Assembly (NCBI RefSeq): GCF_007750855.1
Contig: NZ_CP036291.1
Location: forward strand, 3,968,001-4,032,000
DNA length: 64,000 nucleotides
Direction of reading: 5' to 3'
From: Pirellulimonas nuda
GTDB taxonomy: Bacteria; Planctomycetota; Planctomycetia; Pirellulales; Lacipirellulaceae
A program made the translations under genes and the position numbers. Shown here one piece after another: positions 1 through 64,000 of this stretch (its first letter is position 1; each line of letters opens with the position of its first letter). Under the pieces are notes generated by a model, which had not been told where the DNA came from, ran no database searches, and saw nothing but the letters and a program-made list of their open reading frames with translations.

Positions 1-2190
1 CGGCTTGAGCGTGATCTCGAGCTCGTCCTGACCGTAGTTGACGTTGGCCCAGGTCGAGCTCAACTGTTCGTACCCTTGCAGCAATACTCGGATGTCGCGG
101 GCCACCTCGGCCTTCTCGGGCGACATCGGCCCGCGCAGCTCGATGTTCAGGTTCTGGTTGTCGACGTCTCGGTCGTTGCGGATGCTCGAATCGGACTTCA
201 CGCGGAACTCGGACGCCTCGGGGATAGGGCCGACCAGCTCGGTCCAGCGGGTCACCAGCTCGCCGTAGCTGGCGCCGGGGACGGTGCGCTCCGAGGGGGG
301 CAGCACCTCGAACGACATGGCGCCCCGCGACTTGTCGAAGCCGCGGTGGATGCGGGCGGCGCCGGTGATCTTGGAGTAGTCCCGCACGAGCGACTCGCCC
401 GTCCCGGGATCGACGTACTCTTTGCGCATCTGCAACAGCGCATCCTCGATCTGGTCCATGTACCTGGCCGTCACCGCCAGGGGCGTGTCGTCCGGCATGT
501 CGAGCTCTGTCGAGATCCGCCCGCGATCGACCGACGGGAAGGCGATAAACTCCATCCGCCCGCTCAGGCAGTAGCCCACCATCAGCAGCGCGCACGCGAT
601 GAACATCGCGCACACCGTGGCGCGGTAGCGCACCGCCAGGTTGAGCACGGGCTGGTAGCCGTGCTCGATCAGGTACTCCAATCCCTCGGCGATACCGGTC
701 TGAACCCGCGTAATGATGTTGTCTCTCGGCACGGGGCGGAGGTGCTTTAGGTGCGCCGGCAGAATGAGTTTCGACTCGATCAGCGAGAACAGCAGCACCG
801 GCCCCACGATGGGGGGCACCTGCCGAGAATAGTCGCCCCAAGTGCCGTCGAAGAACATCAACGGGATGAACGCCACGATGGTGGTCAGCGCGCCGAAAGT
901 AACCGGCGTCGCGACTTCTTGCGTCCCCTCGATCGCGGCGTCCAGGGGCGTCATGCCGGCCTTCATCTTCAGGTAGACGTTCTCGCCAGTCACAATCGCG
1001 TCGTCGACGACGATGCCAACGACAATGATGAACCCGAACAGGCTCATGACGTTGGCGGTCACGCCAAACCACGGCATCAACAGGACCCCCCCGGCGAAGC
1101 CGACCGGGATCCCCATCACGATCCAGAACGCCAGCGCCGGCCGGAGGAACAACCCCAGCAACAGCATCACCAGCACGCTCCCCTGCAGCAGCGAACCGAC
1201 CAGCGTATTCAGGCGATCGCGTATGGAGATCGATTCGTCGTCCCAGATGTACAGGTTGATCCCCTGCGGGAACCGCGAACGCATCGAGCCGACGTACTCG
1301 CGGACGCGGTCGGAGATCTCGATCGCGCTCTCCTTGCCGGTCCGCATCACCTCAACGAATAGCGCGGGCTGGCCGTTGAACTCGACGAGCTTCTCCCCCT
1401 CCTCGAACCCGTCGACGATCGTGGCCACCTCGCCCAGCAAGACATCGGAGCCGTTGGCGGCGCGGATCGGCAGGTCGCCGAACTCCCGGGCCGAGTACGC
1501 CTGGCCGCGTGTGCGGACGATGAAGGTCCCGCTGGCGCTGTCGATGGCGCCGGCCGGCAGGTCGATGGAGAACTGGCGGACCGCCTGGGCGAGGTCCTCG
1601 AAATTGAGCCCGAAAGAAAGCAGCTTCTTGGTGTCCGCTTCGATCGCGATCTCGTACCGGCTGTCCCCCTGCACCTGCGCCCGGCTCACCCCGCGCAGGG
1701 CGAGCACGTCTTCCTGCACCCTGCGGGCGACCTCGCGCAACTGGTGCGGATTGATGTCTCCGGTCACCGCGATGCTCAGCACCTCCCAGAAGTTCGACGA
1801 CTCGGGGATGAAGATCCGCGGGCTCTCGGTCTCGTCGGGGAAGGTCGTGATCGTGTCGATCCGCGCGCTGACGTCGTCCATCAGCTCCCGCAGGTCGGCG
1901 CCCGATTCGGCGTCGATAAAGAAACGGGCCTGGCCGCGAGAGCCCTCCGAGTTGAGCTGCTTGATGCCCTCGACCCCCTCGAGCGCTTCCTCGATAGGGA
2001 TCAAGATGGCGCGCTCGACGTCCTTGGCCGTGCCCCCGCGGTAGTCCATCTCAACGACCACGGTTTCGAAGCTGCGCTCCGGCGACACCTCCAACGGGAT
2101 CTGGAACAGGGCCGTGTACACGCCGGCGACCAAGATCGACAGCATCAAGAAGTTCGCGGCGATGCCGTTGATGGTAAACCAGCGAATCAT
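1..2190 (-). CDS. RND efflux pump inner-membrane transporter (AcrB/MexF-like), C-terminus cut by window edge
   Basis: Reading in from the ATG at 2190, 730 residues are visible and the frame stays open to base 1, so the C-terminal third lies outside. The N-terminus (MIRWFTINGIAANFLM) is the typical first transmembrane helix of AcrB/MMPL-type pumps. The proton-relay helix TM4 carries the Asp pair D396-D397 in the motif GIVVDDAIVTGENVY, matching the family's essential Asp-Asp. Porter-domain stretches such as VEMDYRGGTAKDVERAI and a TM5-6 block (VATPVTFGALTTIVAFIPLM) follow. The protein should use proton motive force to export drugs, solvents or metabolites in a tripartite complex. It starts 9 bp after the stop of the membrane fusion protein, so the two form an operon; the outer-membrane factor is divergent. 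The substrate cannot be told from sequence. Confidence 0.95.
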   Translation of the reverse strand, partial: MIRWFTINGIAANFLMLSILVAGVYTALFQIPLEVSPERSFETVVVEMDYRGGTAKDVERAILIPIEEALEGVEGIKQLNSEGSRGQARFFIDAESGADLRELMDDVSARIDTITTFPDETESPRIFIPESSNFWEVLSIAVTGDINPHQLREVARRVQEDVLALRGVSRAQVQGDSRYEIAIEADTKKLLSFGLNFEDLAQAVRQFSIDLPAGAIDSASGTFIVRTRGQAYSAREFGDLPIRAANGSDVLLGEVATIVDGFEEGEKLVEFNGQPALFVEVMRTGKESAIEISDRVREYVGSMRSRFPQGINLYIWDDESISIRDRLNTLVGSLLQGSVLVMLLLGLFLRPALAFWIVMGIPVGFAGGVLLMPWFGVTANVMSLFGFIIVVGIVVDDAIVTGENVYLKMKAGMTPLDAAIEGTQEVATPVTFGALTTIVAFIPLMFFDGTWGDYSRQVPPIVGPVLLFSLIESKLILPAHLKHLRPVPRDNIITRVQTGIAEGLEYLIEHGYQPVLNLAVRYRATVCAMFIACALLMVGYCLSGRMEFIAFPSVDRGRISTELDMPDDTPLAVTARYMDQIEDALLQMRKEYVDPGTGESLVRDYSKITGAARIHRGFDKSRGAMSFEVLPPSERTVPGASYGELVTRWTELVGPIPEASEFRVKSDSSIRNDRDVDNQNLNIELRGPMSPEKAEVARDIRVLLQGYEQLSSTWANVNYGQDELEITLKP

Positions 2191-2199
2191 GGCGGCCCG

Positions 2200-3441
2200 T
2201 TAGTTCGCTGCGCTCTCGGAGTCGACCTTTGCCGTGTCGGCGATCGCCTCCGAGGAAGTGGGGCCTTCAATAATCTCAACCGGCGTCCCCTCGGGGGTGT
2301 ACACCAACGGGGTCGTAGCCAGCCACACGTCGCTGGGGACGCTCGCGCGGTCGACAATCACGTGCTGGGCGTCGGACCAGATCGCGTGGACGGTGGTCGG
2401 CAGCAGCGTTTGGTCCGACCGGCGCACCAGCACGATCTGGTCGAGCTGACGCACAGCGGCGCGCGGCAGCGCGACGACGTCGCGGAGCACCACCCCGGTG
2501 ATCGATGCGGTCACCGGCTGTCCGATGCGCAGCGGCGGGTCGCCCGACTCGCGTCCGAAGGGGTCGTCGATGCGGGCGATAGCGAACAGGTCGCGCGAGT
2601 CCGGATCGAGCACCCCTTCGGTGCGGACGATCTTGGCCCGCCACTGCCGATCCGACGCCTGGCTGATGCCGTCGCGTAGCATGACCTCAACGGGGGGATC
2701 GTCGGAAAACTCGGGCAGCACCAAGAACTCGCGCTGCCTCGCTGAGACCGGCAGGCGGACTTCCGCAAAATCGACCGCGAAGATCTCGCCGAGCGGGTTG
2801 TTGGTGTCGGCCATCTGGCCCAGGCCGATGCCCTTCGACTGGACCCGCCCGTCGAAGGGCGCCAGCACGCGGGTGCGCTCTAGGTTGAGCTGGGCCAGAT
2901 CGAGATCGGTCTGGGCCATCTTAACACCGGCTTCGGCCTGCTCGCGGGTGGCCGACGCGGCGTCGACCTCCGCGCGGGACACGGCGTTCGAGCTGACCAG
3001 CCTGAGCTTGCGGTCCTCCACCAGCTTGGCGAGCCTCAAGGCGGACCTGGCGCTCTCGAGCCGGGACTTGGCCAATGCTTCCGCGGTGCGGTAGTCGCGT
3101 GCGTCGATCTCCAGCAGCACGTCGTCTTTGGAGAAATAGGCGCCCACCTCGAACGCGGGGCTTACTTTCACCACGACTCCGCGGACCTGGGAGGTCAGCG
3201 TCACGCGGTTGTGGGCCTGCACCACGGCGTTGGTTTCGACCACGATCGGGTAGTCGATCGGCTCCACCCCCACCACGCGGGTCCGCAGCGTCCGGGTCTC
3301 CTTGGCCTGCGGCGGCGGTTGCTCGATCTTCTGCGACAGCTCCGAGAAGCCCCACCAGCCGGCTGCAAGGATGGCGATCGGCAGCAACGCGCGCAACAAC
3401 AGCGACGCCACGTTCCGAGGCGTGTCGACCGGTGATTCCAT
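2200..3441 (-). CDS. RND efflux periplasmic membrane fusion protein (AcrA/HlyD family)
   Basis: A 413-residue protein from the ATG at 3441; a TTG 36 bp upstream keeps the frame open, but ATG is preferred. After a short charged N-terminus there is one hydrophobic segment (LLRALLPIAILAAGWW) that anchors it in the inner membrane. A split lipoyl/barrel-sandwich follows (VVETNAVVQAHNRVTLTSQVRG, broken here as VVETNAVV then VTLTSQVRG), and the second half is VLAPFDGRVQSKGIGLGQ. A coiled-coil hairpin rich in Ala, Glu, Arg and Leu lies between the two halves. Length and domain order are normal for AcrA-type adaptors. It is the first gene of the operon with the RND pump. Its acidic C-terminal tail (about 20 residues, SSEAIADTAKVDSESAAN) is not part of the fold. 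Confidence 0.93.
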   Translation of the reverse strand: MESPVDTPRNVASLLLRALLPIAILAAGWWGFSELSQKIEQPPPQAKETRTLRTRVVGVEPIDYPIVVETNAVVQAHNRVTLTSQVRGVVVKVSPAFEVGAYFSKDDVLLEIDARDYRTAEALAKSRLESARSALRLAKLVEDRKLRLVSSNAVSRAEVDAASATREQAEAGVKMAQTDLDLAQLNLERTRVLAPFDGRVQSKGIGLGQMADTNNPLGEIFAVDFAEVRLPVSARQREFLVLPEFSDDPPVEVMLRDGISQASDRQWRAKIVRTEGVLDPDSRDLFAIARIDDPFGRESGDPPLRIGQPVTASITGVVLRDVVALPRAAVRQLDQIVLVRRSDQTLLPTTVHAIWSDAQHVIVDRASVPSDVWLATTPLVYTPEGTPVEIIEGPTSSEAIADTAKVDSESAAN

Positions 3442-3808
3442 ACGCGCCGTCGGCTTCGCGATGTTAAGAACGTCCAAATAGACGAAGGGAGACTTACAAG
3501 GTTTCTATCCTAACTAATATTGGAACCCCGGGCTTCCCGCCAAGGGGCCGAATTGCAGGCCACGGCCCCCAGAATATCTTCCCAGCACGCCGCCGGCCGC
3601 CCCAGTCTCTAGATCCCCGCAGCGGAAGCCCGCAGGCCGACTTTGACGGGTGTACCGGTAGTATCAGCCGGCGCCGGGGCCTAAACGGGGCGAATGGCAA
3701 CCGACGCCAACCGGGATCTGCCGCTGATGCCGAATAAAACGATGTTTCCGGTGGCGCCGCGCGCCCTCCGGCGACCGCCCTGGCCTCTGTGTTCAGCCCC
3801 CTGCGTCC
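3442..3808. other. Divergent intergenic region between efflux operon and outer-membrane factor
   Basis: 367 bp separate the diverging starts of the adaptor (3441) and the outer-membrane factor (3809), so promoters for both directions must lie here. The only AT-rich patch is around 3500-3525, which is the likeliest place for the leftward promoter. I find no convincing -35/-10 pair, operator palindrome or dedicated regulator gene, and the short frames here have no protein-like composition. Confidence 0.4.
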
Positions 3809-5410
3809 ATGTCTTTCCAGAATCCCCTATCGGACCGGCTGGGCGCAGGCCCGTGGCGACGAGGCGTGTGCGGCGTCTGCCTCGCGATCGCGCTGGCGGC
3901 GGCGGGCTGTACGGGGCCCCGCGAGTGGATCGCCAACGGCTTCAAGGTCGGACCGAACTACTGCCCCCCCGGCGTGGCGGTGTCCGAGAACTGGATCGAC
4001 GCCGACGACAAACGGATCCTCGACCAGCCGGCCGACCTCGTTGCCTGGTGGGCCCAGTTCGAAGACCCGGTGCTCAACGAGCTCGTCGCAACCGCCTACG
4101 ATCAGAACCTCACGCTCCGTGAGGCCGGTGCGCGGATCCTCGAAGCGCGGATGCTGCGCCAAGTGGCCGTCGGCAACCTGTTCCCGCAGACGCAAACAAT
4201 GTCCGGGGAGTACTCCCGCAACAAGTCGCCCGGCGACGGCCCGGGGACTTACTTTAGCAACTGGAACGGGTCGTTCGCGTTCGCGTGGGAGCTCGATTTC
4301 TGGGGTCGCTACCGACGCGCGGTCGCGGTGGCGGACGCAGACCTGGACGCCTCGGTGTTCGACTACGGCGACGTGGTCGTCACGCTGATCGCCGATGTCG
4401 CCGCGACGTACGTCGACATCCGCACTCAGCAGACCCAGCTAGCGCTGGTGCGGGAGAACGTAGCGAATCAGCGCGAAACCTACGAGCTTACCGAGAGGCG
4501 GTTCCTCGCCGGCGACGCGAACGATGTCGACGTGCAGCAGGCCAAGTCGAGCCTCGCGCAGACCGAGTCGCTGGTGCCGCAACTCGAGATCAGCGTGCGG
4601 CTCTCGCAGAACCAACTTTGCCTGCTGCTCGGCATGCCTATCGAGGATATCTTGCCCCTGCTGGGTGAGGGAGAGATCCCCGAGGTTTCCACGGAAATCG
4701 CCGTCGGCATCCCGGCGGTGGTTCTGCTGCGTCGCCCCGACGTTCGGCGTGCCGAACGCAACCTGGCGGCCCAGAGCGAGCTGATTGGCATCGCCGCCTC
4801 CGAGCTCTACCCGCACATCAGCATTACAGGGAACGCCGGAGTTACCGCGGCGCGACTGGGCGACCTCTTCACCCCCGAGGCCTCGTTCGCTTCGATCGGT
4901 CCATCGTTCCGTTGGAACATCCTCAACTACGGACGCATCACCGGCAATATCGGGGTGCAAGAAGCGCGGTTCCAGCAGTTGTTGGCCAGCTACCGGCAAA
5001 CCGTGCTGGTGGCGAACTTCGAGGCGGAAAACGCCATCAAGCAGTTCCTCGGGTTGCAGGAGGTGCTGAAGTTCCGCCTGCAAGCCGCTGAGGCCGCCGA
5101 CCGGACCAACGAGCTGATCAACAACTTGCTGGAAGAAGGAGACGCGGACATCAACCGTGTGTTCACCGTGCAGAACTTCAAGACCCAGCAGGAAGTGGCG
5201 GCGGCGCTGGCTAAGGGGCAGGTGGCGCAGAGCACCATCTCCATCTACCGCGCGTTGGGCGGCGGCTGGCCCTCGCCCTACCTGGGCCAGGCCGATATCG
5301 GCCCGGTTCGCCCGGCGGAGACGCCGGAGACCGTAGAAGCCCCCGCTGAAGAGCTGCCCTCCCCCGAAGCCCCACTCGCGCAGCCCGACGCCCTCTCTGC
5401 GCTAGATTGA
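3809..5410 (+). CDS. RND efflux outer-membrane lipoprotein (NodT/OprM family, TolC-like)
   Basis: A 533-residue protein. The N-terminus is a lipoprotein signal with a clear lipobox, LAAAGC, acylated Cys at residue 34. The body has two outer-membrane efflux repeats. The first includes WWAQFEDPVLNELVATAYDQN, quoted here as WWAQFEDPVLNEL, with typical features such as TLREAGARILEAR and WELDFWGRYRRAV; LLRRPDVRRAERNLAA marks the second repeat. These are hallmark NodT-type motifs. It forms the trimeric outer-membrane channel that completes the pump encoded on the opposite strand. The last 40 residues are a Pro/Glu/Ala-rich tail (for example PAEELPSPEAPLAQP), longer than in most homologues and probably disordered. 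The ATG at 3809 is the only start that preserves the lipoprotein signal. Confidence 0.94.
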   Translation: MSFQNPLSDRLGAGPWRRGVCGVCLAIALAAAGCTGPREWIANGFKVGPNYCPPGVAVSENWIDADDKRILDQPADLVAWWAQFEDPVLNELVATAYDQNLTLREAGARILEARMLRQVAVGNLFPQTQTMSGEYSRNKSPGDGPGTYFSNWNGSFAFAWELDFWGRYRRAVAVADADLDASVFDYGDVVVTLIADVAATYVDIRTQQTQLALVRENVANQRETYELTERRFLAGDANDVDVQQAKSSLAQTESLVPQLEISVRLSQNQLCLLLGMPIEDILPLLGEGEIPEVSTEIAVGIPAVVLLRRPDVRRAERNLAAQSELIGIAASELYPHISITGNAGVTAARLGDLFTPEASFASIGPSFRWNILNYGRITGNIGVQEARFQQLLASYRQTVLVANFEAENAIKQFLGLQEVLKFRLQAAEAADRTNELINNLLEEGDADINRVFTVQNFKTQQEVAAALAKGQVAQSTISIYRALGGGWPSPYLGQADIGPVRPAETPETVEAPAEELPSPEAPLAQPDALSALD

Positions 5411-5663
5411 TACAGCGTCTCGCTTGAAACGAACGCCGGTGCTTCTTGCGTGGCGTCGGCCCGCGGGCGTCCAATCGCCCCGCTCGTGGACCCGGCCGAG
5501 TCTAGCCTCGCGCCACCGACCGCGACGCTAAGGGTTGGCTTCAGCAGCGCGGTGAACGCCACCGACCCGTCTTCACTGATGACGGGATTTGCAGAGTCAG
5601 CGAACAACGCGCCGTCCGCAGCGCTCACTTCCCGGGCCCTCCGTTCTTTCAGTCTCCCTCGAT

Positions 5664-6377
5664 TCAAACCCGACGCCGGATCACGAACGCCGCCGCCAGA
5701 CTAGCGAGCACGAGCGACGCCGGCTCCGGCACGGCCACCAAACGCCGCTGGGTGCTGTAGGCGACTACGGTGTTGGTTCCGGCGAGATACGCCGGCAGCA
5801 GTGAGTCCTGCCCTTCGTAGGGGTCCGCGGTGTAGACGGTGCCGACCGACGGGGGTAGTCCGTCAAACGAGGCCTTGAAGAAGAACGAGTCTCGCACCTC
5901 GAGAGAGACTCCTAGGTCAAGCAGATTCACCCCGTAGTTGGGCACGACGAACGTCGCATCCGCAGAGACGATGCTCGCCGGATCACCGCTGGCGAAGCCG
6001 GGGTGCGACGGGTCTTGAACCACGTTCTCAAGCGTGAGGGTCATCGGAGAGAACCCATTGGGCGCTCCCGTGAGCAGTTGGAAGTGGCCCAGCATTGGAT
6101 GCACCCCGGTCCCGGAGAAATAGCCATCCACCATCTGGATCGTACTGCCCACCTGGGCCAAACGCGTGAAGATGCTGGGGCCCATCGCGGTGACGTCGTC
6201 GGCCAGAACGGCGAAGTCGTTGGGGTTGAAGGCGGAGTTCGCGGGGAGAATGACGTCCTGGATCGGGAACATCGGCAGCGAGGTCGTACCGGCCACAACC
6301 GGATCGGCGTACACCGCCGCCGTCGCGGTCGAAAGGGTCACCCAAATGATCAGCAGTCTGGCGGAGCGCAAAGACAT
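5664..6377 (-). CDS. PEP-CTERM sorting domain protein, function unknown
   Basis: A 237-residue secreted protein. A Sec signal covers residues 1-25 (MSLRSARLLIIWVTLSTATA, cleavage near VYADP). The C-terminus shows the PEP-CTERM tripartite signal: VPEPASLV, a hydrophobic helix and a final Arg cluster (IRRRV). In the family this signal directs the protein to an exosortase/archaeosortase-type enzyme for surface processing. The middle (asparagine-, glycine- and proline-rich, beta-type) matches no fold I recognise. GAGG lies about 12 nt before the ATG. It is the last of three PEP-CTERM genes on this strand (7944 to 5664), spaced 54 and 82 bp apart, so they may be co-transcribed. The 253 bp downstream hold no gene I can support. 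Confidence 0.85.
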   Translation of the reverse strand: MSLRSARLLIIWVTLSTATAAVYADPVVAGTTSLPMFPIQDVILPANSAFNPNDFAVLADDVTAMGPSIFTRLAQVGSTIQMVDGYFSGTGVHPMLGHFQLLTGAPNGFSPMTLTLENVVQDPSHPGFASGDPASIVSADATFVVPNYGVNLLDLGVSLEVRDSFFFKASFDGLPPSVGTVYTADPYEGQDSLLPAYLAGTNTVVAYSTQRRLVAVPEPASLVLASLAAAFVIRRRV

Positions 6378-6431
6378 TGTTCAAACCTCACAAGTCATTG
6401 GTGGATTGGTGCGTTGCGGGGAGATCGTGCC

Positions 6432-7103
6432 TCAAACGGAGAACTGACTCCCTCGACTACGGACTGCGAGGATAGGGAACGCAGCCAGGCCGGCCGTCGC
6501 CAGCGACGACGGCTCGGGAACGACGGTAAAGAAGTCGCCACCGCCTCCGGTGGTTGACCAGGTGTACGGGATATCGAGCGAGAATCCGTCGATTTGCGTC
6601 GGGTCGGTGCGAGGAACAAAGGGCTCTGCCACGATGGCGGTCATCTCAAATTGGCCCCCGACCACGCCCGAGAACACGCCGGTGCCGCTGCCGACGATCG
6701 GCACGAATGTCGCGATAAAGACCCCGGTTAGGTTCGTCGCATCAACGGGCGTTAGCGTCACTTGGCCGGCGTAGTCCATCGCGATATCGCCGCTGGGCGT
6801 AGAGAACACTACGGCCGCTAGATTGCTGAAGTCACCAACAATCGGCGGCCCCGGGTTTGTAATCATGAGTCCGCCAACATCACCCGAGGTGAGCTCGTAC
6901 GGCAGCGACAGGCCACCGAATGAGAAAGTGCCGGTCCCGCTAAGGTCCGCAAAGTCGGTGGGAACAGCCGACAAGAATGCGCCGGTGCCGCTACCAACGA
7001 CCGAGACCGGCACCGGTGTCTGGGCGTGGCCGACGCAGGCAATCGTGGACATTGAAGCAATAGCAATCGTGAACCACACAGTTTTCGCCGGGCGGGATTT
7101 CAT
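6432..7103 (-). CDS. PEP-CTERM protein, function unknown
   Basis: A 223-residue protein from the ATG at 7103, chosen because GGAG lies 9-12 nt upstream, a Sec signal starts there (MKSRPAKTVWFTIAIAS, ending at GHAQT), and a longer version would overlap the 3' end of the upstream gene. The body is Gly/Thr/Val-rich with repeated short phrases: VVGSGTGAF near the start and IVGSGTGVFSG later, suggesting an internal beta-strand repeat. The C-terminus is VVPEPSSLATAGLAAF followed by VRSRGSQ, a PEP-CTERM signal with a rather weak basic end. Middle member of a three-gene PEP-CTERM run. No catalytic motif seen. Confidence 0.82.
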   Translation of the reverse strand: MKSRPAKTVWFTIAIASMSTIACVGHAQTPVPVSVVGSGTGAFLSAVPTDFADLSGTGTFSFGGLSLPYELTSGDVGGLMITNPGPPIVGDFSNLAAVVFSTPSGDIAMDYAGQVTLTPVDATNLTGVFIATFVPIVGSGTGVFSGVVGGQFEMTAIVAEPFVPRTDPTQIDGFSLDIPYTWSTTGGGGDFFTVVPEPSSLATAGLAAFPILAVRSRGSQFSV

Positions 7104-7185
7104 GAGTTGATTCTCCAGGTAAGAACGGAACAGGGTGGAATCGCTGCGCAAGGTCGGCAGGGCGCGTACGCCCCCGCGCACTGCA

Positions 7186-7944
7186 TCAAGAAGGCGATCG
7201 CTGAGACGTGTTTGCGCATTCAGAAAGGCGGCGCCGAGCCGCAAAGACTGCTCCGGCGGCGCCAACCAGCAGCAGCACGGCCGCGCTAGGCTCCGGCACA
7301 ATGCCGGTGATGCGGACCGTTCCCCCGGGGAGCGCCTGGCCGATCACCGGGTCGTTGACCGGATCGATGGTCGCCCCCAGGCGCACCCGCACCAACGGGC
7401 TAGAGCCGGCGATCCCCGTAAACAAGGTCCCGACCGGGTAGGGCAACCCCAAGACGTTCGAATCAAGGGTGTAAGGGTCGACCGTGTAAAGCGTCGTGCC
7501 GTCGGCCAAGACCTGCGCGAAAGGCCCCCCGATAACCTTGTACGCCGAAGTAAGGCTGCCGTCGCCCGGGTCCTGGGTGATGCTTGAGAACGTCCCGACA
7601 AACGGTCCCAGACCTGGGATTGCGTCAGCCCCAAAGACAAGCGTGAAGGGGACTGGGGTCGGGCCGGGCAGCTCGCCCGTGGCGTTGCCGTCAAACAGTT
7701 CGTCTTGGATCGTGTCTCCCACCTGGGCCTGCCAAACCTGACGGAAGACGCCCGACGAGGTCACCGGCAGATCGATGTTGTCGGTGGTCGGGTTAAACGG
7801 CGAGCCCGGGAAAAGCCTGGTCGTAAATGTGTTTTCGTACTTGTAAGTGGCGGTCCCTGCGGCGATGGGCTGGGCAAGAGCGCCCGGAGCGAGCAGGAGC
7901 CAGACGCCGAGAAGGGCGAGAGAAAACGGGATGGCGCGGTTCAT
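7186..7944 (-). CDS. PEP-CTERM protein, function unknown
   Basis: A 252-residue secreted protein. Residues 1-25 are a Sec signal (MNRAIPFSLALLGVWLLLAP, then GALAQPI). The body has repeated Gly/Thr/Pro strands and no catalytic signature. The C-terminal signal is IVPEPSAAVLLLVGAAGAVF with AARRR, followed by an unusual polar tail of about 15 residues (LSECANTSQRSPS) beyond the Arg cluster; most PEP-CTERM proteins stop right after the basic residues. It is first in the three-gene PEP-CTERM run. Upstream, 7945-8000 contains a short direct repeat of GGTTCAAGG-like units, and 186 bp separate it from the LuxR-type gene on the same strand. Confidence 0.82.
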   Translation of the reverse strand: MNRAIPFSLALLGVWLLLAPGALAQPIAAGTATYKYENTFTTRLFPGSPFNPTTDNIDLPVTSSGVFRQVWQAQVGDTIQDELFDGNATGELPGPTPVPFTLVFGADAIPGLGPFVGTFSSITQDPGDGSLTSAYKVIGGPFAQVLADGTTLYTVDPYTLDSNVLGLPYPVGTLFTGIAGSSPLVRVRLGATIDPVNDPVIGQALPGGTVRITGIVPEPSAAVLLLVGAAGAVFAARRRLSECANTSQRSPS

Positions 7945-8130
7945 GAGCGGTCTCTGGGTGAAGGTTCAAGGATCAAGGGTCAAGCTTCCACCGGCGAACG
8001 CCGGCCCGCCGACAAGAAATCGGCTGAAATGCCGGCTCGAAAGCCCTCGCGGCCCAGGCAGCGTTTGGCGCCCCATTTGCTTTCAGGCGTAAACTAGACG
8101 TGTTTCGAGCTGGGTCAATCATCAATTTGA

Positions 8131-8520
8131 TTACCTCCACCGAGGGTCCTCGCGGGAACGGTCGAGGGCGATCCGGCAAACCTCGAGCACCAGCATCGTC
8201 CGATCGCTGACAGACAAGCAGCCGAACATGGCCTGCAGGTGCGAACGCACCGTGGGCAACGCGATGTGCAGCTCGTTGGCGATGGCGCGGTCGCTACGCC
8301 CGTCCAACACACCCCGCAGCACCGCTTCTTGCCTCCGTGAGATGCCGGTCGCCCGTGTCACGCGACCCCACTCTACGGCGGTAAACAGGCTCGGCGGAGC
8401 CAGATGGTCGGATTCCGGCAGGCTCACGGAGGCTCCTGTAGCGATTTTCTTGAACATGGCGGCTCCCCAGCGCGTGATCGGATACCTGCTTATTGGCGAA
8501 CGCCCTGCAAAACCCGACAT
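8131..8520 (-). CDS. Solo LuxR-type HTH protein (NarL/FixJ-like DNA-binding domain)
   Basis: A 129-residue protein whose C-terminal 65 residues form a LuxR-type HTH: SRRQEAVLRGVLDGRSDRAI, then ANELHIALPTVRSHLQAMF. The core VLxGxSDRAIANEL...TVRSHLQ matches the GerE/LuxR recognition helix. There is no receiver or ligand-binding domain; the first 55 residues are short and featureless, so the mode of control is unknown. An alternative ATG at 8457 would give 108 residues and leave the HTH intact. It is divergent from the ECF sigma factor gene (138 bp apart) and upstream of the PEP-CTERM run on its own strand, so it could regulate either; this is inference. Confidence 0.8.
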   Translation of the reverse strand: MSGFAGRSPISRYPITRWGAAMFKKIATGASVSLPESDHLAPPSLFTAVEWGRVTRATGISRRQEAVLRGVLDGRSDRAIANELHIALPTVRSHLQAMFGCLSVSDRTMLVLEVCRIALDRSREDPRWR

Positions 8521-8658
8521 GGATTCCTAGAAAGAGGCGCGGGGTCTATGGGCGATCAGCGCTCGAATTGAGTTGCACCCCCCGATCGAGGTGGCTACGC
8601 TACGGCGGTGCGGCCGCCGCGGGGAGGCGGCCCTACAGGCTCCGATAGGTAATCGCCC

Positions 8659-9270
8659 ATGCCGGGGGCTTCCGATGATCGTCCGCTGGCTTGGCTCGAC
8701 GGCCTTCCGGTAGAAGACCGCGACGCGGCGCCGCTCATCTACGATGCTTGTTTCGATAGGCTGGTCGCCACCGCTCGGCGGGCCCTGGCCGCGACGCCGC
8801 GGCGCGACATCGACGAAGAAGACATCGCCAGCAGCGTGCTGTCTAGTTTTTTTCGCGGGATCGACGACGGACGCTTCAGCGGCCAGCTCTCTCGGGCCCA
8901 ACTGTGGGGGCTGCTGCTCACGATCGCACGCCGCAAGGTAGCGAGGCTGCACCGCAGGCGATTCACGCTGCGACGCGGCGGGGGCAAAGAACGGGGCGAG
9001 TGCGACCTTGGCCCGGCAGACGCCTCCGGCACGATTCTCGATCGGCTGGCAGCGGTCGAGCGGTGCCCGATGACGCTCGCTGCGGTCCGCGAGACGCTGC
9101 GGATGCTGCTCGATGGGCTGGCCGACCCGCTCGCAGAGCGGGTATTGATGCTACGCCTGGCGGGGGAGACCCACGGCGCTATCGCCACGCACCTGGGCTG
9201 CGCTGAGCGGACCGTTGAACGAAAGATGAAGAAGGTGCAACACGTTTGGTTGATCGTCAATCGGGAGTGA
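8659..9270 (+). CDS. ECF-type RNA polymerase sigma factor (planctomycete kinase-linked group)
   Basis: A 203-residue protein. Residues about 20-100 match sigma region 2 (IDEEDIASSVLSSFFRGI, then LWGLLLTIARRKVARLHRR), and about 140-200 match region 4 with its HTH (LRLAGETHGAIATHLGCAER, then TVERKMKK). This is the ECF group common in planctomycetes, where genes for Hanks-type kinases typically follow. Here the next frame begins at a GTG whose last two bases are shared with this gene's TGA (GTGA at 9267-9270), the usual translational coupling, but the kinase is broken (see next entry). The sigma factor itself looks intact. No anti-sigma gene is seen. Confidence 0.9.
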   Translation: MPGASDDRPLAWLDGLPVEDRDAAPLIYDACFDRLVATARRALAATPRRDIDEEDIASSVLSSFFRGIDDGRFSGQLSRAQLWGLLLTIARRKVARLHRRRFTLRRGGGKERGECDLGPADASGTILDRLAAVERCPMTLAAVRETLRMLLDGLADPLAERVLMLRLAGETHGAIATHLGCAERTVERKMKKVQHVWLIVNRE

Positions 9271-9891
9271 GCACACGCGTGACCGACCTCGGCGAGAGTT
9301 CCTTTGACCGGCTCGACCAGGCCTGCGACGCCTACGAAGCAGCGTGGTCGTCGGGGGCGCCCCCCGATATGCTCGGCTTCCTTGCTCAACAGGGCTGGCG
9401 GCCGGATGCTGCCGACCAATCGCTCTGTCACGAGCTGGTCTGCATCGACTTCGAACACCGTTGGCGGCGGGGTCGGGGCATCGGGAAGGCGGGCGCAGAA
9501 CGTTGCGCAGTTGAGCCACCCGAACATCGTCTCGGTCTGCGAGGTCGGACGCGACGGCGACACGCTCTACATCGTCAGTGAGCTGGTGTGGGGGCCAACG
9601 TTGGCCGACTGGCTGACGGGCCAACAGCTCACCACCCGCGAGGCGGCCCAACTGTGCATGAAGAGTGCCGGCGCGTCGGAGCACGCGCACGGCAGGGGCT
9701 TGAACCACCGCGACCTCAAGCCGGGCAACATCACGCTGAGGCACCCACACGCCATTAAGCTTCAGGGGCGCCAGCTACTGATGATCCTGTCGCACGACCT
9801 GCGGTTTGTCCACTTGCGGTCCGTTTTCTCAAGAACAATGTTGGGCGCCCACTCACGGCGAGCTTTATCCCCGACAACCGAGCGGTTCTAA
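9267..9891 (+). pseudogene. Decayed Hanks-type serine/threonine kinase, internal deletion with frameshift, C-terminus lost
   Basis: Two frames together spell parts of a planctomycete kinase. From GTG 9267 the first frame reads the usual N-terminal region (SSFDRLDQACDAYEAAW, then HELVCIDFEHRWRRG). Around 9470-9500 the sense moves to the +1 frame: NVAQLSHPNIVSVCEVGRDG, DTLYIVSELVWGPTLADWL and the catalytic loop HRDLKPGNI near 9708-9732. The N-lobe with its P-loop and VAIK lysine is absent between these parts, and after HRDLKPGNI there is no DFG or APE, only about 40 unrelated residues to a stop at 9892. So the gene has lost at least the ATP-binding N-lobe, one frame and the C-lobe. Coupling to the sigma gene (GTGA overlap) shows it was once the partner kinase. 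Confidence 0.82.
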
Positions 9892-9928
9892 TACGGGGGT
9901 GACCCGCCCTGCGCTGTGAGACGAGTCG

Positions 9929-12535
9929 ATGGCCCAGCCGTTCCCGCATATCCACCGGCGACCGCCGCGCATCCTCGCGGGGCTCGTGCTGTTGGTCATC
10001 GTGCGGCACGCTGCGGGCGAGGCGCCGAGCCCGGAACAGGTCGAGTTCTTCGAGCGGCGTATCCGGCCGGTGTTGGTCGAGCACTGCTACGAGTGCCACG
10101 CGTCCGATAGCGTTGTCTTGCAGGGCGGTCTGCGCCTCGACACGGCCGTGGGGCTGCAAGCCGGCGGCGTTTCTGGGCCCTCCATCGATCCCGCCAACCC
10201 GGCCGCAAGCGTGCTGCTAGCCGCGTTGCGGTACGAATCGCTTCAGATGCCCCCCGCCGGTCGGCTGCCCGACGCGGTGATCGCTGACTTTGAAACCTGG
10301 GTCGCCGCCGGGGCGCCCGATCCGCGCACGGGCGGCGCAGCCGACACCGAGCAGGCCCCATCGGCAGCCAACCACTGGGCCTTCCAGCGGGTCGCTCCGC
10401 CCGAGCCGCCGCCGACCGACGACCGGTGGCGACGCACGCCTATCGACGCGTTCGTGCTGGCGCGGCAGGTTGATGCGGGCGTGCCCCACGCCCCCGAGGC
10501 TTCGCCTCGGGACCTGCTGCGGAGGGTCGCGTTCGACCTGACCGGCCTTCCTCCGACCGCGGAAGAGGCAGAGCAGTTCGAGGCAGACCCCAGCGACGTG
10601 GCCTACGAAGCGGCCGTCGACTCGCTGCTGGCCTCGCCGCGGTTCGGCGAACGCTGGGGGCGGCACTGGCTGGACGTGGCGCGCTACGCAGACACCAAGG
10701 GCTACGTCTTCCAAGAAGACCGCAACTACCCCAACGCCTACCGCTACCGCGACTGGGTGATCGCCAGTTTCAATCAGGACCTGGCCTACGACCGCTTCCT
10801 CGTGGCGCAGATCGCCGCGGATCAGACCGACGACGACTCCGATGCAGCCGCGATGGGGTTCTTGACCCTCGGCCGTAGGTTCCTCAACAACTCGCACGAC
10901 ATCATCGACGATCGCATCGACGTGGTGACGCGTGGCACGATGGGCCTCACGGTGGCCTGCGCCCGCTGCCACGACCACAAGTACGACCCCATCCCTACCG
11001 CCGACTACTACTCGTTGTACGGGGTGTTCGCCAGCAGCGAAGAGAAGCCGGTCGACAACGCCCCCAACGCGCTGTTTGACCGCGACAAGCCTGTCGAGCC
11101 GGCAGTCTTCTTGCGCGGCAACCCGGGGATGCGCGGCGAGCCCACGCCGCGGCGGTTCCTCTCCTGCCTCGCCGGCGACGACGCGGCCCCGTTCGCGCAC
11201 GGCAGCGGTCGCCGGGAGATGGCCGAGGCCATCGCCAATCCCGACAACCCGCTGACCGCCCGCGTGTGGGCCAACCGCGTGTGGGGCTGGCTGTTCGGGC
11301 GGGGGCTGTCGGCGACCGCCAGCGACTTTGGCCTGCGGGGTGACCCGCCAACGCACCCGGAACTGCTCGACTACTTGGCGGATTCGCTGACCAACGATGG
11401 CTGGTCGACCAAGCGGCTGATCCGTCGCATCGTGCTGTCGAGCACCTACCGGCAGAGCGCCGTCGGCGCGCCCGGCGCGGCGCAGGCCGACCCCGAGAAC
11501 CGCCTGCTAACCCGGATGAACCGCCGCCGGCTCGACCTTGAGCAGACCCGAGACGCGGTGCTGGCGGTGAGCGGCCGCCTCGACTTGACGATGGAGGGCC
11601 CTTCGCAGCCGATCGCGGAGCAGCCCGGCACGACGCGTCGCGCCGTGTACGGGTTTGTTGAGCGGCAGAACCTGCCGGCCTATTTCCGCACCTTCGACTT
11701 CGCCAGCCCCGACGCGTCGTCCGCCGGTCGCGCGGTCACCACGTCGCCCCAGCAGGCGCTCTACTTCCTGAACAGCCCGCTGATGCTGACCAGCGCCTCG
11801 GCGCTGGCCGAGCGGAGCCTCGATTCCGCCACCTCAACCGACGACCGGCAGCGCGCCGTGCGGATGTTCCGTCTCGCCCTGGGCAGGTCGCCTCTGCCGG
11901 CGGAGCTCGACGCCTTGCTGTCGTTCGTGCACGACCCGGCCGCCGGCATGCCCGGCGCGGGCCCCGATTGGCGGTTCGGCTGGGGGAGGGGCGCCGCCGA
12001 GGGGGACGCAGTCGATTTCCAAGAGCTGCCTCACTTCACGGGCGACCGCTGGCAGGCGGGCGACAAGCTACCCGACGCGTCGCTGGGCTGGGTGTCGCTG
12101 CAGGCGGGCGGGGGCCACCCGGGCGACCCCGCGCACCCAGCAGTGCGCCGGTGGGTGGCGCCCGCGGCGGGCCGGCTCGCCATCGACGGTGAGTTGAAGC
12201 ACCCTTCCGACCAGGGAGACGGCGTCCGCGGGCGGCTGGTCAGCTCTCGGCAGGGGGTGCTCGGAGAGTGGGTCGCCACGCACAGCCAGTCCCGCACCGA
12301 CGCGCAGATCCAGGTCGCGGCGGGAGAGACCATCGACTTCGTCACCGACTGCCGAGCCAACGAGAACAGCGACTCCTTCCAATGGGGAGTCACGCTGCGG
12401 CTCGACGGCGCCGGGTCGCAAAGACGCTGGGACTCGACGTCCGGGTTTCGCGGCCCGACGCCCCCGCCGCTAGACTGCTGGGGCCGGCTCGCCCAGACGC
12501 TGTTGATGAGCAACGAGTTCTTGTTCCTCGACTAA
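9929..12535 (+). CDS. Secreted planctomycete cytochrome / DUF1549-DUF1553 protein (locus A)
   Basis: An 868-residue protein with a signal-like N-terminus (residues 13-30). Domain order: PSCyt1-type heme motif CYECH (C53, C56, H57); PSCyt2/DUF1549 (FGERWGRHWLDVARYADTKG, broken here as FGERWGRHWLDV and ARYADT); a second motif CARCHDHKYDP (C344, C347, H348); and PSD1/DUF1553 (LTARVWANRVWGWLFGRGLS, FLNSPLM). About residues 670-848 form a beta-rich insert with a lectin-like look (LAIDGELKHPSDQGDG, GETIDFVTDC) just before the final LMSNEFLFLD. Families of this type occur in large numbers in planctomycetes, usually next to DUF1501, and are thought to act outside the cytoplasm in polysaccharide use; the activity is unproven. 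The DUF1501 partner follows after 179 bp. Confidence 0.92.
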   Translation: MAQPFPHIHRRPPRILAGLVLLVIVRHAAGEAPSPEQVEFFERRIRPVLVEHCYECHASDSVVLQGGLRLDTAVGLQAGGVSGPSIDPANPAASVLLAALRYESLQMPPAGRLPDAVIADFETWVAAGAPDPRTGGAADTEQAPSAANHWAFQRVAPPEPPPTDDRWRRTPIDAFVLARQVDAGVPHAPEASPRDLLRRVAFDLTGLPPTAEEAEQFEADPSDVAYEAAVDSLLASPRFGERWGRHWLDVARYADTKGYVFQEDRNYPNAYRYRDWVIASFNQDLAYDRFLVAQIAADQTDDDSDAAAMGFLTLGRRFLNNSHDIIDDRIDVVTRGTMGLTVACARCHDHKYDPIPTADYYSLYGVFASSEEKPVDNAPNALFDRDKPVEPAVFLRGNPGMRGEPTPRRFLSCLAGDDAAPFAHGSGRREMAEAIANPDNPLTARVWANRVWGWLFGRGLSATASDFGLRGDPPTHPELLDYLADSLTNDGWSTKRLIRRIVLSSTYRQSAVGAPGAAQADPENRLLTRMNRRRLDLEQTRDAVLAVSGRLDLTMEGPSQPIAEQPGTTRRAVYGFVERQNLPAYFRTFDFASPDASSAGRAVTTSPQQALYFLNSPLMLTSASALAERSLDSATSTDDRQRAVRMFRLALGRSPLPAELDALLSFVHDPAAGMPGAGPDWRFGWGRGAAEGDAVDFQELPHFTGDRWQAGDKLPDASLGWVSLQAGGGHPGDPAHPAVRRWVAPAAGRLAIDGELKHPSDQGDGVRGRLVSSRQGVLGEWVATHSQSRTDAQIQVAAGETIDFVTDCRANENSDSFQWGVTLRLDGAGSQRRWDSTSGFRGPTPPPLDCWGRLAQTLLMSNEFLFLD

Positions 12536-12557
12536 TTAAGCCACTGCTACGAAACGA

Positions 12558-12690
12558 ACCACGGATCACACGGATCACACGGATTTGATGAAGGCGGTCA
12601 GCTTTCGGCTTGGTTGAGACGCATTCACGAGCCGAAAGCTGATCGCTGAAAGCTAAGAGCCCAATCCGTGCCATCCGTGCTATCCGTGGT
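12558..12690. repeat. Nested inverted-repeat (palindromic) element between DUF1549 and DUF1501 genes
   Basis: The outer arms are 12558-12585 and 12663-12690, each made of three tandem units of the form ATCCGTG/CACGGAT with one or two variable spacer bases, and near-perfect reverse complements of each other. The inner arms at 12598-12610 and 12630-12642 (TCAGCTTTCGGCT and its complement) are perfect, with a 19-nt loop. A partial third copy of the inner arm (GCTGAAAGCT) follows at 12645-12654. The whole 133-bp unit could fold as one long cruciform or mRNA stem. It looks like a dispersed palindromic repeat rather than a simple terminator; it has no U-tract. Confidence 0.85.
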
Positions 12691-12714
12691 CAAACCTTAG
12701 CCACGCGCGAAACC

Positions 12715-14148
12715 ATGAACCCACACGGCCCCGACAACGCGCTCCTCGGCCGGCGCGAGATGCTCACGCGATGCGGCATGGGGCTGGGGGCGATGACCCT
12801 CGGGTCGATGTTGGCCGAGCCTGCCGCTGCCGCCGCGAGCCCGGCAGATTGGCTGGCGCCCAGGCCGCCGCAGTTCGCCGCGCGGGCCAAGCACGTCATC
12901 CACTTGTTTATGAACGGCGGGCCGTCGCACCTCGACACGTTCGACCCCAAGCCGGCGCTGGTGAAGTACGCCGGCAAACCGCTCGAAGGGGGCGCGCCGT
13001 CGACCGAGCGCCCCACCGGCGCCCCCCTCCCCTCCCCCTTTAAGTTCCGCCGCCACGGGGAGAGCGGCATTGAGGTCAGCGAGCTCTTCCCGAATGTCGC
13101 CAAGCGGATCGACGATATCGCCGTCATCCGCTCGATGTACGCCGACGTCCCCAACCACGAGCCTTCGCTGCTGCTGATGAATTGCGGCGACGCACGCCAG
13201 GTGCGCCCCAGCTTCGGGTCGTGGGTCACCTACGGGCTCGGCGCCCAGAACCAGAACCTCCCCGCGTTTGTCGTGCTCTGCCCCGGGGGGTTCCCGATCC
13301 AGGAAACCCAGAACTGGCAGTCCGGGTTCCTCCCCGGGGTCTACCAAGGGAGCTACGTCGACCCCAGCAACGCGTCGATCGAGCAGATGATCGAGCACAT
13401 CCGCAACGACGCCGCCCCCGCCCCCAGCCAGATTGCGCAGTTGGCCCTGATCCGCCGGCTCGACGCCCATCGCCGCGCGGCCGCCGGGGGCGACCCCAAC
13501 CTCGAGTCCCGCATCCAGTCGCTCGAGCTCGGCTTCCGCATGCAGTCCGAAGCGACCGACGCCTTCGACCTCAGCGGCGAGCCCCAGCACATCCGCGACC
13601 TGTACGGCCCCGGCGTGCAGGGTCGGCAGATGCTGCTCGCCCGCCGGCTGGTGGAGCGCGGCGTGCGGACCGTGCAGGTGTGGCACGGCGCGGGCCAACC
13701 CTGGGACAGCCACGACGACCTGGAGATCCAGCACCGCCGCTTGGCGGGAGAGTGCGACCAGGCCATCGGGGCCTTGCTGCACGACCTCAAACAACGCGGG
13801 CTGCTGGACGAAACGCTGGTGCTGTGGGGGGGCGAGTTCGGCCGCACGCCGACGGTCGAGCTCCCCAAGGAGGGCTCGAACGCCGGCAAAATCAACGGAC
13901 GCGACCACAACCACTACGGCTTCACCGTGTGGATGGCGGGCGGCGGCGTCCGTGGCGGGCAGGTATACGGCGCCACCGACGAGCTCGGCTTCAAGGCGGT
14001 CGAAGACCGCGTCCACGTGCACGACCTGCACGCCACCATGCTGAGGCTGCTGGGCTTCGACCACACCCAGCTCACCTACCGGCACGCCGGCCGCGACTTT
14101 CGATTGACCGACGTGCATGGCCGGGTGATCGACCGGCTGATCGCTTAG
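12715..14148 (+). CDS. DUF1501 secreted protein (sulfatase/alkaline-phosphatase-like fold), partner of locus A
   Basis: A 477-residue protein with a Tat-like N-terminus (GRREMLTRCGMGLGAMTLGS), as is usual for DUF1501. Characteristic blocks: HLFMNGGPSHLDTFDPKP near residue 60, [61 protein letters not shown], and the terminal VHDLHATMLRLLGFDHTQLT (quoted at 20). These His/Asp/Glu clusters fit the alkaline-phosphatase-like metal site of the family; substrates are unknown. It follows the DUF1549/1553 gene on the same strand, 179 bp downstream with a palindromic repeat between. Nothing in the gene looks broken. Confidence 0.93.
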   Translation: MNPHGPDNALLGRREMLTRCGMGLGAMTLGSMLAEPAAAAASPADWLAPRPPQFAARAKHVIHLFMNGGPSHLDTFDPKPALVKYAGKPLEGGAPSTERPTGAPLPSPFKFRRHGESGIEVSELFPNVAKRIDDIAVIRSMYADVPNHEPSLLLMNCGDARQVRPSFGSWVTYGLGAQNQNLPAFVVLCPGGFPIQETQNWQSGFLPGVYQGSYVDPSNASIEQMIEHIRNDAAPAPSQIAQLALIRRLDAHRRAAAGGDPNLESRIQSLELGFRMQSEATDAFDLSGEPQHIRDLYGPGVQGRQMLLARRLVERGVRTVQVWHGAGQPWDSHDDLEIQHRRLAGECDQAIGALLHDLKQRGLLDETLVLWGGEFGRTPTVELPKEGSNAGKINGRDHNHYGFTVWMAGGGVRGGQVYGATDELGFKAVEDRVHVHDLHATMLRLLGFDHTQLTYRHAGRDFRLTDVHGRVIDRLIA

Positions 14149-14189
14149 CGCCGGCTAGGACCGGGGGCGAGGGTCAAGCTCCGGCTGGC

Positions 14190-14963
14190 TCAGGCAGCGG
14201 CCTGAAGCGATCTACGCCCCGCGCGGCTCCGCTTCACCCACACGGCGAGCAGCCCGCCGGCGGCCAAAACGCAGAAGCGAGTCGCAACGCCCGCTTCCGG
14301 GATAGCGGCGAGGTCGCCTCCGGGCTGGGGCTCCGGCTCTGTGACGGTGCGATAGGTCACTCTTATGGTTGCGTCGAGCGACGCGAACATGTTGTTCGGC
14401 CCCACCGGCAGCCGCGGGATGGTGGTTTCGTTGTAGGGGGTCTCTGCCCTCACGGCAGACGTGTGGTAGATCCAGTCTCCCCCGGCCGTTGTGATCTCGG
14501 CGTAGCCCCCCCAGCCGATCCGCGTTGGAGCGTAGATGTGTCCCAACGACATGGCGTTGCCCGAGATATCGGCCCAGGCCATCTGAGTCGCCGGCATCGG
14601 GCTGAAGAATGCGAAGTCGTTTCCGATCGTCACTCCCTCGCCTACGACAGAGCCGAAGGTCGTAGGCAGCGTGTAGGGATTCCCGCCGGAGTCCAATGCC
14701 TGCCAGACCATGGGCGAGTCAGCCTGGAACTGTGGAACCCAAAACTCTTCGCTTCCGTGACCGGGCAGCTCCTTCCAGGACGTGAACCGCAGGGTCCCGT
14801 CTGAGGTGTTCACCTCGCCCGTCCACAACGGTCCTCCGTTGGTCTGGGGGTTCGCCGAGCCACGATCGTAGTATTCGATCCCGACGAGGTCGGCCTGTGC
14901 GGGAATCCCCACGCGCCAGCACGCCAAAAGGGCGAAGAGAAGGATTTGCAAGAATCGAATCAT
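14190..14963 (-). CDS. Secreted protein with degenerate PEP-CTERM-like C-terminus
   Basis: A 257-residue protein from ATG 14963 (an upstream TTG would add six residues). Signal peptide: MIRFLQILLFALLACWRVGI, cleavage near PAQADL. The body is beta-rich with aromatic residues (LRFTSWKELPGHGSEEFWVP) and no recognisable catalytic motif. The C-terminus is IPEAGVATRFCVLAAGGLLA followed by VWVKRSRAGRR: the Pro-Glu-Pro is replaced by Pro-Glu-Ala, but the hydrophobic and basic parts are present. It converges with the DUF1501 gene (41 bp between stops) and is divergent from the PEP-CTERM gene at 15308. Confidence 0.78.
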   Translation of the reverse strand: MIRFLQILLFALLACWRVGIPAQADLVGIEYYDRGSANPQTNGGPLWTGEVNTSDGTLRFTSWKELPGHGSEEFWVPQFQADSPMVWQALDSGGNPYTLPTTFGSVVGEGVTIGNDFAFFSPMPATQMAWADISGNAMSLGHIYAPTRIGWGGYAEITTAGGDWIYHTSAVRAETPYNETTIPRLPVGPNNMFASLDATIRVTYRTVTEPEPQPGGDLAAIPEAGVATRFCVLAAGGLLAVWVKRSRAGRRSLQAAA

Positions 14964-15307
14964 CGCGGCGGAGAAGCTCAACGAAATGAGAAAGGATCAT
15001 CGGCCAAATCTTGGCGGGCAGCGTTTCCTCAGACCAGTAAGTAAAACTTGACGCCAGTGCTAGTGGAACACGCGAAACCCGGGAAGTCCACTGCTTTTCT
15101 GCCTAATATGACTCGCAACGCCCCTAGAACGATCTTCAGCGGAGCCGATCGAGCATGCGTTTTTTTCATTTTTTTGGTTTAGAGTATTGTGGTGAGCCGC
15201 ATCAGCCAGTACATTCCCTATACGCGGCTTACCGCCTGCGTAATCGCTACGCTTGGCAGCATTGCTGTTCCGCTGTTCTGATCTTACACCGATGGGGCTA
15301 GTGTCTA
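14964..15307. other. Divergent intergenic region with T-rich tract
   Basis: 344 bp between two diverging PEP-CTERM-type genes. The notable element is a T-rich tract on the + strand at about 15160-15182 (two T runs of seven split by CA), followed by TTTAGAGTATTG at 15178-15189. This is the most AT-rich place in the area and the likely promoter or 5' leader for the 15308 gene. No gene or RNA is supported in the stretch. Confidence 0.4.
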
Positions 15308-16129
15308 ATGACTACGTCATCCCTTTGTCCGCGATTCGCGGGCCCAACGCCGCTGCTGTCGGCGCTGCTTCTCATGCTGCCTTTGAGCGCCTTTGCGGCG
15401 CCGATCAACCACGGCAACTTCTCTGGTACGACGGTCGACTACCTCGACGTCACCGAAGACACCAACTCCGGCGACACCCAGCCGCTGTTTGGCGCCCCCA
15501 ACATCTCGGGCGACTCGCTCGACTTTGATCCGGTTGGCTTCTCGGCCAATTCGTCCGGCGGCGGGGCTCCTGACCAAACCGACGGGCAACTCAAGTTCAT
15601 GATCCGCGCCAAGGCGGGCAAGGCGATCCAGAGCATCTCGCTCACCGAGGCCGGCGACACCAGCCTCGCCCGCTCGATCGTCTCCAACGAAGACGCCTTC
15701 ACCCAAGTCACCGCGAACATCTTCATCGACGTCCTCGAGGTCAACTTCCTGCCGGTCAGCACCACGCTGAACGCCAACGGCGTGATGACCTTTACGCCCT
15801 CGGGCGGCGACTACCTGCTGAGCACCGACGGCGCGGGCAACCCGACCTACAACACTTCGTGGACGGGCAATTTCTTCTACGAACTCGGTCCGTTGCTCGC
15901 CGCCAATGGCATCACAGGCTTGGTGACCAAGGTCGGGATTAATCTCGACAATACGCTCACCGCCAGCTCCGGCCCGAACTCCTCGGCGCTCATCGCCAAG
16001 AAGGACTTCGACGGGGTCGTGATTACCGTCAACCCCGGCCCGGACAACGTTGTCCCCGAGCCCTCGGCCTGCGTGCTTGCCGCGTTCGGGCTGTTGGCCG
16101 CCTTCGGCGCCCGCCGCTTGCGTGGCTAG
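15308..16129 (+). CDS. PEP-CTERM protein, function unknown
   Basis: A 273-residue secreted protein. Signal segment: residues 13-32 (PTPLLSALLLMLPLSAFAAP, quoted at 20). The middle is a beta-sandwich-like, Gly/Asn/Ser-rich region (VDYLDVTEDTNSGDTQPLFG; GAPDQTDGQLKFMIRAKAGK). It ends NVVPEPSACVLAAFGLLAAF with GARRLRG, a standard PEP-CTERM signal. The composition suggests a calcium- or carbohydrate-binding surface protein, but no family was recognised. A perfect 15-bp stem hairpin lies 41 nt after the stop. Confidence 0.82.
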   Translation: MTTSSLCPRFAGPTPLLSALLLMLPLSAFAAPINHGNFSGTTVDYLDVTEDTNSGDTQPLFGAPNISGDSLDFDPVGFSANSSGGGAPDQTDGQLKFMIRAKAGKAIQSISLTEAGDTSLARSIVSNEDAFTQVTANIFIDVLEVNFLPVSTTLNANGVMTFTPSGGDYLLSTDGAGNPTYNTSWTGNFFYELGPLLAANGITGLVTKVGINLDNTLTASSGPNSSALIAKKDFDGVVITVNPGPDNVVPEPSACVLAAFGLLAAFGARRLRG

Positions 16130-16170
16130 CCGGAGCAACCGAGCGACTGCTCGGCAATCGAAAACCTCAC

Positions 16171-16202
16171 CCAAACGGGGCGGCCTTGGCCGCCCCGTTT
16201 GG
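16171..16202 (+). terminator. Hairpin terminator candidate after PEP-CTERM gene
   Basis: Perfect 15-bp inverted repeat CCAAACGGGGCGGCC at 16171-16185 and its complement at 16188-16202, with only a 2-nt loop (TT), 41 nt beyond the stop at 16129. The outer A/T pairs give a partial U run on either strand. The next gene leftward (16403) is convergent, so the hairpin may serve both directions. Confidence 0.65.
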
Positions 16203-16402
16203 CGTTGGTGGGTCGCCATCCATCGCGCGGTAGCAGGCGGATCGGCGCTGCAGGCCTCTGGCGCCGACTCGCCGCCCGTCGACGCTCGGCGGTCGGGCCG
16301 GAAGTCAGCGTCTCGCCCCAAGCCGCAGGGCAAGGCGCCGCCGCGGAGAACACGATCGCCGCCGTAGCGCGTCGTGTTCTCCGCGAGACGTCCACGATCC
16401 CG

Positions 16403-18013
16403 CTACTTCGCAACCTTGAGCACGTACGCGAACTCCGAGGGCCGCTCTTTCGGGAGCTGGACCGTCAGCCCCTTGGCGTTGCGGGTCCACTTGAGCACTT
16501 CGTCGGAGCCCAGCATCGTGATCGAGGCGATCTCCTCGGGGAAATACTCGCCTCCGCTGGCCAGCGATCGGACGGTGACGCGGTTGTCTTCCGGCCACGC
16601 CAGGCCGGTGACGTAGAGGACGCCGTCGCGGGTGGTGAACCTCAGGTCCTCCGCGGTAAACGGCTTGTCCTGGGCCTCGGACACGTGCCCCGTCGACACC
16701 GACGTCGGCCCCTCGCCGTAGGTCTTCCAGTAGGTGGTGTCGTAAATTGCTTCGCCGTTGATCTTCAGCCACCCGCCGATCGCACGCAGGATCGCCTGAT
16801 CTTCTTCTGGGATGACGCCGTCGGCGCGGGGCCCCACGTTCAACAGCAGGCAGCCGTTCTTGCTGACGATGTCCACCAGGTCGTCCACCAACCGGTCGGG
16901 CGTCTTGTAGCGTTGGTTCTTGGTGTAGCCCCACGAGCTCTCACTCACCGCGGTGTCGGTCTGCCAGAAGGGCTTCCGGATGGCCGCCATCTTGGAACGC
17001 TCCTTGTCCAGCACCGCGGCGCCTTCGGGGAAGGCGTTGAACTTGTAGTTGATGATCCCGACGCCGTCCGGCCAGGCAGACGACCGGTTGTAGTAGTAGG
17101 CGGCGAACCGCTTCAGGTACTCGGCGTACGAGTTGTCTTCGTACGAGGCGTCCTGCTTCGGCGTGATTCCGAAGTCGAACCAGAAGACGTCCGGCTGGTA
17201 CTTGTCCACCAGCTCGCACGATCTGGCCAGCCAGTCGTCCTTGAACTGCTGGTCTTGAGGGGTGAAATGCTTCTTGTAGTCCCACGCGTCCTCTGCGTAC
17301 AGGAACGGCATCGGCCGTCCGTACAGGTCCGCGTACTGGGGATCCGCGTTGTCGTACGACTCGTCGCGGACGTAGAACATCCAGTTGAACGCCCGGTGGC
17401 TGCTGACGCCAAACTTCATCCCTTCGTTGCGGACCGCCTTCGACAGTTCTGCGATGACGTCCCGCTTCGGCCCCATCTGGGTAGCGTCCCAGCGGGTAAA
17501 CGAGCAGTCGTACATCGGGAAGCCGTCGTGATGCTCCGCGACGGGGATGACGTACCGCGCGCCGGTCTCCTTGAACAGCTTGGCCCAGGCCTCGGCGTCG
17601 AAACGCTCGGCCTTGAACTGTGGGATGAAGTCCTTGTAGCCGTGCGTCTTCTGCGGACCGTAGACAGCGAGGTGGTGCTGGAAGAAGTCGTCGCCGCGTC
17701 TTTCTTGCTTGATGTACATCTGGCGCGGGTACCATTCGCTCCCGAACGCGGGAACGCTGTAGGCGCCCCAGTGGATGAAGATGCCGAACTTGGCGTCCTT
17801 GTACCACTGGGGGATCTCGTACCCTTCCAGCGACGACCACTCGGCGCGGAAGGGCCCTTCGGCGATGCCGGCGTCGATCTTGGCCAGCGACGGCTCGACA
17901 AGCGGGTGCGGCTGGGTCGGGTCGCGGGGCGCCTGGGCGAACGCATGGACGCCACTTAGATGGGTCCCGAAGAGGGCGACAATCGTTAGGACGCAGTCAC
18001 GGCGGAAGTGCAT
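16403..18013 (-). CDS. Alpha-L-fucosidase (GH29)
   Basis: A 536-residue secreted enzyme from ATG 18013, where the signal peptide begins (MHFRRDCVLTIVALFGTHLS). GH29 hallmarks are in order: WYKDAKFGIFIHWGAYSVPA (H81-W82), YVIPVAEHHDGFPMYDC (H161-H162), KFGVSSHRAFNW, and DVFWFDFGI in which D280 is the expected catalytic nucleophile. QPDVFWFDFG stands for the family's LWxDGG-type motif with Phe-Gly. A beta-rich C-terminal domain ends at YVLKVAK. It should release alpha-L-fucose from fucoidan, glycans or other fucosylated polymers outside the cytoplasm. The gene follows a secreted FAD enzyme on the same strand after 209 bp and may share its control. Confidence 0.92.
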   Translation of the reverse strand: MHFRRDCVLTIVALFGTHLSGVHAFAQAPRDPTQPHPLVEPSLAKIDAGIAEGPFRAEWSSLEGYEIPQWYKDAKFGIFIHWGAYSVPAFGSEWYPRQMYIKQERRGDDFFQHHLAVYGPQKTHGYKDFIPQFKAERFDAEAWAKLFKETGARYVIPVAEHHDGFPMYDCSFTRWDATQMGPKRDVIAELSKAVRNEGMKFGVSSHRAFNWMFYVRDESYDNADPQYADLYGRPMPFLYAEDAWDYKKHFTPQDQQFKDDWLARSCELVDKYQPDVFWFDFGITPKQDASYEDNSYAEYLKRFAAYYYNRSSAWPDGVGIINYKFNAFPEGAAVLDKERSKMAAIRKPFWQTDTAVSESSWGYTKNQRYKTPDRLVDDLVDIVSKNGCLLLNVGPRADGVIPEEDQAILRAIGGWLKINGEAIYDTTYWKTYGEGPTSVSTGHVSEAQDKPFTAEDLRFTTRDGVLYVTGLAWPEDNRVTVRSLASGGEYFPEEIASITMLGSDEVLKWTRNAKGLTVQLPKERPSEFAYVLKVAK

Positions 18014-18222
18014 GAGGAGTCTCGATTGAGGAGAGGAAGAACGTAATGGCAGATTGTCTGCAACAAGTGTAGTCACGGCGACGCGGCGCTCAACCACCCA
18101 AGGCCAATCGAGGCGGCGCCGGCTCGTCGACTTCTGCGAATTGCCGCCGAGCGCGAAATTGGACGCCGCGCAGCACGCTCGCGACCCGCGCGTGGCAATC
18201 GGGGTGGCTGAACGGGGGGGGC

Positions 18223-20163
18223 CTACGGGACGGGTCGGGCGTCGAGATCGTCTGCCTCTTGCGGCTTGAGGCCCGCCGCCTCAACCGGGGTAGACGTCGC
18301 CGCCTTCCCGGCGCCGCGTTGCATGAGGCGTTTCAGGTCGCCCAGGTGCGTCTGGTAGACGTCGCGTGGCGTGCAATCGTGCTGCTTGCAAAGCGCAACC
18401 GCCATGCCAACGGCCTCCCCCATCATGCCGCAGGTGCGCATCACGCGCACCGCTCCCAGGGCTTCATGGTTGACGCTGATATTGCGGCCCGCCATGAACA
18501 GGTTGCCGACGTTGCGGCTGTACAGGCAGCGGTAGGGCGCCCAGTAGGGGCCGGTGTAGGGGCCGAACTCGGCCTTCGAGATGAACGGGTCGGACCCGCC
18601 TTGGTCAAACTTGGGGTCGGCGAGGTGGAGGTCCAGCTTCCAGGTGCACGGGAAGCAGGCGTCCGGGTAGGGGGTCGCCTGGCGAAAATCCTCCCCCGAG
18701 AGAACGACGTCGCCCAGCAACCGACGCGACTCTCGTTTACCGGCAACGAACGCGGCCCACTTGAGGCGGTGCGTGGGGTACTTCTGGTCAACGTTCTTGA
18801 GCGTGTCCCACGCGCCGTACATCGCCCGCAGGTTCTGGTCGCGGACCTCTTCCATGTCGAGGATCGGGTCCTTGTCGAACCCGCTCTCCCAGAACCAGCC
18901 CCCAAGCTTGGCGAGGTCGGGCTTCGCTTGGTCGCCGTCCCGTCCCGGGAAGGGTCGGCTGCTCAGGTCCACGGCCCACGGGCAGCGGGGAAACGGCGCC
19001 GGCTCGTCCGAGGGGGTGAAGTTGAGCGACAGCGGGTCGTCGTCCTCGCACAGGCACTGGAGCTGGTGCTCGTTCTTTTCAACCGCGTCCACGTTCCAGA
19101 GATTGCTGGCGCCGAGGTGCCCCGTCTGGGTTATCTCGTAGTCGGCGCCCACGAGCGCGCCGAGCACGGCGTCGCCCGTGGAGTCGAGGAACCACCTGCC
19201 GCGGACCCGCGTGCGCTTCCCGGATCGCGTGTCCTGGGAGACGACCGATAGGATGCGGCCCTCGGGCGAGACGCTGGCGGCGTTGACGCGCTGCTCGAGC
19301 ATCAGCGTCAGGTTGGGCTCGGCCCGGGCCAGGTCGAGCTTCCGCTGGTCGTCGTAGACAGCGGCGTCTTTGGCGTTGCCGTCGGCCGGGCCCTTGTCGC
19401 GGACCAGCTCAGCCACGACGTCGCCGATACGCGGGTAGGGTTCGTGGTTGGTCTTCCCTTCGGGCCAGACGCGCACCTCGCTGCTGCCGTTGCCCCCCAA
19501 GACGGGCCGATCTTGGATGAGCGCCACGCGAACGCCCAATCGGGCCGCGGTGATCGCGGCGCTCGTGCCGGCAATGCCCCCGCCGACGACCACCAGGTCG
19601 TACTCCCCGCCATCGGCGGGCGCCGCGTCCCAGCCCAGGTGCTTGCTGCGGAGCTTGGCGAGCGCCTCGCCGCCATCCGGCGGGATGTAACCCGTGTCCT
19701 TGGCCAACAAGATCGCGTCGCACCGCCCCTCGAAGCCGGTCAGGTCGTGCAGCACCACCCTCACGTCCTTGCTCAACTGCACCTCCCCACCATCCTGCCA
19801 ATGCCACTGGGCCCCTTCGGTACCGAACGTCGTCTCAAGCGGCTGCCCATTGAGCACGACTTGGAACTTCCCAGGCGCGCCCGGGGCGCTCCAGGGGGCG
19901 ACCCAATCGCGGGTCCGGACCCACACGCGGTAGACGCCGGAGCGCGGCAACGTGGTGCTTGTCACCGCGTCGGGAACCGGTTCGCCCAGCCCGTGGGCAA
20001 GCACGTAGGGCGAGCCCATCAGGTCCATGAACTGCTGGTCCACCAGCCACCCGCCAAGCTCAGGGAACGCCTCGGTCTCGAGGAGCACTAATTCTTGCGA
20101 CTGTGCCGGGTGGGCAAGAAACAGCGAGCCTAAAACGGTCGCTAGTGCGGCAAGTATTCGCAT
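18223..20163 (-). CDS. Secreted FAD-dependent oxidoreductase with N-terminal beta-sandwich domain
   Basis: A 646-residue protein from ATG 20163, chosen because a signal peptide starts there (MRILAALATVLGSLFLAHPA, cleavage near QSQE). Residues about 25-185 are a carbohydrate-binding-like beta domain (GVYRVWVRTRDWVAPWSAPG). The FAD domain then begins with YDLVVVGGGIAGTSAAITAA (dinucleotide Gly at 194, 196, 199) and continues with RPVLGGNGSSEVRVWPEG. Later GNLFMAGRNISVNHEALGAV marks the end of the FAD fold (FAD_oxidored-type). Such planctomycete and Bacteroidetes proteins sit beside sulfatases and fucosidases, and a role in modifying a sugar of algal polysaccharide is plausible but not established. 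Upstream of the fucosidase gene, same strand. The donor is unknown. Confidence 0.86.
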   Translation of the reverse strand: MRILAALATVLGSLFLAHPAQSQELVLLETEAFPELGGWLVDQQFMDLMGSPYVLAHGLGEPVPDAVTSTTLPRSGVYRVWVRTRDWVAPWSAPGAPGKFQVVLNGQPLETTFGTEGAQWHWQDGGEVQLSKDVRVVLHDLTGFEGRCDAILLAKDTGYIPPDGGEALAKLRSKHLGWDAAPADGGEYDLVVVGGGIAGTSAAITAARLGVRVALIQDRPVLGGNGSSEVRVWPEGKTNHEPYPRIGDVVAELVRDKGPADGNAKDAAVYDDQRKLDLARAEPNLTLMLEQRVNAASVSPEGRILSVVSQDTRSGKRTRVRGRWFLDSTGDAVLGALVGADYEITQTGHLGASNLWNVDAVEKNEHQLQCLCEDDDPLSLNFTPSDEPAPFPRCPWAVDLSSRPFPGRDGDQAKPDLAKLGGWFWESGFDKDPILDMEEVRDQNLRAMYGAWDTLKNVDQKYPTHRLKWAAFVAGKRESRRLLGDVVLSGEDFRQATPYPDACFPCTWKLDLHLADPKFDQGGSDPFISKAEFGPYTGPYWAPYRCLYSRNVGNLFMAGRNISVNHEALGAVRVMRTCGMMGEAVGMAVALCKQHDCTPRDVYQTHLGDLKRLMQRGAGKAATSTPVEAAGLKPQEADDLDARPVP

Positions 20164-20427
20164 GCAAAGTTCCTCAAGGGCGTGGCTCACGCCGCCGGAT
20201 GTGTTCGAAACGAGGCTCAAACTCTGGACTAGCCAGCACGCGGCGGACCGCCGCCGCTACTGGTGGGCGCGCACGCGTCCGGACGCCCCGGGCGACCGAC
20301 GCACAGATTCTACCATCGGCCGGCCGGGCCAGCACGGCGCCCCGAAACGCGCTTACCTCCGCTGGCGGTACGGCCCCTACGCGGAGCCGCCGCCGGCCCG
20401 TCAATTCTACACCTTGACGTACACTAC

Positions 20428-20444
20428 TTGATGGGTACGATCAA
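20428..20444 (+). promoter_or_regulatory. Inverted repeat TTGAT-N7-ATCAA upstream of norZ
   Basis: Half-sites identical to the FNR/CRP-superfamily half-site (TTGAT...ATCAA) used by NO and oxygen sensors of the Dnr/NnrR type, but the spacer is 7 bp, not the canonical 4. It lies 66-82 nt upstream of the norZ start. The altered spacing means this may be a different regulator's operator or chance. Confidence 0.3.
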
Positions 20445-20446
20445 TC

Positions 20447-20462
20447 TGCATCTCGACATGCA
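20447..20462 (+). promoter_or_regulatory. Inverted repeat TGCAT-N6-ATGCA upstream of norZ
   Basis: A perfect 5-bp dyad just 3 bp downstream of the previous one and 48-63 nt before the norZ ATG. The arms resemble the TGCAT/ATGCA core of NsrR (Rrf2) sites, where the two arms are separated by 5 bp, not 6. Its position in front of an NO reductase makes it a candidate operator; no Rrf2 gene is in the window. Confidence 0.3.
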
Positions 20463-20509
20463 CGTTTTGTCGGGGGTCCGAACAGTCGACTGAGTGAGGA
20501 GCTACGGTC

Positions 20510-22900
20510 ATGCGGTACAGAGGGTTGTGGATCGGATTCGCGAGCGTGGTTGTGCTCTCTTTCGCGGTGCTGGGGTACTACGGGTTCGAGATCTACCGCC
20601 TCGCCCCCCCGATCCCCGAGCGGGTCGCCACGCCCGAGGGCAACGTGCTCTGGACCGGCCAGGACATCAAGGACGGGCAGAACGTGTGGCAGTCGATCGG
20701 CGGCCAACAGCTCGGCAGCATCTGGGGGCACGGCGCCTACGTGGCGCCCGACTGGTCAGCCGATTGGCTGCACCGCGAGTGCCTGTGGCTGCTGAACCAC
20801 TGGTCGCAGCAGACACACGGCCAGCCCTTCGCCGAGCTTGATCCCGAGACGCGGGCGCCGCTGCTGGTCCGGCTCCGTGAGGAGCTCCGCACCAATACCT
20901 ACGATCCAGAGACCGGCGACACGCTGGTGTCGGCCGACCGCGCGCAGGCGGCCAAGGCCATCGGCGGCTACTACGCCGCCCTGTTTGGGGACGCCGCCCA
21001 GTTCCCAGACGACGTGAAGGACCTGGCCGACGGGCGGATGACGCCGCCGGAGCTCCGCGGCGCCTACGCGATCCCGGCCAACACCATCCGCGACCCAGAG
21101 CGGCAAGAGAAGATGAACGCCTTCTTCTTCTGGACCGCTTGGGCGTGCGCTGCCGAGCGTCCCCAGGAGGGCGGAGGCGCGCCGATCGACCTGGAGGCTG
21201 CCGCAACGTCGGCCGGCGGCCCCGTCACGTACACCAACAACTGGCCCTCGGAGCACCTGGTCGGCAACACGCCCAGCGGGCCGATCATCGTGTGGTCGGT
21301 GCTAAGCTTTGTGCTGCTGCTGGCCGGCATCGGCGCCCTGGCTTGGTACTACGCCGTCATCAATCACCACGCGGGAGAGGACGAACCTGACCTCCCCCGG
21401 CACGACCCGCTGCTGGCGCTGACGCCAACCCCCTCGATGAAGGCGACCGAGAAGTACTTCTGGGTCGTCATCGCGTTGATCTTGGTGCAGGTAGGCCTAG
21501 GGGCCGTTACGGCGCACTACGGCGTCGAGGGCGAAGGCTTCTACGGCATCCCGCTGGCCGAGTGGCTCCCGTACTCGGTCACACGCACCTGGCACACGCA
21601 GCTCGCGGTCTTCTGGATCGCCACCGCGTGGCTGGCGACCGGGCTGTTCATCGCCCCGGCCGTTTCCGGCCACGAGCCGCGATGGCAACGCGCCGGGGTC
21701 AACCTGCTGTTCGTCTGCCTGCTGGCGATCGTGGTGGGGTCGTTGTTCGGGACCTGGTACGGCACCCGCCAGCAGATGGGGTACGAAATGAACTTCTGGT
21801 TCGGGCACCAGGGGTACGAGTACGTTGAGCTGGGCCGCTTCTGGCAGTACTTCCTGCTGATCGGGCTGTTCTTGTGGCTGGGTCTGATGTGCCGCGCCTT
21901 GTGGCCCGCCTTCCGACAACCGGGCGAGCACAAGCACCTGCTAGCGATGTTCGTGGTCGCATCGGCGGCCATCGCGTTGTTCTACGCCGCCGGCATCATG
22001 TGGCATCGTCAAACCAACCTGGCCATCGCCGAGTACTGGCGGTGGTGGGTGGTCCACCTGTGGGTCGAGGGCTTCTTTGAGGTATTCGCCACGGTGGTGA
22101 TCGCCTTCCTGTTTACCAGGATGGGCCTGCTGCGGACCGCCACCGCCACGGCCGCCGTGCTCTTCTCCAGCACCATCTTCCTGTTCGGCGGCATCATCGG
22201 CACTTTCCACCACCTGTACTTCACCGGCACGCCGACGCCCATCCTGGCGCTCGGGGCGACGTTCAGCGCGCTGGAGGTCGTGCCGCTGGTGCTGATCGGC
22301 TTCGAAGCCTACGAGAACCTTTCGCTCGCCCGCGCCCGCAAGTGGGTGGCCGCCTACAAGTGGCCCATCTACTTCTTCGTCGCTGTCGCGTTCTGGAACC
22401 TGGTGGGCGCCGGGCTGTTCGGCTTCCTGATCAATCCCCCCATCGCGCTGTACTACATGCAGGGGCTCAACACCACGGCCGTGCACGGGCACACGGCGTT
22501 GTTCGGCGTGTACGGCATGCTGGGCATCGGGCTGACGCTGTTCTGCCTGAAGGGCTTGGCGGCGCGGAACGCCTGGCGCACCCGGACGCTGGCCCTCAGC
22601 TTCTGGGCGATGAACATCGGCCTGGCCCTGATGGTGCTGATCTCGGTGCTGCCGGTCGGGCTGCTGCAGACCTGGGCGAGCGTCGACCGCGGACTATGGT
22701 ACGCCCGCTCCGCTGAGTTCATGCAGTCCGACGGGATGGACACGCTCCGCTGGCTGCGCGTGGTCGGAGACACGATCTTTGCATTGGGCATCGTCGGTCT
22801 TGGCTGGTTTGTGGTCGGCCTGAAAACGGGCTGGTCTATCACGCCCGAAGAAGACGCGATCTTTGAGACCTCGGCCCTGGCGCCGGCCGCCGCAGACTAG
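20510..22900 (+). CDS. norZ: Quinol-dependent nitric oxide reductase, single-subunit qNOR
   Basis: A 796-residue membrane protein that reduces 2 NO to N2O with electrons from quinol. The N-terminal anchor (residues 6-29) and periplasmic domain (about 30-265, with GQDIKDGQNVWQSIGGQQLG) are fused to the NorB-type catalytic core, which is the qNOR layout. Heme and FeB ligands are visible: H362 in RTWHTQLAVFW, H516 with E520 and E524 in VVHLWVEGFFEV, H567-H568 in GTFHHLYFTG, and H659/H661 in AVHGHTALFGVYG. There is a strong Shine-Dalgarno (GAGGAG). The gene begins an operon with a DGC-domain protein (39 bp gap) and a nitronate monooxygenase (13 bp). Length is normal (about 760-800) and no key residue is missing. 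It may serve NO detoxification rather than denitrification, since no other denitrification gene is nearby. Confidence 0.95.
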   Translation: MRYRGLWIGFASVVVLSFAVLGYYGFEIYRLAPPIPERVATPEGNVLWTGQDIKDGQNVWQSIGGQQLGSIWGHGAYVAPDWSADWLHRECLWLLNHWSQQTHGQPFAELDPETRAPLLVRLREELRTNTYDPETGDTLVSADRAQAAKAIGGYYAALFGDAAQFPDDVKDLADGRMTPPELRGAYAIPANTIRDPERQEKMNAFFFWTAWACAAERPQEGGGAPIDLEAAATSAGGPVTYTNNWPSEHLVGNTPSGPIIVWSVLSFVLLLAGIGALAWYYAVINHHAGEDEPDLPRHDPLLALTPTPSMKATEKYFWVVIALILVQVGLGAVTAHYGVEGEGFYGIPLAEWLPYSVTRTWHTQLAVFWIATAWLATGLFIAPAVSGHEPRWQRAGVNLLFVCLLAIVVGSLFGTWYGTRQQMGYEMNFWFGHQGYEYVELGRFWQYFLLIGLFLWLGLMCRALWPAFRQPGEHKHLLAMFVVASAAIALFYAAGIMWHRQTNLAIAEYWRWWVVHLWVEGFFEVFATVVIAFLFTRMGLLRTATATAAVLFSSTIFLFGGIIGTFHHLYFTGTPTPILALGATFSALEVVPLVLIGFEAYENLSLARARKWVAAYKWPIYFFVAVAFWNLVGAGLFGFLINPPIALYYMQGLNTTAVHGHTALFGVYGMLGIGLTLFCLKGLAARNAWRTRTLALSFWAMNIGLALMVLISVLPVGLLQTWASVDRGLWYARSAEFMQSDGMDTLRWLRVVGDTIFALGIVGLGWFVVGLKTGWSITPEEDAIFETSALAPAAAD

Positions 22901-22939
22901 CAGACACCACCGAACGACTTGGCCCGAAACCCCGCCGTT

Positions 22940-23356
22940 ATGCAAAATCCGCCGAAACCGCCGCTGCTGTTCGCCTGCTCTGGGTGCTCCAACGCCGGGC
23001 AGCTCGCAGACCAACTGGCCCGTGAGCTCGACCGGCGCGGGATCGCCGAGATGTCGTGCCTGGCCGGGCTGGGCGCGTCGAAGCCGCATTTCCTCAAGAA
23101 GCTCTCGCAACGAGAGGTCTGGGTCATCGACGGCTGCGCGATCGCGTGCGGCCTCGGCGTGTTCGCGGTTTTGGGAGAACACACCGACGTCCACATCCGC
23201 CTGCACGAGCTGGGGGTCCGCAAGAACGCGCCCCTGCCCGCCGGGCGGCAGCTCGAAGAGCTGATCGACGCGGCGCTGCGTCAAGCGGCGCAGCAGAAGC
23301 AGGAGCACACGACCGCGCGAGCGGGCAACGAGGATCGCAACCACACCAACCCTTAG
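22940..23356 (+). CDS. DGC-domain putative zinc-binding protein
   Basis: A 138-residue protein from ATG 22940 (an upstream TTG at 22919 is less likely). Cys pattern: FACSGCSNAGQLADQLAREL with C13 and C16, C40 in EMSCLAGLGA, the family motif D64-G65-C66 in VWVIDGCAIACG, and C70. These are the conserved residues of the DGC family, predicted metal-binding. A basic and glutamine-rich C-terminal tail is specific to this protein. It lies between norZ and the nitronate monooxygenase in a tight operon, which suggests a role in NO or nitro-compound handling, perhaps metal or electron delivery; this is inference, as the family's function is not known. Confidence 0.85.
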   Translation: MQNPPKPPLLFACSGCSNAGQLADQLARELDRRGIAEMSCLAGLGASKPHFLKKLSQREVWVIDGCAIACGLGVFAVLGEHTDVHIRLHELGVRKNAPLPAGRQLEELIDAALRQAAQQKQEHTTARAGNEDRNHTNP

Positions 23357-23369
23357 GAGAGACGCCGGC

Positions 23370-24830
23370 ATGGAACTAGCACGCGAACCGATCATTATTC
23401 AGGGTGGGATGGGGGTTGCCGTGTCCGCTTGGCCACTGGCCAAGGCGGTTGCGCAAACCGGCCAACTGGGCGTGGTGTCGGGCACGGCGCTCGACGTGGT
23501 GTTGGCGCGCCGGCTGCAACGGGGCGACCCGGGCGGCCACCTCCGGCGGGCCCTCGCCGAGTTCCCCCTGCCGGACATCGCCCAACGCGTCCTCGATCGC
23601 TACTTCGTGCCGGGAGGAACGCCGGCAGACGCGCCGTTCGTTCCGCTCAGGCTGCTAGACGAGTCCCCCTCGCAGGACCAGCAGGAGCTGATCGTCGTGG
23701 CCAACTTTGTGGAGGTGTACCTGGCCAAGGAAGACCACGACGGGCTGGTGGGCATCAACTACCTAGAGAAGATCCAGCTCCCCACGCTCCCCTCGTTGTT
23801 CGGCGCTCTGATTGCTGGGGTCGACTACGTGCTGATGGGGGCCGGGATCCCGACGGCTATCCCCGGCATCCTCGATCGGCTCTGCGAGGGCAAGCCCGTG
23901 GAGCTCGCCCTCAGGGTAGAAGGCGCCGAGCGGGACGACCGCTTCCGCTGCTGCTTCGACCCCGACACGTTCACCGGGGGCCAGACGCCGTGGCTCCGGC
24001 GGCCCAAGTTCTTGCCGATCGTCGCGTCGGCGACGCTCGCCACGATGCTGACCCGCAAGGCCAGCGGCGCGGTCGACGGCTTTGTTGTCGAGGGCCCCAC
24101 GGCCGGCGGACACAATGCGCCCCCCCGTGGGCAGCCGAGCTTCAACAACCGTGGAGAACCGGTGTACGGAGAACGCGACGTTGTCGACTTGGCGGCGATG
24201 CGCTCGCTGGGGCGCCCGTTCTGGCTAGCGGGGTCGTACGGCTCTCCGGAGCGGGTGGTCGACGCCCTAGAGGCAGGCGCCGCGGGCGTTCAGGTGGGGA
24301 CCGCGTTTGCGTTCTGCAACGAGTCGGGGATGAGTGAATCGATCCGCCGCGCAGTGATCCAGGGGAGCAAGTCGGGCGCGTTGGACGTGTGCACCGACCC
24401 GGTCGCGTCGCCGACCGGCTTCCCGTTCAAGGTGCTGTCGCTGCTGGGCAGCCTGTCGGAAGCCGCGGCGTACCAACTCCGCAAGCGGCGTTGCGACCTG
24501 GGGTTCCTCCGTCAGGCCTTCCGCAAACCCAATGGCGGCCTGGGCTGGCGTTGCCCGGCCGAGCCCGTCGCCGCCTACGTGCACAAGGGGGGCCAACAAG
24601 CGGACACGACCGGCCGGAAGTGCGTATGCAATGCCCTGATGGCCAACGTCGGCCTGGGGCAGGTCCGCGCCGATGGCGGCCGCGAGCTCCCGCTGGTCAC
24701 CAGCGGCGACGAGGTCCGGCATCTGGCGCAGTTCCTAAGAGGCTCCGACGCCTTGGCGTACTCCGCTCGCGATGTGGTGAGCTACCTGCTGTCGCTTGTA
24801 GGGGCGCGCCGAACCTCGGTCCCCTGCTGA
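23370..24830 (+). CDS. Nitronate monooxygenase family protein (NMO / 2-nitropropane dioxygenase-like)
   Basis: A 486-residue cytoplasmic protein, a TIM-barrel FMN enzyme. The start is fixed by AGGAGA 9-14 nt before the ATG. The N-terminus EPIIIQGGMGVAVSAWPLAK is the classic NMO opening; TGQLGVVSGTALDV follows. FVVEGPTAGGHNAPPRG is the phosphate-binding/HNAP-type element with the catalytic-type His, and AGAAGVQVGTAFAFCNESGM closes the barrel. It is longer than the 320-380 residue class I/II enzymes: a segment near 60-110 (FPLPDIAQRVLDRYFVPGG) and a Cys-containing C-terminal extension (GGLGWRCPAEPVAAYV, GRKCVCNALMANVGLGQ) resemble the long PfaD-like or NMO-like branch. Third gene of the norZ operon. 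It probably oxidises nitronates or related toxic compounds; the exact substrate is uncertain. Confidence 0.84.
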   Translation: MELAREPIIIQGGMGVAVSAWPLAKAVAQTGQLGVVSGTALDVVLARRLQRGDPGGHLRRALAEFPLPDIAQRVLDRYFVPGGTPADAPFVPLRLLDESPSQDQQELIVVANFVEVYLAKEDHDGLVGINYLEKIQLPTLPSLFGALIAGVDYVLMGAGIPTAIPGILDRLCEGKPVELALRVEGAERDDRFRCCFDPDTFTGGQTPWLRRPKFLPIVASATLATMLTRKASGAVDGFVVEGPTAGGHNAPPRGQPSFNNRGEPVYGERDVVDLAAMRSLGRPFWLAGSYGSPERVVDALEAGAAGVQVGTAFAFCNESGMSESIRRAVIQGSKSGALDVCTDPVASPTGFPFKVLSLLGSLSEAAAYQLRKRRCDLGFLRQAFRKPNGGLGWRCPAEPVAAYVHKGGQQADTTGRKCVCNALMANVGLGQVRADGGRELPLVTSGDEVRHLAQFLRGSDALAYSARDVVSYLLSLVGARRTSVPC

Positions 24831-24904
24831 GGGCGGCGCGCATCCGCACGCGAGCCGCGCGCACCGTTGCGGTCGGGGCAGCCGACCAAGGCCGGCGTGG
24901 GGGG

Positions 24905-27900
24905 CTACTCGAGCGTGATCGTCTCGTCCAGGTTCAGGATCAGGTGGGCTACCGCCGTGTAGGCGGCGTGCTCCGAGGCGTCGAGGGATTGATCGCGCGG
25001 CGACTGGCCGTGGGCGAGCAACGCCAGTGCGTCCGTTTGGCGCTCGGCGAAGTGCCCCTTGAAGAAGCCGAGGTTGTCCCGCAACACCTGCAGGGTCGCG
25101 GGAGACGCGTGGTAGGCGGTAGCCAAGCGGTAGCCGTACGCCAGCCGCTCGTCGGGCGATCGGCCCGACTCGGTCATCATCCGCTGGGCGAGGCGGCGCG
25201 CCGCCTCGATGAACGTTTCGTCGTTCATCAACGCCAGCGCTTGCAGCGGGGTGTTGGTCAGGCGCCGCCGCACGTTGCAGACCTCGCGTCCCGAAGCGTC
25301 GAAGATCGTCTGGAGCGGGGGATTCACGGCACGCCTCCAGTAGGTGTACATGCTCTTGCGATAGAGATTGTCTCCCGTGTCCTGCACGTAGCGGTCGCTG
25401 GCCGACGCGCCGACCGCTTCCCACAGCCCGCCGGGCTGGTACGGCTTGACCGGCGGTCCGCCGACGTCCGTCCGCAGCAGGCCCGCGGCGCCGAGCGCGA
25501 CGTCGCGCACCGCGAAGCCATCGATGCGGTACCTGGGCCCCCGCGCCAGCAGCCGGTTCTCCGGGTCTTTCTCGTGCAACGCCGGGGTCACGCGAGACGA
25601 CTGCCGGAACACGCTGCTGCGGGCGATCAGCCGGTAGAACTGCTTAACGTCCCAACCAGAGTCGATGAACTCCACCGCCAGCCAGTCGAGTAGTTCCGGG
25701 TGGCTGGGGCGTTCGCCCTGCGAACCGAAGTCCTCGGTCGTCTTCACCAACCCGATGCCGAACATGTGCTGCCACATCCGGTTCGCAACCACCCGGGCCG
25801 TGATGGGGTTGTCGCGGCTGACGATCCACTCGGCGAGCTCCAGGCGGTCGCGGGGCGCCTCGTGGTCCCCCAACAGCGCCGCGATCACCGTGCGCGGCAA
25901 CGCCTCGGACAGGTCTGGCGCGTCGTACTGGCCGCGGCTCAACAAGTAGGTGGGTCGCCGGTCGTCGCGTTCGTTCATCACCATCACCGGCACCCTAGCG
26001 AACCCCGCGCGGTCGATCGCCCGGCTCGCCCCGTCGTGCTCGCCGATTGCCGCCAGCAGCGGCGGATCGATCTTCGCGTAGTGGTCGTCTACCTCCTTCC
26101 GCTGCGCGTCGGTCCACGTGGCCTGCGGCTTCCGCAGCGTCTGGTTGAGCGACTTGGTCAGCGTCATCGACATCGGCAGCGTCGAGAAGTACGCCCGTAG
26201 CCGGCCGATGGTGTGATTGGCGTAGATCGAGTTCTGCTCGATCACGAGCGTGAGGGTCGCCTGAACGTCCTTCTTGATCGGCTCTTTGAGTTGCAGTTGC
26301 AGCCTCACCGGTCGGGAGGGATCGGCCCCGTTGACGGCCCAGCCGCTCTTAGCGTCGCTGTCGATGGCTTTCGACGCGGGGTAGCCGGGCTGCTCGTAGT
26401 CTGCCTGGACCCGCGCGATCTCGAGCTTCGTCCCCGCCGGCTCGCCCTGGTAGGCGACACGCGCCGACAGGTTGGTCACCACAAAGTTGCCGTTGTCGCC
26501 GGCGCCCAGGGTTGGGTTCTGGCCCAGGTGGCTGCTGGGGAGCACGTCGATCCGCAGGCCCGTGATCGCCTCGCCGGCGGTGTTGACGTCGATCTCGTAA
26601 GCAACCGCCTGGCTGCCATACCTGCCGAACTCGTAGCTCCCATCGGGCATGGGGGCCGCCTCTTCACGGCGCTCGCCGCGGACCACCGTCACCCGCTTTG
26701 CCGGTTCGACCGGGAACCACTCGTTCTTGTCCGAGGGCCCGTCCGCGGCCATCCGGCGGACCCACGCGGCGCGCCGGTCCGGCAAGCCCTTGCGCGCCGA
26801 CTCAAGCCCCCGCTCCGCGGCGGCCAAACGATCGGCCAGCGGCGCTGGGATCGGCCGCAGCGGCGAGCCGCTCTGCATCAACGGATCCGCGTCGACCCCC
26901 TTGCCGATGCCCCGCTCGCCGATGTTGTCGAAGTACGCGTACAACTGGTAGAACTCGCGCTGCGAGATAGGGTCGTACTTGTGGTCGTGACAACGCGCGC
27001 AGCCAGTGGTGAGTCCGAGCCACACCGCGGAGGTGGTTTCGACCCGGTCGATCACGTTCTCAACAAAGAACTCTTCTTCCAGCGCGCCCCCCTCGCCGTT
27101 CTGCCGGTGGTTGCGGTTGAAGGCGGTCGCCAGACGCTGGCTGGGGGTGGGGTTGGGGAGCATGTCGCCCGCCAACTGCTCGATCGTGAACCGATCGAAC
27201 GGCATGTTGTCTCGGTACGCGGCGATCACCCAGTCGCGCCAGGGCCAGTTCGACCGCGGGGCGTCGTTCTGGTAGCCGTCCGAATCGGCGAAGCGCGACG
27301 CGTCGAGCCAAACCAGCGTCATCCGTTCTGCGTAGGCGTCGGACGCCAGCAGCCGATCGACCAGCCGCTCGTAGGCGCCCGGCTCCTCGTCTGCCAGAAA
27401 CTGGTCCGTCTCGGCCGGCGTGGGCGCGAGCCCGGTGAGCGCCAGAGTGGCCCGCCGCGCGAGCACCTCGGGCTCGGCCTCGGGAGAGATCGCGAGCCCC
27501 TCCTGCGCAAGCCTGGCTTGGATAAACGCGTCGATCGGGGTGCGAGTGGGTCTGCCGTCGAGTTCTTCGGGCGTTGGCGTTGGCGGCCTCTGCGGCGGTA
27601 GGTAGGCCCAGTGAGACTGGTACTCGGCGCCCTCGGCGATCCACTGCCGCAGCAAGCCTTTCTGTGCTTCGCTGAGCGACCGGTTGGAGCCGACCGGCGG
27701 CATTGGGTGCTCGTTGCTGAAGACCCGCGCCACCAGCTCGCTCTCGTCGGGCCTCCCGGGCCGGATCGCCGCCGCGGCCTGCCCGGCCGTGTGCAGGGCC
27801 AGGCCTGCTTGCCGGGCCCCCGCGTCGGGGCCGTGGCAGTGGAAGCAGTTCTCCGACAGGATCGGACGGATGTCGCGGTTAAACGAAAGCCTGGCCTGCG

Positions 27901-28003
27901 CCGCCGCCGGCGACGGCGCCAGCGCGCCCATCCACGACACACAAAGTGCCGCGACGATGCAGCAACCCGCGGGAGCGTCTTGCTTGTTTGGCGATTGCTT
28001 CAT
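24905..28003 (-). CDS. Secreted planctomycete cytochrome / DUF1549-DUF1553 protein (locus B)
   Basis: A 1032-residue protein from ATG 28003, at which a signal peptide begins (MKQSPNKQDAPAGCCIVAAL). PSCyt1 heme motif CFHCH is C53, C56, H57; then a PSCyt2/DUF1549 region (AERMTLVWLDASRFADSDGY) with TGCARCHDHKYDPI near residue 334, and a PSD1/DUF1553 C-terminus (ITARVVANRMWQHMFGIGLV, NTPLQALALMNDETFIEAAR). About residues 475-610 are an insert with discoidin/galactose-binding-like features (SKAIDSDAKSGWAVNG, VRLQLQLKEPI), placed between the two domains, unlike locus A. It is downstream of its DUF1501 partner (86 bp), the reverse order of loci A and C. No frame damage. Confidence 0.92.
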   Translation of the reverse strand: MKQSPNKQDAPAGCCIVAALCVSWMGALAPSPAAAQARLSFNRDIRPILSENCFHCHGPDAGARQAGLALHTAGQAAAAIRPGRPDESELVARVFSNEHPMPPVGSNRSLSEAQKGLLRQWIAEGAEYQSHWAYLPPQRPPTPTPEELDGRPTRTPIDAFIQARLAQEGLAISPEAEPEVLARRATLALTGLAPTPAETDQFLADEEPGAYERLVDRLLASDAYAERMTLVWLDASRFADSDGYQNDAPRSNWPWRDWVIAAYRDNMPFDRFTIEQLAGDMLPNPTPSQRLATAFNRNHRQNGEGGALEEEFFVENVIDRVETTSAVWLGLTTGCARCHDHKYDPISQREFYQLYAYFDNIGERGIGKGVDADPLMQSGSPLRPIPAPLADRLAAAERGLESARKGLPDRRAAWVRRMAADGPSDKNEWFPVEPAKRVTVVRGERREEAAPMPDGSYEFGRYGSQAVAYEIDVNTAGEAITGLRIDVLPSSHLGQNPTLGAGDNGNFVVTNLSARVAYQGEPAGTKLEIARVQADYEQPGYPASKAIDSDAKSGWAVNGADPSRPVRLQLQLKEPIKKDVQATLTLVIEQNSIYANHTIGRLRAYFSTLPMSMTLTKSLNQTLRKPQATWTDAQRKEVDDHYAKIDPPLLAAIGEHDGASRAIDRAGFARVPVMVMNERDDRRPTYLLSRGQYDAPDLSEALPRTVIAALLGDHEAPRDRLELAEWIVSRDNPITARVVANRMWQHMFGIGLVKTTEDFGSQGERPSHPELLDWLAVEFIDSGWDVKQFYRLIARSSVFRQSSRVTPALHEKDPENRLLARGPRYRIDGFAVRDVALGAAGLLRTDVGGPPVKPYQPGGLWEAVGASASDRYVQDTGDNLYRKSMYTYWRRAVNPPLQTIFDASGREVCNVRRRLTNTPLQALALMNDETFIEAARRLAQRMMTESGRSPDERLAYGYRLATAYHASPATLQVLRDNLGFFKGHFAERQTDALALLAHGQSPRDQSLDASEHAAYTAVAHLILNLDETITLE

Positions 28004-28089
28004 GACCAACGATTGCGGGTTCTTGCGGACGCTGGTTGCTTGTCGGGCCCGACGCGCCAGTGTCGGGCGCACGCCTGGGCGCCACCGCG

Positions 28090-29568
28090 CTAAGCCAGGA
28101 TGTCTTTCACCACGTGACCGTGCACGTCGGTCAACCGGAACTGGCGGCCCTGGAACTTGTAAGTGAGCCGCTCGTGATCGATCCCCATCTGGTGCAGCAG
28201 CGTGGCGTGCAGGTCGTGAACGTGCACGCCGTTCTCGACGACGTTGTAGCTAAAGTCGTCGGTCGCACCGTAGGTGACGCCGCGCTTGATGCCGCCGCCG
28301 GCCGCCCACAGCGAGAAGCAACGCGGGTGGTGGTCGCGACCGTAGTTGTCGTGGGTCAACGCCCCCTGGCAGTACGAGGTGCGTCCGAACTCGCCCCCCC
28401 ACACCACCAAGGTGTCGTCGAGCAACCCGCGCGACTTCAGGTCCTTGATGAGCGCCGCGGAGGGCTGGTCGGTGTCGTGGCACTGCCCCGGAAGCTGTTC
28501 GGGCAGCGTGAAGTGCTGGTCCCATCCCATATGGAACAACTGGATGAACCGCACGTCGCGTTCGGCCAGCCGCCGCGCCATCAGGCAGTTGTACGCGTAC
28601 GACCCACGCTGCTGGACGTTCGGGCCGTACATGTCTAGCACGTGCTGCGGCTCGTCCGAGAAGTCGGTCAGCTCGGGGACCGACGTCTGCATCCGGTAGG
28701 CCAGCTCGTACTGCTTGATCCGGGTGTTGATCTCGGGGTCGCCGAACTCTGCGAGCTTCTCTTCGTTGAGCCTCGCCAGGTCGTCCAGCATCCGCCGCTG
28801 CGCGGCGGACGACCAGCCGGCCGGGTTCGAGAGGAACAACACGGGGTCACCCACGCTCATGAACTTCACGCCGGCGTACTGGGTCGGCAAGAACCCGGCG
28901 CCCCACAGGCGGTCGTACAGCGGCTGGCAATTCGGGCGGCCGGTGCCGCGCGAGACCATCGCGACGAAGCCGGGCAGGTCGTCGTTCTCCGACCCCAACC
29001 CATACGACAGCCAAGAGCCAATGCTCGGCCGCCCGGGGATCTGCGATCCGGTCTGAAAGAACGTGATCGCCGGGTCGTGGTTGATCGCCTCGGTGTGCAT
29101 CGAGCGGATCAGGCAGAACTCTTGCGACACCTCGCGGGTATAGGGGAGCAGCTCGGAAATCTCCGTCCCCGAGTGAGGATCGCGGCGGAACTTGTACTTG
29201 GTGCCGGCGATCGGGAATCGCTTCTGATTCATCGTCATCCCGGTGACCCGCTGGTTCATCTCGACGTGGTCGCCAAGCTCTTCCCCAAAGTACCGGTTCA
29301 GCAGCGGCTTGCGGTCGAACAGGTCCTGCTGCGACGGCGCCCCGCTCTGAAACAGGTAGATCATCCGCTTTGCCTTGGGCGCAAAGTGCGGACGCGGGGG
29401 CCCCGGCGAACCAGACGCCCCCGGCGCGGCAGCCAGGGCGCAGCCCCCCCACTGATCAGCGCTGAGCAGCGAGGCCAACGCGGCCGCGCCGATCCCCCGC
29501 GAGGCTTTTCCGAAGAAGTGCCGACGATTCAGCGCCAGCTTGCTTTCCAGGGCGATGGGTTCTCGCAT
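28090..29568 (-). CDS. DUF1501 secreted protein, partner of locus B
   Basis: A 492-residue protein from ATG 29568, selected because a Tat-type signal follows ([20 protein letters not shown]). Family blocks: [73 protein letters not shown], and [20 protein letters not shown]. Compared with loci A and C it has the [16 protein letters not shown] and GKAS... signature of the other DUF1501 subgroup, which is often encoded in front of a DUF1549 gene. It is first in a two-gene operon with the locus B cytochrome protein. No adjacent sulfatase or transporter reveals the substrate. Confidence 0.92.
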
Positions 29569-29788
29569 TGCGAAGCCTCGGCCTAGCTGGCGAAGGGAAG
29601 ACGAGGGACAAACGCCGCCCGAGCGGGGATCGCGCAGAAGAGCCCACGCGAGGCGGGTTGATCCCCATTCTACCGAGACGCCACGAGCCAATCCAGAGAA
29701 CCCGGCGATGGCGTCTTAAACGCCGGCGAACGAACTGCGCAAAACCGGCAAGCGCTTGCCAGCCCCCCACGGCGCGCCTCACACGCGT

Positions 29789-30418
29789 CTATTGCTTAAC
29801 AAGCGCAACGGCCTCGGCCGCCGCCCGCCGGACGGGGGCAAAATCGCCGTCGGCGTACAACGAAGGTTTCACCATCCAGCTCCCGCCGCAGGCCACCACA
29901 CGGTCGAACGCCAGATAGTCGCGGACGTTGTCCGGCCCGATGCCGCCGGTCGGCATAAACCGCACCTGCCGGTAGGGCGCCGCGATCGCCTTGAGCGTCG
30001 CCAGCCCGCCGAACGCCTCGGCCGGGAAGAACTTGACGACCTCGAGCCCGTGCTCGATCGCTTGCTCGATGTCGCTGGGAGTGCAGACCCCCGGGCACAC
30101 GCAGATGCCCGCTTGCTGGGCGTGCCGAACTACCTTGGGATTGAACCCGGGCGAGACGATAAACGTAGCGCCGGCTTCCTGCGCCTGGTCGACCTGCCGC
30201 GTGGTGAGCACGGTGCCCGCCCCCACCAACAGGTCGCCCCGCTGGGCCATAATGCGGATCGACTCGAGCGCTGCATCGGTGCGGAACGTCACCTCGGCCA
30301 CCGGCAGCCCCCCCGCTACGAGCGCTTCGGCGAGCGGCTCGGCCTGCTTGGCGTCGTCCAGGGCGATGACGGGCGCCAGCTTGTGCCGGCCGAGTTGTTC
30401 AAACACCGCGTCGCTCAT
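29789..30418 (-). CDS. eda: KDPG / KHG aldolase
   Basis: A 209-residue protein from ATG 30418. It cleaves 2-keto-3-deoxy-6-phosphogluconate (and often 4-hydroxy-2-oxoglutarate) to pyruvate and the aldehyde. Key residues of class I aldolase: Schiff-base Lys K129 in EVVKFFPAEAFGG, the general acid/base Glu E42 in AEVTFRTDAA with R46-T47, and GAGTVLT near 67. Normal length (about 205-215). Start 10 bp after the SDR stop (30429); third gene of the leftward GH88-SDR-eda operon. It supplies the final step of uronate breakdown, though the kinase that makes its phosphorylated substrate is not in the cluster. Confidence 0.93.
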   Translation of the reverse strand: MSDAVFEQLGRHKLAPVIALDDAKQAEPLAEALVAGGLPVAEVTFRTDAALESIRIMAQRGDLLVGAGTVLTTRQVDQAQEAGATFIVSPGFNPKVVRHAQQAGICVCPGVCTPSDIEQAIEHGLEVVKFFPAEAFGGLATLKAIAAPYRQVRFMPTGGIGPDNVRDYLAFDRVVACGGSWMVKPSLYADGDFAPVRRAAAEAVALVKQ

Positions 30419-30428
30419 GCGTGGTTCC

Positions 30429-31211
30429 TTACAGCCTTCGTAGGGTGAGGCCGCCATCGATCGGCAGCACGGCGCCGGTAGCGTAGGTGAGTTTTCCGGT
30501 CGCCAGCACGACGACGGCGCGACCAACATCTTCCGGCACGCCCCACCGCGGTTCGACGGTCAGGCCTTCGGCCAGCAGCTTATCGTACTTGTCCGTGACG
30601 CCCGCCGTCATGTCGGTGCGGATGACGCCCGGCCGCACCTCGAAAACCGGCACGCCAAACTCGCCGAGCCGGGCCGCCCACAACTGCGTCGCCATCCCGA
30701 CGCCCGCCTTCGAGATGCAGTAGTCGCCCCGGTTGACGGACGCCTCGGTCGCGCTGACGCTCGACACGTTGACGATGGCGGCCTGAAACCCTTGGTCGGC
30801 CTTCCGCTGCTCGATCATCCACCGGGCGACCGCCTGCGTGAGGAAGTAGGGCCCGCGCAGATTGATCCGCATCAGGCGGTCGAAGCTCTCCGGCGTCGCG
30901 TCCAGCAGGTCGGCCCGCACGTCGGGCGCCACCCCCGCGTTGTTCACCAGCACGTCCAGCCGGCCGAAGCGGCCGCGGATCGCATCGAGCATCGCCCCGT
31001 GGTCCGCCAGCTCGCCGATGTCGGCCCGGCAATACAGCACCTGGGCGCCCAACGATCGCAACTCCGCGATGGGCTCGGCGACGTCCGGCTCGGGCCGCCG
31101 GCCGTTGATCACGACGTCCAAACCTTCGGCCGCCAGGGCGCGCGCTACCCCGAAGCCGATGCCGCGGCTCCCCCCAGTGACCAACGCGACGCGTCTGTCT
31201 GCCTTGCTCAT
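30429..31211 (-). CDS. Short-chain dehydrogenase/reductase, likely uronate-pathway (DEH/KDG-type) reductase
   Basis: A 260-residue classical SDR. The NAD(P) motif is TGGSRGIG (residues 12-19), the structural motif NNAG is at 90-93, and the catalytic set is Ser 150/151 with Y164 and K168 (DYCISK). The C-terminal consensus YATGAVLPIDGGLT is also typical. By sequence alone it resembles FabG-like 3-ketoacyl-ACP reductases, the name usually given to such proteins. Its place between a GH88 unsaturated glucuronyl hydrolase and Eda makes a reductase acting on 5-keto or 4-deoxy-uronate intermediates (KduD/DEH-reductase role) more likely; this is inference. Start is 9 bp after the GH88 stop, and eda begins 10 bp later. 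Confidence 0.85.
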   Translation of the reverse strand: MSKADRRVALVTGGSRGIGFGVARALAAEGLDVVINGRRPEPDVAEPIAELRSLGAQVLYCRADIGELADHGAMLDAIRGRFGRLDVLVNNAGVAPDVRADLLDATPESFDRLMRINLRGPYFLTQAVARWMIEQRKADQGFQAAIVNVSSVSATEASVNRGDYCISKAGVGMATQLWAARLGEFGVPVFEVRPGVIRTDMTAGVTDKYDKLLAEGLTVEPRWGVPEDVGRAVVVLATGKLTYATGAVLPIDGGLTLRRL

Positions 31212-31220
31212 CGGCGCGCC

Positions 31221-32606
31221 CTACTTGCTCGGCCCGAAGAAGGTGTAATACGGCTCGCCCTTGGCGAGGCGCCCGACGCACAGCGCCGCCTCGCGGAGGT
31301 GGTAGTCGCCCCACATGCAGGCCTCGCCCACCGGGGCCGTGCGACCCGCCGGCACGTGGTCCCAGCCGTTCGGCTGGTGGTAGACGGTGTGCAACAGCAG
31401 CCCTTCGTGCTTGCCGTCGGTGGCCAGGTAGGGCTCATCCAGCAGCGTCCGCAACGCTGTGAGCCCCGCCTGGCGGTAGCGGGCGGCGGCCTCGGTCTCG
31501 CCCCGCGCGTCGAGCAAACTGCCAAGCCTCAACAGCCCCTGGCACCCGATCGCCGCCGCAGAGCTGTCGACCGGCTCGATGTCGTTAAACGGGTCGGCCG
31601 GCCGATCTAGATAGTCGCCCATCCGGGCCAGCCCCGGCGCCCCGGTGTCCCAGTAGGGGACGCCGCAGGTGGGAGTCTCGTCGATGTAGTAGTCGCAGAC
31701 GGCTCCGGCCGCCTTGAGGAACACCCCTTCAACCGCCGCGCGGCCCCCGTGCGGCTCCAGCTCTTCGTCGGGCCGGGTCGCCAACCACTCAAGCTGCTCG
31801 GGGTAACCGACCATCGCCCACGCCAGGCCGCGGGTCCACGTGGTGAACGGGGAGTAACCCTGCTGGGTCGACGGGGCCCGGTAGTCGCCGTTGTTGGTGT
31901 TGAACAACGACTCGTGCGCCGTGCGGCCGCGGATGTCGTACGTGTCTCGGTCTTCGCCGTACCAAATGTTGTAGGTCGCGGTGACCTTGGCGTGCTGGAT
32001 GATCCGCCCGATCAGGCTGATGCGCCCGTCGCGCTCGCCCATCAGCGCATGGCCCAACTGGTGGGCCATGGACAGCGCCCGGCACGAGCGGATGGTGTCT
32101 ACGAACAACGATTGCGGGCCGTTGAACGAGTAGATGTACCCGTCGCCGCTGCTGGTCGGCGACCACCGCGCCGCTTGAACCGAGCCCGAGGCCTTGAGCG
32201 CCAGCTCGTAGAAATGGCGTTGCCACGGGTCTTCTTCGATGCGGCCCTCGTTCATCAGCCGCAGCAGGGCGCCGTAGGTGCTGACGTTGTTGAAGCCGTG
32301 ATCGTGCACGCCGAAATGCGTCACGTGGGGGGCCATCGCGGCGACGGTCCGCTCGCGCCCCAGGCCGAGATACCGCTGCTCGCCCGTCGCGTCAAACTGC
32401 AAGATCAGGCTGCCGTACTGGAACCCTTGCGTCCATTCGGTCCAGCCCTGCGCTTGGTACGCCCCGTCGACGGTGAAGACCGGCGACGCGGTCCCCGCGG
32501 CCCAGCGCCCCTCAATGCGGTCGAGCCTGTCGGCCGAGGCGGCCCACATCCGCGTGAGCGCGGGCAGCAGGTCGCGCGGGGTCAACTGCAAGTCGATATC
32601 AATCAT
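31221..32606 (-). CDS. GH88 unsaturated glucuronyl hydrolase (cytoplasmic)
   Basis: A 461-residue protein with no signal peptide, so it acts inside the cell on imported oligosaccharides left by polysaccharide lyases. It fits the (alpha/alpha)6 GH88 fold: D102 in FGVHDHGFNNVSTYG and D170 in NGPQSLFVDTIRSCRAL are the expected catalytic/hydration Asp pair. Other family blocks are TRGLAWAMVGYPEQLEWL and the Ser/Ala run VDSSAAAIGCQGLLRLG. The product of family enzymes is a 4-deoxy-uronate, which spontaneously rearranges and feeds the SDR and Eda encoded next to it. It is first of the three-gene operon (gaps 9 and 10 bp). No lyase or transporter lies nearby except the distant pectate-lyase-like gene. 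Confidence 0.9.
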   Translation of the reverse strand: MIDIDLQLTPRDLLPALTRMWAASADRLDRIEGRWAAGTASPVFTVDGAYQAQGWTEWTQGFQYGSLILQFDATGEQRYLGLGRERTVAAMAPHVTHFGVHDHGFNNVSTYGALLRLMNEGRIEEDPWQRHFYELALKASGSVQAARWSPTSSGDGYIYSFNGPQSLFVDTIRSCRALSMAHQLGHALMGERDGRISLIGRIIQHAKVTATYNIWYGEDRDTYDIRGRTAHESLFNTNNGDYRAPSTQQGYSPFTTWTRGLAWAMVGYPEQLEWLATRPDEELEPHGGRAAVEGVFLKAAGAVCDYYIDETPTCGVPYWDTGAPGLARMGDYLDRPADPFNDIEPVDSSAAAIGCQGLLRLGSLLDARGETEAAARYRQAGLTALRTLLDEPYLATDGKHEGLLLHTVYHQPNGWDHVPAGRTAPVGEACMWGDYHLREAALCVGRLAKGEPYYTFFGPSK

Positions 32607-32762
32607 TCGTGTCGCGCGTGGAGGAGCATCGTCGGAAGAAGGGGAATCCCATGCCGGAAACCGGCCGATTGTACACGAGCGGCGTCGAAGGGTTTAGGCC
32701 TTGCCCGGCGCGTGCTGCGCGCGAGACTCTGGGACCTGCGAACCAACCGGCGGCGGCGCTTC

Positions 32763-33098
32763 CTATCGGCGCCTCTCAACCACGACGCCCCACGCCTCCA
32801 TGGAACGGAGCACCGGCTCGAGCGTCTTGCCGAGCGGGGTCAGCGAGTACTCGACCTTGGGGGGGATCTCGCCGAAGTCCTTACGCGCAACAACCCCGTC
32901 GGCCTCGAGCTCGCGGAGCTGCTTCGACAGCGTTCTCGCCGAGATGCCGCCGAGCGAGCGCGTCAGTTCTCCGAACCGCATGGTCCCGGTCAGCAAGAAA
33001 TGGATGATCAACACCTTCCAGCGGCCGCCGATCACCCTCAGCGTTGTCTCTACCGGGCACGCCACCCCCTTCTGCTTGCTTTTGGCCCCTGCTCCCAT
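32763..33098 (-). CDS. HxlR-family winged-helix transcriptional regulator
   Basis: A 111-residue protein. The HxlR hallmark ACPVETTLRVIGGRWKVLII spans residues 13-32, with Cys14 at the usual redox-sensing position; winged-helix features RFGELTRSLGGISARTLSKQ and YSLTPLGKTLEPVL follow. Family members sense thiol-reactive or carbonyl compounds through such a Cys. It is divergent from a YcaC-like hydrolase and a pirin gene (119 bp between starts), the usual layout for an HxlR regulator controlling its neighbour. It shares the strand of the GH88 operon but is separated from it by 156 bp. Confidence 0.92.
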   Translation of the reverse strand: MGAGAKSKQKGVACPVETTLRVIGGRWKVLIIHFLLTGTMRFGELTRSLGGISARTLSKQLRELEADGVVARKDFGEIPPKVEYSLTPLGKTLEPVLRSMEAWGVVVERRR

Positions 33099-33217
33099 GC
33101 TTCAGTATCCTATGCGTAACTACTAACTATTTCGCCCATACTTGCAATGTGTTCGATTGGCTCCTAGAAATCAAGACGCCACCGTGGCGGAACCGACCCT
33201 CCTGCAAGGACAAGACC

Positions 33218-33838
33218 ATGAGCGGATTCCAATACCATCGTCTCGACAAGTCGGACGCGGCCGTCTTGCTCGTCGATCATCAATCCGGGCTGTGCAACGT
33301 CGTCGGCGACTTCTCGCCGGACGACTTCAAGAACAACGTGCTGGCCATCGCCGACGCGGCCAAGTACTTCGAGCTGCCGACCATCCTCACGACCAGTTTC
33401 GAGTCGGGCCCCAATGGCCCGCTGGTCCCCGAGCTGAAGGAGCGCTTCCCCGACGCCCCCTACATCGCCCGCCCCGGGCAGATCAACGCCTGGGACAACG
33501 AAGACTTCGTCAAGGCGGTCAAAGCCACCGGCAAGAAGCAGCTAATCATCGCCGGCGTCGTCACCGAAGTGTGCGTCGCGTTCCCGGCGCTCTCGGCCCT
33601 TGAAGAAGGCTACGAGGTGTTCGTGATTACCGACGCCTCCGGCACCTTCAACCAGACGACCCGCGACGCCGCTTGGTCGCGGATGGAGGCCGCCGGGGCG
33701 CAGCTCATGAGTTGGTTCGGGATGGCTTGCGAACTCCACCGCGACTGGCGGAACGATATGGAGGGTTTGGGCGAGTTGTTCTCGAACCACCTGCCGTCCT
33801 ACCGCAACCTAATCACCAGCTACAACGCCCCGAGGTAG
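33218..33838 (+). CDS. ycaC: YcaC-like isochorismatase-fold hydrolase
   Basis: A 206-residue protein from ATG 33218; upstream in-frame codons give a non-homologous extension. It is closely similar, from memory, to E. coli YcaC across the whole length (for example AVLLVDHQSGL, LPTILTTSFESGPNGPLVPE, INAWDNEDFVKAVKATGKKQ). The catalytic Asp D20 and Cys C119 (IIAGVVTEVCVAFPAL) are present; the family's middle basic residue appears as R85 in IARPGQ, as in YcaC itself. Divergent from the HxlR regulator and followed by a pirin gene (145 bp). The substrate of YcaC proteins is unknown. The high conservation compared with neighbouring planctomycete-specific genes would fit horizontal transfer, but that is inference. 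Confidence 0.9.
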   Translation: MSGFQYHRLDKSDAAVLLVDHQSGLCNVVGDFSPDDFKNNVLAIADAAKYFELPTILTTSFESGPNGPLVPELKERFPDAPYIARPGQINAWDNEDFVKAVKATGKKQLIIAGVVTEVCVAFPALSALEEGYEVFVITDASGTFNQTTRDAAWSRMEAAGAQLMSWFGMACELHRDWRNDMEGLGELFSNHLPSYRNLITSYNAPR

Positions 33839-33983
33839 CGCGGCCGAAAGGCCCGAGCCCCGCCGCGATCGGCGCGCCGCAGCGCTGTCGACCGCGTCCC
33901 GCCCTGGCCCGGGCGGCCCGCCCCCGCTGCGCTGACCACAGTTCGAGCCTATCCCCGCCCCACTAGCTGTCGAGGCAAACACC

Positions 33984-34841
33984 ATGAAACGCGTAAAGAG
34001 CTTTGTTCGCGATGTCCCACAGCATTGGGTGGGAGACGGCTTCCCCGTGCGGAGCCTGTTCTCGTACGCGGGCGGCAACGCGTACGATCCCTTCTTGCTG
34101 CTGGACTACGCCGGGCCGCACGACTTCGAGCCCGGCCAGGCCAAGCGGGGCGTGGGCGAGCACCCGCACCGCGGGTTTGAAACCGTCACCATCCTCTACC
34201 AGGGCGAGCTGGAGCACCGCGACTCGAGCGGCAGCCACGGGTTGATAGGCCCGGGCGACGTGCAATGGATGACCGCCGCGTCTGGGATCGTCCACGAGGA
34301 ATTCCACAGCCGCCGGTTCGCAACCCAAGGGGGCACGCTGGAGATGATCCAGCTCTGGGTCAACCTGCCCGCAAAGGGCAAGCAGACGCCGCCCAAATAC
34401 CAAGACTTGCGGGACGCTCAGTTCCCTAGGGTCGACTTGCCCGATCAAGCAGGCACGGCCCGCGTGATCGCCGGCGAGCTTCTCGGCCATCGCGGCCCTG
34501 CCGAGACGTTTACGCCCATCAACCTCTGGGACGTCCAACTGAACGCGCACGCCGCCACGGAGCTGCCGGTAGCCGGCGACCACACCGCGTTGCTGGTTGT
34601 CCAAAGCGGCGTCGTGGCCCTCGCAGAGGGCGCCGTTAAAGCCGGCGAGTTGGCCAAGTTCGAGCGCGAAGCGGGCGGACTGCGTCTGCAAACAGAATCG
34701 GCCGCACGCGTGCTTGTACTCACAGGCGAGCCATTGAACGAACCGGTCGTAGGCCAGGGGCCGTTCGTGATGAACACGCGCGAAGAAATCCAGCAGGCCG
34801 TGCGCGACTACCAGGTGGGCGCGATGGGGCGGTTGTCGTAG
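33984..34841 (+). CDS. Pirin family protein (bicupin, possible quercetin dioxygenase)
   Basis: A 285-residue bicupin. Metal-ligand residues match pirin: H60 and H62 in GEHPHRGFETVT, H104 and E106 in ASGIVHEEFHS. The order (N-terminal cupin with the metal site, C-terminal cupin from about 165) and length are normal. Some bacterial pirins oxidise quercetin; others act as redox-linked partners, so the substrate is open. It follows the YcaC-like gene on the same strand and probably belongs to the HxlR-controlled set. Confidence 0.9.
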   Translation: MKRVKSFVRDVPQHWVGDGFPVRSLFSYAGGNAYDPFLLLDYAGPHDFEPGQAKRGVGEHPHRGFETVTILYQGELEHRDSSGSHGLIGPGDVQWMTAASGIVHEEFHSRRFATQGGTLEMIQLWVNLPAKGKQTPPKYQDLRDAQFPRVDLPDQAGTARVIAGELLGHRGPAETFTPINLWDVQLNAHAATELPVAGDHTALLVVQSGVVALAEGAVKAGELAKFEREAGGLRLQTESAARVLVLTGEPLNEPVVGQGPFVMNTREEIQQAVRDYQVGAMGRLS

Positions 34842-35197
34842 ACCGGAGGGGGCGGCGATCGGGCGCCGCAACACAGATCGGTAGCGAAGCGGCGATGCGG
34901 GCTTCGTGCGGCGGGGAGGGGTTCACCGTCACGGGCGCCGATCGCGGGCAGCGCAGGACGAATCTGCTCCGATGGGCAAAAAAAACTTCGCCCCGATTTC
35001 AAAAAAGGGCGGTACGCGCCCCGGCTATTTGCAACGGGCCGGTCGTAGTCCGTGCGACAACGCCGCCAAACGCGGTAAAGTCGGTCGCATCGTCAATTTA
35101 CTGATTGCCAGCCTCCAAGCGGACCGGCATACTACCGGACGAGTCAAGTTAGTATTTTCTTTTTTTCTCCTTCTCTACTTTCTTGCGGAGCGATCTC
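34842..35197. other. Intergenic region before a PEP-CTERM gene
   Basis: 356 bp without a gene. The left 200 bp are GC-rich with an A-run (eight A, 34978-34986) and no gene signal. The right part holds a candidate promoter (35105-35133) and a long pyrimidine tract just before the start (35153-35183), probably the transcribed leader. No terminator is visible after the pirin gene. Confidence 0.4.
35105..35133 (+). promoter_or_regulatory. Possible sigma-70-type promoter for PEP-CTERM gene
   Basis: TTGCCA at 35105-35110 and CATACT at 35128-35133 with a 17-bp spacer, matching the consensus in 4-5 of 6 positions of the -35 box and 4 of 6 of the -10 box. It is 65 nt upstream of the start at 35198, with a pyrimidine-rich leader between. 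A guess from sequence alone. Confidence 0.3.
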
Positions 35198-36103
35198 ATG
35201 ACTAGTACTCGTCTGTTGTCCCTTGCCTTAGCGGGGGCAATTTGTGCGCCGGCCTCGGCAGCGATGTGGACGCCGACCAATTACGGCGTCGGCGCCGACG
35301 CAGAAGTCCGCGAGTTTCAACCGACGAACAACCTCGGCGCCAGCACCGAGATCGCTTCGCGGGTTAGGAACAATGAGATCGCGGGTTCTCCAAACGACGG
35401 CAACGACCGAAACAGCTCGATCTACGTGAAGATCGACCTGACCGATCGCGTGATGCCGTCGGACGGCCACACCGCCTTCCGCATGACCTACCGCAACAAC
35501 TCTCTCAACGGTTCGCGGATCCAAGACTACATCACGCCGAACTCATTGGTCCGCACCGGGATGGCGTTCTACGGACTCAACACCTCCCTCACCTGGGATG
35601 AGAGTACCATCACCTACCTCAACGCGCCGGGCATCACCGCCGACTTTGACGTCGGCACCAAGGACTTCAACAGCGATCTGACGCTGCTCGGCACCGCGGC
35701 TTTCCCGGAGATTGGCACGCAGAATCACTTGCCGGTCGGCGGCGCGTTGGTCCTGGCCAACGCTCGGCTCGACCAATTTGTCAAGGACGCTCTAGCGGCC
35801 GGAAAGACGGAAGTTACGATCGTCGCTTCCACCATCCACAACGGTGAGGCGCCGTTTCCCAACTGGTTGAACTTCAACTACCTGTTCAATCCCAAAGAGC
35901 AGACGATGCTCAACAGCGACAACTACGACGCCGGCGACGGCCTAGGGAACATCGGCAACCTGTACGGCCGGGACAACAGCGCAGGCGCCTTCTCGCCCGC
36001 CCTGCTGCTGGCCGTTCCCGAGCCGAGCTCGGTGCTGCTTGGGGTGATCGCCCTGGCCGGGATTGTTGCCGCGCGGCGTCAAGGTTTGGGCGCGCAGAGC
36101 TGA
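35198..36103 (+). CDS. PEP-CTERM protein with DNRLRE-like body
   Basis: A 301-residue secreted protein. GGAG 9 nt before ATG 35198 fixes the start, and a signal peptide follows (MTSTRLLSLALAGAICAPAS, then AAMWTP). The body resembles DNRLRE-type beta domains found in surface proteins (GADAEVREFQPTNNLGASTE, YVKIDLTDRV, DESTITYLNAPGI), similar in plan to the protein at 51052. The C-terminus is VPEPSSVLLGVIALAGIVAA then RRQ and a short tail, a PEP-CTERM signal. A strong terminator lies 172 nt after the stop. Monocistronic by context. Confidence 0.82.
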   Translation: MTSTRLLSLALAGAICAPASAAMWTPTNYGVGADAEVREFQPTNNLGASTEIASRVRNNEIAGSPNDGNDRNSSIYVKIDLTDRVMPSDGHTAFRMTYRNNSLNGSRIQDYITPNSLVRTGMAFYGLNTSLTWDESTITYLNAPGITADFDVGTKDFNSDLTLLGTAAFPEIGTQNHLPVGGALVLANARLDQFVKDALAAGKTEVTIVASTIHNGEAPFPNWLNFNYLFNPKEQTMLNSDNYDAGDGLGNIGNLYGRDNSAGAFSPALLLAVPEPSSVLLGVIALAGIVAARRQGLGAQS

Positions 36104-36274
36104 ATCCGTAGCCACGCGTGTGTTGGGCCGACCAGCGTTCGCTTCGGTCGCCGCTCCAATGAAGGACAAAGGGTGTCGTCTCTACTGCGACATCTTGGCA
36201 GGGAGCGACCCGATCGAATGATTGTTCGCTGATAGCAGCAACTCAATCACGGTCGAGTGTCCCTACCAGAAGTT

Positions 36275-36324
36275 GGCGGGCGTTTGGCGGCTTCTTTGAT
36301 GCCGCCGAGCGCCCGCCTTTTTTT
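36275..36324 (+). terminator. Rho-independent terminator
   Basis: Long hairpin: GGCGGGCG (36275) with TGGCGGC (36285) pairs with GCCGCC (36301) and CGCCCGCC (ends 36317), around a 9-nt loop, followed directly by a run of seven T (36318-36324). It ends the PEP-CTERM transcript from 35198. The distance of about 170 nt from the stop codon is longer than usual, so a 3' UTR of that size is implied. Confidence 0.85.
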
Positions 36325-36482
36325 CATTGGCGGTGTCCGGTCGGCGCTCGCGCTAGGGATCGCCCCAGCGGCCCCAAAACTAGCCGGCACACGTCAGCTC
36401 CTCTCGCATGCAAACGGAAGTCGCCTGCCGGGCGCCAGGCTGCCCCACGCTCCGTCCGTCCGCCGCGATTGTGGTGGTTTTC

Positions 36483-36788
36483 TAGTCGCAAATGGCCACT
36501 CCCGCCGCGACAATAGGGGACGACTTCGCTCGCCCCTCGCCTACGGACCGGCGGTCCGTCAGCATGGGGTGCGCGCGCAAGGCGCGGCGCCCGAGGTGTC
36601 CGCCCGACCCAACCGAGGTGTCCGATCCATGGGGGTTTTTGTCCGCGCGGCCCGACTCGCTAGGCGTGCCGGGGCCGTTTTGACCAACGACCTGGCGCTC
36701 GAGGCAGGCAAAACCAGCGGGTTATTGGGCCGGAGGGGGGGTTTTGTCCGATTTTCGTCTGCCCCGGACACCGGACAAAAGGACAAAA
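36483..36788 (+). repeat. Intergenic repeat, copy A (inverted partner at 44566-44878)
   Basis: About 306 bp of noncoding DNA that aligns, in reverse complement, with 44566-44878. Anchors I checked by hand: CTAG plus TCGCAAATGGCCAC at the left (36483-36499; partner has CGCAAATAGCCAC), GGCGCCCGAGG (36585-36595), CCGAGGTGTCCGAT at 36613-36626 (14 of 14 identical to 44727-44740), and the right end 36767-36788, 22 of 22 bases identical to 44566-44587. Motifs of TTTTGTCC-type recur inside it. No coding potential; between the anchors the copies diverge. Confidence 0.85.
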
Positions 36789-36876
36789 ACACTAGTCAGC
36801 AGCGGTTATGCTGACGGGCCCCGCGCCGCACGGGGCGGCGACCCAACACGACTCCATCACCGGGAACTACTCCGCC

Positions 36877-37794
36877 ATGCGTGCTACTAGCTACACGGCA
36901 CTCCTCGTGCCCGCCGGACTACTCGCTCTGCTTGGGTCGGCCGCCGCGCCGTTGCTCGCCGCTGAGAAACCCCCTGTCGACCTGCGGGTGATGAGCTTCA
37001 ACATCCGCTACGGCGCCGCAAACGACGGCGAGAACCACTGGGAGAAACGCAAGGGACTGGTCGCGGACACGATCCGGACCTACGACCCCGACCTGCTGGG
37101 GACCCAGGAGACGCTCGGCTTTCAGAAGGAGTTTCTCGAACACGAACTACCAAGCTACACGGGCATCGGCGTGGGACGCGACGACGGCGGCCCGTCCGGC
37201 GAGATGACGGCCATGTTCTACAAGACGGATCGGTTCGAACCGGTCGCGGAGGGACACTTCTGGCTGAGCGAGACCCCGGAGGTCCCCGGCAGCAAGTCGT
37301 GGGACACCAGCCTGACGCGGATGTGTTCGTGGGTGAAGCTCCGCGACCGGCGTGACCTGTCGCTACCGCCGATCTTGTGGCTCAACACCCACTTCGACCA
37401 TGTGGGCAAAGAGGCCCGAGAACAGGCCGCGAAGCTGCTGGTCGCTAAGTCGGGCGTTTTGGGCGCGGGCTGCGACGTCGTCATCACGGGGGACTTCAAC
37501 TCCGCGGTCAGCAGCCCCCCGTACCTGGCGCTGTTCGCAGCGCGTGAGCGTGAGGGGGGACCTTCTCTGTTTATCGACACGTACGTCGCTGCGCGCCCCG
37601 ACGGGGAGCCGGGTCAGGCTACCTTCAACAGCTTCCGCGGCGCGGTGGTTGAGGGCGCCCGCATCGACTGGATCGCGGTCCGCGGGGGCTGGCAGACGCT
37701 CCACGCCGCGATCGACCGGACGCAACCAGACGGGCGCAACCCCTCCGACCACTACCCCGTGCAAGCGTTGCTGCGACGCGAGGCGCAGCAGTAG
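36877..37794 (+). CDS. Secreted endonuclease/exonuclease/phosphatase-fold protein
   Basis: A 305-residue protein from ATG 36877 (the earlier ATG at 36808 would extend into repeat-flanking DNA and has no signal). Signal peptide: residues 1-29 (LLVPAGLLALLGSAAAPLLA). EEP fold motifs in order: VMSFNIRYG (N42), DLLGTQE with E78, LNTHFDHVG, VVITGDFN and the final NPSDHYPV. These match the metal and catalytic residues of the DNase I/sphingomyelinase/phosphatase superfamily. The branch (extracellular nuclease or sugar phosphatase) cannot be told from sequence. It is the first gene inside the repeat-bracketed block; the TIM-barrel gene follows after 76 bp. Confidence 0.88.
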   Translation: MRATSYTALLVPAGLLALLGSAAAPLLAAEKPPVDLRVMSFNIRYGAANDGENHWEKRKGLVADTIRTYDPDLLGTQETLGFQKEFLEHELPSYTGIGVGRDDGGPSGEMTAMFYKTDRFEPVAEGHFWLSETPEVPGSKSWDTSLTRMCSWVKLRDRRDLSLPPILWLNTHFDHVGKEAREQAAKLLVAKSGVLGAGCDVVITGDFNSAVSSPPYLALFAAREREGGPSLFIDTYVAARPDGEPGQATFNSFRGAVVEGARIDWIAVRGGWQTLHAAIDRTQPDGRNPSDHYPVQALLRREAQQ

Positions 37795-37870
37795 CGCAGC
37801 CCCGACCAAGGCTTCTGGGCGACGGTCGTGTCGACCCTCAAGTCAACTCTGTTTCCCAACGAGATTCGCC

Positions 37871-38815
37871 ATGTCCATCAGTCGCCGCACCTTCGCCAAG
37901 GGCGCCCTCGCAACGGCGGCCGCCCTGCCCGCCCGTAGCCTGATCGCCGCCGAAACCGCGGCGCCGCCCGCCGACCGACGTGGCAACCCGATCGCCGTTT
38001 CTACTTACTCGTTCTGGCGTTTCAAGGACGACTCGAAGCTTTCGATGGAGCGCTGTATCGACGAGGCGGCGCGGATGGGGTTCGACGCGGTCGAGCTGCT
38101 GCACATCCAGATGGAAAGCGAAGAGCGCGGCTACCTGCAACGCCTCAAGCAGCGGGCCCTGATCAACGGGGTGTCGCTGTGCGGGCTCAGCACGCACCAA
38201 GGGTTCGTCTCTCCCGATAAACAAGTGCGACAGAAGAATATCGACCACACCATTCACACCATCGAACTCGCCTACCAGCTCGGCATCCCAACCATGCGGG
38301 TCAACACCGGGCGTTGGGGCACCAGCGGAGACTTCGACGAGTTGATGGCCAACCGAGGCGTCGAGCCGCGGCTAGCGGGCTACTCGGACGACGACGCCTT
38401 CGGGTGGGTCACCGACTCCTTTGAAAAGTGCTTGCCCGCGGCGGAGCGGTGCGGCGTGACGCTGGGGCTGGAGAACCACTGGGGGTTAGGGATTTCGCCA
38501 GAGGGTGTGCTGCGGATCGTCGACGCGGTCGACTCGCCCTGGCTGCAGGTCACCACCGACACGGGGAACTTTCTGGAAGACCCGTACGACCGGCTCGAGC
38601 AGATGGCGCCGAAGACCGTGTTCGTACAGGCCAAGACCTACTGCGGGGGTGGGCTGTGGTACTCGCTCGACCTCGACTACCCACGGATCGCAGAGATCTT
38701 CCGCCGCAACCACTACCGGGGCTACGTGTCGCTGGAGTTCGAAGGAGAAGAAGACTGGCAGACCGCGATCCCCAAGAGCCTGGCGTTGCTACGGTCGGCT
38801 TTCGCCGGAAGCTGA
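37871..38815 (+). CDS. Secreted TIM-barrel sugar isomerase/epimerase-like protein
   Basis: A 314-residue protein. ATG 37871 starts a Tat signal (MSISRRTFAKGALATAAALP). The xylose-isomerase-like TIM barrel follows: FDAVELLHIQMESEERGYLQ, LCGLSTHQGFVSP, AYQLGIPTMRVNTGRWGTSG, VTLGLENHWGLGISPEGVLR with E/H metal-type residues, WLQVTTDTGNFLEDPYDRLE and RGYVSLEFEGEE. Acidic and His residues at the usual strand ends suggest a divalent metal. Such secreted family members are common in planctomycetes; the substrate is unknown. Same strand as the EEP protein. Confidence 0.87.
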   Translation: MSISRRTFAKGALATAAALPARSLIAAETAAPPADRRGNPIAVSTYSFWRFKDDSKLSMERCIDEAARMGFDAVELLHIQMESEERGYLQRLKQRALINGVSLCGLSTHQGFVSPDKQVRQKNIDHTIHTIELAYQLGIPTMRVNTGRWGTSGDFDELMANRGVEPRLAGYSDDDAFGWVTDSFEKCLPAAERCGVTLGLENHWGLGISPEGVLRIVDAVDSPWLQVTTDTGNFLEDPYDRLEQMAPKTVFVQAKTYCGGGLWYSLDLDYPRIAEIFRRNHYRGYVSLEFEGEEDWQTAIPKSLALLRSAFAGS

Positions 38816-38871
38816 AGGGCACGCCACTCCGAGTGCAATTCGCTACACGGCAAGACCTAGCGGGGGACCTA

Positions 38872-39666
38872 TCATGCGCGGGTGCGGCGCCAACGACAGA
38901 CCAGTGCGGACGCAATCGTACCGAGCAACACGAGGCCGCTCGGCTCCGGCACCCCGGCGCCGGAGGCGACGCCGGACTTAGCGGCCCAGGCGGCGTCCAT
39001 CATGCCATCGAGTTCTGCAATGTCTGCTTGCTCACCAAATTGAGACCGCCACAGAGCGATATCGGCGCCGCCGTCGAGGTGGCCGTCCCGCAGGCTTGTG
39101 TAGTCGGCTGCGTCGACAGCGCCGTCACCGTTCATGTCCGCGGAAGGGCCCGTCCGGGCCAACCAACGGACGTTGTATTGAAAGAAATCGGCGCTCCCGG
39201 GGGGCGGGGTCGTGACGCCACGGAGCAACATCCAAGGGCCGCGTTGTGCGGCAAGCAGGTGCACACTGGAATCGTCGCCCGATTGCCCACTGAACTCCCA
39301 CACGTTGTGCGAAAGCCCAAGCGGAACGAACCGGCCTTCGAGCCCCAACAAGTTTAATGCCTGATCGACATCGAGCGCACCAATGGAATCAGAAACGGTG
39401 GACAGCGAACGGTTCAAGCCGGTGATCTCGGCGCGGGTGAACTCGGCAAAGCGGCGGCCCTCGTCAAAGCCGGTGGCGAGGTCGTACTCCCCTTTCAGGC
39501 GGTAACGCACGTCAACGCCGGCGAAGCCGCCCGTCTGATGGATCACGCTGTGCGCCGGCAACACACGATACTCTTGAAGAAAGATCGGATGATCAGCGTA
39601 GGCCCCGGCGGTCGCCAAGATTGTCGCGCACAGCGCAATCGGGCCAGCACTTAGATAAGCAAACAT
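38872..39666 (-). CDS. PEP-CTERM protein with dockerin-like EF-hand segment
   Basis: A 264-residue secreted protein: signal MFAYLSAGPIALCATILATA, cleaved near AYADHP. The body is beta-rich. A single dockerin-like calcium loop lies near residues 176-190 (ADMNGDGAVDAADYTSLRDG) followed by IALWRSQFG, the same motif pair as in the genes at 47998 and 59135, but with the linker shortened to a few residues. The C-terminus VPEPSGLVLLGTIASALVCR with WRRTRA is a PEP-CTERM signal. It is on the opposite strand to its neighbours within the repeat-bracketed block and divergent from the locus C DUF1549 gene. Confidence 0.82.
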   Translation of the reverse strand: MFAYLSAGPIALCATILATAGAYADHPIFLQEYRVLPAHSVIHQTGGFAGVDVRYRLKGEYDLATGFDEGRRFAEFTRAEITGLNRSLSTVSDSIGALDVDQALNLLGLEGRFVPLGLSHNVWEFSGQSGDDSSVHLLAAQRGPWMLLRGVTTPPPGSADFFQYNVRWLARTGPSADMNGDGAVDAADYTSLRDGHLDGGADIALWRSQFGEQADIAELDGMMDAAWAAKSGVASGAGVPEPSGLVLLGTIASALVCRWRRTRA

Positions 39667-39893
39667 GAGAAGTGGCCTCCATGGTTCAGCCCGTCGCTAT
39701 GGTAGACCTTGCGAGGCTCAGTCCGCAAGAGAATTGCATAGAAACTTCGACAGAGCGTCTGGCGTTTGCCGCGAACGTCACCCCGCTTTCCCGAGTTTTC
39801 TCCCGGGCTCCGACAAACCATTCAAGTAGATCCCGCTGCTCTAAGCTCTGCTATACTGCAATCGGGACCCAACCGACCGCCAATCGTTGCGCC

Positions 39894-42800
39894 ATGCCAA
39901 TCCAACGGAAACGGATCAGGAAGCCGGCCTGCGCTCTCTCCGGCTCGGCAGCCGCATCAGAGCATGCACTTCGCCGCAACCATCGCGCCCGTTGGGCAGT
40001 CGCGGGTCGAAGCCTCGTTACTGCTTGGCTGACCGCGGTCAGCGTGACCGGCGCCACCGCAGTTGAAAGGCCTCCAGCCGCGGACCGAGAGGAGTTCTTT
40101 GAGTCTCAGGTGCGACCGTTGCTAGCCGAACGTTGCTACGCGTGCCACAGCGCCAAGTCCTCGAAGGTGCGCGGGGGCCTGCGGGTCGATCACACCGACC
40201 TGATGCTGGCCGGGGGCGAGTCAGGCGTCGCGATCGTTCCCGGCGCTCCCGACGAGAGCCTGTTGATTGACGCGGTCAACCACGGCTCGCTCAGGATGCC
40301 GCCGGACGGGAAACTCACTTCGGAAGAGATCGCCGTGCTGACGCGATGGGTCGCCGAAGGAGCCTACTGGCCGGCAAGCGAGATTGCTGATGCGGTGATG
40401 CCCACCGAGGAGTTCGACCTGCAGTCTCGTCGGTCGAGCCACTGGGCGTGGCAACCAGTAGCTTCGCCAGAACCGCCGAAGGTGGCGGATCGCGGCTGGC
40501 CGAAGGGCGACATCGATCGGTTCGTGCTCGCAAAGATGGAGGCCGCTGGACTGACGCCGGCGCCGGCCAAAGACAAGTATGCTTTGCTCCGTCGTCTTTA
40601 CTTTGACCTGATCGGACTTCCGCCAACTCGGCAGCAAGTCGAGACCTTCGCCGGCGACGACTCACCTGAGTCGTTCGAGCGTGTCGTCGACGGTCTGTTG
40701 GATTCTCCCCGCTTCGGAGAGCGTTGGGGAAGGCACTGGCTCGACCTGGTCCGCTACGCCGAGTCGCGCGGTCACGAGTTCGACTACGACGCCCCCAACG
40801 CCTACCAATACCGCGATTACGTGATCCGGGCGTTCAATCAGGACGTACCGTACGACCAATTCGTCCGTGAACACATCGCCGGTGACTTACTCAAGCAGCC
40901 GCGCTTGAACCCGGACCAGGGCTACAACGAGTCGATCCTTGGAACGGGCTTCTGGCACCTTGGGGAGTGGGTGCACTCTCCTGTCGATACAAGGAAGGAC
41001 GAGGCGACACGGTTCGACAACATGGTCGACGTGATGTCGAAGACGTTCCTGGGCATGACGGTCGCTTGCGCCCGCTGCCACGACCACAAGTTCGACGCGA
41101 TCTCGAGCCGCGACTACTACGCGCTCACCGGGTTCCTGCAGAGTTCGGACTACCGTCAGGTGCGTTTCGAGTCGCTTGAACACAATCGCAAGGTCGCTCT
41201 CAAGCTTGCCGCGATTGACCGAAAGTTCCAAGACTCGTTGCGGCAGTCGATCGACGGCGAATTGAGTTCCAGGGAAGATGTTGGCGGGCGTGCGGCCCTA
41301 ACGCGGTCGACCGCGGACCCGCCAACCGCCACGGCCGCGAACGATCCGCATAACGTGCGGGTCCTCTTCGACTATGCGGTTGCCGCGCCGCACGAATTTA
41401 TGCAGGACGGATTCACCTTTGGCCAGGCGATCCGCCAGGCGGGCGACCTCTATCTGCATCACGACGGAAGGCATTTGGAGCTGCGCGTCGCCCAGCAGGC
41501 CAGCGCCGCGGCCGACCCCTTCTGGGAAATCTTGCGCAATGACAGCCAACCCTCCGTGAACGGCAGCGGCGCCCTCGACCCAGCTACATGGAGCGGGCGA
41601 ACGTTGCGGACACCCACCGTCATGCTCGACACCGGAAGAGTGGCGTGCCTCGTGCGCGGGGGCGGGCAGGCGTTTGCTTGCGTGAACTCGCACCGCTTAC
41701 TGCACGGCCCGTTACACGGACAGAATCTTGTCAAGTTCGCCTCGCCGACGGACGAGGACCAGCGAGAGACGGAAGAACTTCATTGGGTGCGTCTCGACCT
41801 CACTCTTCACGCCGGGTCGCGGGTCTGCTTTGAGTTCGCCCCTAACGCCGACTGCGGGCTCGAGGTCCTGCGGATTGTTGAGGTTGCCGGCGACGATTCG
41901 TTGCCCGCTCCCGGCGCCCGGCCGGTCAACTTACTGCGATTGAGCGAACGCTTGTCCGCGAGCGCTGATACGAATCTACAGATCGGTGCGCCGCTCTCTC
42001 TGGTAACCGCCGATCCCGATCAGGAAATTGAGACAGCAGTCGCCGCACAGACCGCCCGTCTGATCCGTCAGTGGAACCGTGAAAGGGAATCCCTCCAAGC
42101 GGAGGTGCAACAGCATTCTCGACTCGCGATCGCCATGATGGAGTGTTCGGCGGAGGACGACCGGCGCCTAATCCGAGGCGATTCGGCCAGCCCTGCAGAG
42201 ACCGTGCCGCGGCGGTTCCTCGAAACAATCGACGGGCCCGGCCCGTTGGTTGCGGGTGGCGGGAGCGGCCGCTTGGCCCTCGCTGACCGCGTGAACGCTC
42301 CCGACAACCCGCTCACCAGTCGGGTCATAGTTAACCGGATCTGGCAGCACCTGATCGGCGAAGGCATCGTACCGACGCCGGACAACTTTGGCGTCCTGGG
42401 CGAGGCCCCTACCAACCCAGAGCTGTTGGATTTCCTGGCCGGAGAGTTTGACCGAAACGGCAAGTCTGTCAAATCGATGATCCGGTCCATTGTGTTGTCG
42501 AGCACCTACCGTACGTCGTCGCAGGTCGACGCAAAATCGGCCGAGAGAGACCCAGATAACGACTGGCTCTCGCACTTGCCTCCAAAGCGGCTTGACGCGG
42601 AATCTATCCGTGACTCGCTGCTGTTGATCGCGGGAAAGTTGGACGCGACTCCCTACGGTCCCTCCGTGCCGGTCCACCTCACTAGCTTCATGCAAGGCCG
42701 AGGCCGTCCCAAGAAGAACGGCCCGATGGATGGAGCGGGGCGCAGGTCGGTCTACCTGGAGGTGCGGCGGAACTTCCTGTCGCCGTTGGGTGCGGCGTTT

Positions 42801-43136
42801 GACGCCCCGACCCCTTTCAGCACTATGGGCCGACGGACGCGGTCCAACGTTCCCGCACAGGCTCTCACTCTGCTCAACGACCCGTTTGTGCAGGACCGCG
42901 CGCGTGACTGGGCAGAGAAGACGCTGAGCGGGGAGGCGACGACCGTCGACGGCCTGACCAAGGCGTTCTACTATTCCGGTTTTGGGCGCCCCCCGTCGGC
43001 CGATGAGCTGCGTCTGATCGCGCGGTTTGTGCAAGACGAGGCGCAGCAGCGCCGATCCGACAGCCGCGACGTAGTGGTCTGGACCAGTGTCGCCCACGCG
43101 CTGATCAACACCAAAGAGTTCCTGTTCCTCCAATGA
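39894..43136 (+). CDS. Secreted planctomycete cytochrome / DUF1549-DUF1553 protein (locus C)
   Basis: A 1080-residue protein. The start is uncertain: ATG 39894 keeps a membrane/signal-like segment (residues 40-57, SLVTAWLTAVSVTGATA) and the PSCyt1 motif CYACH (C81, C84, H85). PSCyt2/DUF1549 follows (FGERWGRHWLDLVRYAESRG) with CARCHDHKFD from C392, and PSD1/DUF1553 at the end (LTSRVIVNRIWQHLIGEGIV; NVPAQALTLLNDPF). About residues 485-665 form an insert with beta-strand features (LELRVAQQA, CFEFAPNADCGLEVLRIVEV) unlike the inserts of loci A and B. Stop and next start overlap as ATGA (43133-43136), so the DUF1501 gene is translationally coupled. Confidence 0.9.
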   Translation: MPIQRKRIRKPACALSGSAAASEHALRRNHRARWAVAGRSLVTAWLTAVSVTGATAVERPPAADREEFFESQVRPLLAERCYACHSAKSSKVRGGLRVDHTDLMLAGGESGVAIVPGAPDESLLIDAVNHGSLRMPPDGKLTSEEIAVLTRWVAEGAYWPASEIADAVMPTEEFDLQSRRSSHWAWQPVASPEPPKVADRGWPKGDIDRFVLAKMEAAGLTPAPAKDKYALLRRLYFDLIGLPPTRQQVETFAGDDSPESFERVVDGLLDSPRFGERWGRHWLDLVRYAESRGHEFDYDAPNAYQYRDYVIRAFNQDVPYDQFVREHIAGDLLKQPRLNPDQGYNESILGTGFWHLGEWVHSPVDTRKDEATRFDNMVDVMSKTFLGMTVACARCHDHKFDAISSRDYYALTGFLQSSDYRQVRFESLEHNRKVALKLAAIDRKFQDSLRQSIDGELSSREDVGGRAALTRSTADPPTATAANDPHNVRVLFDYAVAAPHEFMQDGFTFGQAIRQAGDLYLHHDGRHLELRVAQQASAAADPFWEILRNDSQPSVNGSGALDPATWSGRTLRTPTVMLDTGRVACLVRGGGQAFACVNSHRLLHGPLHGQNLVKFASPTDEDQRETEELHWVRLDLTLHAGSRVCFEFAPNADCGLEVLRIVEVAGDDSLPAPGARPVNLLRLSERLSASADTNLQIGAPLSLVTADPDQEIETAVAAQTARLIRQWNRERESLQAEVQQHSRLAIAMMECSAEDDRRLIRGDSASPAETVPRRFLETIDGPGPLVAGGGSGRLALADRVNAPDNPLTSRVIVNRIWQHLIGEGIVPTPDNFGVLGEAPTNPELLDFLAGEFDRNGKSVKSMIRSIVLSSTYRTSSQVDAKSAERDPDNDWLSHLPPKRLDAESIRDSLLLIAGKLDATPYGPSVPVHLTSFMQGRGRPKKNGPMDGAGRRSVYLEVRRNFLSPLGAAFDAPTPFSTMGRRTRSNVPAQALTLLNDPFVQDRARDWAEKTLSGEATTVDGLTKAFYYSGFGRPPSADELRLIARFVQDEAQQRRSDSRDVVVWTSVAHALINTKEFLFLQ

Positions 43137-44542
43137 ATCGCTCATACCCGCCCCCCATGCCGTCTCGTCGAGAGATGCTCACGCGCTGCGCCAACGGCTT
43201 TGGCGCTATGTCGCTCGCGGCCTTGCTGGCCGACCGCAGCTTCGCCGGGACCGATGCGTCCGGCCCCCACTTCAAGCCCCGAGTGCGGAGCGTCATCTTC
43301 CTCTACATGGACGGCGGGCCCTCTCAGGTTGACACCTTTGATCCAAAGCCGATGCTGGACAAGTACAACGGGAGGGACCCCGCCAGCTTGTTCAAGGTGA
43401 CGCCCACCCAGTTCAACAACAACGGCAAAGTGCTGGCAAGCCCGTGGCGATTTAAGCGGCATGGCGCCTCCGGCGCTCCGGTGAGCGCGTTGTTTCCGCA
43501 CATCGCCGGCGTTGTTGACGAACTTTGCGTGGTCCGGTCGATGGCCACCGAGTTCCCCGAACACACCTCGGCCAATTATTTCTTGCATTCGGGCAGCGGC
43601 CTCCAGGGCCGCCCCAGCATGGGCGCTTGGTTAAACTATGGGCTGGGAAGCGAGTGCCAGGACCTGCCCGGATTCGTGGTGATCAACGGCGGGTTGATCC
43701 CGCCGGGCGGGATCGATTGCTTCGGCAGCGGATTCCTTCCGGCCAGTTTTCAAGGCTCTATCTTGAAGCCCTCGGGTCACGCGGTCGTCAATATCACCCC
43801 ACGCGAACCCGATCCAAGCGAGCAGTTGCGCAAGCTCTCGCTTGCACGCGGGCTCGACGACCTTGCCCCCCCGTCGGTGCGCCAGAACGACGCGGTCGAG
43901 TCTGCTATCCGCAACTACGAACTGGCGTTCCGGATGCAGAGCGCTGTGCCGAGCTTGGCCGACCTGAACTCGGAATCGCGTGAGACGCACCGCTTGTACG
44001 GCCTCGATTCTCGCAACGAAGCGACCCGCACCTACGCAGCCGAATGCCTGTTGGCGCGACGCCTGGTTGAGCGCGGCGTTCGGTTTGTTGAGCTGACGTG
44101 TCCATCGACGTCCAGCGATCGGTGGGACCAGCACAGCAGTCTCAAGCAGGGCCACGAACTGAACGCGGCCGCGGTCGACCAGCCGATCGCTGGCCTGATC
44201 ATCGATCTGAAACAACGCGGGCTGCTGGACGAGACCTTGGTCGTCTGGGCCGGCGAGTTCGGCAGGACCCCTTTCGCCCAGGGCGACGACGGACGCGACC
44301 ACAACCCCGAAGGCTTCACGGTCTGGCTCGCCGGCGGAGGCGTGCGGGCGGGGACGAGCTTCGGGGCGACGGACGAGTGGGGCTACCGCGCCATCGAGAA
44401 CCGCCTCGAGATCCACGACCTGCACGCCACGATCCTGCATCTGCTCGGGGTCGACCACACCCGCTCCACCTACCGCTTTGGGGGAAGGGACATGCGGCTC
44501 ACGGACGTGAAGGGGAATGTCGTGCACGGCATTCTCGCGTGA
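43133..44542 (+). CDS. DUF1501 secreted protein, partner of locus C
   Basis: A 469-residue protein beginning in a 4-bp ATGA overlap with the DUF1549/1553 stop. Tat-like signal: SRREMLTRCANGFGAMSLAA. Blocks of the family: FLYMDGGPSQVDTFDPKPML, GAWLNYGLGSECQDLPGFVV, FVELTCPSTSSDRWDQHS, LLDETLVVWAGEFGRTPFAQ and RDHNPEGFTVWLAGGGVRAG, ending EIHDLHATILHLLGVDHTRS. It is most like the locus A partner in domain style (IMMLTRC signal, DTFDPKP). It is the last gene before repeat copy B. Confidence 0.93.
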   Translation: MNRSYPPPMPSRREMLTRCANGFGAMSLAALLADRSFAGTDASGPHFKPRVRSVIFLYMDGGPSQVDTFDPKPMLDKYNGRDPASLFKVTPTQFNNNGKVLASPWRFKRHGASGAPVSALFPHIAGVVDELCVVRSMATEFPEHTSANYFLHSGSGLQGRPSMGAWLNYGLGSECQDLPGFVVINGGLIPPGGIDCFGSGFLPASFQGSILKPSGHAVVNITPREPDPSEQLRKLSLARGLDDLAPPSVRQNDAVESAIRNYELAFRMQSAVPSLADLNSESRETHRLYGLDSRNEATRTYAAECLLARRLVERGVRFVELTCPSTSSDRWDQHSSLKQGHELNAAAVDQPIAGLIIDLKQRGLLDETLVVWAGEFGRTPFAQGDDGRDHNPEGFTVWLAGGGVRAGTSFGATDEWGYRAIENRLEIHDLHATILHLLGVDHTRSTYRFGGRDMRLTDVKGNVVHGILA

Positions 44543-45231
44543 GCGCTCGGCGGGGCTTTCGCGGGTTTTGTCCTTTTGTCCGGTGTCTGGCGTCATTTTT
44601 TTCGTCGGCTCGCGGGTAACCGAGGGTGGCCGGCCCTGTGGCGTAACGACTTACGTCGACGGCCGCGTCTGCCGGGCCCTCCGGGCGGGACAAAACCGCC
44701 CGATCAGCGGACACTACCCCCCTCCAATCGGACACCTCGGGGACAAAATGATGCGCCTCGGGCGCCTCAGGACCGAGGGCGCGGTCCGCGCGCACCGGTC
44801 CCGGCTCAGCCTCCCCCGGGGGAAGCCGATTGCTGCTCGATTATCCCGGCGCCGGTGGCTATTTGCGAGCGAGTTCTAGGAGAATAGCCGCACGAGCAGC
44901 GAAGGCGGATCGCACGGGGATTGGCGGCGTTAAGTCGCTGAAGGGCGCTCGGGTTCACCCTGCTGGAGAGCCAGCCTTGGAGCCCCGGGGTTCACCTCCC
45001 GCGCAAGCGCACTGGCGTCGCTGCGGGGGAGTCCGCTGGCGCGGTGCGCCCATGCCACGCTCCGTCGCTGACTGTGCGGTTCTGCTGGCGCGCCAGACGG
45101 CGGCTGGACAGCGTCCGCCGATCACCCGCTATACTCACGCGCACGAAATGCTGCCAGCACGCGACGTGCATAGATTGGCGGCGGCCCACCGTAGCGTCTG
45201 CATCCCCTGCCCCGAGAACCCAGGAACCAAC
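44543..45231. other. Intergenic region with repeat copy B and leader of the transporter gene
   Basis: 689 bp with no supported gene. Copy B of the inverted intergenic repeat takes up 44566-44878. Beyond it, 44879-45231 stays GC-rich with an open frame toward the transporter, but no homologous residues appear before about 45232. A TATACT at 45130-45135 could be a -10 box; the TGGACA at 45105-45110 is the best -35 but with a 19-bp spacer. Confidence 0.5.
44566..44878 (-). repeat. Intergenic repeat, copy B (inverted relative to copy A)
   Basis: Runs on the opposite strand to copy A. Read in reverse complement, it carries CGCAAATAGCCAC at 44854-44866, GGCGCCCGAGG at 44757-44767, CCGAGGTGTCCGAT (44727-44740) and the exact 22-bp end at 44566-44587. 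It lies 23 bp after the DUF1501 stop, where a terminator would be expected. The two copies enclose about 7.8 kb. Confidence 0.85.
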
Positions 45232-46665
45232 GTGCACGTCGACCCCACTGGCGATGCAGACCTGAGCCCGGCCGACGCGCCGCGGCGCGGCCGTCTATCC
45301 GACGACTGGCTGGCGATTATTTGCGCCGCGGTCGTGCTGGCCGTGTCGTTTGCGGCCGCGCTGGCGGGGTCGACCGTTGAGACGAGTGGGTCGGGGGTCG
45401 CGGAGGTGAACGCCGTAAGCCCGCTGGCGGGCTGGATCGGCAAGCCGGCGGGTTGGACCGAGTCGCCGGCCGGCGCCTTCGCCAAGCCGACCGACGCAGG
45501 GGGGCGCGACTGGGCGCCGCTGGTCGGCACGCTGGGGGCGTTTCTGGTGCTGGCGGCGCTGCTCTCGGCCGCCACCGGCCTCCGCGACGGCTGGCGAGCA
45601 GGCGTGAGGTTCCTGGCCGGATTCGTGCCAGTATTTCTGCTGGCGACCCTCAGCTACACGCTCGCCTCGCAGAGCTTGGTGAAGGCCTACAACCTGGAGT
45701 ACGCGCTGTGGGCGCTAATGGTGGGGCTGATCATCTCGAACACCGTGGGCGCCCCCGCGTGGTTTCGTCCCGCGGTCGTCACCGAGTTCTATATCAAGAC
45801 GGGGCTGGTGCTGCTGGGGGCCGAGGTGCTGATGTCGCGCCTGATGGTGCTGGGGGTCCCCGGGATCATTGTCGCCTGGGTCGTGACCCCCATCGTCTTG
45901 ATCAGCACCTACGTGTTCGGGCAGAAGGTGCTGAAGATGGAGTCGCGCTCGCTCAACATGGTGATCTCGGCAGACATGTCGGTCTGCGGCGTCTCGGCCG
46001 CGATCGCCGCCGCGGCGGCGTGCAAGGCCAAGAAGGAAGAGCTCTCGCTGGCGATCGGCATGTCGCTGTCGTTCACCGTGCTCATGATGGTGGTGATGCC
46101 GCTGGTGATCGAGGCGGTGGGGATGGACGAGGCGGTGGCGGGCGCCTGGCTCGGCGGCACGATCGACTCGACCGGCGCGGTGGCGGCGGCCGGCGCCATG
46201 CTGGGCGACCGCGCGCTCGAGGTGGCCGCCACGGTGAAGATGATCCAGAACATCTTGATCGGCGTCTCCGCCTTCGGCATCGCGACCTACTGGGTGACGT
46301 TTGTCGAGAAGAACCCCGAGGGGACGCGGCCGGGGATCTCCGAGGTCTGGCGGCGCTTCCCGCGGTTCGTGCTGGGCTTCATCGCCGCGTCGATCGTGTT
46401 CTCGCTGTTGCACAGCTTGATGGCGGGGGGCCCCGAGCTGGTCGACGCCATGATCGATGGGTCGACCGCTACGCTCCGCGGGTGGCTGTTCTGCCTGGCG
46501 TTCGTCAGCATCGGACTGGAGACCAAGTTCAGCGCGCTGACCCCCTACCTGCGCGGAGGCAAGCCGCTTGCGCTCTACCTCTGCGGGCAGTCGCTGAACC
46601 TGGTGCTGACGCTGGCGATGGCCTACCTGATGTTCGGCGTGTTGTTCCGAGACTTCATCAAGTAG
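45232..46665 (+). CDS. YeiH-family putative sulfate exporter / multi-pass transporter
   Basis: A 477-residue membrane protein of the YeiH/UPF0324 (Cons_hypoth698) family. The start is set at GTG 45232, with AGGA 7-10 nt upstream; ATG 45148 would add 28 residues. About 10-12 hydrophobic segments follow, including [20 protein letters not shown] near the N-terminus and the family core [40 protein letters not shown] and [20 protein letters not shown]. YeiH-type proteins are annotated as sulfate exporters on limited evidence, so the substrate is open. A small membrane protein gene follows after 10 bp. Confidence 0.88.
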
Positions 46666-46675
46666 CGGCCGCGCC

Positions 46676-46921
46676 ATGACGCCACGCCCCCGTTCGCTCG
46701 CAGCGTTTGCGGCCTGTGCGCTGGGCGTGCTGCTGCTGTGGTGCGTGGCGCTGCCGTGGCTTTCGGCGCGTCCCGCGGTGCGCGACCGCTTGCGGTTCTT
46801 GGAGCGGCGCGGCGTCGACGCGAGCGCGATGTACTACACCGAGCTCGACGCGATGGACGCCATCCTCGATCGGTACGAAGGCCGAGAGGTGCGTCGACGA
46901 GGCGGGCCGCCGCGACGCTAA
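46676..46921 (+). CDS. Small single-pass membrane protein, function unknown
   Basis: An 81-residue protein, 10 bp after the transporter stop. One hydrophobic segment (residues 8-28, LAAFAACALGVLLLWCVALP) is followed by a polar Arg/Asp-rich part with MYYTELDAMDAILDRYEG. The composition is biased (Arg and acidic residues), but the start, position and hydrophobicity make a real small gene more likely than a shadow. It could be a partner or chaperone of the transporter; that is inference. It ends 20 bp before the convergent DUF1559 gene. Confidence 0.62.
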   Translation: MTPRPRSLAAFAACALGVLLLWCVALPWLSARPAVRDRLRFLERRGVDASAMYYTELDAMDAILDRYEGREVRRRGGPPRR

Positions 46922-46941
46922 GCGGCGCCCGCGGCCGGGCG

Positions 46942-47958
46942 TTACAGGTCGTCGGTGCTGGTCAGCTCGCCGCCGGCGCGCGTGACGAAGTTCTCGATGA
47001 CGGCCAGGTCGGTGTCTTTTGCGACCGCCAAGCTGCTGCCGTCGCAGAGCGTGACGTTGATGACCCCGGGGTGGTCGCCGCCGAACCACACGTGGCAACT
47101 GGAGGTGCCGGATTCGCACCCGGTCCCGGGGTACTGGAACGGCGACTGGCCGATGCTCCCCCCCTCGCGCTTGTTGAAATCGACGCCGCGTCCGCCGCCG
47201 GGCAGCGCCGCCTTGACCCGCTCCAGCGAGCCCAGGCCGAGGATCGCGCCGGGGTTGTCGTTGCCGTCGTAGATAGAGGCCCGCGCGGACATCCAGTAGG
47301 AGTTCTCTCCTACCATGAAGGTCTTGGACGTGCCGTCGGTGATCTTGGTTAGGGTGGTGCGCGAGTCGTAGCGGTTGCCCGATCGCTTCTTGGGCAGGAT
47401 GATCGCGCCGTCGAAGACGTGGTCGAATCCGCCGTCTCCCGAGCGGAACGTGCTAGAAATGCATGCGTAGTCGCCGCGGATGCCGCGGGTCGTGCCTCCT
47501 CCTTTCACCTCGCCCCCCGAGGGGGTCTTTACCTCTGCCATCACCTCCGATCGGAGGTAGTTCAGCGGACTGTCGTGGCTACGCGAAGGACAAAGGTAGG
47601 GCGTGACCGGCGTCTCGCGGACGGCCGCTACCTGGTCCTTGAAATCCTTCTGGAAGTCGGCCAGGTCGCGTATCGCGGCCTCCTCTAGGTAGGGCAGCAC
47701 CACGCCCGCCCAGGTGAACCCGCCGTCCCACATCCGGCTCGGCGGGAGCTCCAGCGCGGTGTCGTGGTGCATATGGACCGCCAGCCCGATCTGCCGCAGG
47801 TTGTTCAGGCAGGTCGAGCGGCGGGCAGCCTCGCGGGCCGCCTGAACGGCCGGCAGCAGCAGCGCCACCAGGATGCCGATGATCGCGATCACGACCAGCA
47901 GTTCGACCAGCGTGAAACCCCAATCGGCGCGACCGTTGCCTCTACTCTTAGCACTCAT
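46942..47958 (-). CDS. DUF1559 prepilin-like protein (H-X9-DG type)
   Basis: A 338-residue protein from ATG 47958 (AAGGGA 9-14 nt upstream; an ATG nine bases earlier is too close to this site). The N-terminus [20 protein letters not shown] is a type IV prepilin/pseudopilin leader with Gly14-Phe15 at the processing site. After [20 protein letters not shown], the DUF1559 body ends in the H-X9-DG motif ([12 protein letters not shown]). Such proteins are found in dozens per genome in planctomycetes and may be pseudopilin-like surface or secretion components. It is the last gene of a four-gene operon with three PEP-CTERM genes upstream (gap 39 bp). Confidence 0.93.
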
Positions 47959-47997
47959 CTCGATCATTCCCTTTTTTAGCGGGCCACTTGCTGGTCA

Positions 47998-49953
47998 TTA
48001 GCTCGCCGATCGCGCCGGACGGCGCCGCAAAAGCACGCAGAGCGCCGCCGCGCACAGCGTCCAGGCAGCGGGCTCCGGGACTTCCGAGCCGGAAACCGCT
48101 CCAGCCACGCTCGGCTGTCCGAACTGCGACTTCCACAGGTTGTAGTGGTCCGTGCCGACCACCCCGAGCCCGTTGTCGTTCGGCAGGCTGGCGGCGCCCA
48201 GGTTGTCGCGCCACGTGGTGTAGTCGGCGGCGTCGACAAATCCGTCCTCGTTGAAGTCGCCCGGCGTGCTCGAGGGTGTAAAGGCCTCGTAGATCACCGC
48301 GCCGGTTGTAGCGGCGTCTTGCCCCATCATCAGGAAGTTGAACCGCAGGTCCTTGACGCCGCCGGTGAACAACGCTCCCAGGTTGTAGGAGGCGCCGGGC
48401 GCGAGCGTGACGAACCCCTCGGTGTCTACTTCGGCGAGTTGATTGGGTCCGTTGTCGAGCACCTCCAGCCACACGTCGTCCGTGGCGTTCTGCTCGTCGA
48501 GGCTGTTCCAGCCGCTGGTTGAGAGCGAGCCGCCGGCAGAAAGAATTTCGTAGGCGTCGATCTGGACCGTGGTTGCCGACGTATTGCGGAGGTAAGCGTC
48601 GCCGGCGCCGGTGGGGTCGACCTGCAGGAGCAGGTTGTTCACCTTGGTGCCGGTGTACTGCACGATGCCGGGGATCTCAGCGCCGTCCGAGGCCCGCCGG
48701 TAGCGGAACTGCAGGTCATCGGCGTCGCTGCCGAACGCGCCCCCGAGGGCGTTGTAAACGTTGCCGAGCGGGATGGCGCTGCCGAAATTGGCGTCGGCGC
48801 CGATCTTTAGCTCGCCGATGTTGTTGACAGTCTGCGCCTGCTCGATCCAATCCGACCCGAGCTGCCCCCCTTCCTTAAGGCTGGTCCAAGCGGCCGGGTT
48901 GGCGCTGAGCAGCCCGCCGTTGGATCCGATGAAGTAGCCGTCCAACTGGATCGCGGTGCTGCCGGGGTGCGTCATTGCGACCGCGCCGGTGTTGCGGTCG
49001 ACCTGCAGGACGAGCACCTCGGAGACGGAGGCGTTCATCGCCACGCGTCCGCCGCCGATCGGGGCTTGGGAGACAATGATCGCTTCGTTAAACGCCAAGT
49101 TTGCGTTGTTGCTGGTGACCGAAGCAAAATTGCCCAGGAAGGTGGTGGCTTCGAGGAAGGTCCACGAACTGCCGGCCGAGGGGGAGAAGCCGTCGAAATT
49201 CAGTGTGAGGTTGCCCCCAAGCGTGGCCGAGGACCCGGCCGAGAACTTGCCGGACGAGCCGACCCCGGTGATCTCGACCTCGTAGTTGCTAGAGCCGGTG
49301 AAGGTGACCGTGCCGGTAGTTGAGACGGCCGCGTTGGGAAAGATCTGGAGCCGCGAGCGGATGGTGGCGGAATCGCCGGTGAGCGTGGCGGCGGCTCCGC
49401 TGGCGGCGCCGACCGTGATGCGATTGGCGGAGTTGTTGCCCTGGGCGATCGGGCCGGTGGCGGCGAGCGTGCCCCCCGGCAGCACGTCGACCATGCCCAC
49501 GCCGCTGGTGCTGCCGACCGTGATCCCGCCGTTGGTTGACGAGCCCTGCATCACGTTAAGCACGCCGCCGCTTTGAACCTCTAGCCGGCCCGAGGTGCCG
49601 CCGGCCGACCCGAGGATGATCCGCCCCGGAGAGATCCCGTTGTCGGCATTGACGAAGGCGGTTCCGCCGTTCTCGATGATGGCGCGCTCGCCGGCGCCCT
49701 GGCTGAAGTCGGGGATAAAGTTGAGGTTCAGGCCCCCCGGTCCGTCCCACCAGTTGTCGTCGATGTTCCAGTCGCCGTCGGGACCCGCGGGCGCCGGGAG
49801 GGGCGAGATGTTCGATCCCGGATCGCGGAAGTAGTAGTCCGTCTGCCCCCACGCGTTCGAGCCGAGGCCCAGCAGCACAACGACGCCGCTACCCGCCACG
49901 AGCAGTATGGATCGAATCCGGGCAGAGATATTTAAGTAGGTTCTGATTGCCAT
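47998..49953 (-). CDS. Large PEP-CTERM surface protein with dockerin-like module
   Basis: A 651-residue secreted protein. Signal/anchor: residues 12-37 (IRSILLVAGSGVVVLLGLGS). Residues about 40-300 are low-complexity beta repeats of the autotransporter-like kind (GGTSGRLEVQSGGVLNV, GSTSGVGMVDVLPGGTLAAT). The dockerin-like module covers about 565-614: GDFNEDGFVDAADYTTWRDN, then LPNDNGLG and HYNLWKSQFG. VPEPAAWTLCAAALCVLLRR follows at about 625, then a short basic/Ser tail. It likely presents its domains on the surface after exosortase handling. Third gene in a leftward operon (gaps 59 bp before, 39 bp after). Confidence 0.87.
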   Translation of the reverse strand: MAIRTYLNISARIRSILLVAGSGVVVLLGLGSNAWGQTDYYFRDPGSNISPLPAPAGPDGDWNIDDNWWDGPGGLNLNFIPDFSQGAGERAIIENGGTAFVNADNGISPGRIILGSAGGTSGRLEVQSGGVLNVMQGSSTNGGITVGSTSGVGMVDVLPGGTLAATGPIAQGNNSANRITVGAASGAAATLTGDSATIRSRLQIFPNAAVSTTGTVTFTGSSNYEVEITGVGSSGKFSAGSSATLGGNLTLNFDGFSPSAGSSWTFLEATTFLGNFASVTSNNANLAFNEAIIVSQAPIGGGRVAMNASVSEVLVLQVDRNTGAVAMTHPGSTAIQLDGYFIGSNGGLLSANPAAWTSLKEGGQLGSDWIEQAQTVNNIGELKIGADANFGSAIPLGNVYNALGGAFGSDADDLQFRYRRASDGAEIPGIVQYTGTKVNNLLLQVDPTGAGDAYLRNTSATTVQIDAYEILSAGGSLSTSGWNSLDEQNATDDVWLEVLDNGPNQLAEVDTEGFVTLAPGASYNLGALFTGGVKDLRFNFLMMGQDAATTGAVIYEAFTPSSTPGDFNEDGFVDAADYTTWRDNLGAASLPNDNGLGVVGTDHYNLWKSQFGQPSVAGAVSGSEVPEPAAWTLCAAALCVLLRRRPARSAS

Positions 49954-50012
49954 CGAAACTGCCGTCTTATTCTGGTTGGGTTGGGTATTGAAGCCGTGCG
50001 GAGCGTCTGACG

Positions 50013-51005
50013 TTACCGTTCAGACGCTTGAGACGTGGCCACTTCCACGGAGGCCGAGCGGCGGCGCCGTCGGGCCGCCACCGACGCGGCGGCCAACCCG
50101 ATCATGGCGAGCGTCGCCGAACCGGGTTCGGGAACGGGCGCCGACAAGAAGCCGAAGTCGATGCCCTCGGTGGGCCCCGTGTAGTTCTTCTTCCACTGGT
50201 CGAAGTCGCGGAAGTCGACAAAGAAGTCGCTGGTCAGGTCGCCCTGGCTACGCATGGTGACCGGCTGCCGGAAGTGGTCCGCGATGATCTGCAGGTCTGT
50301 CAGGTCGACGCCGTTAATGCCGTCGACGTCTCCTAGAAGCGGGGGCAACTCGTCGGTGCCGACGATGATCAGCCCAATGTCGCGCACCGACGGGGCGGAG
50401 CCGTCGGCGAAGAGGTAGCGGCCGTCGGCGTAGTAGTCCGTTGCGTCGGTGTTGTACCGCAGCTCACCCACGCTGTTGCCCAGGACGCCGGAGTTCTCGC
50501 TGAACTCGATCCCGTAGCCGGTCGTGCCGGCGTTCCTGGCGGGGAGGCTGAAGATGTTGCCCTCGGTGAAGTCGATCTGCAGCCAGTTCGTGGAGTCGAC
50601 CACGGTGGACTCAAAGATCGATTGGTGCACCAGGGCGCCGGGGTTCCAGTTGCTGAGCACGTCGTCGACCTCGTAGATCCGCAACTGGAGGCCTGCGCTC
50701 TGTTGCCCGCCCACCAGGGAAAAGATGATCTGCCCAACGTTGATGTCCTGGCCCAACTTGAAGGTCTGGCGCAGGTTGCGTTGACCCTGCTCCGTGGTGA
50801 CCGCGACGCCGGCGCCGCCGTTGCTGGCGGCGTCGACGTAGGGATTGAACGTGTAGACGTCTGCTTCGGTGGGCAGCGGCAGCACGGCGGGGTCGGCGGT
50901 AAACGTGACCGCGGCCTGGGCCACACACCCGGTGACCAACAACGCGGCGCAGGCGTTCACGCCGCGTTTCCAGTTGCTGGGCGACATGAGTCTCTTGATG
51001 GTCAT
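50013..51005 (-). CDS. PEP-CTERM protein with paired dockerin-like calcium loops
   Basis: A 330-residue protein from ATG 51005: GAGGA lies 10-14 nt upstream, and the first ATG at 51032 has none. Signal region: residues about 14-32 (GVNACAALLVTGCVAQAAVT). The body is beta-rich (LRQTFKLGQDINVGQIIFSL, GIEFSENSGVLGNSVGELRY). Two EF-hand-type loops follow (GDVDGINGVDLTDLQIIADH and QGDLTSDFFVDFRDFDQWKK), a dockerin-like pair. The end is APVPEPGSATLAMIGLAAAS with a five-Arg cluster and a polar tail (ASVEVATSQASER). Second gene of the operon. Confidence 0.85.
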   Translation of the reverse strand: MTIKRLMSPSNWKRGVNACAALLVTGCVAQAAVTFTADPAVLPLPTEADVYTFNPYVDAASNGGAGVAVTTEQGQRNLRQTFKLGQDINVGQIIFSLVGGQQSAGLQLRIYEVDDVLSNWNPGALVHQSIFESTVVDSTNWLQIDFTEGNIFSLPARNAGTTGYGIEFSENSGVLGNSVGELRYNTDATDYYADGRYLFADGSAPSVRDIGLIIVGTDELPPLLGDVDGINGVDLTDLQIIADHFRQPVTMRSQGDLTSDFFVDFRDFDQWKKNYTGPTEGIDFGFLSAPVPEPGSATLAMIGLAAASVAARRRRRSASVEVATSQASER

Positions 51006-51051
51006 AACTTGATCCTCGTTAGAAGTTTTCATACTGGCGTCCGGCGCTCTA

Positions 51052-52074
51052 TCAATTGCAACTAGTGAGCCCTACACGCCGTCGGAAGCCGCGTTGGCAA
51101 AAGAACAGTCCCGCCACAGCGGCCAGGCAGGCGGTCGACGGTTCCGGGACCGCCGTTGCAAAGCTGAGGTCGATCCCTGCAAGGGACCCTCCCTCGGCCA
51201 GCAGGCCCGTCTTCCACAGACGGAAGTCGGCTAGGTCGACGATATTGTCGGAGTTCAGATCGCCGTCGGTGTACGAGAGCCCCGTGTTGCGGTAGTTCGT
51301 GCGGATCGGGGTGAGGTCGTCGAGGTCGACCGTGCCGTTGAGGTTGGTGTCGCCCGTCTTGACGTTGAAGACCAGCCGCAACGTGTCTTCGGCCGAGTTC
51401 TCTCGGGCCGTGGTCCGCCACTCGGGCGAGCCGGTTGCGGCGCCGGCCAGCATGAACGTCACAAAGCCGTTGGTGTCCGCGGCGAGGAACGCTCCGAGCG
51501 GCAGGTCGGTCGTGTTCGAGGTGAGGTCGGGGCCTTTCGCGGGGTGGTTGATGACGCCCAGCAGCGTGGTTTCGTTTGGATCGATCCCCAGGTTGTACCC
51601 GTCGGTCGTCGCCACCGAGGTGTCAACGCCCAGCCCCCTGGAGTAGGAGAGCGTACTCTCGGTCCAGTCCGCCTCGCCGTAGGTGCCGTCGGGCACGTTG
51701 TCGGTGTTGGTGACTGCGTCGTTCAATCCGTAGACGCTGACCACCCCGGCGCTGTCTCGACCGTTGGGCATCTGCGTCGATAGCGTTGCGAACGGGAACA
51801 GGATCGGGTTGATCCCCGAGATGTCGAACTTGTAGTACCCGATCTTCTTCCTGGTGGTCGTTCCGCCGTCGAAAAAGTTGCGGATCTCGTTGAAATCGCT
51901 GCGGTCGTTGGTCGTCGTCGGCCCGCGCGACGTGTCGTTCGATGTGTTCGCGTCGTCCGTGTTGGTCAGGAAGATCTGAGCGTCTGCCCCGTTGGTTGAA
52001 AGGGCCAGTGCGGCGGTCGCGACAAGCAGGCAGACGGGCAGCGTCCGAGAACTCGTGTGTGCAGATGCTTTCAT
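51052..52074 (-). CDS. PEP-CTERM protein with DNRLRE-like body and dockerin-like loops
   Basis: A 340-residue secreted protein, first of the four-gene operon (46 bp before the next). Signal: residues about 8-31 (TLPVCLLVATAALALSTNGA). DNRLRE-like strand pattern (KKIGYYKFDISGI, GEADWTESTLSYSRG, TTLLGVINHP). Dockerin-like loops: TGDTNLNGTVDLDDLTPIRT and DGDLNSDNIVDLADFRLWKT. The C-terminus VPEPSTACLAAVAGLFFCQR with RRR is a PEP-CTERM signal. Its body resembles the protein at 35198. Confidence 0.85.
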   Translation of the reverse strand: MKASAHTSSRTLPVCLLVATAALALSTNGADAQIFLTNTDDANTSNDTSRGPTTTNDRSDFNEIRNFFDGGTTTRKKIGYYKFDISGINPILFPFATLSTQMPNGRDSAGVVSVYGLNDAVTNTDNVPDGTYGEADWTESTLSYSRGLGVDTSVATTDGYNLGIDPNETTLLGVINHPAKGPDLTSNTTDLPLGAFLAADTNGFVTFMLAGAATGSPEWRTTARENSAEDTLRLVFNVKTGDTNLNGTVDLDDLTPIRTNYRNTGLSYTDGDLNSDNIVDLADFRLWKTGLLAEGGSLAGIDLSFATAVPEPSTACLAAVAGLFFCQRGFRRRVGLTSCN

Positions 52075-52502
52075 CGAGAGGGCTCTTGGTTGTGGCAGCG
52101 GACCGCTGCAGAGTGACGGGAAGCGACGCGCCGGCCCAATGCGAAGATGGCCGACGCAAGCGACTGAATAGGGGCTACAGGCCGGACCCGCCGCGTACGA
52201 AGTGCAGGCCTAAACCGTTCGGAACCGAGGGGCGAGGAGTAGGTCCTTCGACAATCTCGTAGGCGTTGCTACCGGCAACGCCACGTCGATTCGCAATATA
52301 GCTGCACGCAAAAATCTGCGCGCCCCTTAGACCGCAATCGACAGGACGATATTTGCACCGCACCAAGTTGCACGCCCCGTGATTGCAAGACCGACGGGCC
52401 CTACGTTGCGAGCAGAAAGGCCCGCAACGGCGCGTTGCGCAGTTTCAATCAATGCGCAGGCGCACGCGACGCGCTGACGGGGCCAGCGCATCGCAGCGCC
52501 GC
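52075..52502. other. Intergenic region, no supported gene
   Basis: 428 bp between the start of the PEP-CTERM operon (leftward) and the stop of the propeller hydrolase gene (also leftward). It must carry the operon promoter, but I see no clear boxes. Short GC-rich inverted repeats such as GCGTTGCTACCGGCAACGC near 52263-52281 are present; no RNA gene or homologous frame. Confidence 0.5.
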
Positions 52503-53588
52503 CTATCTCTTTGCGATCTCGAACACGAAGCCAGAAGCGGTTCCGAACCGGCCCCCTTGCGAAGCGCCAAAAAGATGCGTGGGGCGCCCGTGCTGGAAGA
52601 GCAACTGGGGGCGTTCCAGGCGGCCGTAGCGCTTGAGATTTCTGGGCGCCGGCGGCTGGCTCACGTAGTGCGACAACCCGTAGAACGCGACTCTGGGTTC
52701 CGACCATTGGACCCCGTCGGGCGACTCGAGGTAGAGCCCCACGTCGTGATTGAAGACCCCCATGTCTCGGGCGATCATCTTGTAGACGCCCGCCTCGCGC
52801 CAGATGAACGCGTCTTCGCACTGACGGTTCGCGCCGCGGCCGGAAAAATCGACCATTGGGTTTGCCGGATGGCGGGCATAGGGCCCGTGCAGGTCGGGCG
52901 CGGTGGCCAACCCGTACTTGCGGTTGCCTCGCACGGGGGGGCTGTCGCGGAGGTAGTCGGCCGTGTTCCACGACTTGTAGTAGAGCCAGCTCTCACCGCT
53001 GGGATGCTGGATGTAAGAGGGGTTGGTGGTGCAATGATCGTCCCAGGCGCCATCGGGGCCCGGCTCTAGCAGGGGGCTGTCGGAACGCGTCCACGGGCCG
53101 GCGAGCGTCGGGGCGGTCGCCAGGCCGATCCGTTTGGTGTCCGTCTTGCCGTTCGAGTTGCCCATATAAAACAGGCAATAGTCATCTCCCACCCGCTTCA
53201 CATGAGGGTTATGGCAGGTCGTAGCGTCCCAGTAGCCAGGGCCGCGCGGCGTGAGCGCGACATCGAGGGTCCGATAGGGTCCCTCGGGCGCATCGGCCAC
53301 GGCGTGGGCGATCTCGCAGCACGTGATCCACCCCCCCATCCCCTTGCTCGCCGGCCAACGCGAGTAGAACACATGGATCCTGCCGTCGTCGTCCGCGATG
53401 GGGGCGTTGCACCACACGAAGTAGCCCTCCTCCTCGAGGACCCGCCCGACGGGTCGCAGGCGTCGGCAAAAGTCGGAGATCGCCTCTTCGGGGATGGAGT
53501 CGGCCGCGGACTCGGCCAGGCACACGGGCGACGCCCACAGCGCAAGAGGCAGCGCCGCCGCGGTGCTTAAGAAGTCTCTACGTTCCAT
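52503..53588 (-). CDS. Secreted GH43/GH117-like five-bladed beta-propeller protein
   Basis: A 361-residue protein with a Tat-like signal (MERRDFLSTAAALPLALWAS). The propeller shows the typical inverting-glycosidase fold features: GYFVWCNAPIADDDGRIHVF, YSRWPASKGMGGWITCCEIA, GYWDATTCHNPHVKRVGDDY, NRQCEDAFIWREAGVYKMIA. His/Asp/Glu residues in these blades fit GH43 or GH117-type clans, but I cannot assign the family. It starts 24 bp after the six-hairpin gene stop on the same strand, so the two form an operon that probably acts on one polysaccharide. Confidence 0.8.
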   Translation of the reverse strand: MERRDFLSTAAALPLALWASPVCLAESAADSIPEEAISDFCRRLRPVGRVLEEEGYFVWCNAPIADDDGRIHVFYSRWPASKGMGGWITCCEIAHAVADAPEGPYRTLDVALTPRGPGYWDATTCHNPHVKRVGDDYCLFYMGNSNGKTDTKRIGLATAPTLAGPWTRSDSPLLEPGPDGAWDDHCTTNPSYIQHPSGESWLYYKSWNTADYLRDSPPVRGNRKYGLATAPDLHGPYARHPANPMVDFSGRGANRQCEDAFIWREAGVYKMIARDMGVFNHDVGLYLESPDGVQWSEPRVAFYGLSHYVSQPPAPRNLKRYGRLERPQLLFQHGRPTHLFGASQGGRFGTASGFVFEIAKR

Positions 53589-53612
53589 GCGTGGCTCCTG
53601 TATGGCGAAGGT

Positions 53613-55751
53613 TCAAGGCATGCGCTGTAGGCCTTCGTGGCGAACCACCCAAGACCCGTCGTTCGGGAAGCCGGGCGCGTGTCCGAGCGGCTCGCTGCCG
53701 TCCCAGCCGGCGGCCATCATCGCCGCCGCTGCGAGCAGACCGCCGTTTGCAGGCAGGTAGATAGGCAGCCGATCTGCCTGGCGGCAATGCCCGTTCGCGA
53801 GGTAGTGGTTCTTGGGAGTGTCGCGCAGCAGTGAGTCGATCGCCGCGCCGCGCTGCCCGGTGCGCGCCGCGGTCATCGCCATCATGGGGTAGTCCCACCC
53901 CCAGGTCTGGGGCCACTGCCACTGCGCGTCCACGTCCTTCAGGGTGCGCCGCATGATCCTCGGATCGATCAGCCCCACATCCGGAAGCACCCCCAGCGCG
54001 GCCAGCATCGAAGGATGATCGTGACGCAGCGTGAACGGGGCGTTCTCGATCGCCGTGTAAACGCCGTCGCGCACGTTTGGCGGTGCGATCCCTTCGGCCA
54101 CATCGGACCATCGTTGGTTGATCGGCTCCCCGAGCCGCTCCTGCCAGGCGTTGGCCGTTCGCAGGGCCCAACGCCAGTAGGCTAGCTCGAAGGTGGGGTT
54201 AAGCACGCCCGACTGGCCGCGGCCGTCGTAGCATTCCTGCGCGGGAATCAGCACTGGCCCCAGCACGTACCGCTTTCCAAGGCCGTCGTAGCGGGCGTAG
54301 TCGGCCATGAATTCGGCGGTCTCGGCGACGATCTGTCGGTACTGCTCCAGTGTCTGCCGCGTCGGCTTGCGACGATACGCGAGCTCGGCGAAGTAGATGG
54401 GGTGGGGCTGCTGCCAGATCAGCAGTTCGCCTACCTCGCTGGGGCTGCTCACCCCGTCGGGGCCCGTCATCTTCGGCCACCGCACCCCCTTGTACGACTG
54501 TCGCGCCGCGATGGCGCGGGCCGCGGGGAGGATCTGCTGGTACCATCCCAGGCTGCGCTCAAGCAGCTCGAAACGCCCCCACAGAGCGAAGTGCGCCGCG
54601 TGCCACCAGTGCATCTCGAGGTGGGCCTTCCCGAACCAGCTATTGCACGCCAGCCCCGTTTCCTGCGGCGGCATCGAGCCCGCGCAGTGGATGGCCGTGA
54701 GGTACTGCGACAACACGATCCGTCGCTCGAGCTCACGCCACCGCGGGTCACTGCTGGCGGATAGGTCCATCGCCCCGCCGTTGGTCCAGAACTTCTGCCA
54801 GTGCCCCCTAGCTTCCCTCCGCACCGCGGCAAAGTCGGGCGCCGATGGCGGCTGGGTCGCATCCGCCACGAAACTCACTACGCACTCCAGCGGCTCGCCT
54901 GACCCACTCGCTCCCTCGACAACGATCGTGTGCGGCGCGTCCGCCAGTCGGCACGACCCGTTGGTATGGATGTCAACCGCGTAGCGGGTTGAGTCCATCT
55001 CACGGAGCACGCGCACAACGCCGTCGCGCAACTGCAGCTCAGTGCGGTGAGTCTCGGGCGCCGACCAATCGTCGACCGTTGGGCCCCACACTCCCGCTGG
55101 GTACGCAAATCTGATCTCGATGGCGGCGCGTTGCGCGCCGACCAGCGGCGACGCTACCGAGAACGCTACGGCCTCCAGCGAAGGGTGCGCGAGCGTCTGC
55201 ACTCGCACCGTCTTGCCTTCAAACTGGAACTTGCTGGTCGCCTCGCCCGACCAAAGCGACTGCCTTTGCGTTGCCTGCTCGAGCTTCGCCGCGTCCTGCA
55301 AACAAGCCCCCTGCTCGTCCAGCAGACGCAGTCCGATACGCGCCAGGTTAAAGCGGTGCGGATTGGCGCGCAGCGCCTTGGCCGCGTCGCTCTCCATGTC
55401 GGTGGCGTAGCTCACGAAACGTCCGTCGACCGGGTAGTCTCGCAGCGTCTGTGCGTACCGGTACCGGTCGGCGTCCGGAAACGCGTGCCAGCTCCACTGC
55501 GCCATCGTCCCTAGCGGCAGGTCGCCGGGCCGTTCGCCGGGGAAGGTCTGCAGGCCGGTGATGTCGAACGTGAACGCAAACTCTCCGTTGCCGACCGACA
55601 ACGGACACTCCGGAGCGTACGCGTCGAGTCTAGGATCGTGACGCTCTACCAGCCGGCGCCGGTCGATCGAAGGGGGTTCGGCATCGGCCGCCGCTGCTAG
55701 GCCGTGGAAAGCGCTGACGACGGCTAGCAGAACGAGTATTCGCGGACGCAT
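53613..55751 (-). CDS. Secreted six-hairpin (alpha/alpha)6-type glycosidase-like protein
   Basis: A 712-residue protein from ATG 55751, where the signal starts (MRPRILVLLAVVSAFHGLAA); an upstream extension overlaps the hairpin and neighbouring gene and has no homology. The N-terminal half is a beta-supersandwich (CPLSVGNGEFAFTFDITGLQ, YPVDGRFVSYATDMESDAAK). The C-terminal half has the helical toroid character (CNSWFGKAHLEMHWWHAAHF, IPAQECYDGRGQSGVLNPTF, GWDYPMMAMTAARTGQRGAA). Such an arrangement occurs in GH65/GH95-type clan GH-L enzymes and relatives; the exact family is not settled. First gene of the operon with the propeller protein. Confidence 0.8.
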   Translation of the reverse strand: MRPRILVLLAVVSAFHGLAAAADAEPPSIDRRRLVERHDPRLDAYAPECPLSVGNGEFAFTFDITGLQTFPGERPGDLPLGTMAQWSWHAFPDADRYRYAQTLRDYPVDGRFVSYATDMESDAAKALRANPHRFNLARIGLRLLDEQGACLQDAAKLEQATQRQSLWSGEATSKFQFEGKTVRVQTLAHPSLEAVAFSVASPLVGAQRAAIEIRFAYPAGVWGPTVDDWSAPETHRTELQLRDGVVRVLREMDSTRYAVDIHTNGSCRLADAPHTIVVEGASGSGEPLECVVSFVADATQPPSAPDFAAVRREARGHWQKFWTNGGAMDLSASSDPRWRELERRIVLSQYLTAIHCAGSMPPQETGLACNSWFGKAHLEMHWWHAAHFALWGRFELLERSLGWYQQILPAARAIAARQSYKGVRWPKMTGPDGVSSPSEVGELLIWQQPHPIYFAELAYRRKPTRQTLEQYRQIVAETAEFMADYARYDGLGKRYVLGPVLIPAQECYDGRGQSGVLNPTFELAYWRWALRTANAWQERLGEPINQRWSDVAEGIAPPNVRDGVYTAIENAPFTLRHDHPSMLAALGVLPDVGLIDPRIMRRTLKDVDAQWQWPQTWGWDYPMMAMTAARTGQRGAAIDSLLRDTPKNHYLANGHCRQADRLPIYLPANGGLLAAAAMMAAGWDGSEPLGHAPGFPNDGSWVVRHEGLQRMP

Positions 55752-55888
55752 AGGACAAGCAGCGGTTGCGGGTACATTACCGGCGCTGGCGACGCCGCGT
55801 GCGAGAGAGGCTTGTTGGCGAATATAGCGGAAGCTATGCGGCCGGGGGCGGACACGACCCGAGGCGTCTATCGACTCGGAGAACACAC

Positions 55889-55922
55889 ACGGCGGCGCCA
55901 CAGCGAAGTGTGACGCCGCCGT
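55889..55922 (-). terminator. Hairpin terminator candidate after PEP-CTERM gene (leftward)
   Basis: A 14-bp stem with one mismatch: ACGGCGGCG then CACA at 55889-55902, a 6-nt loop, and TGTG then CGCCGCCGT to 55922. It is 32 nt past the stop of the leftward PEP-CTERM gene at 55955. There is no U-run on this strand, so it may be an RNA-end stabilising hairpin. It lies between that gene and the six-hairpin gene. Confidence 0.55.
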
Positions 55923-55954
55923 TTGTTGACGGTGGAGTTCGAAACCGACGTGCT

Positions 55955-56878
55955 CTACATCGACTTGCGGCGTCGCACGGCGACCGCCGCCGCACCACAC
56001 AAGCCAAGCAGCGCCAACGAGGCGGGCTCGGGGACCGCTTGACCCTGGACGTGCTCGATCTTGAACCGGCCAAAGTCAATCACATCGGCCGTGGTGGTGT
56101 TGTTCGAGAAGCGAAAGAACAGTTGCTCGAACTTGGTCGCGATCGGACCCGTGCCGAAAGCCGCGACGCCGTTGGGGTCGTCCGTGATGGAGTGCGTGGA
56201 GATCACGCCCCCCGCGTCGGCGATTGAGAACGCGACGTCCATCACGTCGGCGGCGCTGCGGGTTAGTGCGAGGGTCATCGTGTACTGCGTGTCCAATACA
56301 TTGACAATCTGCGCGCCGCCGCTGGTCGACGTGTAGGCCCCGCTGCTGCCCAGCAGGCTGCTGTTGGCTTGGTCGGTGCGCTTGCCGACGGACGCGTTGT
56401 TGGAGGCCGTGGCGCCGGTGGTAAGCGCGATCTGCACCGCGTAGCCGGTGGAATCGGTCCAGGGGGCGCCGCTGCCGCCGCCGTCGCTGTTGGTGTCCGA
56501 CGCCACCTGTGGATCGGTCGGGTCATTGAACAGACCGAACCGGAAGCTGGTGGAGCTGTTGTCGTAGAGCGCGACGCGCGGTGTGAAATCGATCGTCGCG
56601 ATCAACTGGTCGCCCACGGCCAGCTCGATCTCGGCTCCGTCCGCCGCGAAGTGGGTCCACAGCTTCTGACTGCCGCTCGAAGTGGTCTGATTGAAAGCCA
56701 GCGATCCGGCGCCCATGGTCACGCCGCCGGCGTGCGACGCCCAAACGGCAGACTCGTTGGGCAGGCTGGTCTCGCCGCGGCTGCCGTCTGCAAACGTGTC
56801 GTCCAGAATGACGGCGGCCGACGAAATCGCCGGCATTAGCGCGATAACGCCCGAAAACACGAGGGATCGTCGAATCAC
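55955..56878 (-). CDS. PEP-CTERM protein with lectin-like beta body
   Basis: A 307-residue protein from GTG 56878, chosen because GGGAGG precedes it by 7 nt (GGGAGGTGTACTTGTG) and a signal peptide follows (VIRRSLVFSGVIALMPAISS). The frame is open further upstream but without a signal. The body looks like a concanavalin/laminin-G type beta sandwich (VILDDTFADGSRGETSLPNE, LAVGDQLIATIDFTPRVALY, SSTSFRFGLFNDPTDPQ). The C-terminus VPEPASLALLGLCGAAAVAV with RRRKSM is a clean PEP-CTERM signal. Hairpin 32 nt after the stop. Confidence 0.85.
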   Translation of the reverse strand: MIRRSLVFSGVIALMPAISSAAVILDDTFADGSRGETSLPNESAVWASHAGGVTMGAGSLAFNQTTSSGSQKLWTHFAADGAEIELAVGDQLIATIDFTPRVALYDNSSTSFRFGLFNDPTDPQVASDTNSDGGGSGAPWTDSTGYAVQIALTTGATASNNASVGKRTDQANSSLLGSSGAYTSTSGGAQIVNVLDTQYTMTLALTRSAADVMDVAFSIADAGGVISTHSITDDPNGVAAFGTGPIATKFEQLFFRFSNNTTTADVIDFGRFKIEHVQGQAVPEPASLALLGLCGAAAVAVRRRKSM

Positions 56879-57532
56879 AAGTACACCTCCCAAGATAAGA
56901 AGAGAAAGACAAGGTCGGCGTTCTGTCCAAAACACCGACACACAACGAGGCAGCTTGCTCAGGTTAACCCGCCCCCGGCAGCATGAATACGAACTTCCTT
57001 GCAATGCAGGGTCCAGATCTCGCAACCAGGGGATCATTTGCCTGTGCGCCTTCGCTGGACCGATTCGAACGAGAGAATAGCGACCGTCATCTCGCGATCA
57101 GACGCACGCGTGCTCGAACCGCTTCTCGTCACGCCGGCCCTGTGGTTCTCCGATGCGTTGCTGCGGCGAACTCGTCACAAAGCGAAGGGGGCAAGCAGCC
57201 TGCGTGATTCGAGCACTGCTTTGCAAGGAAAGCTACTTGGGAGGAGTTCGCGTTACGTTTAGCATTGCTGAAAGAGGCGTTCGCCCATACTTGTCACTAA
57301 TCACGCGTGTTGCTCTTCCGTCGTAGTTAGATCGATCGTGGCAACCCGCGAGCTTCCGATCCGAAGGCGCAATCGCCTTCCGGAGAACGCGGCGGCTGCC
57401 AAACCGTCTCTCGACCCGAACCGGCTTCGCCTGCACCTCGCCGAATCGCGCGAGGCGTGTGCGGGCAGCACAAACATGGTGATTAGAGGAGCCGACCCCC
57501 GCGTCGGCGGTCACGAAACCAAGGAATTGATT
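56879..57532. other. 654-bp divergent intergenic region
   Basis: Between the PEP-CTERM GTG (leftward) and the DUF1559 ATG at 57533. Base composition drops clearly in 57230-57330 (for example TACGTTTAGCATTGCTGAAA), the likely promoter area for the rightward genes. An open frame from 57338 leads into DUF1559 but its residues have no homology to the family, which begins at 57533. No RNA gene, repeat or terminator is supported. Confidence 0.45.
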
Positions 57533-58486
57533 ATGGCGAGAGTCGCAACGAAGTCACGACGCGCCTCGGCGTTCACACTCGTCGAGCTGCTGGTAGTCAT
57601 CGCCATCATCGGGATCCTGGTCGCCTTGCTGCTGCCCGCTGTGCAGTCTGCCCGCGAGGCGGCACGAAGGGCGCAGTGCCTCAACCAGATGAAGCAGCTC
57701 GGCCTGGCTACGCACGGATATCACGACACAAGGAAAGAACTTCCCCCCTCGCGCATCAACGACGGTCTGGCTACCTGGGCGTGGCTGATCCTTCCCTCCA
57801 TGGAAGAACAGCCCCTGTACGACCTGTGGGATTTCAAGGCGGGAGATTTCTACGACCTGCCTCTGCAGGTGCGGCTGATGACGCTTCCGGGGCTCGTTTG
57901 CCCCTCGCAAGAGCACGAGAGCCTTACCGTCAAGGTGACGCCGGGCGACACGCACTCCCACTCCGAGGCCGAGTACGACGGCGCCCTGACCGACTACGCG
58001 CCTGCCTCGATCTCTACGTGCGTTAGCCTCACTTCCAGCTCGAACGAGAACGCGAAGCGGGCGGACGGCGCGATTGTTCCCGGAGATTTCAAGCGCAACA
58101 ACGGCAATTACCCCCGCACGATCCAAGACTTCTGGTCGCGCACGTCGCTTAAGAAGGTTGTCGACGGGACGTCTAAGACGCTCATGGTTGGCCACGCGAG
58201 CAAGAAGACCGCCGAGTCGAAGCACGCGTTCGGGGGCGATGTCGAGCCCGGAATTCGCGCCGGCGAGCTGGCGCCCTTCTCCCAAGGGCCAGACGAGCAC
58301 GGGTTTGGGGGCCCACACCCCGGCGTCGTGCTGTTCACCATGGTCGACGCCAGCGTTCAAACCGTGAGCCTAGACATCGACCCGGCTGTCGTCGACCGGA
58401 TGGTCACACGGGCCGGAGAAGACCTGTACGTGCTCGACCAACCCGCATCGGGATCGTGCGCTCCGGTAATCGTCAACCCGTTCTAG
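57533..58486 (+). CDS. DUF1559 prepilin-like protein with variant processing-site and H-X9-DA motif
   Basis: A 317-residue protein from ATG 57533 (AAGGAA 7-12 nt upstream). Leader [20 protein letters not shown]: the residue before the processing site is Ala13, not the Gly usual in prepilins and in the other copy in this window. After the helix, [20 protein letters not shown] is standard. Near the C-terminus the motif reads [13 protein letters not shown], i.e. H262-X9-D272-Ala in place of the H-X9-DG. Both changes are in positions normally highly conserved. The gene starts a run with a small lipoprotein (116 bp downstream) and a PEP-CTERM/dockerin protein (103 bp). Confidence 0.92.
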
Positions 58487-58602
58487 CCCCCCTCCTTCTG
58501 CCGCGTCACCTGTCCGTCGAACCAAACCGCCAAGATCGTGGCGGCCACAACGTTGGTCGCCCCACACGCCGAAGCCCATCACGTTCCTCCTCTCACTGAA
58601 CC

Positions 58603-59031
58603 ATGAAAGCGATGGCCCTGCTGCAAACCAACGGTGCTCGGCTGCTTGGAATCTTGTTGCTGTGCGGCGTCGCTGGCTGCGGCGGGTCGGGGCGGGTCGA
58701 AGTTTCTGGCAAGGCGCAACGAACCGACGGCGCCCCCGTCGTTGGGGCCCGCGTCATCCTCCGCTCGGCGGCGACCGGCGCCTCCGCCAACGGAGTGACG
58801 GACAAAGAAGGCAAGTTCTCCCTCGGGGGCATGCGCAAAGGAGACGGCATCCCACCAGGGGAGTACGGCGTCGCAGTCAGCGAGGACCTCGGAAGCTGGG
58901 ACTCGCCCCGCGCCCGTTCCATCCACGCCAAGTACGCCAGCCCGAACACGTCGGAGCTGACGTTAGTCGTTCGTTCAGCGATGACTTACGACTTGGAACT
59001 CGAACCACCGGCCGACACCAAGAAGCGCTGA
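58603..59031 (+). CDS. Small lipoprotein with carboxypeptidase-regulatory-like (CarboxypepD_reg) fold
   Basis: A 142-residue protein. Lipoprotein signal: GILLLCGVAGC, with acyl Cys at residue 26. The body has the beta-sandwich sequence of carboxypeptidase-regulatory-like domains (VEVSGKAQRTDGAPVVGARV, GKFSLGGMRKGD, PPGEYGVAV). This pattern is commonly found after DUF1559 genes in planctomycetes. It is expected to be on the periplasmic face of a membrane. Between the DUF1559 and PEP-CTERM genes, same strand. Confidence 0.85.
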   Translation: MKAMALLQTNGARLLGILLLCGVAGCGGSGRVEVSGKAQRTDGAPVVGARVILRSAATGASANGVTDKEGKFSLGGMRKGDGIPPGEYGVAVSEDLGSWDSPRARSIHAKYASPNTSELTLVVRSAMTYDLELEPPADTKKR

Positions 59032-59134
59032 CATGCGTCGGCGACGCGTTGTCGGCGCCCCCCCTTTTCACTCATCAACCACTCACTCATCAATCACGTT
59101 TACCTCATCCTCTTTCATCCTTGGGAGACCTTTC

Positions 59135-60898
59135 ATGAGCCTTCGATACTCCATCTACCACGCGTTGCTGGCCGGGATGGCGCTAGCCGCACTCGTGGCG
59201 CCGGCCGCGGCCGAAGTTAGCTTCAAGGGGGTCCCAAGCTCGGCCGCAAACGGCGACTACAACGGCGACGGCGTCGTCGACGCGGCCGACTACACGTTCT
59301 GGCGCGACCGGCTTGGGAGCGCGACCCCCCTGCCGAACGACAACGGTCTGGGAACGCCGATCGGACAGGCCCACTACGACCTGTGGAAGACTGGCTTCGG
59401 GAGCACCGGCGGTAGCGGCAGCTCCTTCGCCTTTGAGGACGCGGCCAACTGGAACCCCAGAACGTACACAACCGCGCCGACCGTCGGCCCGGAGACCGCG
59501 CCCCCAGGCCCGGACAGCATCTGGTTCGCCGCCGGTGTGGGCCAGGACGCCACGCTGGTGTCGACGGACGAACGCACCGGCGAGAACGGCAGCCTGAAGA
59601 TGGGGACGTTCGCGTTTGGCGGAGAGTCCAACTCGGTCGACACGAATGAGAAGTTTACCTGGGTGCTCAACAACAGCGTGACCCTGACCGCCAAGGAACG
59701 CAACACCACTACCGGCGAGGTCGCCAACGATCCGGGGACACGCGCCGCGCGGATCGGCCGCGACAACTTCAACCCGCTTGGCACCACGTCGGGCGGAACC
59801 ACGGAAACCGCCGCGTGGGGCATTCTTCTGCAGAAGTCGGGAAGCCTGAAGTACGACACGGACGTCCCGGCAGGCTCCTCCAACCTGGATTTCTCACGGG
59901 ACAAGTCCGATTCGGCGGGCGCCCTCTATGAGATCAGCGGCTCTGCCGAGCTGAACCTCGCCGGCAGGGTCCGCATCGGCGACCGCGATAGCGGCGGCGG
60001 CGTCCGCACGACCCCCGGCGCAATCTTCCGAGTCCGCGGCTCGGGCGCCACGGTCAACGTAGACGACTTCCACATCGACAGCCGCCTGGGGCTGTGGGAC
60101 CACGACAACGACGTCGATTCCGACAACCCCAACGGCGTCACGCAGATCAACCTGGGCAAGTTCGTCACCGAGTTCGTGCTCGACGCCAATGGCGCTTCGA
60201 GCATTGTCGTCGCAGACAACCTGCAGCTCGGCGCCTCCGAAGACATCGATGGGAACCGCGAGTTCGGCTACGCCTTCCTACGGATCAAGCTGTCCGAGCC
60301 AACCACGGCCGGCAGCGGCGTCGTTGGATCGGGAGACGAGATCGTGCTGTTCCAGGCCGACCGGCTCTCGTCCGGCATCGACGCGGACAACGACCCGCAG
60401 AACACCGTCGAGATCGAAGAAGGCCGATTCTTTGATCCCGACCGTGCGGGACCCAACTCGAGCGGAACGACCACGCTACCGCACGGTGGGCTCTGGGACG
60501 GCGGCACGGTGCGTACCGACTACGCCGGGGCCCAGTACCAGTGGACGATCAACTACTTTGATTCGTCCGACGACGCCGTGGTGATCGACGCGGTGACCCT
60601 GAGCAACCTGAACATCGTCGGCACGCCGGGCGACCTCTCCGGCAACGGATCGTTGGGGGTCGAGGACCGCAACCTCCTGCTCGGCGCCATCGCCGCTCCG
60701 CCAAGCATCGCGATCGCCACGGCCCAGAACCTGTTCGACCTGAACGCAGACGAGGTGGTCGACAGCCTCGACCTGACGCTGTTCGACACGTACTTCCCGT
60801 TGGGCGGCGCGTTTGCCGCGTCGCAGGTTCCGGAGCCAAGCTCCGCCGCGCTGCTGTGCCTCGCCGGCCTGCTGTGGGGGGCCCGTCGGCGCGTGTGA
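59135..60898 (+). CDS. PEP-CTERM protein with N-terminal dockerin-like module
   Basis: A 587-residue protein from ATG 59135: GGGAG lies 8-12 nt upstream, and the earlier codon adds no signal. Signal: MSLRYSIYHALLAGMALAAL, cut near PAAAEV. Directly after it, residues 40-89 hold the dockerin-like module (GDYNGDGVVDAADYTFWRDR, LPNDNGLG, HYDLWKTGFG), the same module that is C-terminal in the 47998 gene. The middle is beta-rich. A second EF-hand pair (GDLSGNGSLGVEDRNLLLGA; FDLNADEVVDSLDLTLFDTY) lies before VPEPSSAALLCLAGLLWGAR with RRV. Last of the DUF1559 cluster. Confidence 0.87.
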   Translation: MSLRYSIYHALLAGMALAALVAPAAAEVSFKGVPSSAANGDYNGDGVVDAADYTFWRDRLGSATPLPNDNGLGTPIGQAHYDLWKTGFGSTGGSGSSFAFEDAANWNPRTYTTAPTVGPETAPPGPDSIWFAAGVGQDATLVSTDERTGENGSLKMGTFAFGGESNSVDTNEKFTWVLNNSVTLTAKERNTTTGEVANDPGTRAARIGRDNFNPLGTTSGGTTETAAWGILLQKSGSLKYDTDVPAGSSNLDFSRDKSDSAGALYEISGSAELNLAGRVRIGDRDSGGGVRTTPGAIFRVRGSGATVNVDDFHIDSRLGLWDHDNDVDSDNPNGVTQINLGKFVTEFVLDANGASSIVVADNLQLGASEDIDGNREFGYAFLRIKLSEPTTAGSGVVGSGDEIVLFQADRLSSGIDADNDPQNTVEIEEGRFFDPDRAGPNSSGTTTLPHGGLWDGGTVRTDYAGAQYQWTINYFDSSDDAVVIDAVTLSNLNIVGTPGDLSGNGSLGVEDRNLLLGAIAAPPSIAIATAQNLFDLNADEVVDSLDLTLFDTYFPLGGAFAASQVPEPSSAALLCLAGLLWGARRRV

Positions 60899-61208
60899 CC
60901 CAAGCGACTGCGTGTTGCGTTTGGCGGCGACACACGCGGCTCACCCGTGGGGCAGCGGGAGGGCCGTGTGTGAAGCCCGGCGGCTCCAAGGCGTCTGCGG
61001 CACAACCCACGACCACCGAGCGACTTGGCCTAGCGGCCAACCATCCTGCCTCGCTCAACGCCAAGCGATCTACACCCCCGCCAACCGCGTTGGCGCCGCC
61101 CCGAAATCACGCCCGCGAAAACTGACAAATGCGTGTCCCGACTCCGGGAGGCGCTGCCCTTGATTGAGCACGGATCACGACGATCGTCGAACGAACGGCC
61201 GACCCGCT
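60899..61208. other. Intergenic region, nothing recognised
   Basis: 310 bp between the PEP-CTERM stop and the Gfo/Idh/MocA start. GC-rich and without a hairpin plus U-run, tRNA or repeat that I could identify. The rightward promoter for the oxidoreductase, if any, is not obvious. Confidence 0.45.
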
Positions 61209-62564
61209 ATGACACTTCCAAGCCTTCTGATGATCGGGACCGGTGAATACACCACCGGCTTCACGCGCAACGGAGCAAGCGGGTCCGATAAATCGGCTGG
61301 CGTCGTCGCGCTCACCTGCTTTCATCTGCGGCAACGGGGGAGGCTTGGACGCCTGAGCATGGCTGGGTGCAACGGCACGAAGTTCCCCGCCATCCGTCGG
61401 CACCTGCAGAGCGTGGTCGGAGATGCGTACCGCGACCTCGCCGTCGAGTTCCAGGGCTTCCCTGCTTGCGACGTCCAAGCAAACCCGAGCGCCTACAAGG
61501 CGGCGCTAGACGGGTTGAACCCCGGAGACATCGTTACCGTATTCACGCCGGACGACACCCACTTCGAGATCGCCAGAGAAGCCGTTGAGCGCGGCATGCA
61601 CGTGCTCGTCGCGAAGCCGATCGTCAAGAACCTGAAGGAGCACCTACAGCTCGCCATCGCCGCGAAACGCAGCGATGTGCTGGTCGCTATGGAGGTGCAC
61701 AAGCGCTGGGACCCCATCTACGCCGACGCCCGCGACCGGATTCGCGAGCTAGGCCGGTTCAGCTTCTTCAGCTCTTACATGAGTCAACCGAAGAGCCAGC
61801 TCGGCACCTTTCGCGCCTGGGCGGGCAAGTCGAGCGACATCAGCTTCTATCTGAACGCCCATCACGTCGACTTCAATAACTGGGTCGTGGAGCACTGCGC
61901 GCGACCGACGTCGGTCGCCGCGATCGCTTCGACCGGCGTCGCTGCGTCGCAGGGGATCGGCACCGAGGACACCATCACCCTCTGCGTGGAGTGGGAAAAC
62001 TTTGGGGACGGGTCCCGGGCGACAGCGCTCTACACGTCGTCTTGGATTGCGCCTCAGAGCGACGTGCACTCGCAACAGCGCTTTTTCTACATGGGGCAGA
62101 AGGGGGAGCTCAACATCGATCAGGCTCACCGCGGCTACGCCCTGGCGACCGACGGCGCCGGCTACTCCTCGCCGAACCCCCTCTTCATGAAGTATGCGCC
62201 CGACGCACACGGCCGATTCGCCGGACAGTCGGGGTACGGGTATCGCAGCATCGAGGCGTTTGTAGACGCGGTCCACCTCATCCGTGAGGGCAAAGAGACA
62301 ACCGAGGACTTCAACGGCCGCCTAGCGACCATCCACGACACGGCCCAAGTGACCGCGGTGCTGGACGCGGGGCGCCGGAGCCTGGACGACGGGGGCCGTC
62401 GCTTCGCCATTGAATACGGCGCCGACGGCCGCGTGTTGCGGATTGCGCCCTCTGCCGCAGTGTCGAAAGCCGGAGGCCCGCACTGGAGCGGCAACGGCGT
62501 CCCCCCTGCCCACCCCATCGTCGCGACCGACCTCGCCACACTCGCTTCGGCTCCGGAGCGCTAG
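61209..62564 (+). CDS. Gfo/Idh/MocA family oxidoreductase
   Basis: A 451-residue protein from ATG 61209. The Rossmann NAD(P) motif is LLMIGTGEYTTGF, and the family signature normally EKP is AKPIVKN with K136 (HVLVAKPIVK). A long stretch between the Gly motif and the rest of the first domain (residues about 17-50, polar and Arg-rich) is unusual. Later NAHHVDFNNWVVEHCARPTS gives the substrate/metal-type His pair, and the beta-sheet C-terminal domain includes ALYTSSWIAPQSDVHSQQRF. It should oxidise or reduce a sugar or inositol. No signal peptide is visible. It is followed 105 bp later by a pectate-lyase-like protein, so it may process a released uronate or sugar. Confidence 0.88.
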   Translation: MTLPSLLMIGTGEYTTGFTRNGASGSDKSAGVVALTCFHLRQRGRLGRLSMAGCNGTKFPAIRRHLQSVVGDAYRDLAVEFQGFPACDVQANPSAYKAALDGLNPGDIVTVFTPDDTHFEIAREAVERGMHVLVAKPIVKNLKEHLQLAIAAKRSDVLVAMEVHKRWDPIYADARDRIRELGRFSFFSSYMSQPKSQLGTFRAWAGKSSDISFYLNAHHVDFNNWVVEHCARPTSVAAIASTGVAASQGIGTEDTITLCVEWENFGDGSRATALYTSSWIAPQSDVHSQQRFFYMGQKGELNIDQAHRGYALATDGAGYSSPNPLFMKYAPDAHGRFAGQSGYGYRSIEAFVDAVHLIREGKETTEDFNGRLATIHDTAQVTAVLDAGRRSLDDGGRRFAIEYGADGRVLRIAPSAAVSKAGGPHWSGNGVPPAHPIVATDLATLASAPER

Positions 62565-62669
62565 TCACGTTCAACTGGTTGGCCTCCGATCTGCTCTTAG
62601 CAATCTGGGCGACGCCATCGTCGCGGTAGACGCGTCAACGAATCTTCTTCCAACAACGTGAGTAGCGGG

Positions 62670-64000
62670 ATGAATTGCGTCGATCCGACCCAACACGACG
62701 TGCGGCACACCGGCCCTAACTCTGCACCCACCCGCAGGGGGCCCGCCGTGGGAGGATTTTTCGGGCCACGGCGCGTGGTTCGGACCGCGCGCGACAGCGG
62801 TCGCCTGGTTGCTGGGTGCGCGGCGTTGCTGTGCGGTCTGTCGCTGGGTGGGGCCTCCGCGCAGGCGCAGCTGCCGTTCTTTCCCGGCGCGGAAGGCTAC
62901 GGCGGCGCCTTTTCCGGAGTCGCCCCCGCGGCGGGCTGGCTCTCCAACGCCACCGTCTACCACGTCACCAACCTGAACGACGACGGCGCCGGCTCGTTCC
63001 GCGGCGCCTTCACGCAGAACAGCGCGAACAAGATCATCGTGTTCGATGTCGCGGGGACGATCAACATCGGCGCCAACGTCGACATCAAGAACCTCTCGAA
63101 CTACTACATCGCGGGGCAGACAGCTCCCGGTCCGGTGACGATCTACGGGAACACGGTCCAGTTGACCCACAGCGGCGGCAAGGAGAACCGCAACGTCGTG
63201 CTGCGGTACCTTTCGTTCCGTAAGGGCGACGCAGACGGCAGCGACACCATCACCTTTGCCGGCGGAGGGCTGGGAACCAACCTGATCCTCGACCACGTCT
63301 CTGCGTCTTGGTCGGAAGACGAGGTCTTGTCCGTCGCCAACAACAACACCAACGTCACCGTCCAGTACTCAATGATCAACGACGCGCTGGTCAGCGGCCA
63401 CGCCTACGGGTCGCTGATACGCCCGCGGATCAGCTCCGAAGTGACTTTCCACCACAACCTGTACGCCAACAACGCAAGCCGTCAGGCGCGATTCGGCACG
63501 TACAACGGCGAAACCCTCACGGCAGACTTCCGCAACAACGTGGTGTACAACTTCCGCGATCGCGCCAGCTACACTGGCGGCAGCTCCGAGGACGATCAAG
63601 AGCAAACCGACGTGAACTATGTCGGCAACTACATCGTGGCCGGGCCGGGCACGCAGGCGGCCGGCAACATCGCGTACTCGGTCGACAAGAACGTCGACAC
63701 CCGCGTCTTCCAGTCGGGCAACTTCATCGACCCCGACGAGGCCCCAGGGGGCGCCCCGGCCGACGGCGTGCTGGACGGCGCCGACACCGGCTGGGGCATG
63801 TTCACTGTCAACAACCCCACCGATCAGACCTTCACACAGATGGCGTCGCCGTTTGACACGCCGGCCGTAGCCACCCAGTCGGCGCCCGACGCGTACGCGC
63901 AGGTCCGCGACTACGTGGGCAACTGGTGGTGGAACCGCGACGCGATCGATTCCCGCGTCATCGGCAACCTCGTCAACTTCACCGGCCCGCCGATCGGCGC
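62670..64000 (+). CDS. Pectate-lyase-like secreted protein (right-handed beta-helix), cut by window end
   Basis: 443 residues are visible from ATG 62670; the frame runs off at 64000. The N-terminal 40 residues are polar, then a signal-like segment (LVAGCAALLCGLSLGGASAQ); a GTG at 62748 is an alternative start that would keep the signal. The mature part opens with PFFPGAEGYGGAFSGV, as in pectate lyases of family PL1-type, followed by VTNLNDDGAGSFRGAFTQN, FDVAGTINI, YYIAGQTAPGPVTIYGN, NVVLRYLSFRKGDADGSDTI and HNLYANNASRQARFGTYNGE. The spaced Asn/Asp ladder suits a parallel beta-helix binding Ca2+. Activity on pectin or another uronate polymer is likely but not certain. It would generate the substrates for the GH88 enzyme. 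Confidence 0.87.
   Translation, partial: MNCVDPTQHDVRHTGPNSAPTRRGPAVGGFFGPRRVVRTARDSGRLVAGCAALLCGLSLGGASAQAQLPFFPGAEGYGGAFSGVAPAAGWLSNATVYHVTNLNDDGAGSFRGAFTQNSANKIIVFDVAGTINIGANVDIKNLSNYYIAGQTAPGPVTIYGNTVQLTHSGGKENRNVVLRYLSFRKGDADGSDTITFAGGGLGTNLILDHVSASWSEDEVLSVANNNTNVTVQYSMINDALVSGHAYGSLIRPRISSEVTFHHNLYANNASRQARFGTYNGETLTADFRNNVVYNFRDRASYTGGSSEDDQEQTDVNYVGNYIVAGPGTQAAGNIAYSVDKNVDTRVFQSGNFIDPDEAPGGAPADGVLDGADTGWGMFTVNNPTDQTFTQMASPFDTPAVATQSAPDAYAQVRDYVGNWWWNRDAIDSRVIGNLVNFTGPPIG

Follow-up and report, generated by a model that had tools for sequence, protein, structure and literature searches.

The plus strand of the Pirellulimonas nuda genome carries, in series, the gene of a nitric oxide reductase (norZ), the gene of a DGC-domain protein and a gene annotated as nitronate monooxygenase (NMO), whose product is likelier an acyl-thioester oxidoreductase of FabX-like fold; tentatively, and at a little below an even chance, we propose that one transcript encodes a kit for nitrogen-oxide use and anaerobic growth, consisting of NorZ, an AnvM-type sensor and a FabX-fold acyl-thioester oxidase. 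NorZ would take electrons from the quinol pool and reduce NO to N2O, as is established for its family; the DGC protein, a cytoplasmic cysteine-cluster protein of the AnvM type, would sense NO or the redox state and act with a transcription factor, which in planctomycetes may be an NsrR-like Rrf2 regulator, to judge from gene neighbourhoods and an Rrf2-DGC fusion. The “NMO” would be a FabX-fold enzyme with FMN and a probable [4Fe-4S] cluster on four invariant cysteines, and would most likely oxidize an acyl thioester, giving O2-independent unsaturated lipids once the O2-dependent desaturases stop. Such a trio would tie the respiration of nitric oxide to redox sensing and to metabolism without oxygen, a link that can be tested. 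For the DGC family, whose function is largely unknown, the natural fusion offers a concrete role open to experiment, that of a sensor working with Rrf2 regulators. The findings also suggest that a large group of “nitronate monooxygenases”, found across phyla and invariant in four cysteines, is misannotated and stands near FabX/UfaA.

The window (the whole stretch of DNA analysed, 64,000 nt) contains the trio as an isolated three-gene unit, since the genes on either side (18223-20220 and 24905-28072) lie on the minus strand. The tight series described in the first-pass annotation, with gaps of 39 and 13 bp, is borne out by the open reading frames (Table 1). The 39-bp gap is counted from the ATG of the DGC gene; the mechanically called frame opens earlier, at TTG 22919. 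GA-rich stretches resembling ribosome-binding sites precede norZ and the NMO-family gene. Consensus scans returned one promoter-like match between 20100 and 25000, upstream of norZ (0.3 expected), and no terminator-like site in either intergenic gap; from this layout we infer co-transcription of the three genes. The annotation as a quinol NO-reductase operon likewise holds up, in that the neighbourhoods of their relatives place the other two genes in the nitrogen-oxide/anaerobic sphere.

Table 1. Features of the norZ region (window coordinates)
Feature	Coordinates	Strand	Assignment and basis
CTACACCTTGACGTA element, 15 bp	20407..20421	+	tentative operator of an Rrf2/NsrR-like regulator; overlaps the -35-like box of norZ
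sigma-70-like promoter	20414..20441	+	upstream of norZ; consensus match only
norZ	20510..22900	+	single-subunit quinol-type nitric oxide reductase, 796 aa; PF00115, PF22085
DGC gene	22940..23356	+	AnvM (CSGCS) type, 138 aa from ATG; PF08859, alignment A1, tree
Cys40 codon of DGC	23057..23059	+	counterpart of oxidation-sensitive Cys44 of AnvM; invariant in 27/27
NMO-family gene	23370..24830	+	predicted FabX-like fold flavoprotein, 486 aa; PF03060, model, fold comparisons
His248 codon	24111..24113	+	aligned with FabX catalytic His182; invariant in 48/48; position counted in printed alignment
C-terminal subdomain	24378..24827	+	four invariant cysteines, codons 24492, 24552, 24621, 24627

In NorZ a NorC-like domain (PF22085, residues 36-220) is fused to the NorB core (PF00115, residues 313-756) in one chain, and its best solved relative is a NorB of 761 aa (E 1.1e-244 over residues 3-774). 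By this one-chain fusion and the near full-length homology to a solved qNOR, NorZ is assigned to the quinol-type reductases. Of nitrite reductase NirK the genome gave a sub-threshold match alone (50 bits; cut-off 296).

By its gathering score (83.7 bits; cut-off 27) and its DGC motif, with D64, G65 and C66 invariant in 27/27 sequences of alignment A1, the second protein is a DGC-domain (PF08859) protein. Its CSGCS motif and its counterpart of Cys44 (the equivalence with Cys40 was counted in the AnvM row of A1) identify it, on sequence grounds, as a homologue of Pseudomonas aeruginosa AnvM (PA3880) of the nitrogen-oxide/anaerobic type (N-type). The two share 35% identity and the CSGCS, MSC and DGCxxxC motifs; the existence of this characterized homologue contradicts the first-pass view of the DGC protein as a new component. 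According to the available part of PMC6650552, Cys44 of AnvM is hyper-reactive and oxidation-sensitive, Anr and MvfR are its partners, and the protein recovered from inclusion bodies carried Zn, Cu and Fe in no significant amount; an author correction to that paper concerns duplicated images, two-hybrid figure 2I among them. While the window gene follows norZ, the AnvM gene adjoins narL, narX and nar genes, although anvM and narXL are transcribed separately (same source, available part); the regulators found around planctomycete DGC genes are Rrf2 proteins, not Anr or MvfR.

On the DGC tree (33 labelled rows, 13 N and 20 A) a single context change separates the N-type from the Ars-type, and the motif reads CSGC in all 11 scorable N rows and CSGA or CSGG in all 19 scorable A rows. 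In this tree L012 is represented by a wrong-frame ORF of 91 aa, which causes an artefactual long branch (A1 has the correct frame), L015 by a truncated ORF, and L016 is absent; L018, the same record as L020, was left out of the trees. No solved structure matched the DGC protein up to E 1, and a scan of viral contigs found no relatives. An AlphaFold2 model, built from only two sequences, was unusable (pLDDT 51.2). A literature search of limited reach returned no paper combining “DGC domain” with “nitric oxide reductase”, and the available portion of the main text of Rodionov 2005 (PMC1274295) names neither nitronate/nitropropane enzymes nor DGC. Literature matches to DGC names concerned chiefly diguanylate cyclases or unrelated subjects.

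A sensor acting alongside a transcription factor is suggested by locus L012, where a single ORF encodes an Rrf2 domain (49.7 bits; cut-off 30) followed by a DGC domain (88 bits; cut-off 27), and where no in-frame start codon was found between codons 188 and 214; the argument is that the fused Rrf2 half has lost the three cysteine positions present in 7/7 stand-alone Rrf2 proteins compared. The fusion is a single case in one assembly.

The third protein is, by gathering score, a member of the PF03060 superfamily (60.4 bits; cut-off 28; best stretch 216-331). Its model (pLDDT 90.9, pTM 0.92) had FabX on top in both fold comparisons, among the matches listed: Foldseek placed it at rank 1 (E 4.9e-15), and VIA gave Z 32.2 over 332 residues at rmsd 2.8. 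FabX entries scored Z 30.2-32.2 and FabK entries 27.4-29.1, against 20.1-27.8 for those listed whose titles name a nitronate monooxygenase, a nitroalkane enzyme or a 2-nitropropane enzyme, a ranking that does not support the nitronate detoxification initially annotated. Class I nitronate monooxygenases have a size near 330-360 aa; the window protein is longer (486 aa), and the entries with NMO titles score lower than FabX and most of FabK. The first pass was right about the protein's exceptional length and about its cysteine-containing C-terminal extension, with C375, C395, C418 and C420 invariant in 48/48 sequences (alignment A2, the window protein and 47 of 80 NMO loci; L062 and L068, with stops near the range ends, and 31 other loci were left out). 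The C-terminal subdomain with these cysteines is a probable [4Fe-4S] or Zn site.

Helicobacter pylori FabX (HP0773; PDB 7e1q, 9lt5) is likewise an NMO-family FMN TIM barrel with a C-terminal cysteine subdomain, and its catalytic residue, His182 (PMC8626469), stands opposite H248 of the window protein, for which FMN is predicted. FabX is shorter (363 aa), identity in the structural alignment is 23%, and the cysteine spacing is C-x3-C-x3-C-x11-C as against C-x19-C-x22-C-x-C in the window protein; hhalign against the pair of FabX and the Cupriavidus necator homologue (prob 99.4) sets C395 opposite FabX C304 and C418 opposite C320, so that two of the four window cysteines align, as counted from the printed alignment. 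Because FabX is the best fold match and the catalytic histidine and four cysteines are invariant, an FMN/[4Fe-4S] acyl-thioester oxidoreductase is the likelier identity, cofactor and substrate being predicted.

O2-independent synthesis of unsaturated lipids is plausible for this genome, since it has four FA_desaturase-family matches over the cut-off and no FabA match over the cut-off. NGO1024/UfaA, the anaerobic relative of FabX in Neisseria gonorrhoeae, is required for anaerobic unsaturated fatty acids, as stated in the available parts of PMC11300592 and PMC4549310; H. pylori FabX, however, uses O2 in vitro (available parts of PMC8626469 and PMC11300592), which counts against an anaerobic lipid role. 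The role is also weakened because no fatty-acid gene family is among the commonest 25 of 141 Pfam families matched beside NMO relatives (137 of 140 listed genes scanned). A bolder version of the proposal, which we think quite unlikely, makes AnvM-type DGC proteins detachable NO/redox sensors of Rrf2 regulators and lets the four-cysteine flavoprotein pass electrons through the quinone pool to NorZ, so that NO/nitrate respiration would take over from O2 as the sink for electrons in unsaturated lipid synthesis. Joint action of the flavoprotein and NorZ, if real, would bear on the acceptor for oxygen-free unsaturated fatty acid synthesis.

Outside this strain the strict gene order is not conserved, being confined to one of 37 DGC-bearing planctomycete genomes, this one, which is an outcome that the first pass had named as a refutation; the looser neighbourhood is, with norZ, RIC (Fe-S repair), Rrf2/NsrR-like regulator or nitrate reductase genes within about 6 kb of the DGC gene in 10/37 (the 37 and the ten both include G034, i.e., L016, whose DGC gene is broken). 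Among those ten, RIC lies within 3.2 kb in six and norZ within 3.3 kb in four; the other 27 have no N-oxide gene nearby and mostly an ArsP/thioredoxin-like context. Around other planctomycete norZ loci, RIC, NorR, Rrf2 or hemerythrin genes occur within 3 kb in 15/20, and DGC or NMO genes in 0/20. Over 294 genomes of the phylum, the co-occurrence of DGC with norZ, proposed as a check in the first pass, did not reach significance (4 observed, 2.8 expected), nor did that of DGC with NMO (3; 2.1 expected); norZ with NMO was the sole significant pair (12; 6.6 expected; p 0.016). N-type DGC and NMO occur together in 6/7 genomes versus 16/90 (Fisher 4.5e-4, kinship ignored). The NMO family is spread over many phyla in mostly unrelated contexts, and N-oxide genes are absent from the 6 kb around 66 of its 82 loci (of the 16 that have one, L084 and L098 rest on weak labels), which goes against the proposed kit as well as against nitronate detoxification next to NO removal. 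On the NMO tree N-oxide context is clustered (6 changes versus 14.9 in shuffles, 0/500 as low) and present in 7/7 members of the clade that holds the window protein (SH-aLRT 93, not starred). The neighbourhood scores cover 18 exemplar families, with several contigs short and some neighbours beyond contig ends. DGC plasmid loci of Klebsiella, Shewanella and two haloarchaea had no adjoining N-oxide genes. On C. necator pHG1 a true FabX homologue (E 4.3e-45; 392 aa; 22% identical to the window protein where the two align) lies directly upstream of a DGC gene, the pair being set in a denitrification region amid nos, NnrS, hemerythrin, Crp/Fnr and nar genes; unlike the window, the stretch read has no norZ.

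These data bear differently on the other explanations of the trio. The reading of the first-pass annotation, with the NMO removing toxic nitronates derived from NO and the DGC protein handling metal or heme in aid of NO removal, draws on the PF03060 score, the close series with norZ and the presence of other NMO-family genes in anaerobic/denitrification gene sets (PMC3032703; available part of PMC8191878); but fold, catalytic histidine and four-cysteine subdomain favour FabX over NMOs, nitronate oxidation requires O2 according to the gonococcal authors (PMC3032703), and the role stated for the gonococcal gene is in making unsaturated fatty acids (PMC11300592, available part). We regard that reading as improbable; detoxifying nitronates is probably not what the “NMO” does.

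A repair module, in which the DGC protein is an accessory of RIC and brings iron or thiols to NO-damaged Fe-S proteins including the NMO, seems doubtful. In its favour, no gene is found close to N-type DGC more often than RIC, the order norZ-RIC-DGC occurs in L014 and L016, and the DGC protein is cysteine-rich. Against this, RIC is not adjacent in the window, the AnvM reports favour regulation, AnvM from inclusion bodies was poor in metal, and sensing explains the Rrf2-DGC fusion better. It is unlikely, too, that the NMO is a housekeeping oxidoreductase captured by an NO-regulated promoter and sharing no function with norZ and DGC; its wide distribution in unrelated contexts and the restriction of the gene order to this genome would fit, but the clustering of N-oxide context on its tree and its co-occurrence with N-type DGC would not.

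For the sensor-and-oxidase kit that we prefer, a regulatory site may lie upstream of norZ, where CTACACCTTGACGTA is a tentative operator of an Rrf2/NsrR-like regulator. Among 173 loci its exact match occurs in L016 only, between norZ and the Rrf2 gene in another species, and in the window it occurs once at up to 2 mismatches (0.17 expected); as operator evidence this is weak, because the pattern was picked after the sequences were seen. A palindromic operator, CTRCACC-N4-GGTGYAG, was rejected, its 15 window matches (9.4 expected) not being clearly above chance. As in norZ/NsrR-type NO detoxification regulons, the genome has an NsrR-like Rrf2 regulator and RIC; unlike in those, they lie elsewhere, and the unit adds the DGC and FabX-like genes. 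The Rrf2 gene is found about 57 kb away, beside RIC and a NapA-like gene.

The three genes norZ, DGC and NMO form a real operon, and its partners are members of a known functional sphere. The plus-strand ORFs of the first-pass annotation were found at the positions it gave, and its gaps of 39 and 13 bp were confirmed, the former depending on the DGC start at ATG 22940. According to Pfam, the products carry a COX1 plus a NorB cytochrome-c-like domain, a DGC domain and an NMO domain, respectively. The flanking genes on both sides are oriented opposite, the sole promoter-like site of the operon region lies ahead of norZ, and the two intergenic gaps contain no terminator-like site. Within 173 fetched loci, the 15-bp element CTACACCTTGACGTA has no exact counterpart except in L016, between norZ and Rrf2; because it was spotted by eye, it is a lead only.

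Features of the operon region and of compared loci
Feature	Location	Strand	Remark
15-bp element	20407-20421		overlaps -35-like box
norZ	20510-22900	+
DGC	22940-23356	+
NMO	23370-24830	+
NapA-like + RIC + NsrR-like Rrf2	L165, window genome 4,046,001-4,062,000		past window end 4,032,000
Rrf2-DGC fusion	L012:8023-9006	-	one ORF, 327 aa, genome G049, beside NarGH-like genes
Gene order	L014		norZ-RIC-DGC-Rrf2
Gene order	L015		MobB-NMO / Rrf2-DGC-RIC, nap-like genes alongside
Gene order	L016		Rrf2/norZ-RIC-broken DGC
Broken DGC	L016:8380-8738	-	behind norZ-RIC, in pieces with stops; intact relatives in other genomes
Gene order	L020 (Bythopirellula)		nitrate reductase/Rrf2-NMO-unknown-hemerythrin-unknown-radical SAM-DGC-MobB
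Proteins between NMO and DGC	L020:9467-10795, 11451-11990		no Pfam/NCBIfam match at E 1e-5
Gene order	L100		narGH-DGC ... RIC-norZ
Double DGC	L114:5033-6040	+	single chain with two DGC stretches

The DGC gene is patchily distributed (9/97 relatives, 16/294 genomes across the phylum, 23/296 across the order; 37 distinct genomes in all), and its surroundings were fetched for all 37, window included, and scored with 18 exemplar families. Conservation of the exact order norZ-DGC-NMO, which the first-pass annotation had named as a test of its reading, was not found, as it occurs in the window only. A looser association does recur, DGC having norZ no farther than 3.3 kb away in G000, G021, G034 and G285, NMO at up to 6 kb in G000, G023 and G024, and the repair gene RIC at up to 3.2 kb in G021, G024, G034, G285, G474 and G534. 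Some N-oxide gene lies within ~6 kb of DGC in 10 of the 37 genomes and an ArsP-permease or thioredoxin-like context is present in 23, G534 having two DGC genes, one per context; five genomes show neither. At other planctomycete norZ loci, RIC, NorR, Rrf2 or hemerythrin genes are found within 3 kb in 15 of 20, DGC or NMO in none of the 20. In the window genome, a 6.62-Mb single contig, RIC and an NsrR-like Rrf2 gene adjoin each other 57–59 kb from norZ, by a NapA-like gene (871.6 bits, under the model cut-off of 904); thus the same kit is present but divided between two places, and this cluster is its other half.

Across the 294 phylum genomes (DGC in 16, norZ in 51, NMO in 38), co-occurrence is significant for norZ and NMO (12 versus 6.6 expected, p 0.016) and not for DGC with norZ (4 versus 2.8) or with NMO (3 versus 2.1). 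Among the 97 relatives, NMO is present in 6/7 genomes with a DGC of N-oxide context versus 16/90 others (Fisher 4.5e-4, kinship ignored), and in 6/9 when all DGC genomes are taken (p 0.004, kinship likewise ignored). That the three genes share an N-oxide sphere is held with high confidence.

The DGC protein, suggested in the first-pass annotation to be a new component, is AnvM-like and its label needs changing. In an alignment of 27 DGC proteins, M38, C40, G43, G45, D64, G65, C66 and C70 (window numbering) are invariant, C40 being, by counting in the AnvM sequence, the counterpart of AnvM Cys44. According to the excerpted text of the AnvM paper (PMC6650552), no cysteine found in that proteome is more sensitive to oxidation than Cys44, the anvM transcript is ~100-fold higher anaerobically, AnvM binds Anr and MvfR, AnvM dissolved from inclusion bodies contains Zn, Cu and Fe in no significant amount, and anvM and narXL have no transcript in common; the paper carries an author correction for duplicated images, Fig. 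2I among them. In tblastn, 24 of 72,556 plasmid records match DGC, one of them, from P. aeruginosa, annotated anvM beside narL, narX, narK and narG. On C. necator H16 pHG1 an NMO-family gene and then DGC lie among nos, NnrS, hemerythrin, Crp/Fnr and nar genes; in Ideonella, NnrS and hemerythrin genes are followed by DGC, two U32 genes and an SCP2 gene, with ytfE and norR near; in C. metallidurans a nosZ-like gene is ~2.9 kb from DGC. Adjoining N-oxide genes are absent at four of the eight plasmid loci examined (one of the Klebsiella records, Shewanella, two haloarchaea); narL is ~8 kb from DGC on the Shewanella stretch. On the DGC tree (41 rows, 33 of them labelled), a single change separates N-oxide from ArsR/ArsP_1-permease/thioredoxin-like context; the second Cys of the CSGC motif tracks the N-oxide side (11/11 scorable versus 0/19). 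A second DGC clade, with CSGA or CSGG, stands beside ArsR, an ArsP_1 permease and a small thioredoxin-like protein (L102-L105, L107, L109-L112, L144-L151), apparently a metalloid or thiol module.

An AnvM-like DGC is possibly the sensor partner of a regulator. In the L012 fusion, Rrf2 (62-188) and DGC (208-299) each score above the Pfam cut-off, and codons 188-214 hold no in-frame ATG, GTG or TTG. The seven stand-alone Rrf2 proteins compared, one of them from the window genome, retain cysteine at three positions (CPLG, LC-LH, PLC), all of which are lost in the fusion; on the simplest reading of the sequence, the DGC part would provide its sensing site, although the ORF could conceivably be decaying or misassembled. 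Confidence in a sensor role of DGC is moderate to low.

The nitronate monooxygenase label also needs changing, as the window's NMO is probably FabX-like. Relatives at 51–74% identity are spread over many phyla (143 loci, 80 of them kept), and C375, C395, C418, C420 and H248 are invariant in 48 aligned proteins. Nineteen solved chains match the family profile, and because their best stretches stop by profile position 352, none of those listed spans the C-terminal part. With the predicted model, which is of high confidence (pLDDT 90.9, pTM 0.92), Foldseek ranks H. pylori FabX first (E 4.9e-15); VIA-align gives Z 30.2-32.2 for FabX entries (best 332 residues, rmsd 2.8, model range 3-476), up to 29.1 for FabK, 27.8 for the T. 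maritima "nitroalkan dioxygenase", 26.9-27.0 for PA1024 and 20.1-24.3 for nitroalkane-oxidase/NMO entries. In its published description (PMC8626469, excerpt), FabX is a flavoprotein of the NMO family whose catalytic residue is His182 and whose residues 267-363 hold an atypical [4Fe-4S] cluster bound by C300, C304, C308 and C320. H248 aligns with H182 (HMMER; counted from the printed alignment). In a profile comparison with a FabX/C. necator pair (probability 99.4, E 1.4e-21), C395 is matched to C304 and C418 to C320, the remaining two cysteines being unaligned. The C. necator protein encoded beside DGC is homologous to FabX over nearly its full length (E 4.3e-45), and its cluster region contains four cysteines, three of which are in register, so that two distinct FabX-featured branches of the NMO superfamily adjoin a DGC gene. 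That NMO is a FabX-like Fe-S flavoprotein is proposed with moderate to high confidence.

In making unsaturated fatty acids, FabX uses O2 as the acceptor. In the window genome four FA_desaturase-family matches pass the cut-off, and FabA stays below its own (21 bits, cut-off 238). Desaturases of the FA_desaturase family need O2; therefore, an O2-independent unsaturated-lipid enzyme would be useful in an NO/nitrate operon. N. gonorrhoeae NGO1024 (UfaA, also named in PMC4549310, excerpt) is reported, in an excerpt of PMC11300592, as indispensable when unsaturated fatty acids are made anaerobically, with unknown acceptor; as "npd, 2-nitropropane dioxygenase-like" its gene is described, in an excerpt of PMC3032703, as induced 9.6-fold anaerobically, with O2 consumption by the Npd reaction remarked by the authors. 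Against a lipid role counts that the 25 commonest Pfam families of 137 NMO-neighbour genes include no fatty-acid family, and confidence in it is moderate to low.

N-oxide genes lie within 6 kb at 16 of 82 NMO loci, of which L084 and L098 rest on weak labels, and on the NMO tree this label requires 6 changes versus 14.9 in shuffles (0/500 as low). All seven members of the window's clade (SH-aLRT 93, not starred) have N-oxide genes, and a second clade of four carries NnrS; elsewhere the family shows no N-oxide linkage, and any function in NO metabolism would therefore be a recruitment. In L015, L020, L021, L022 and L024, at most 63 bp separate the NMO gene from Rrf2. A B12-binding radical SAM protein with weak HpnJ/BchE-like matches is encoded near NMO in L020-L023, L031, L032 and L097, also on a Myxococcales contig with two copies.
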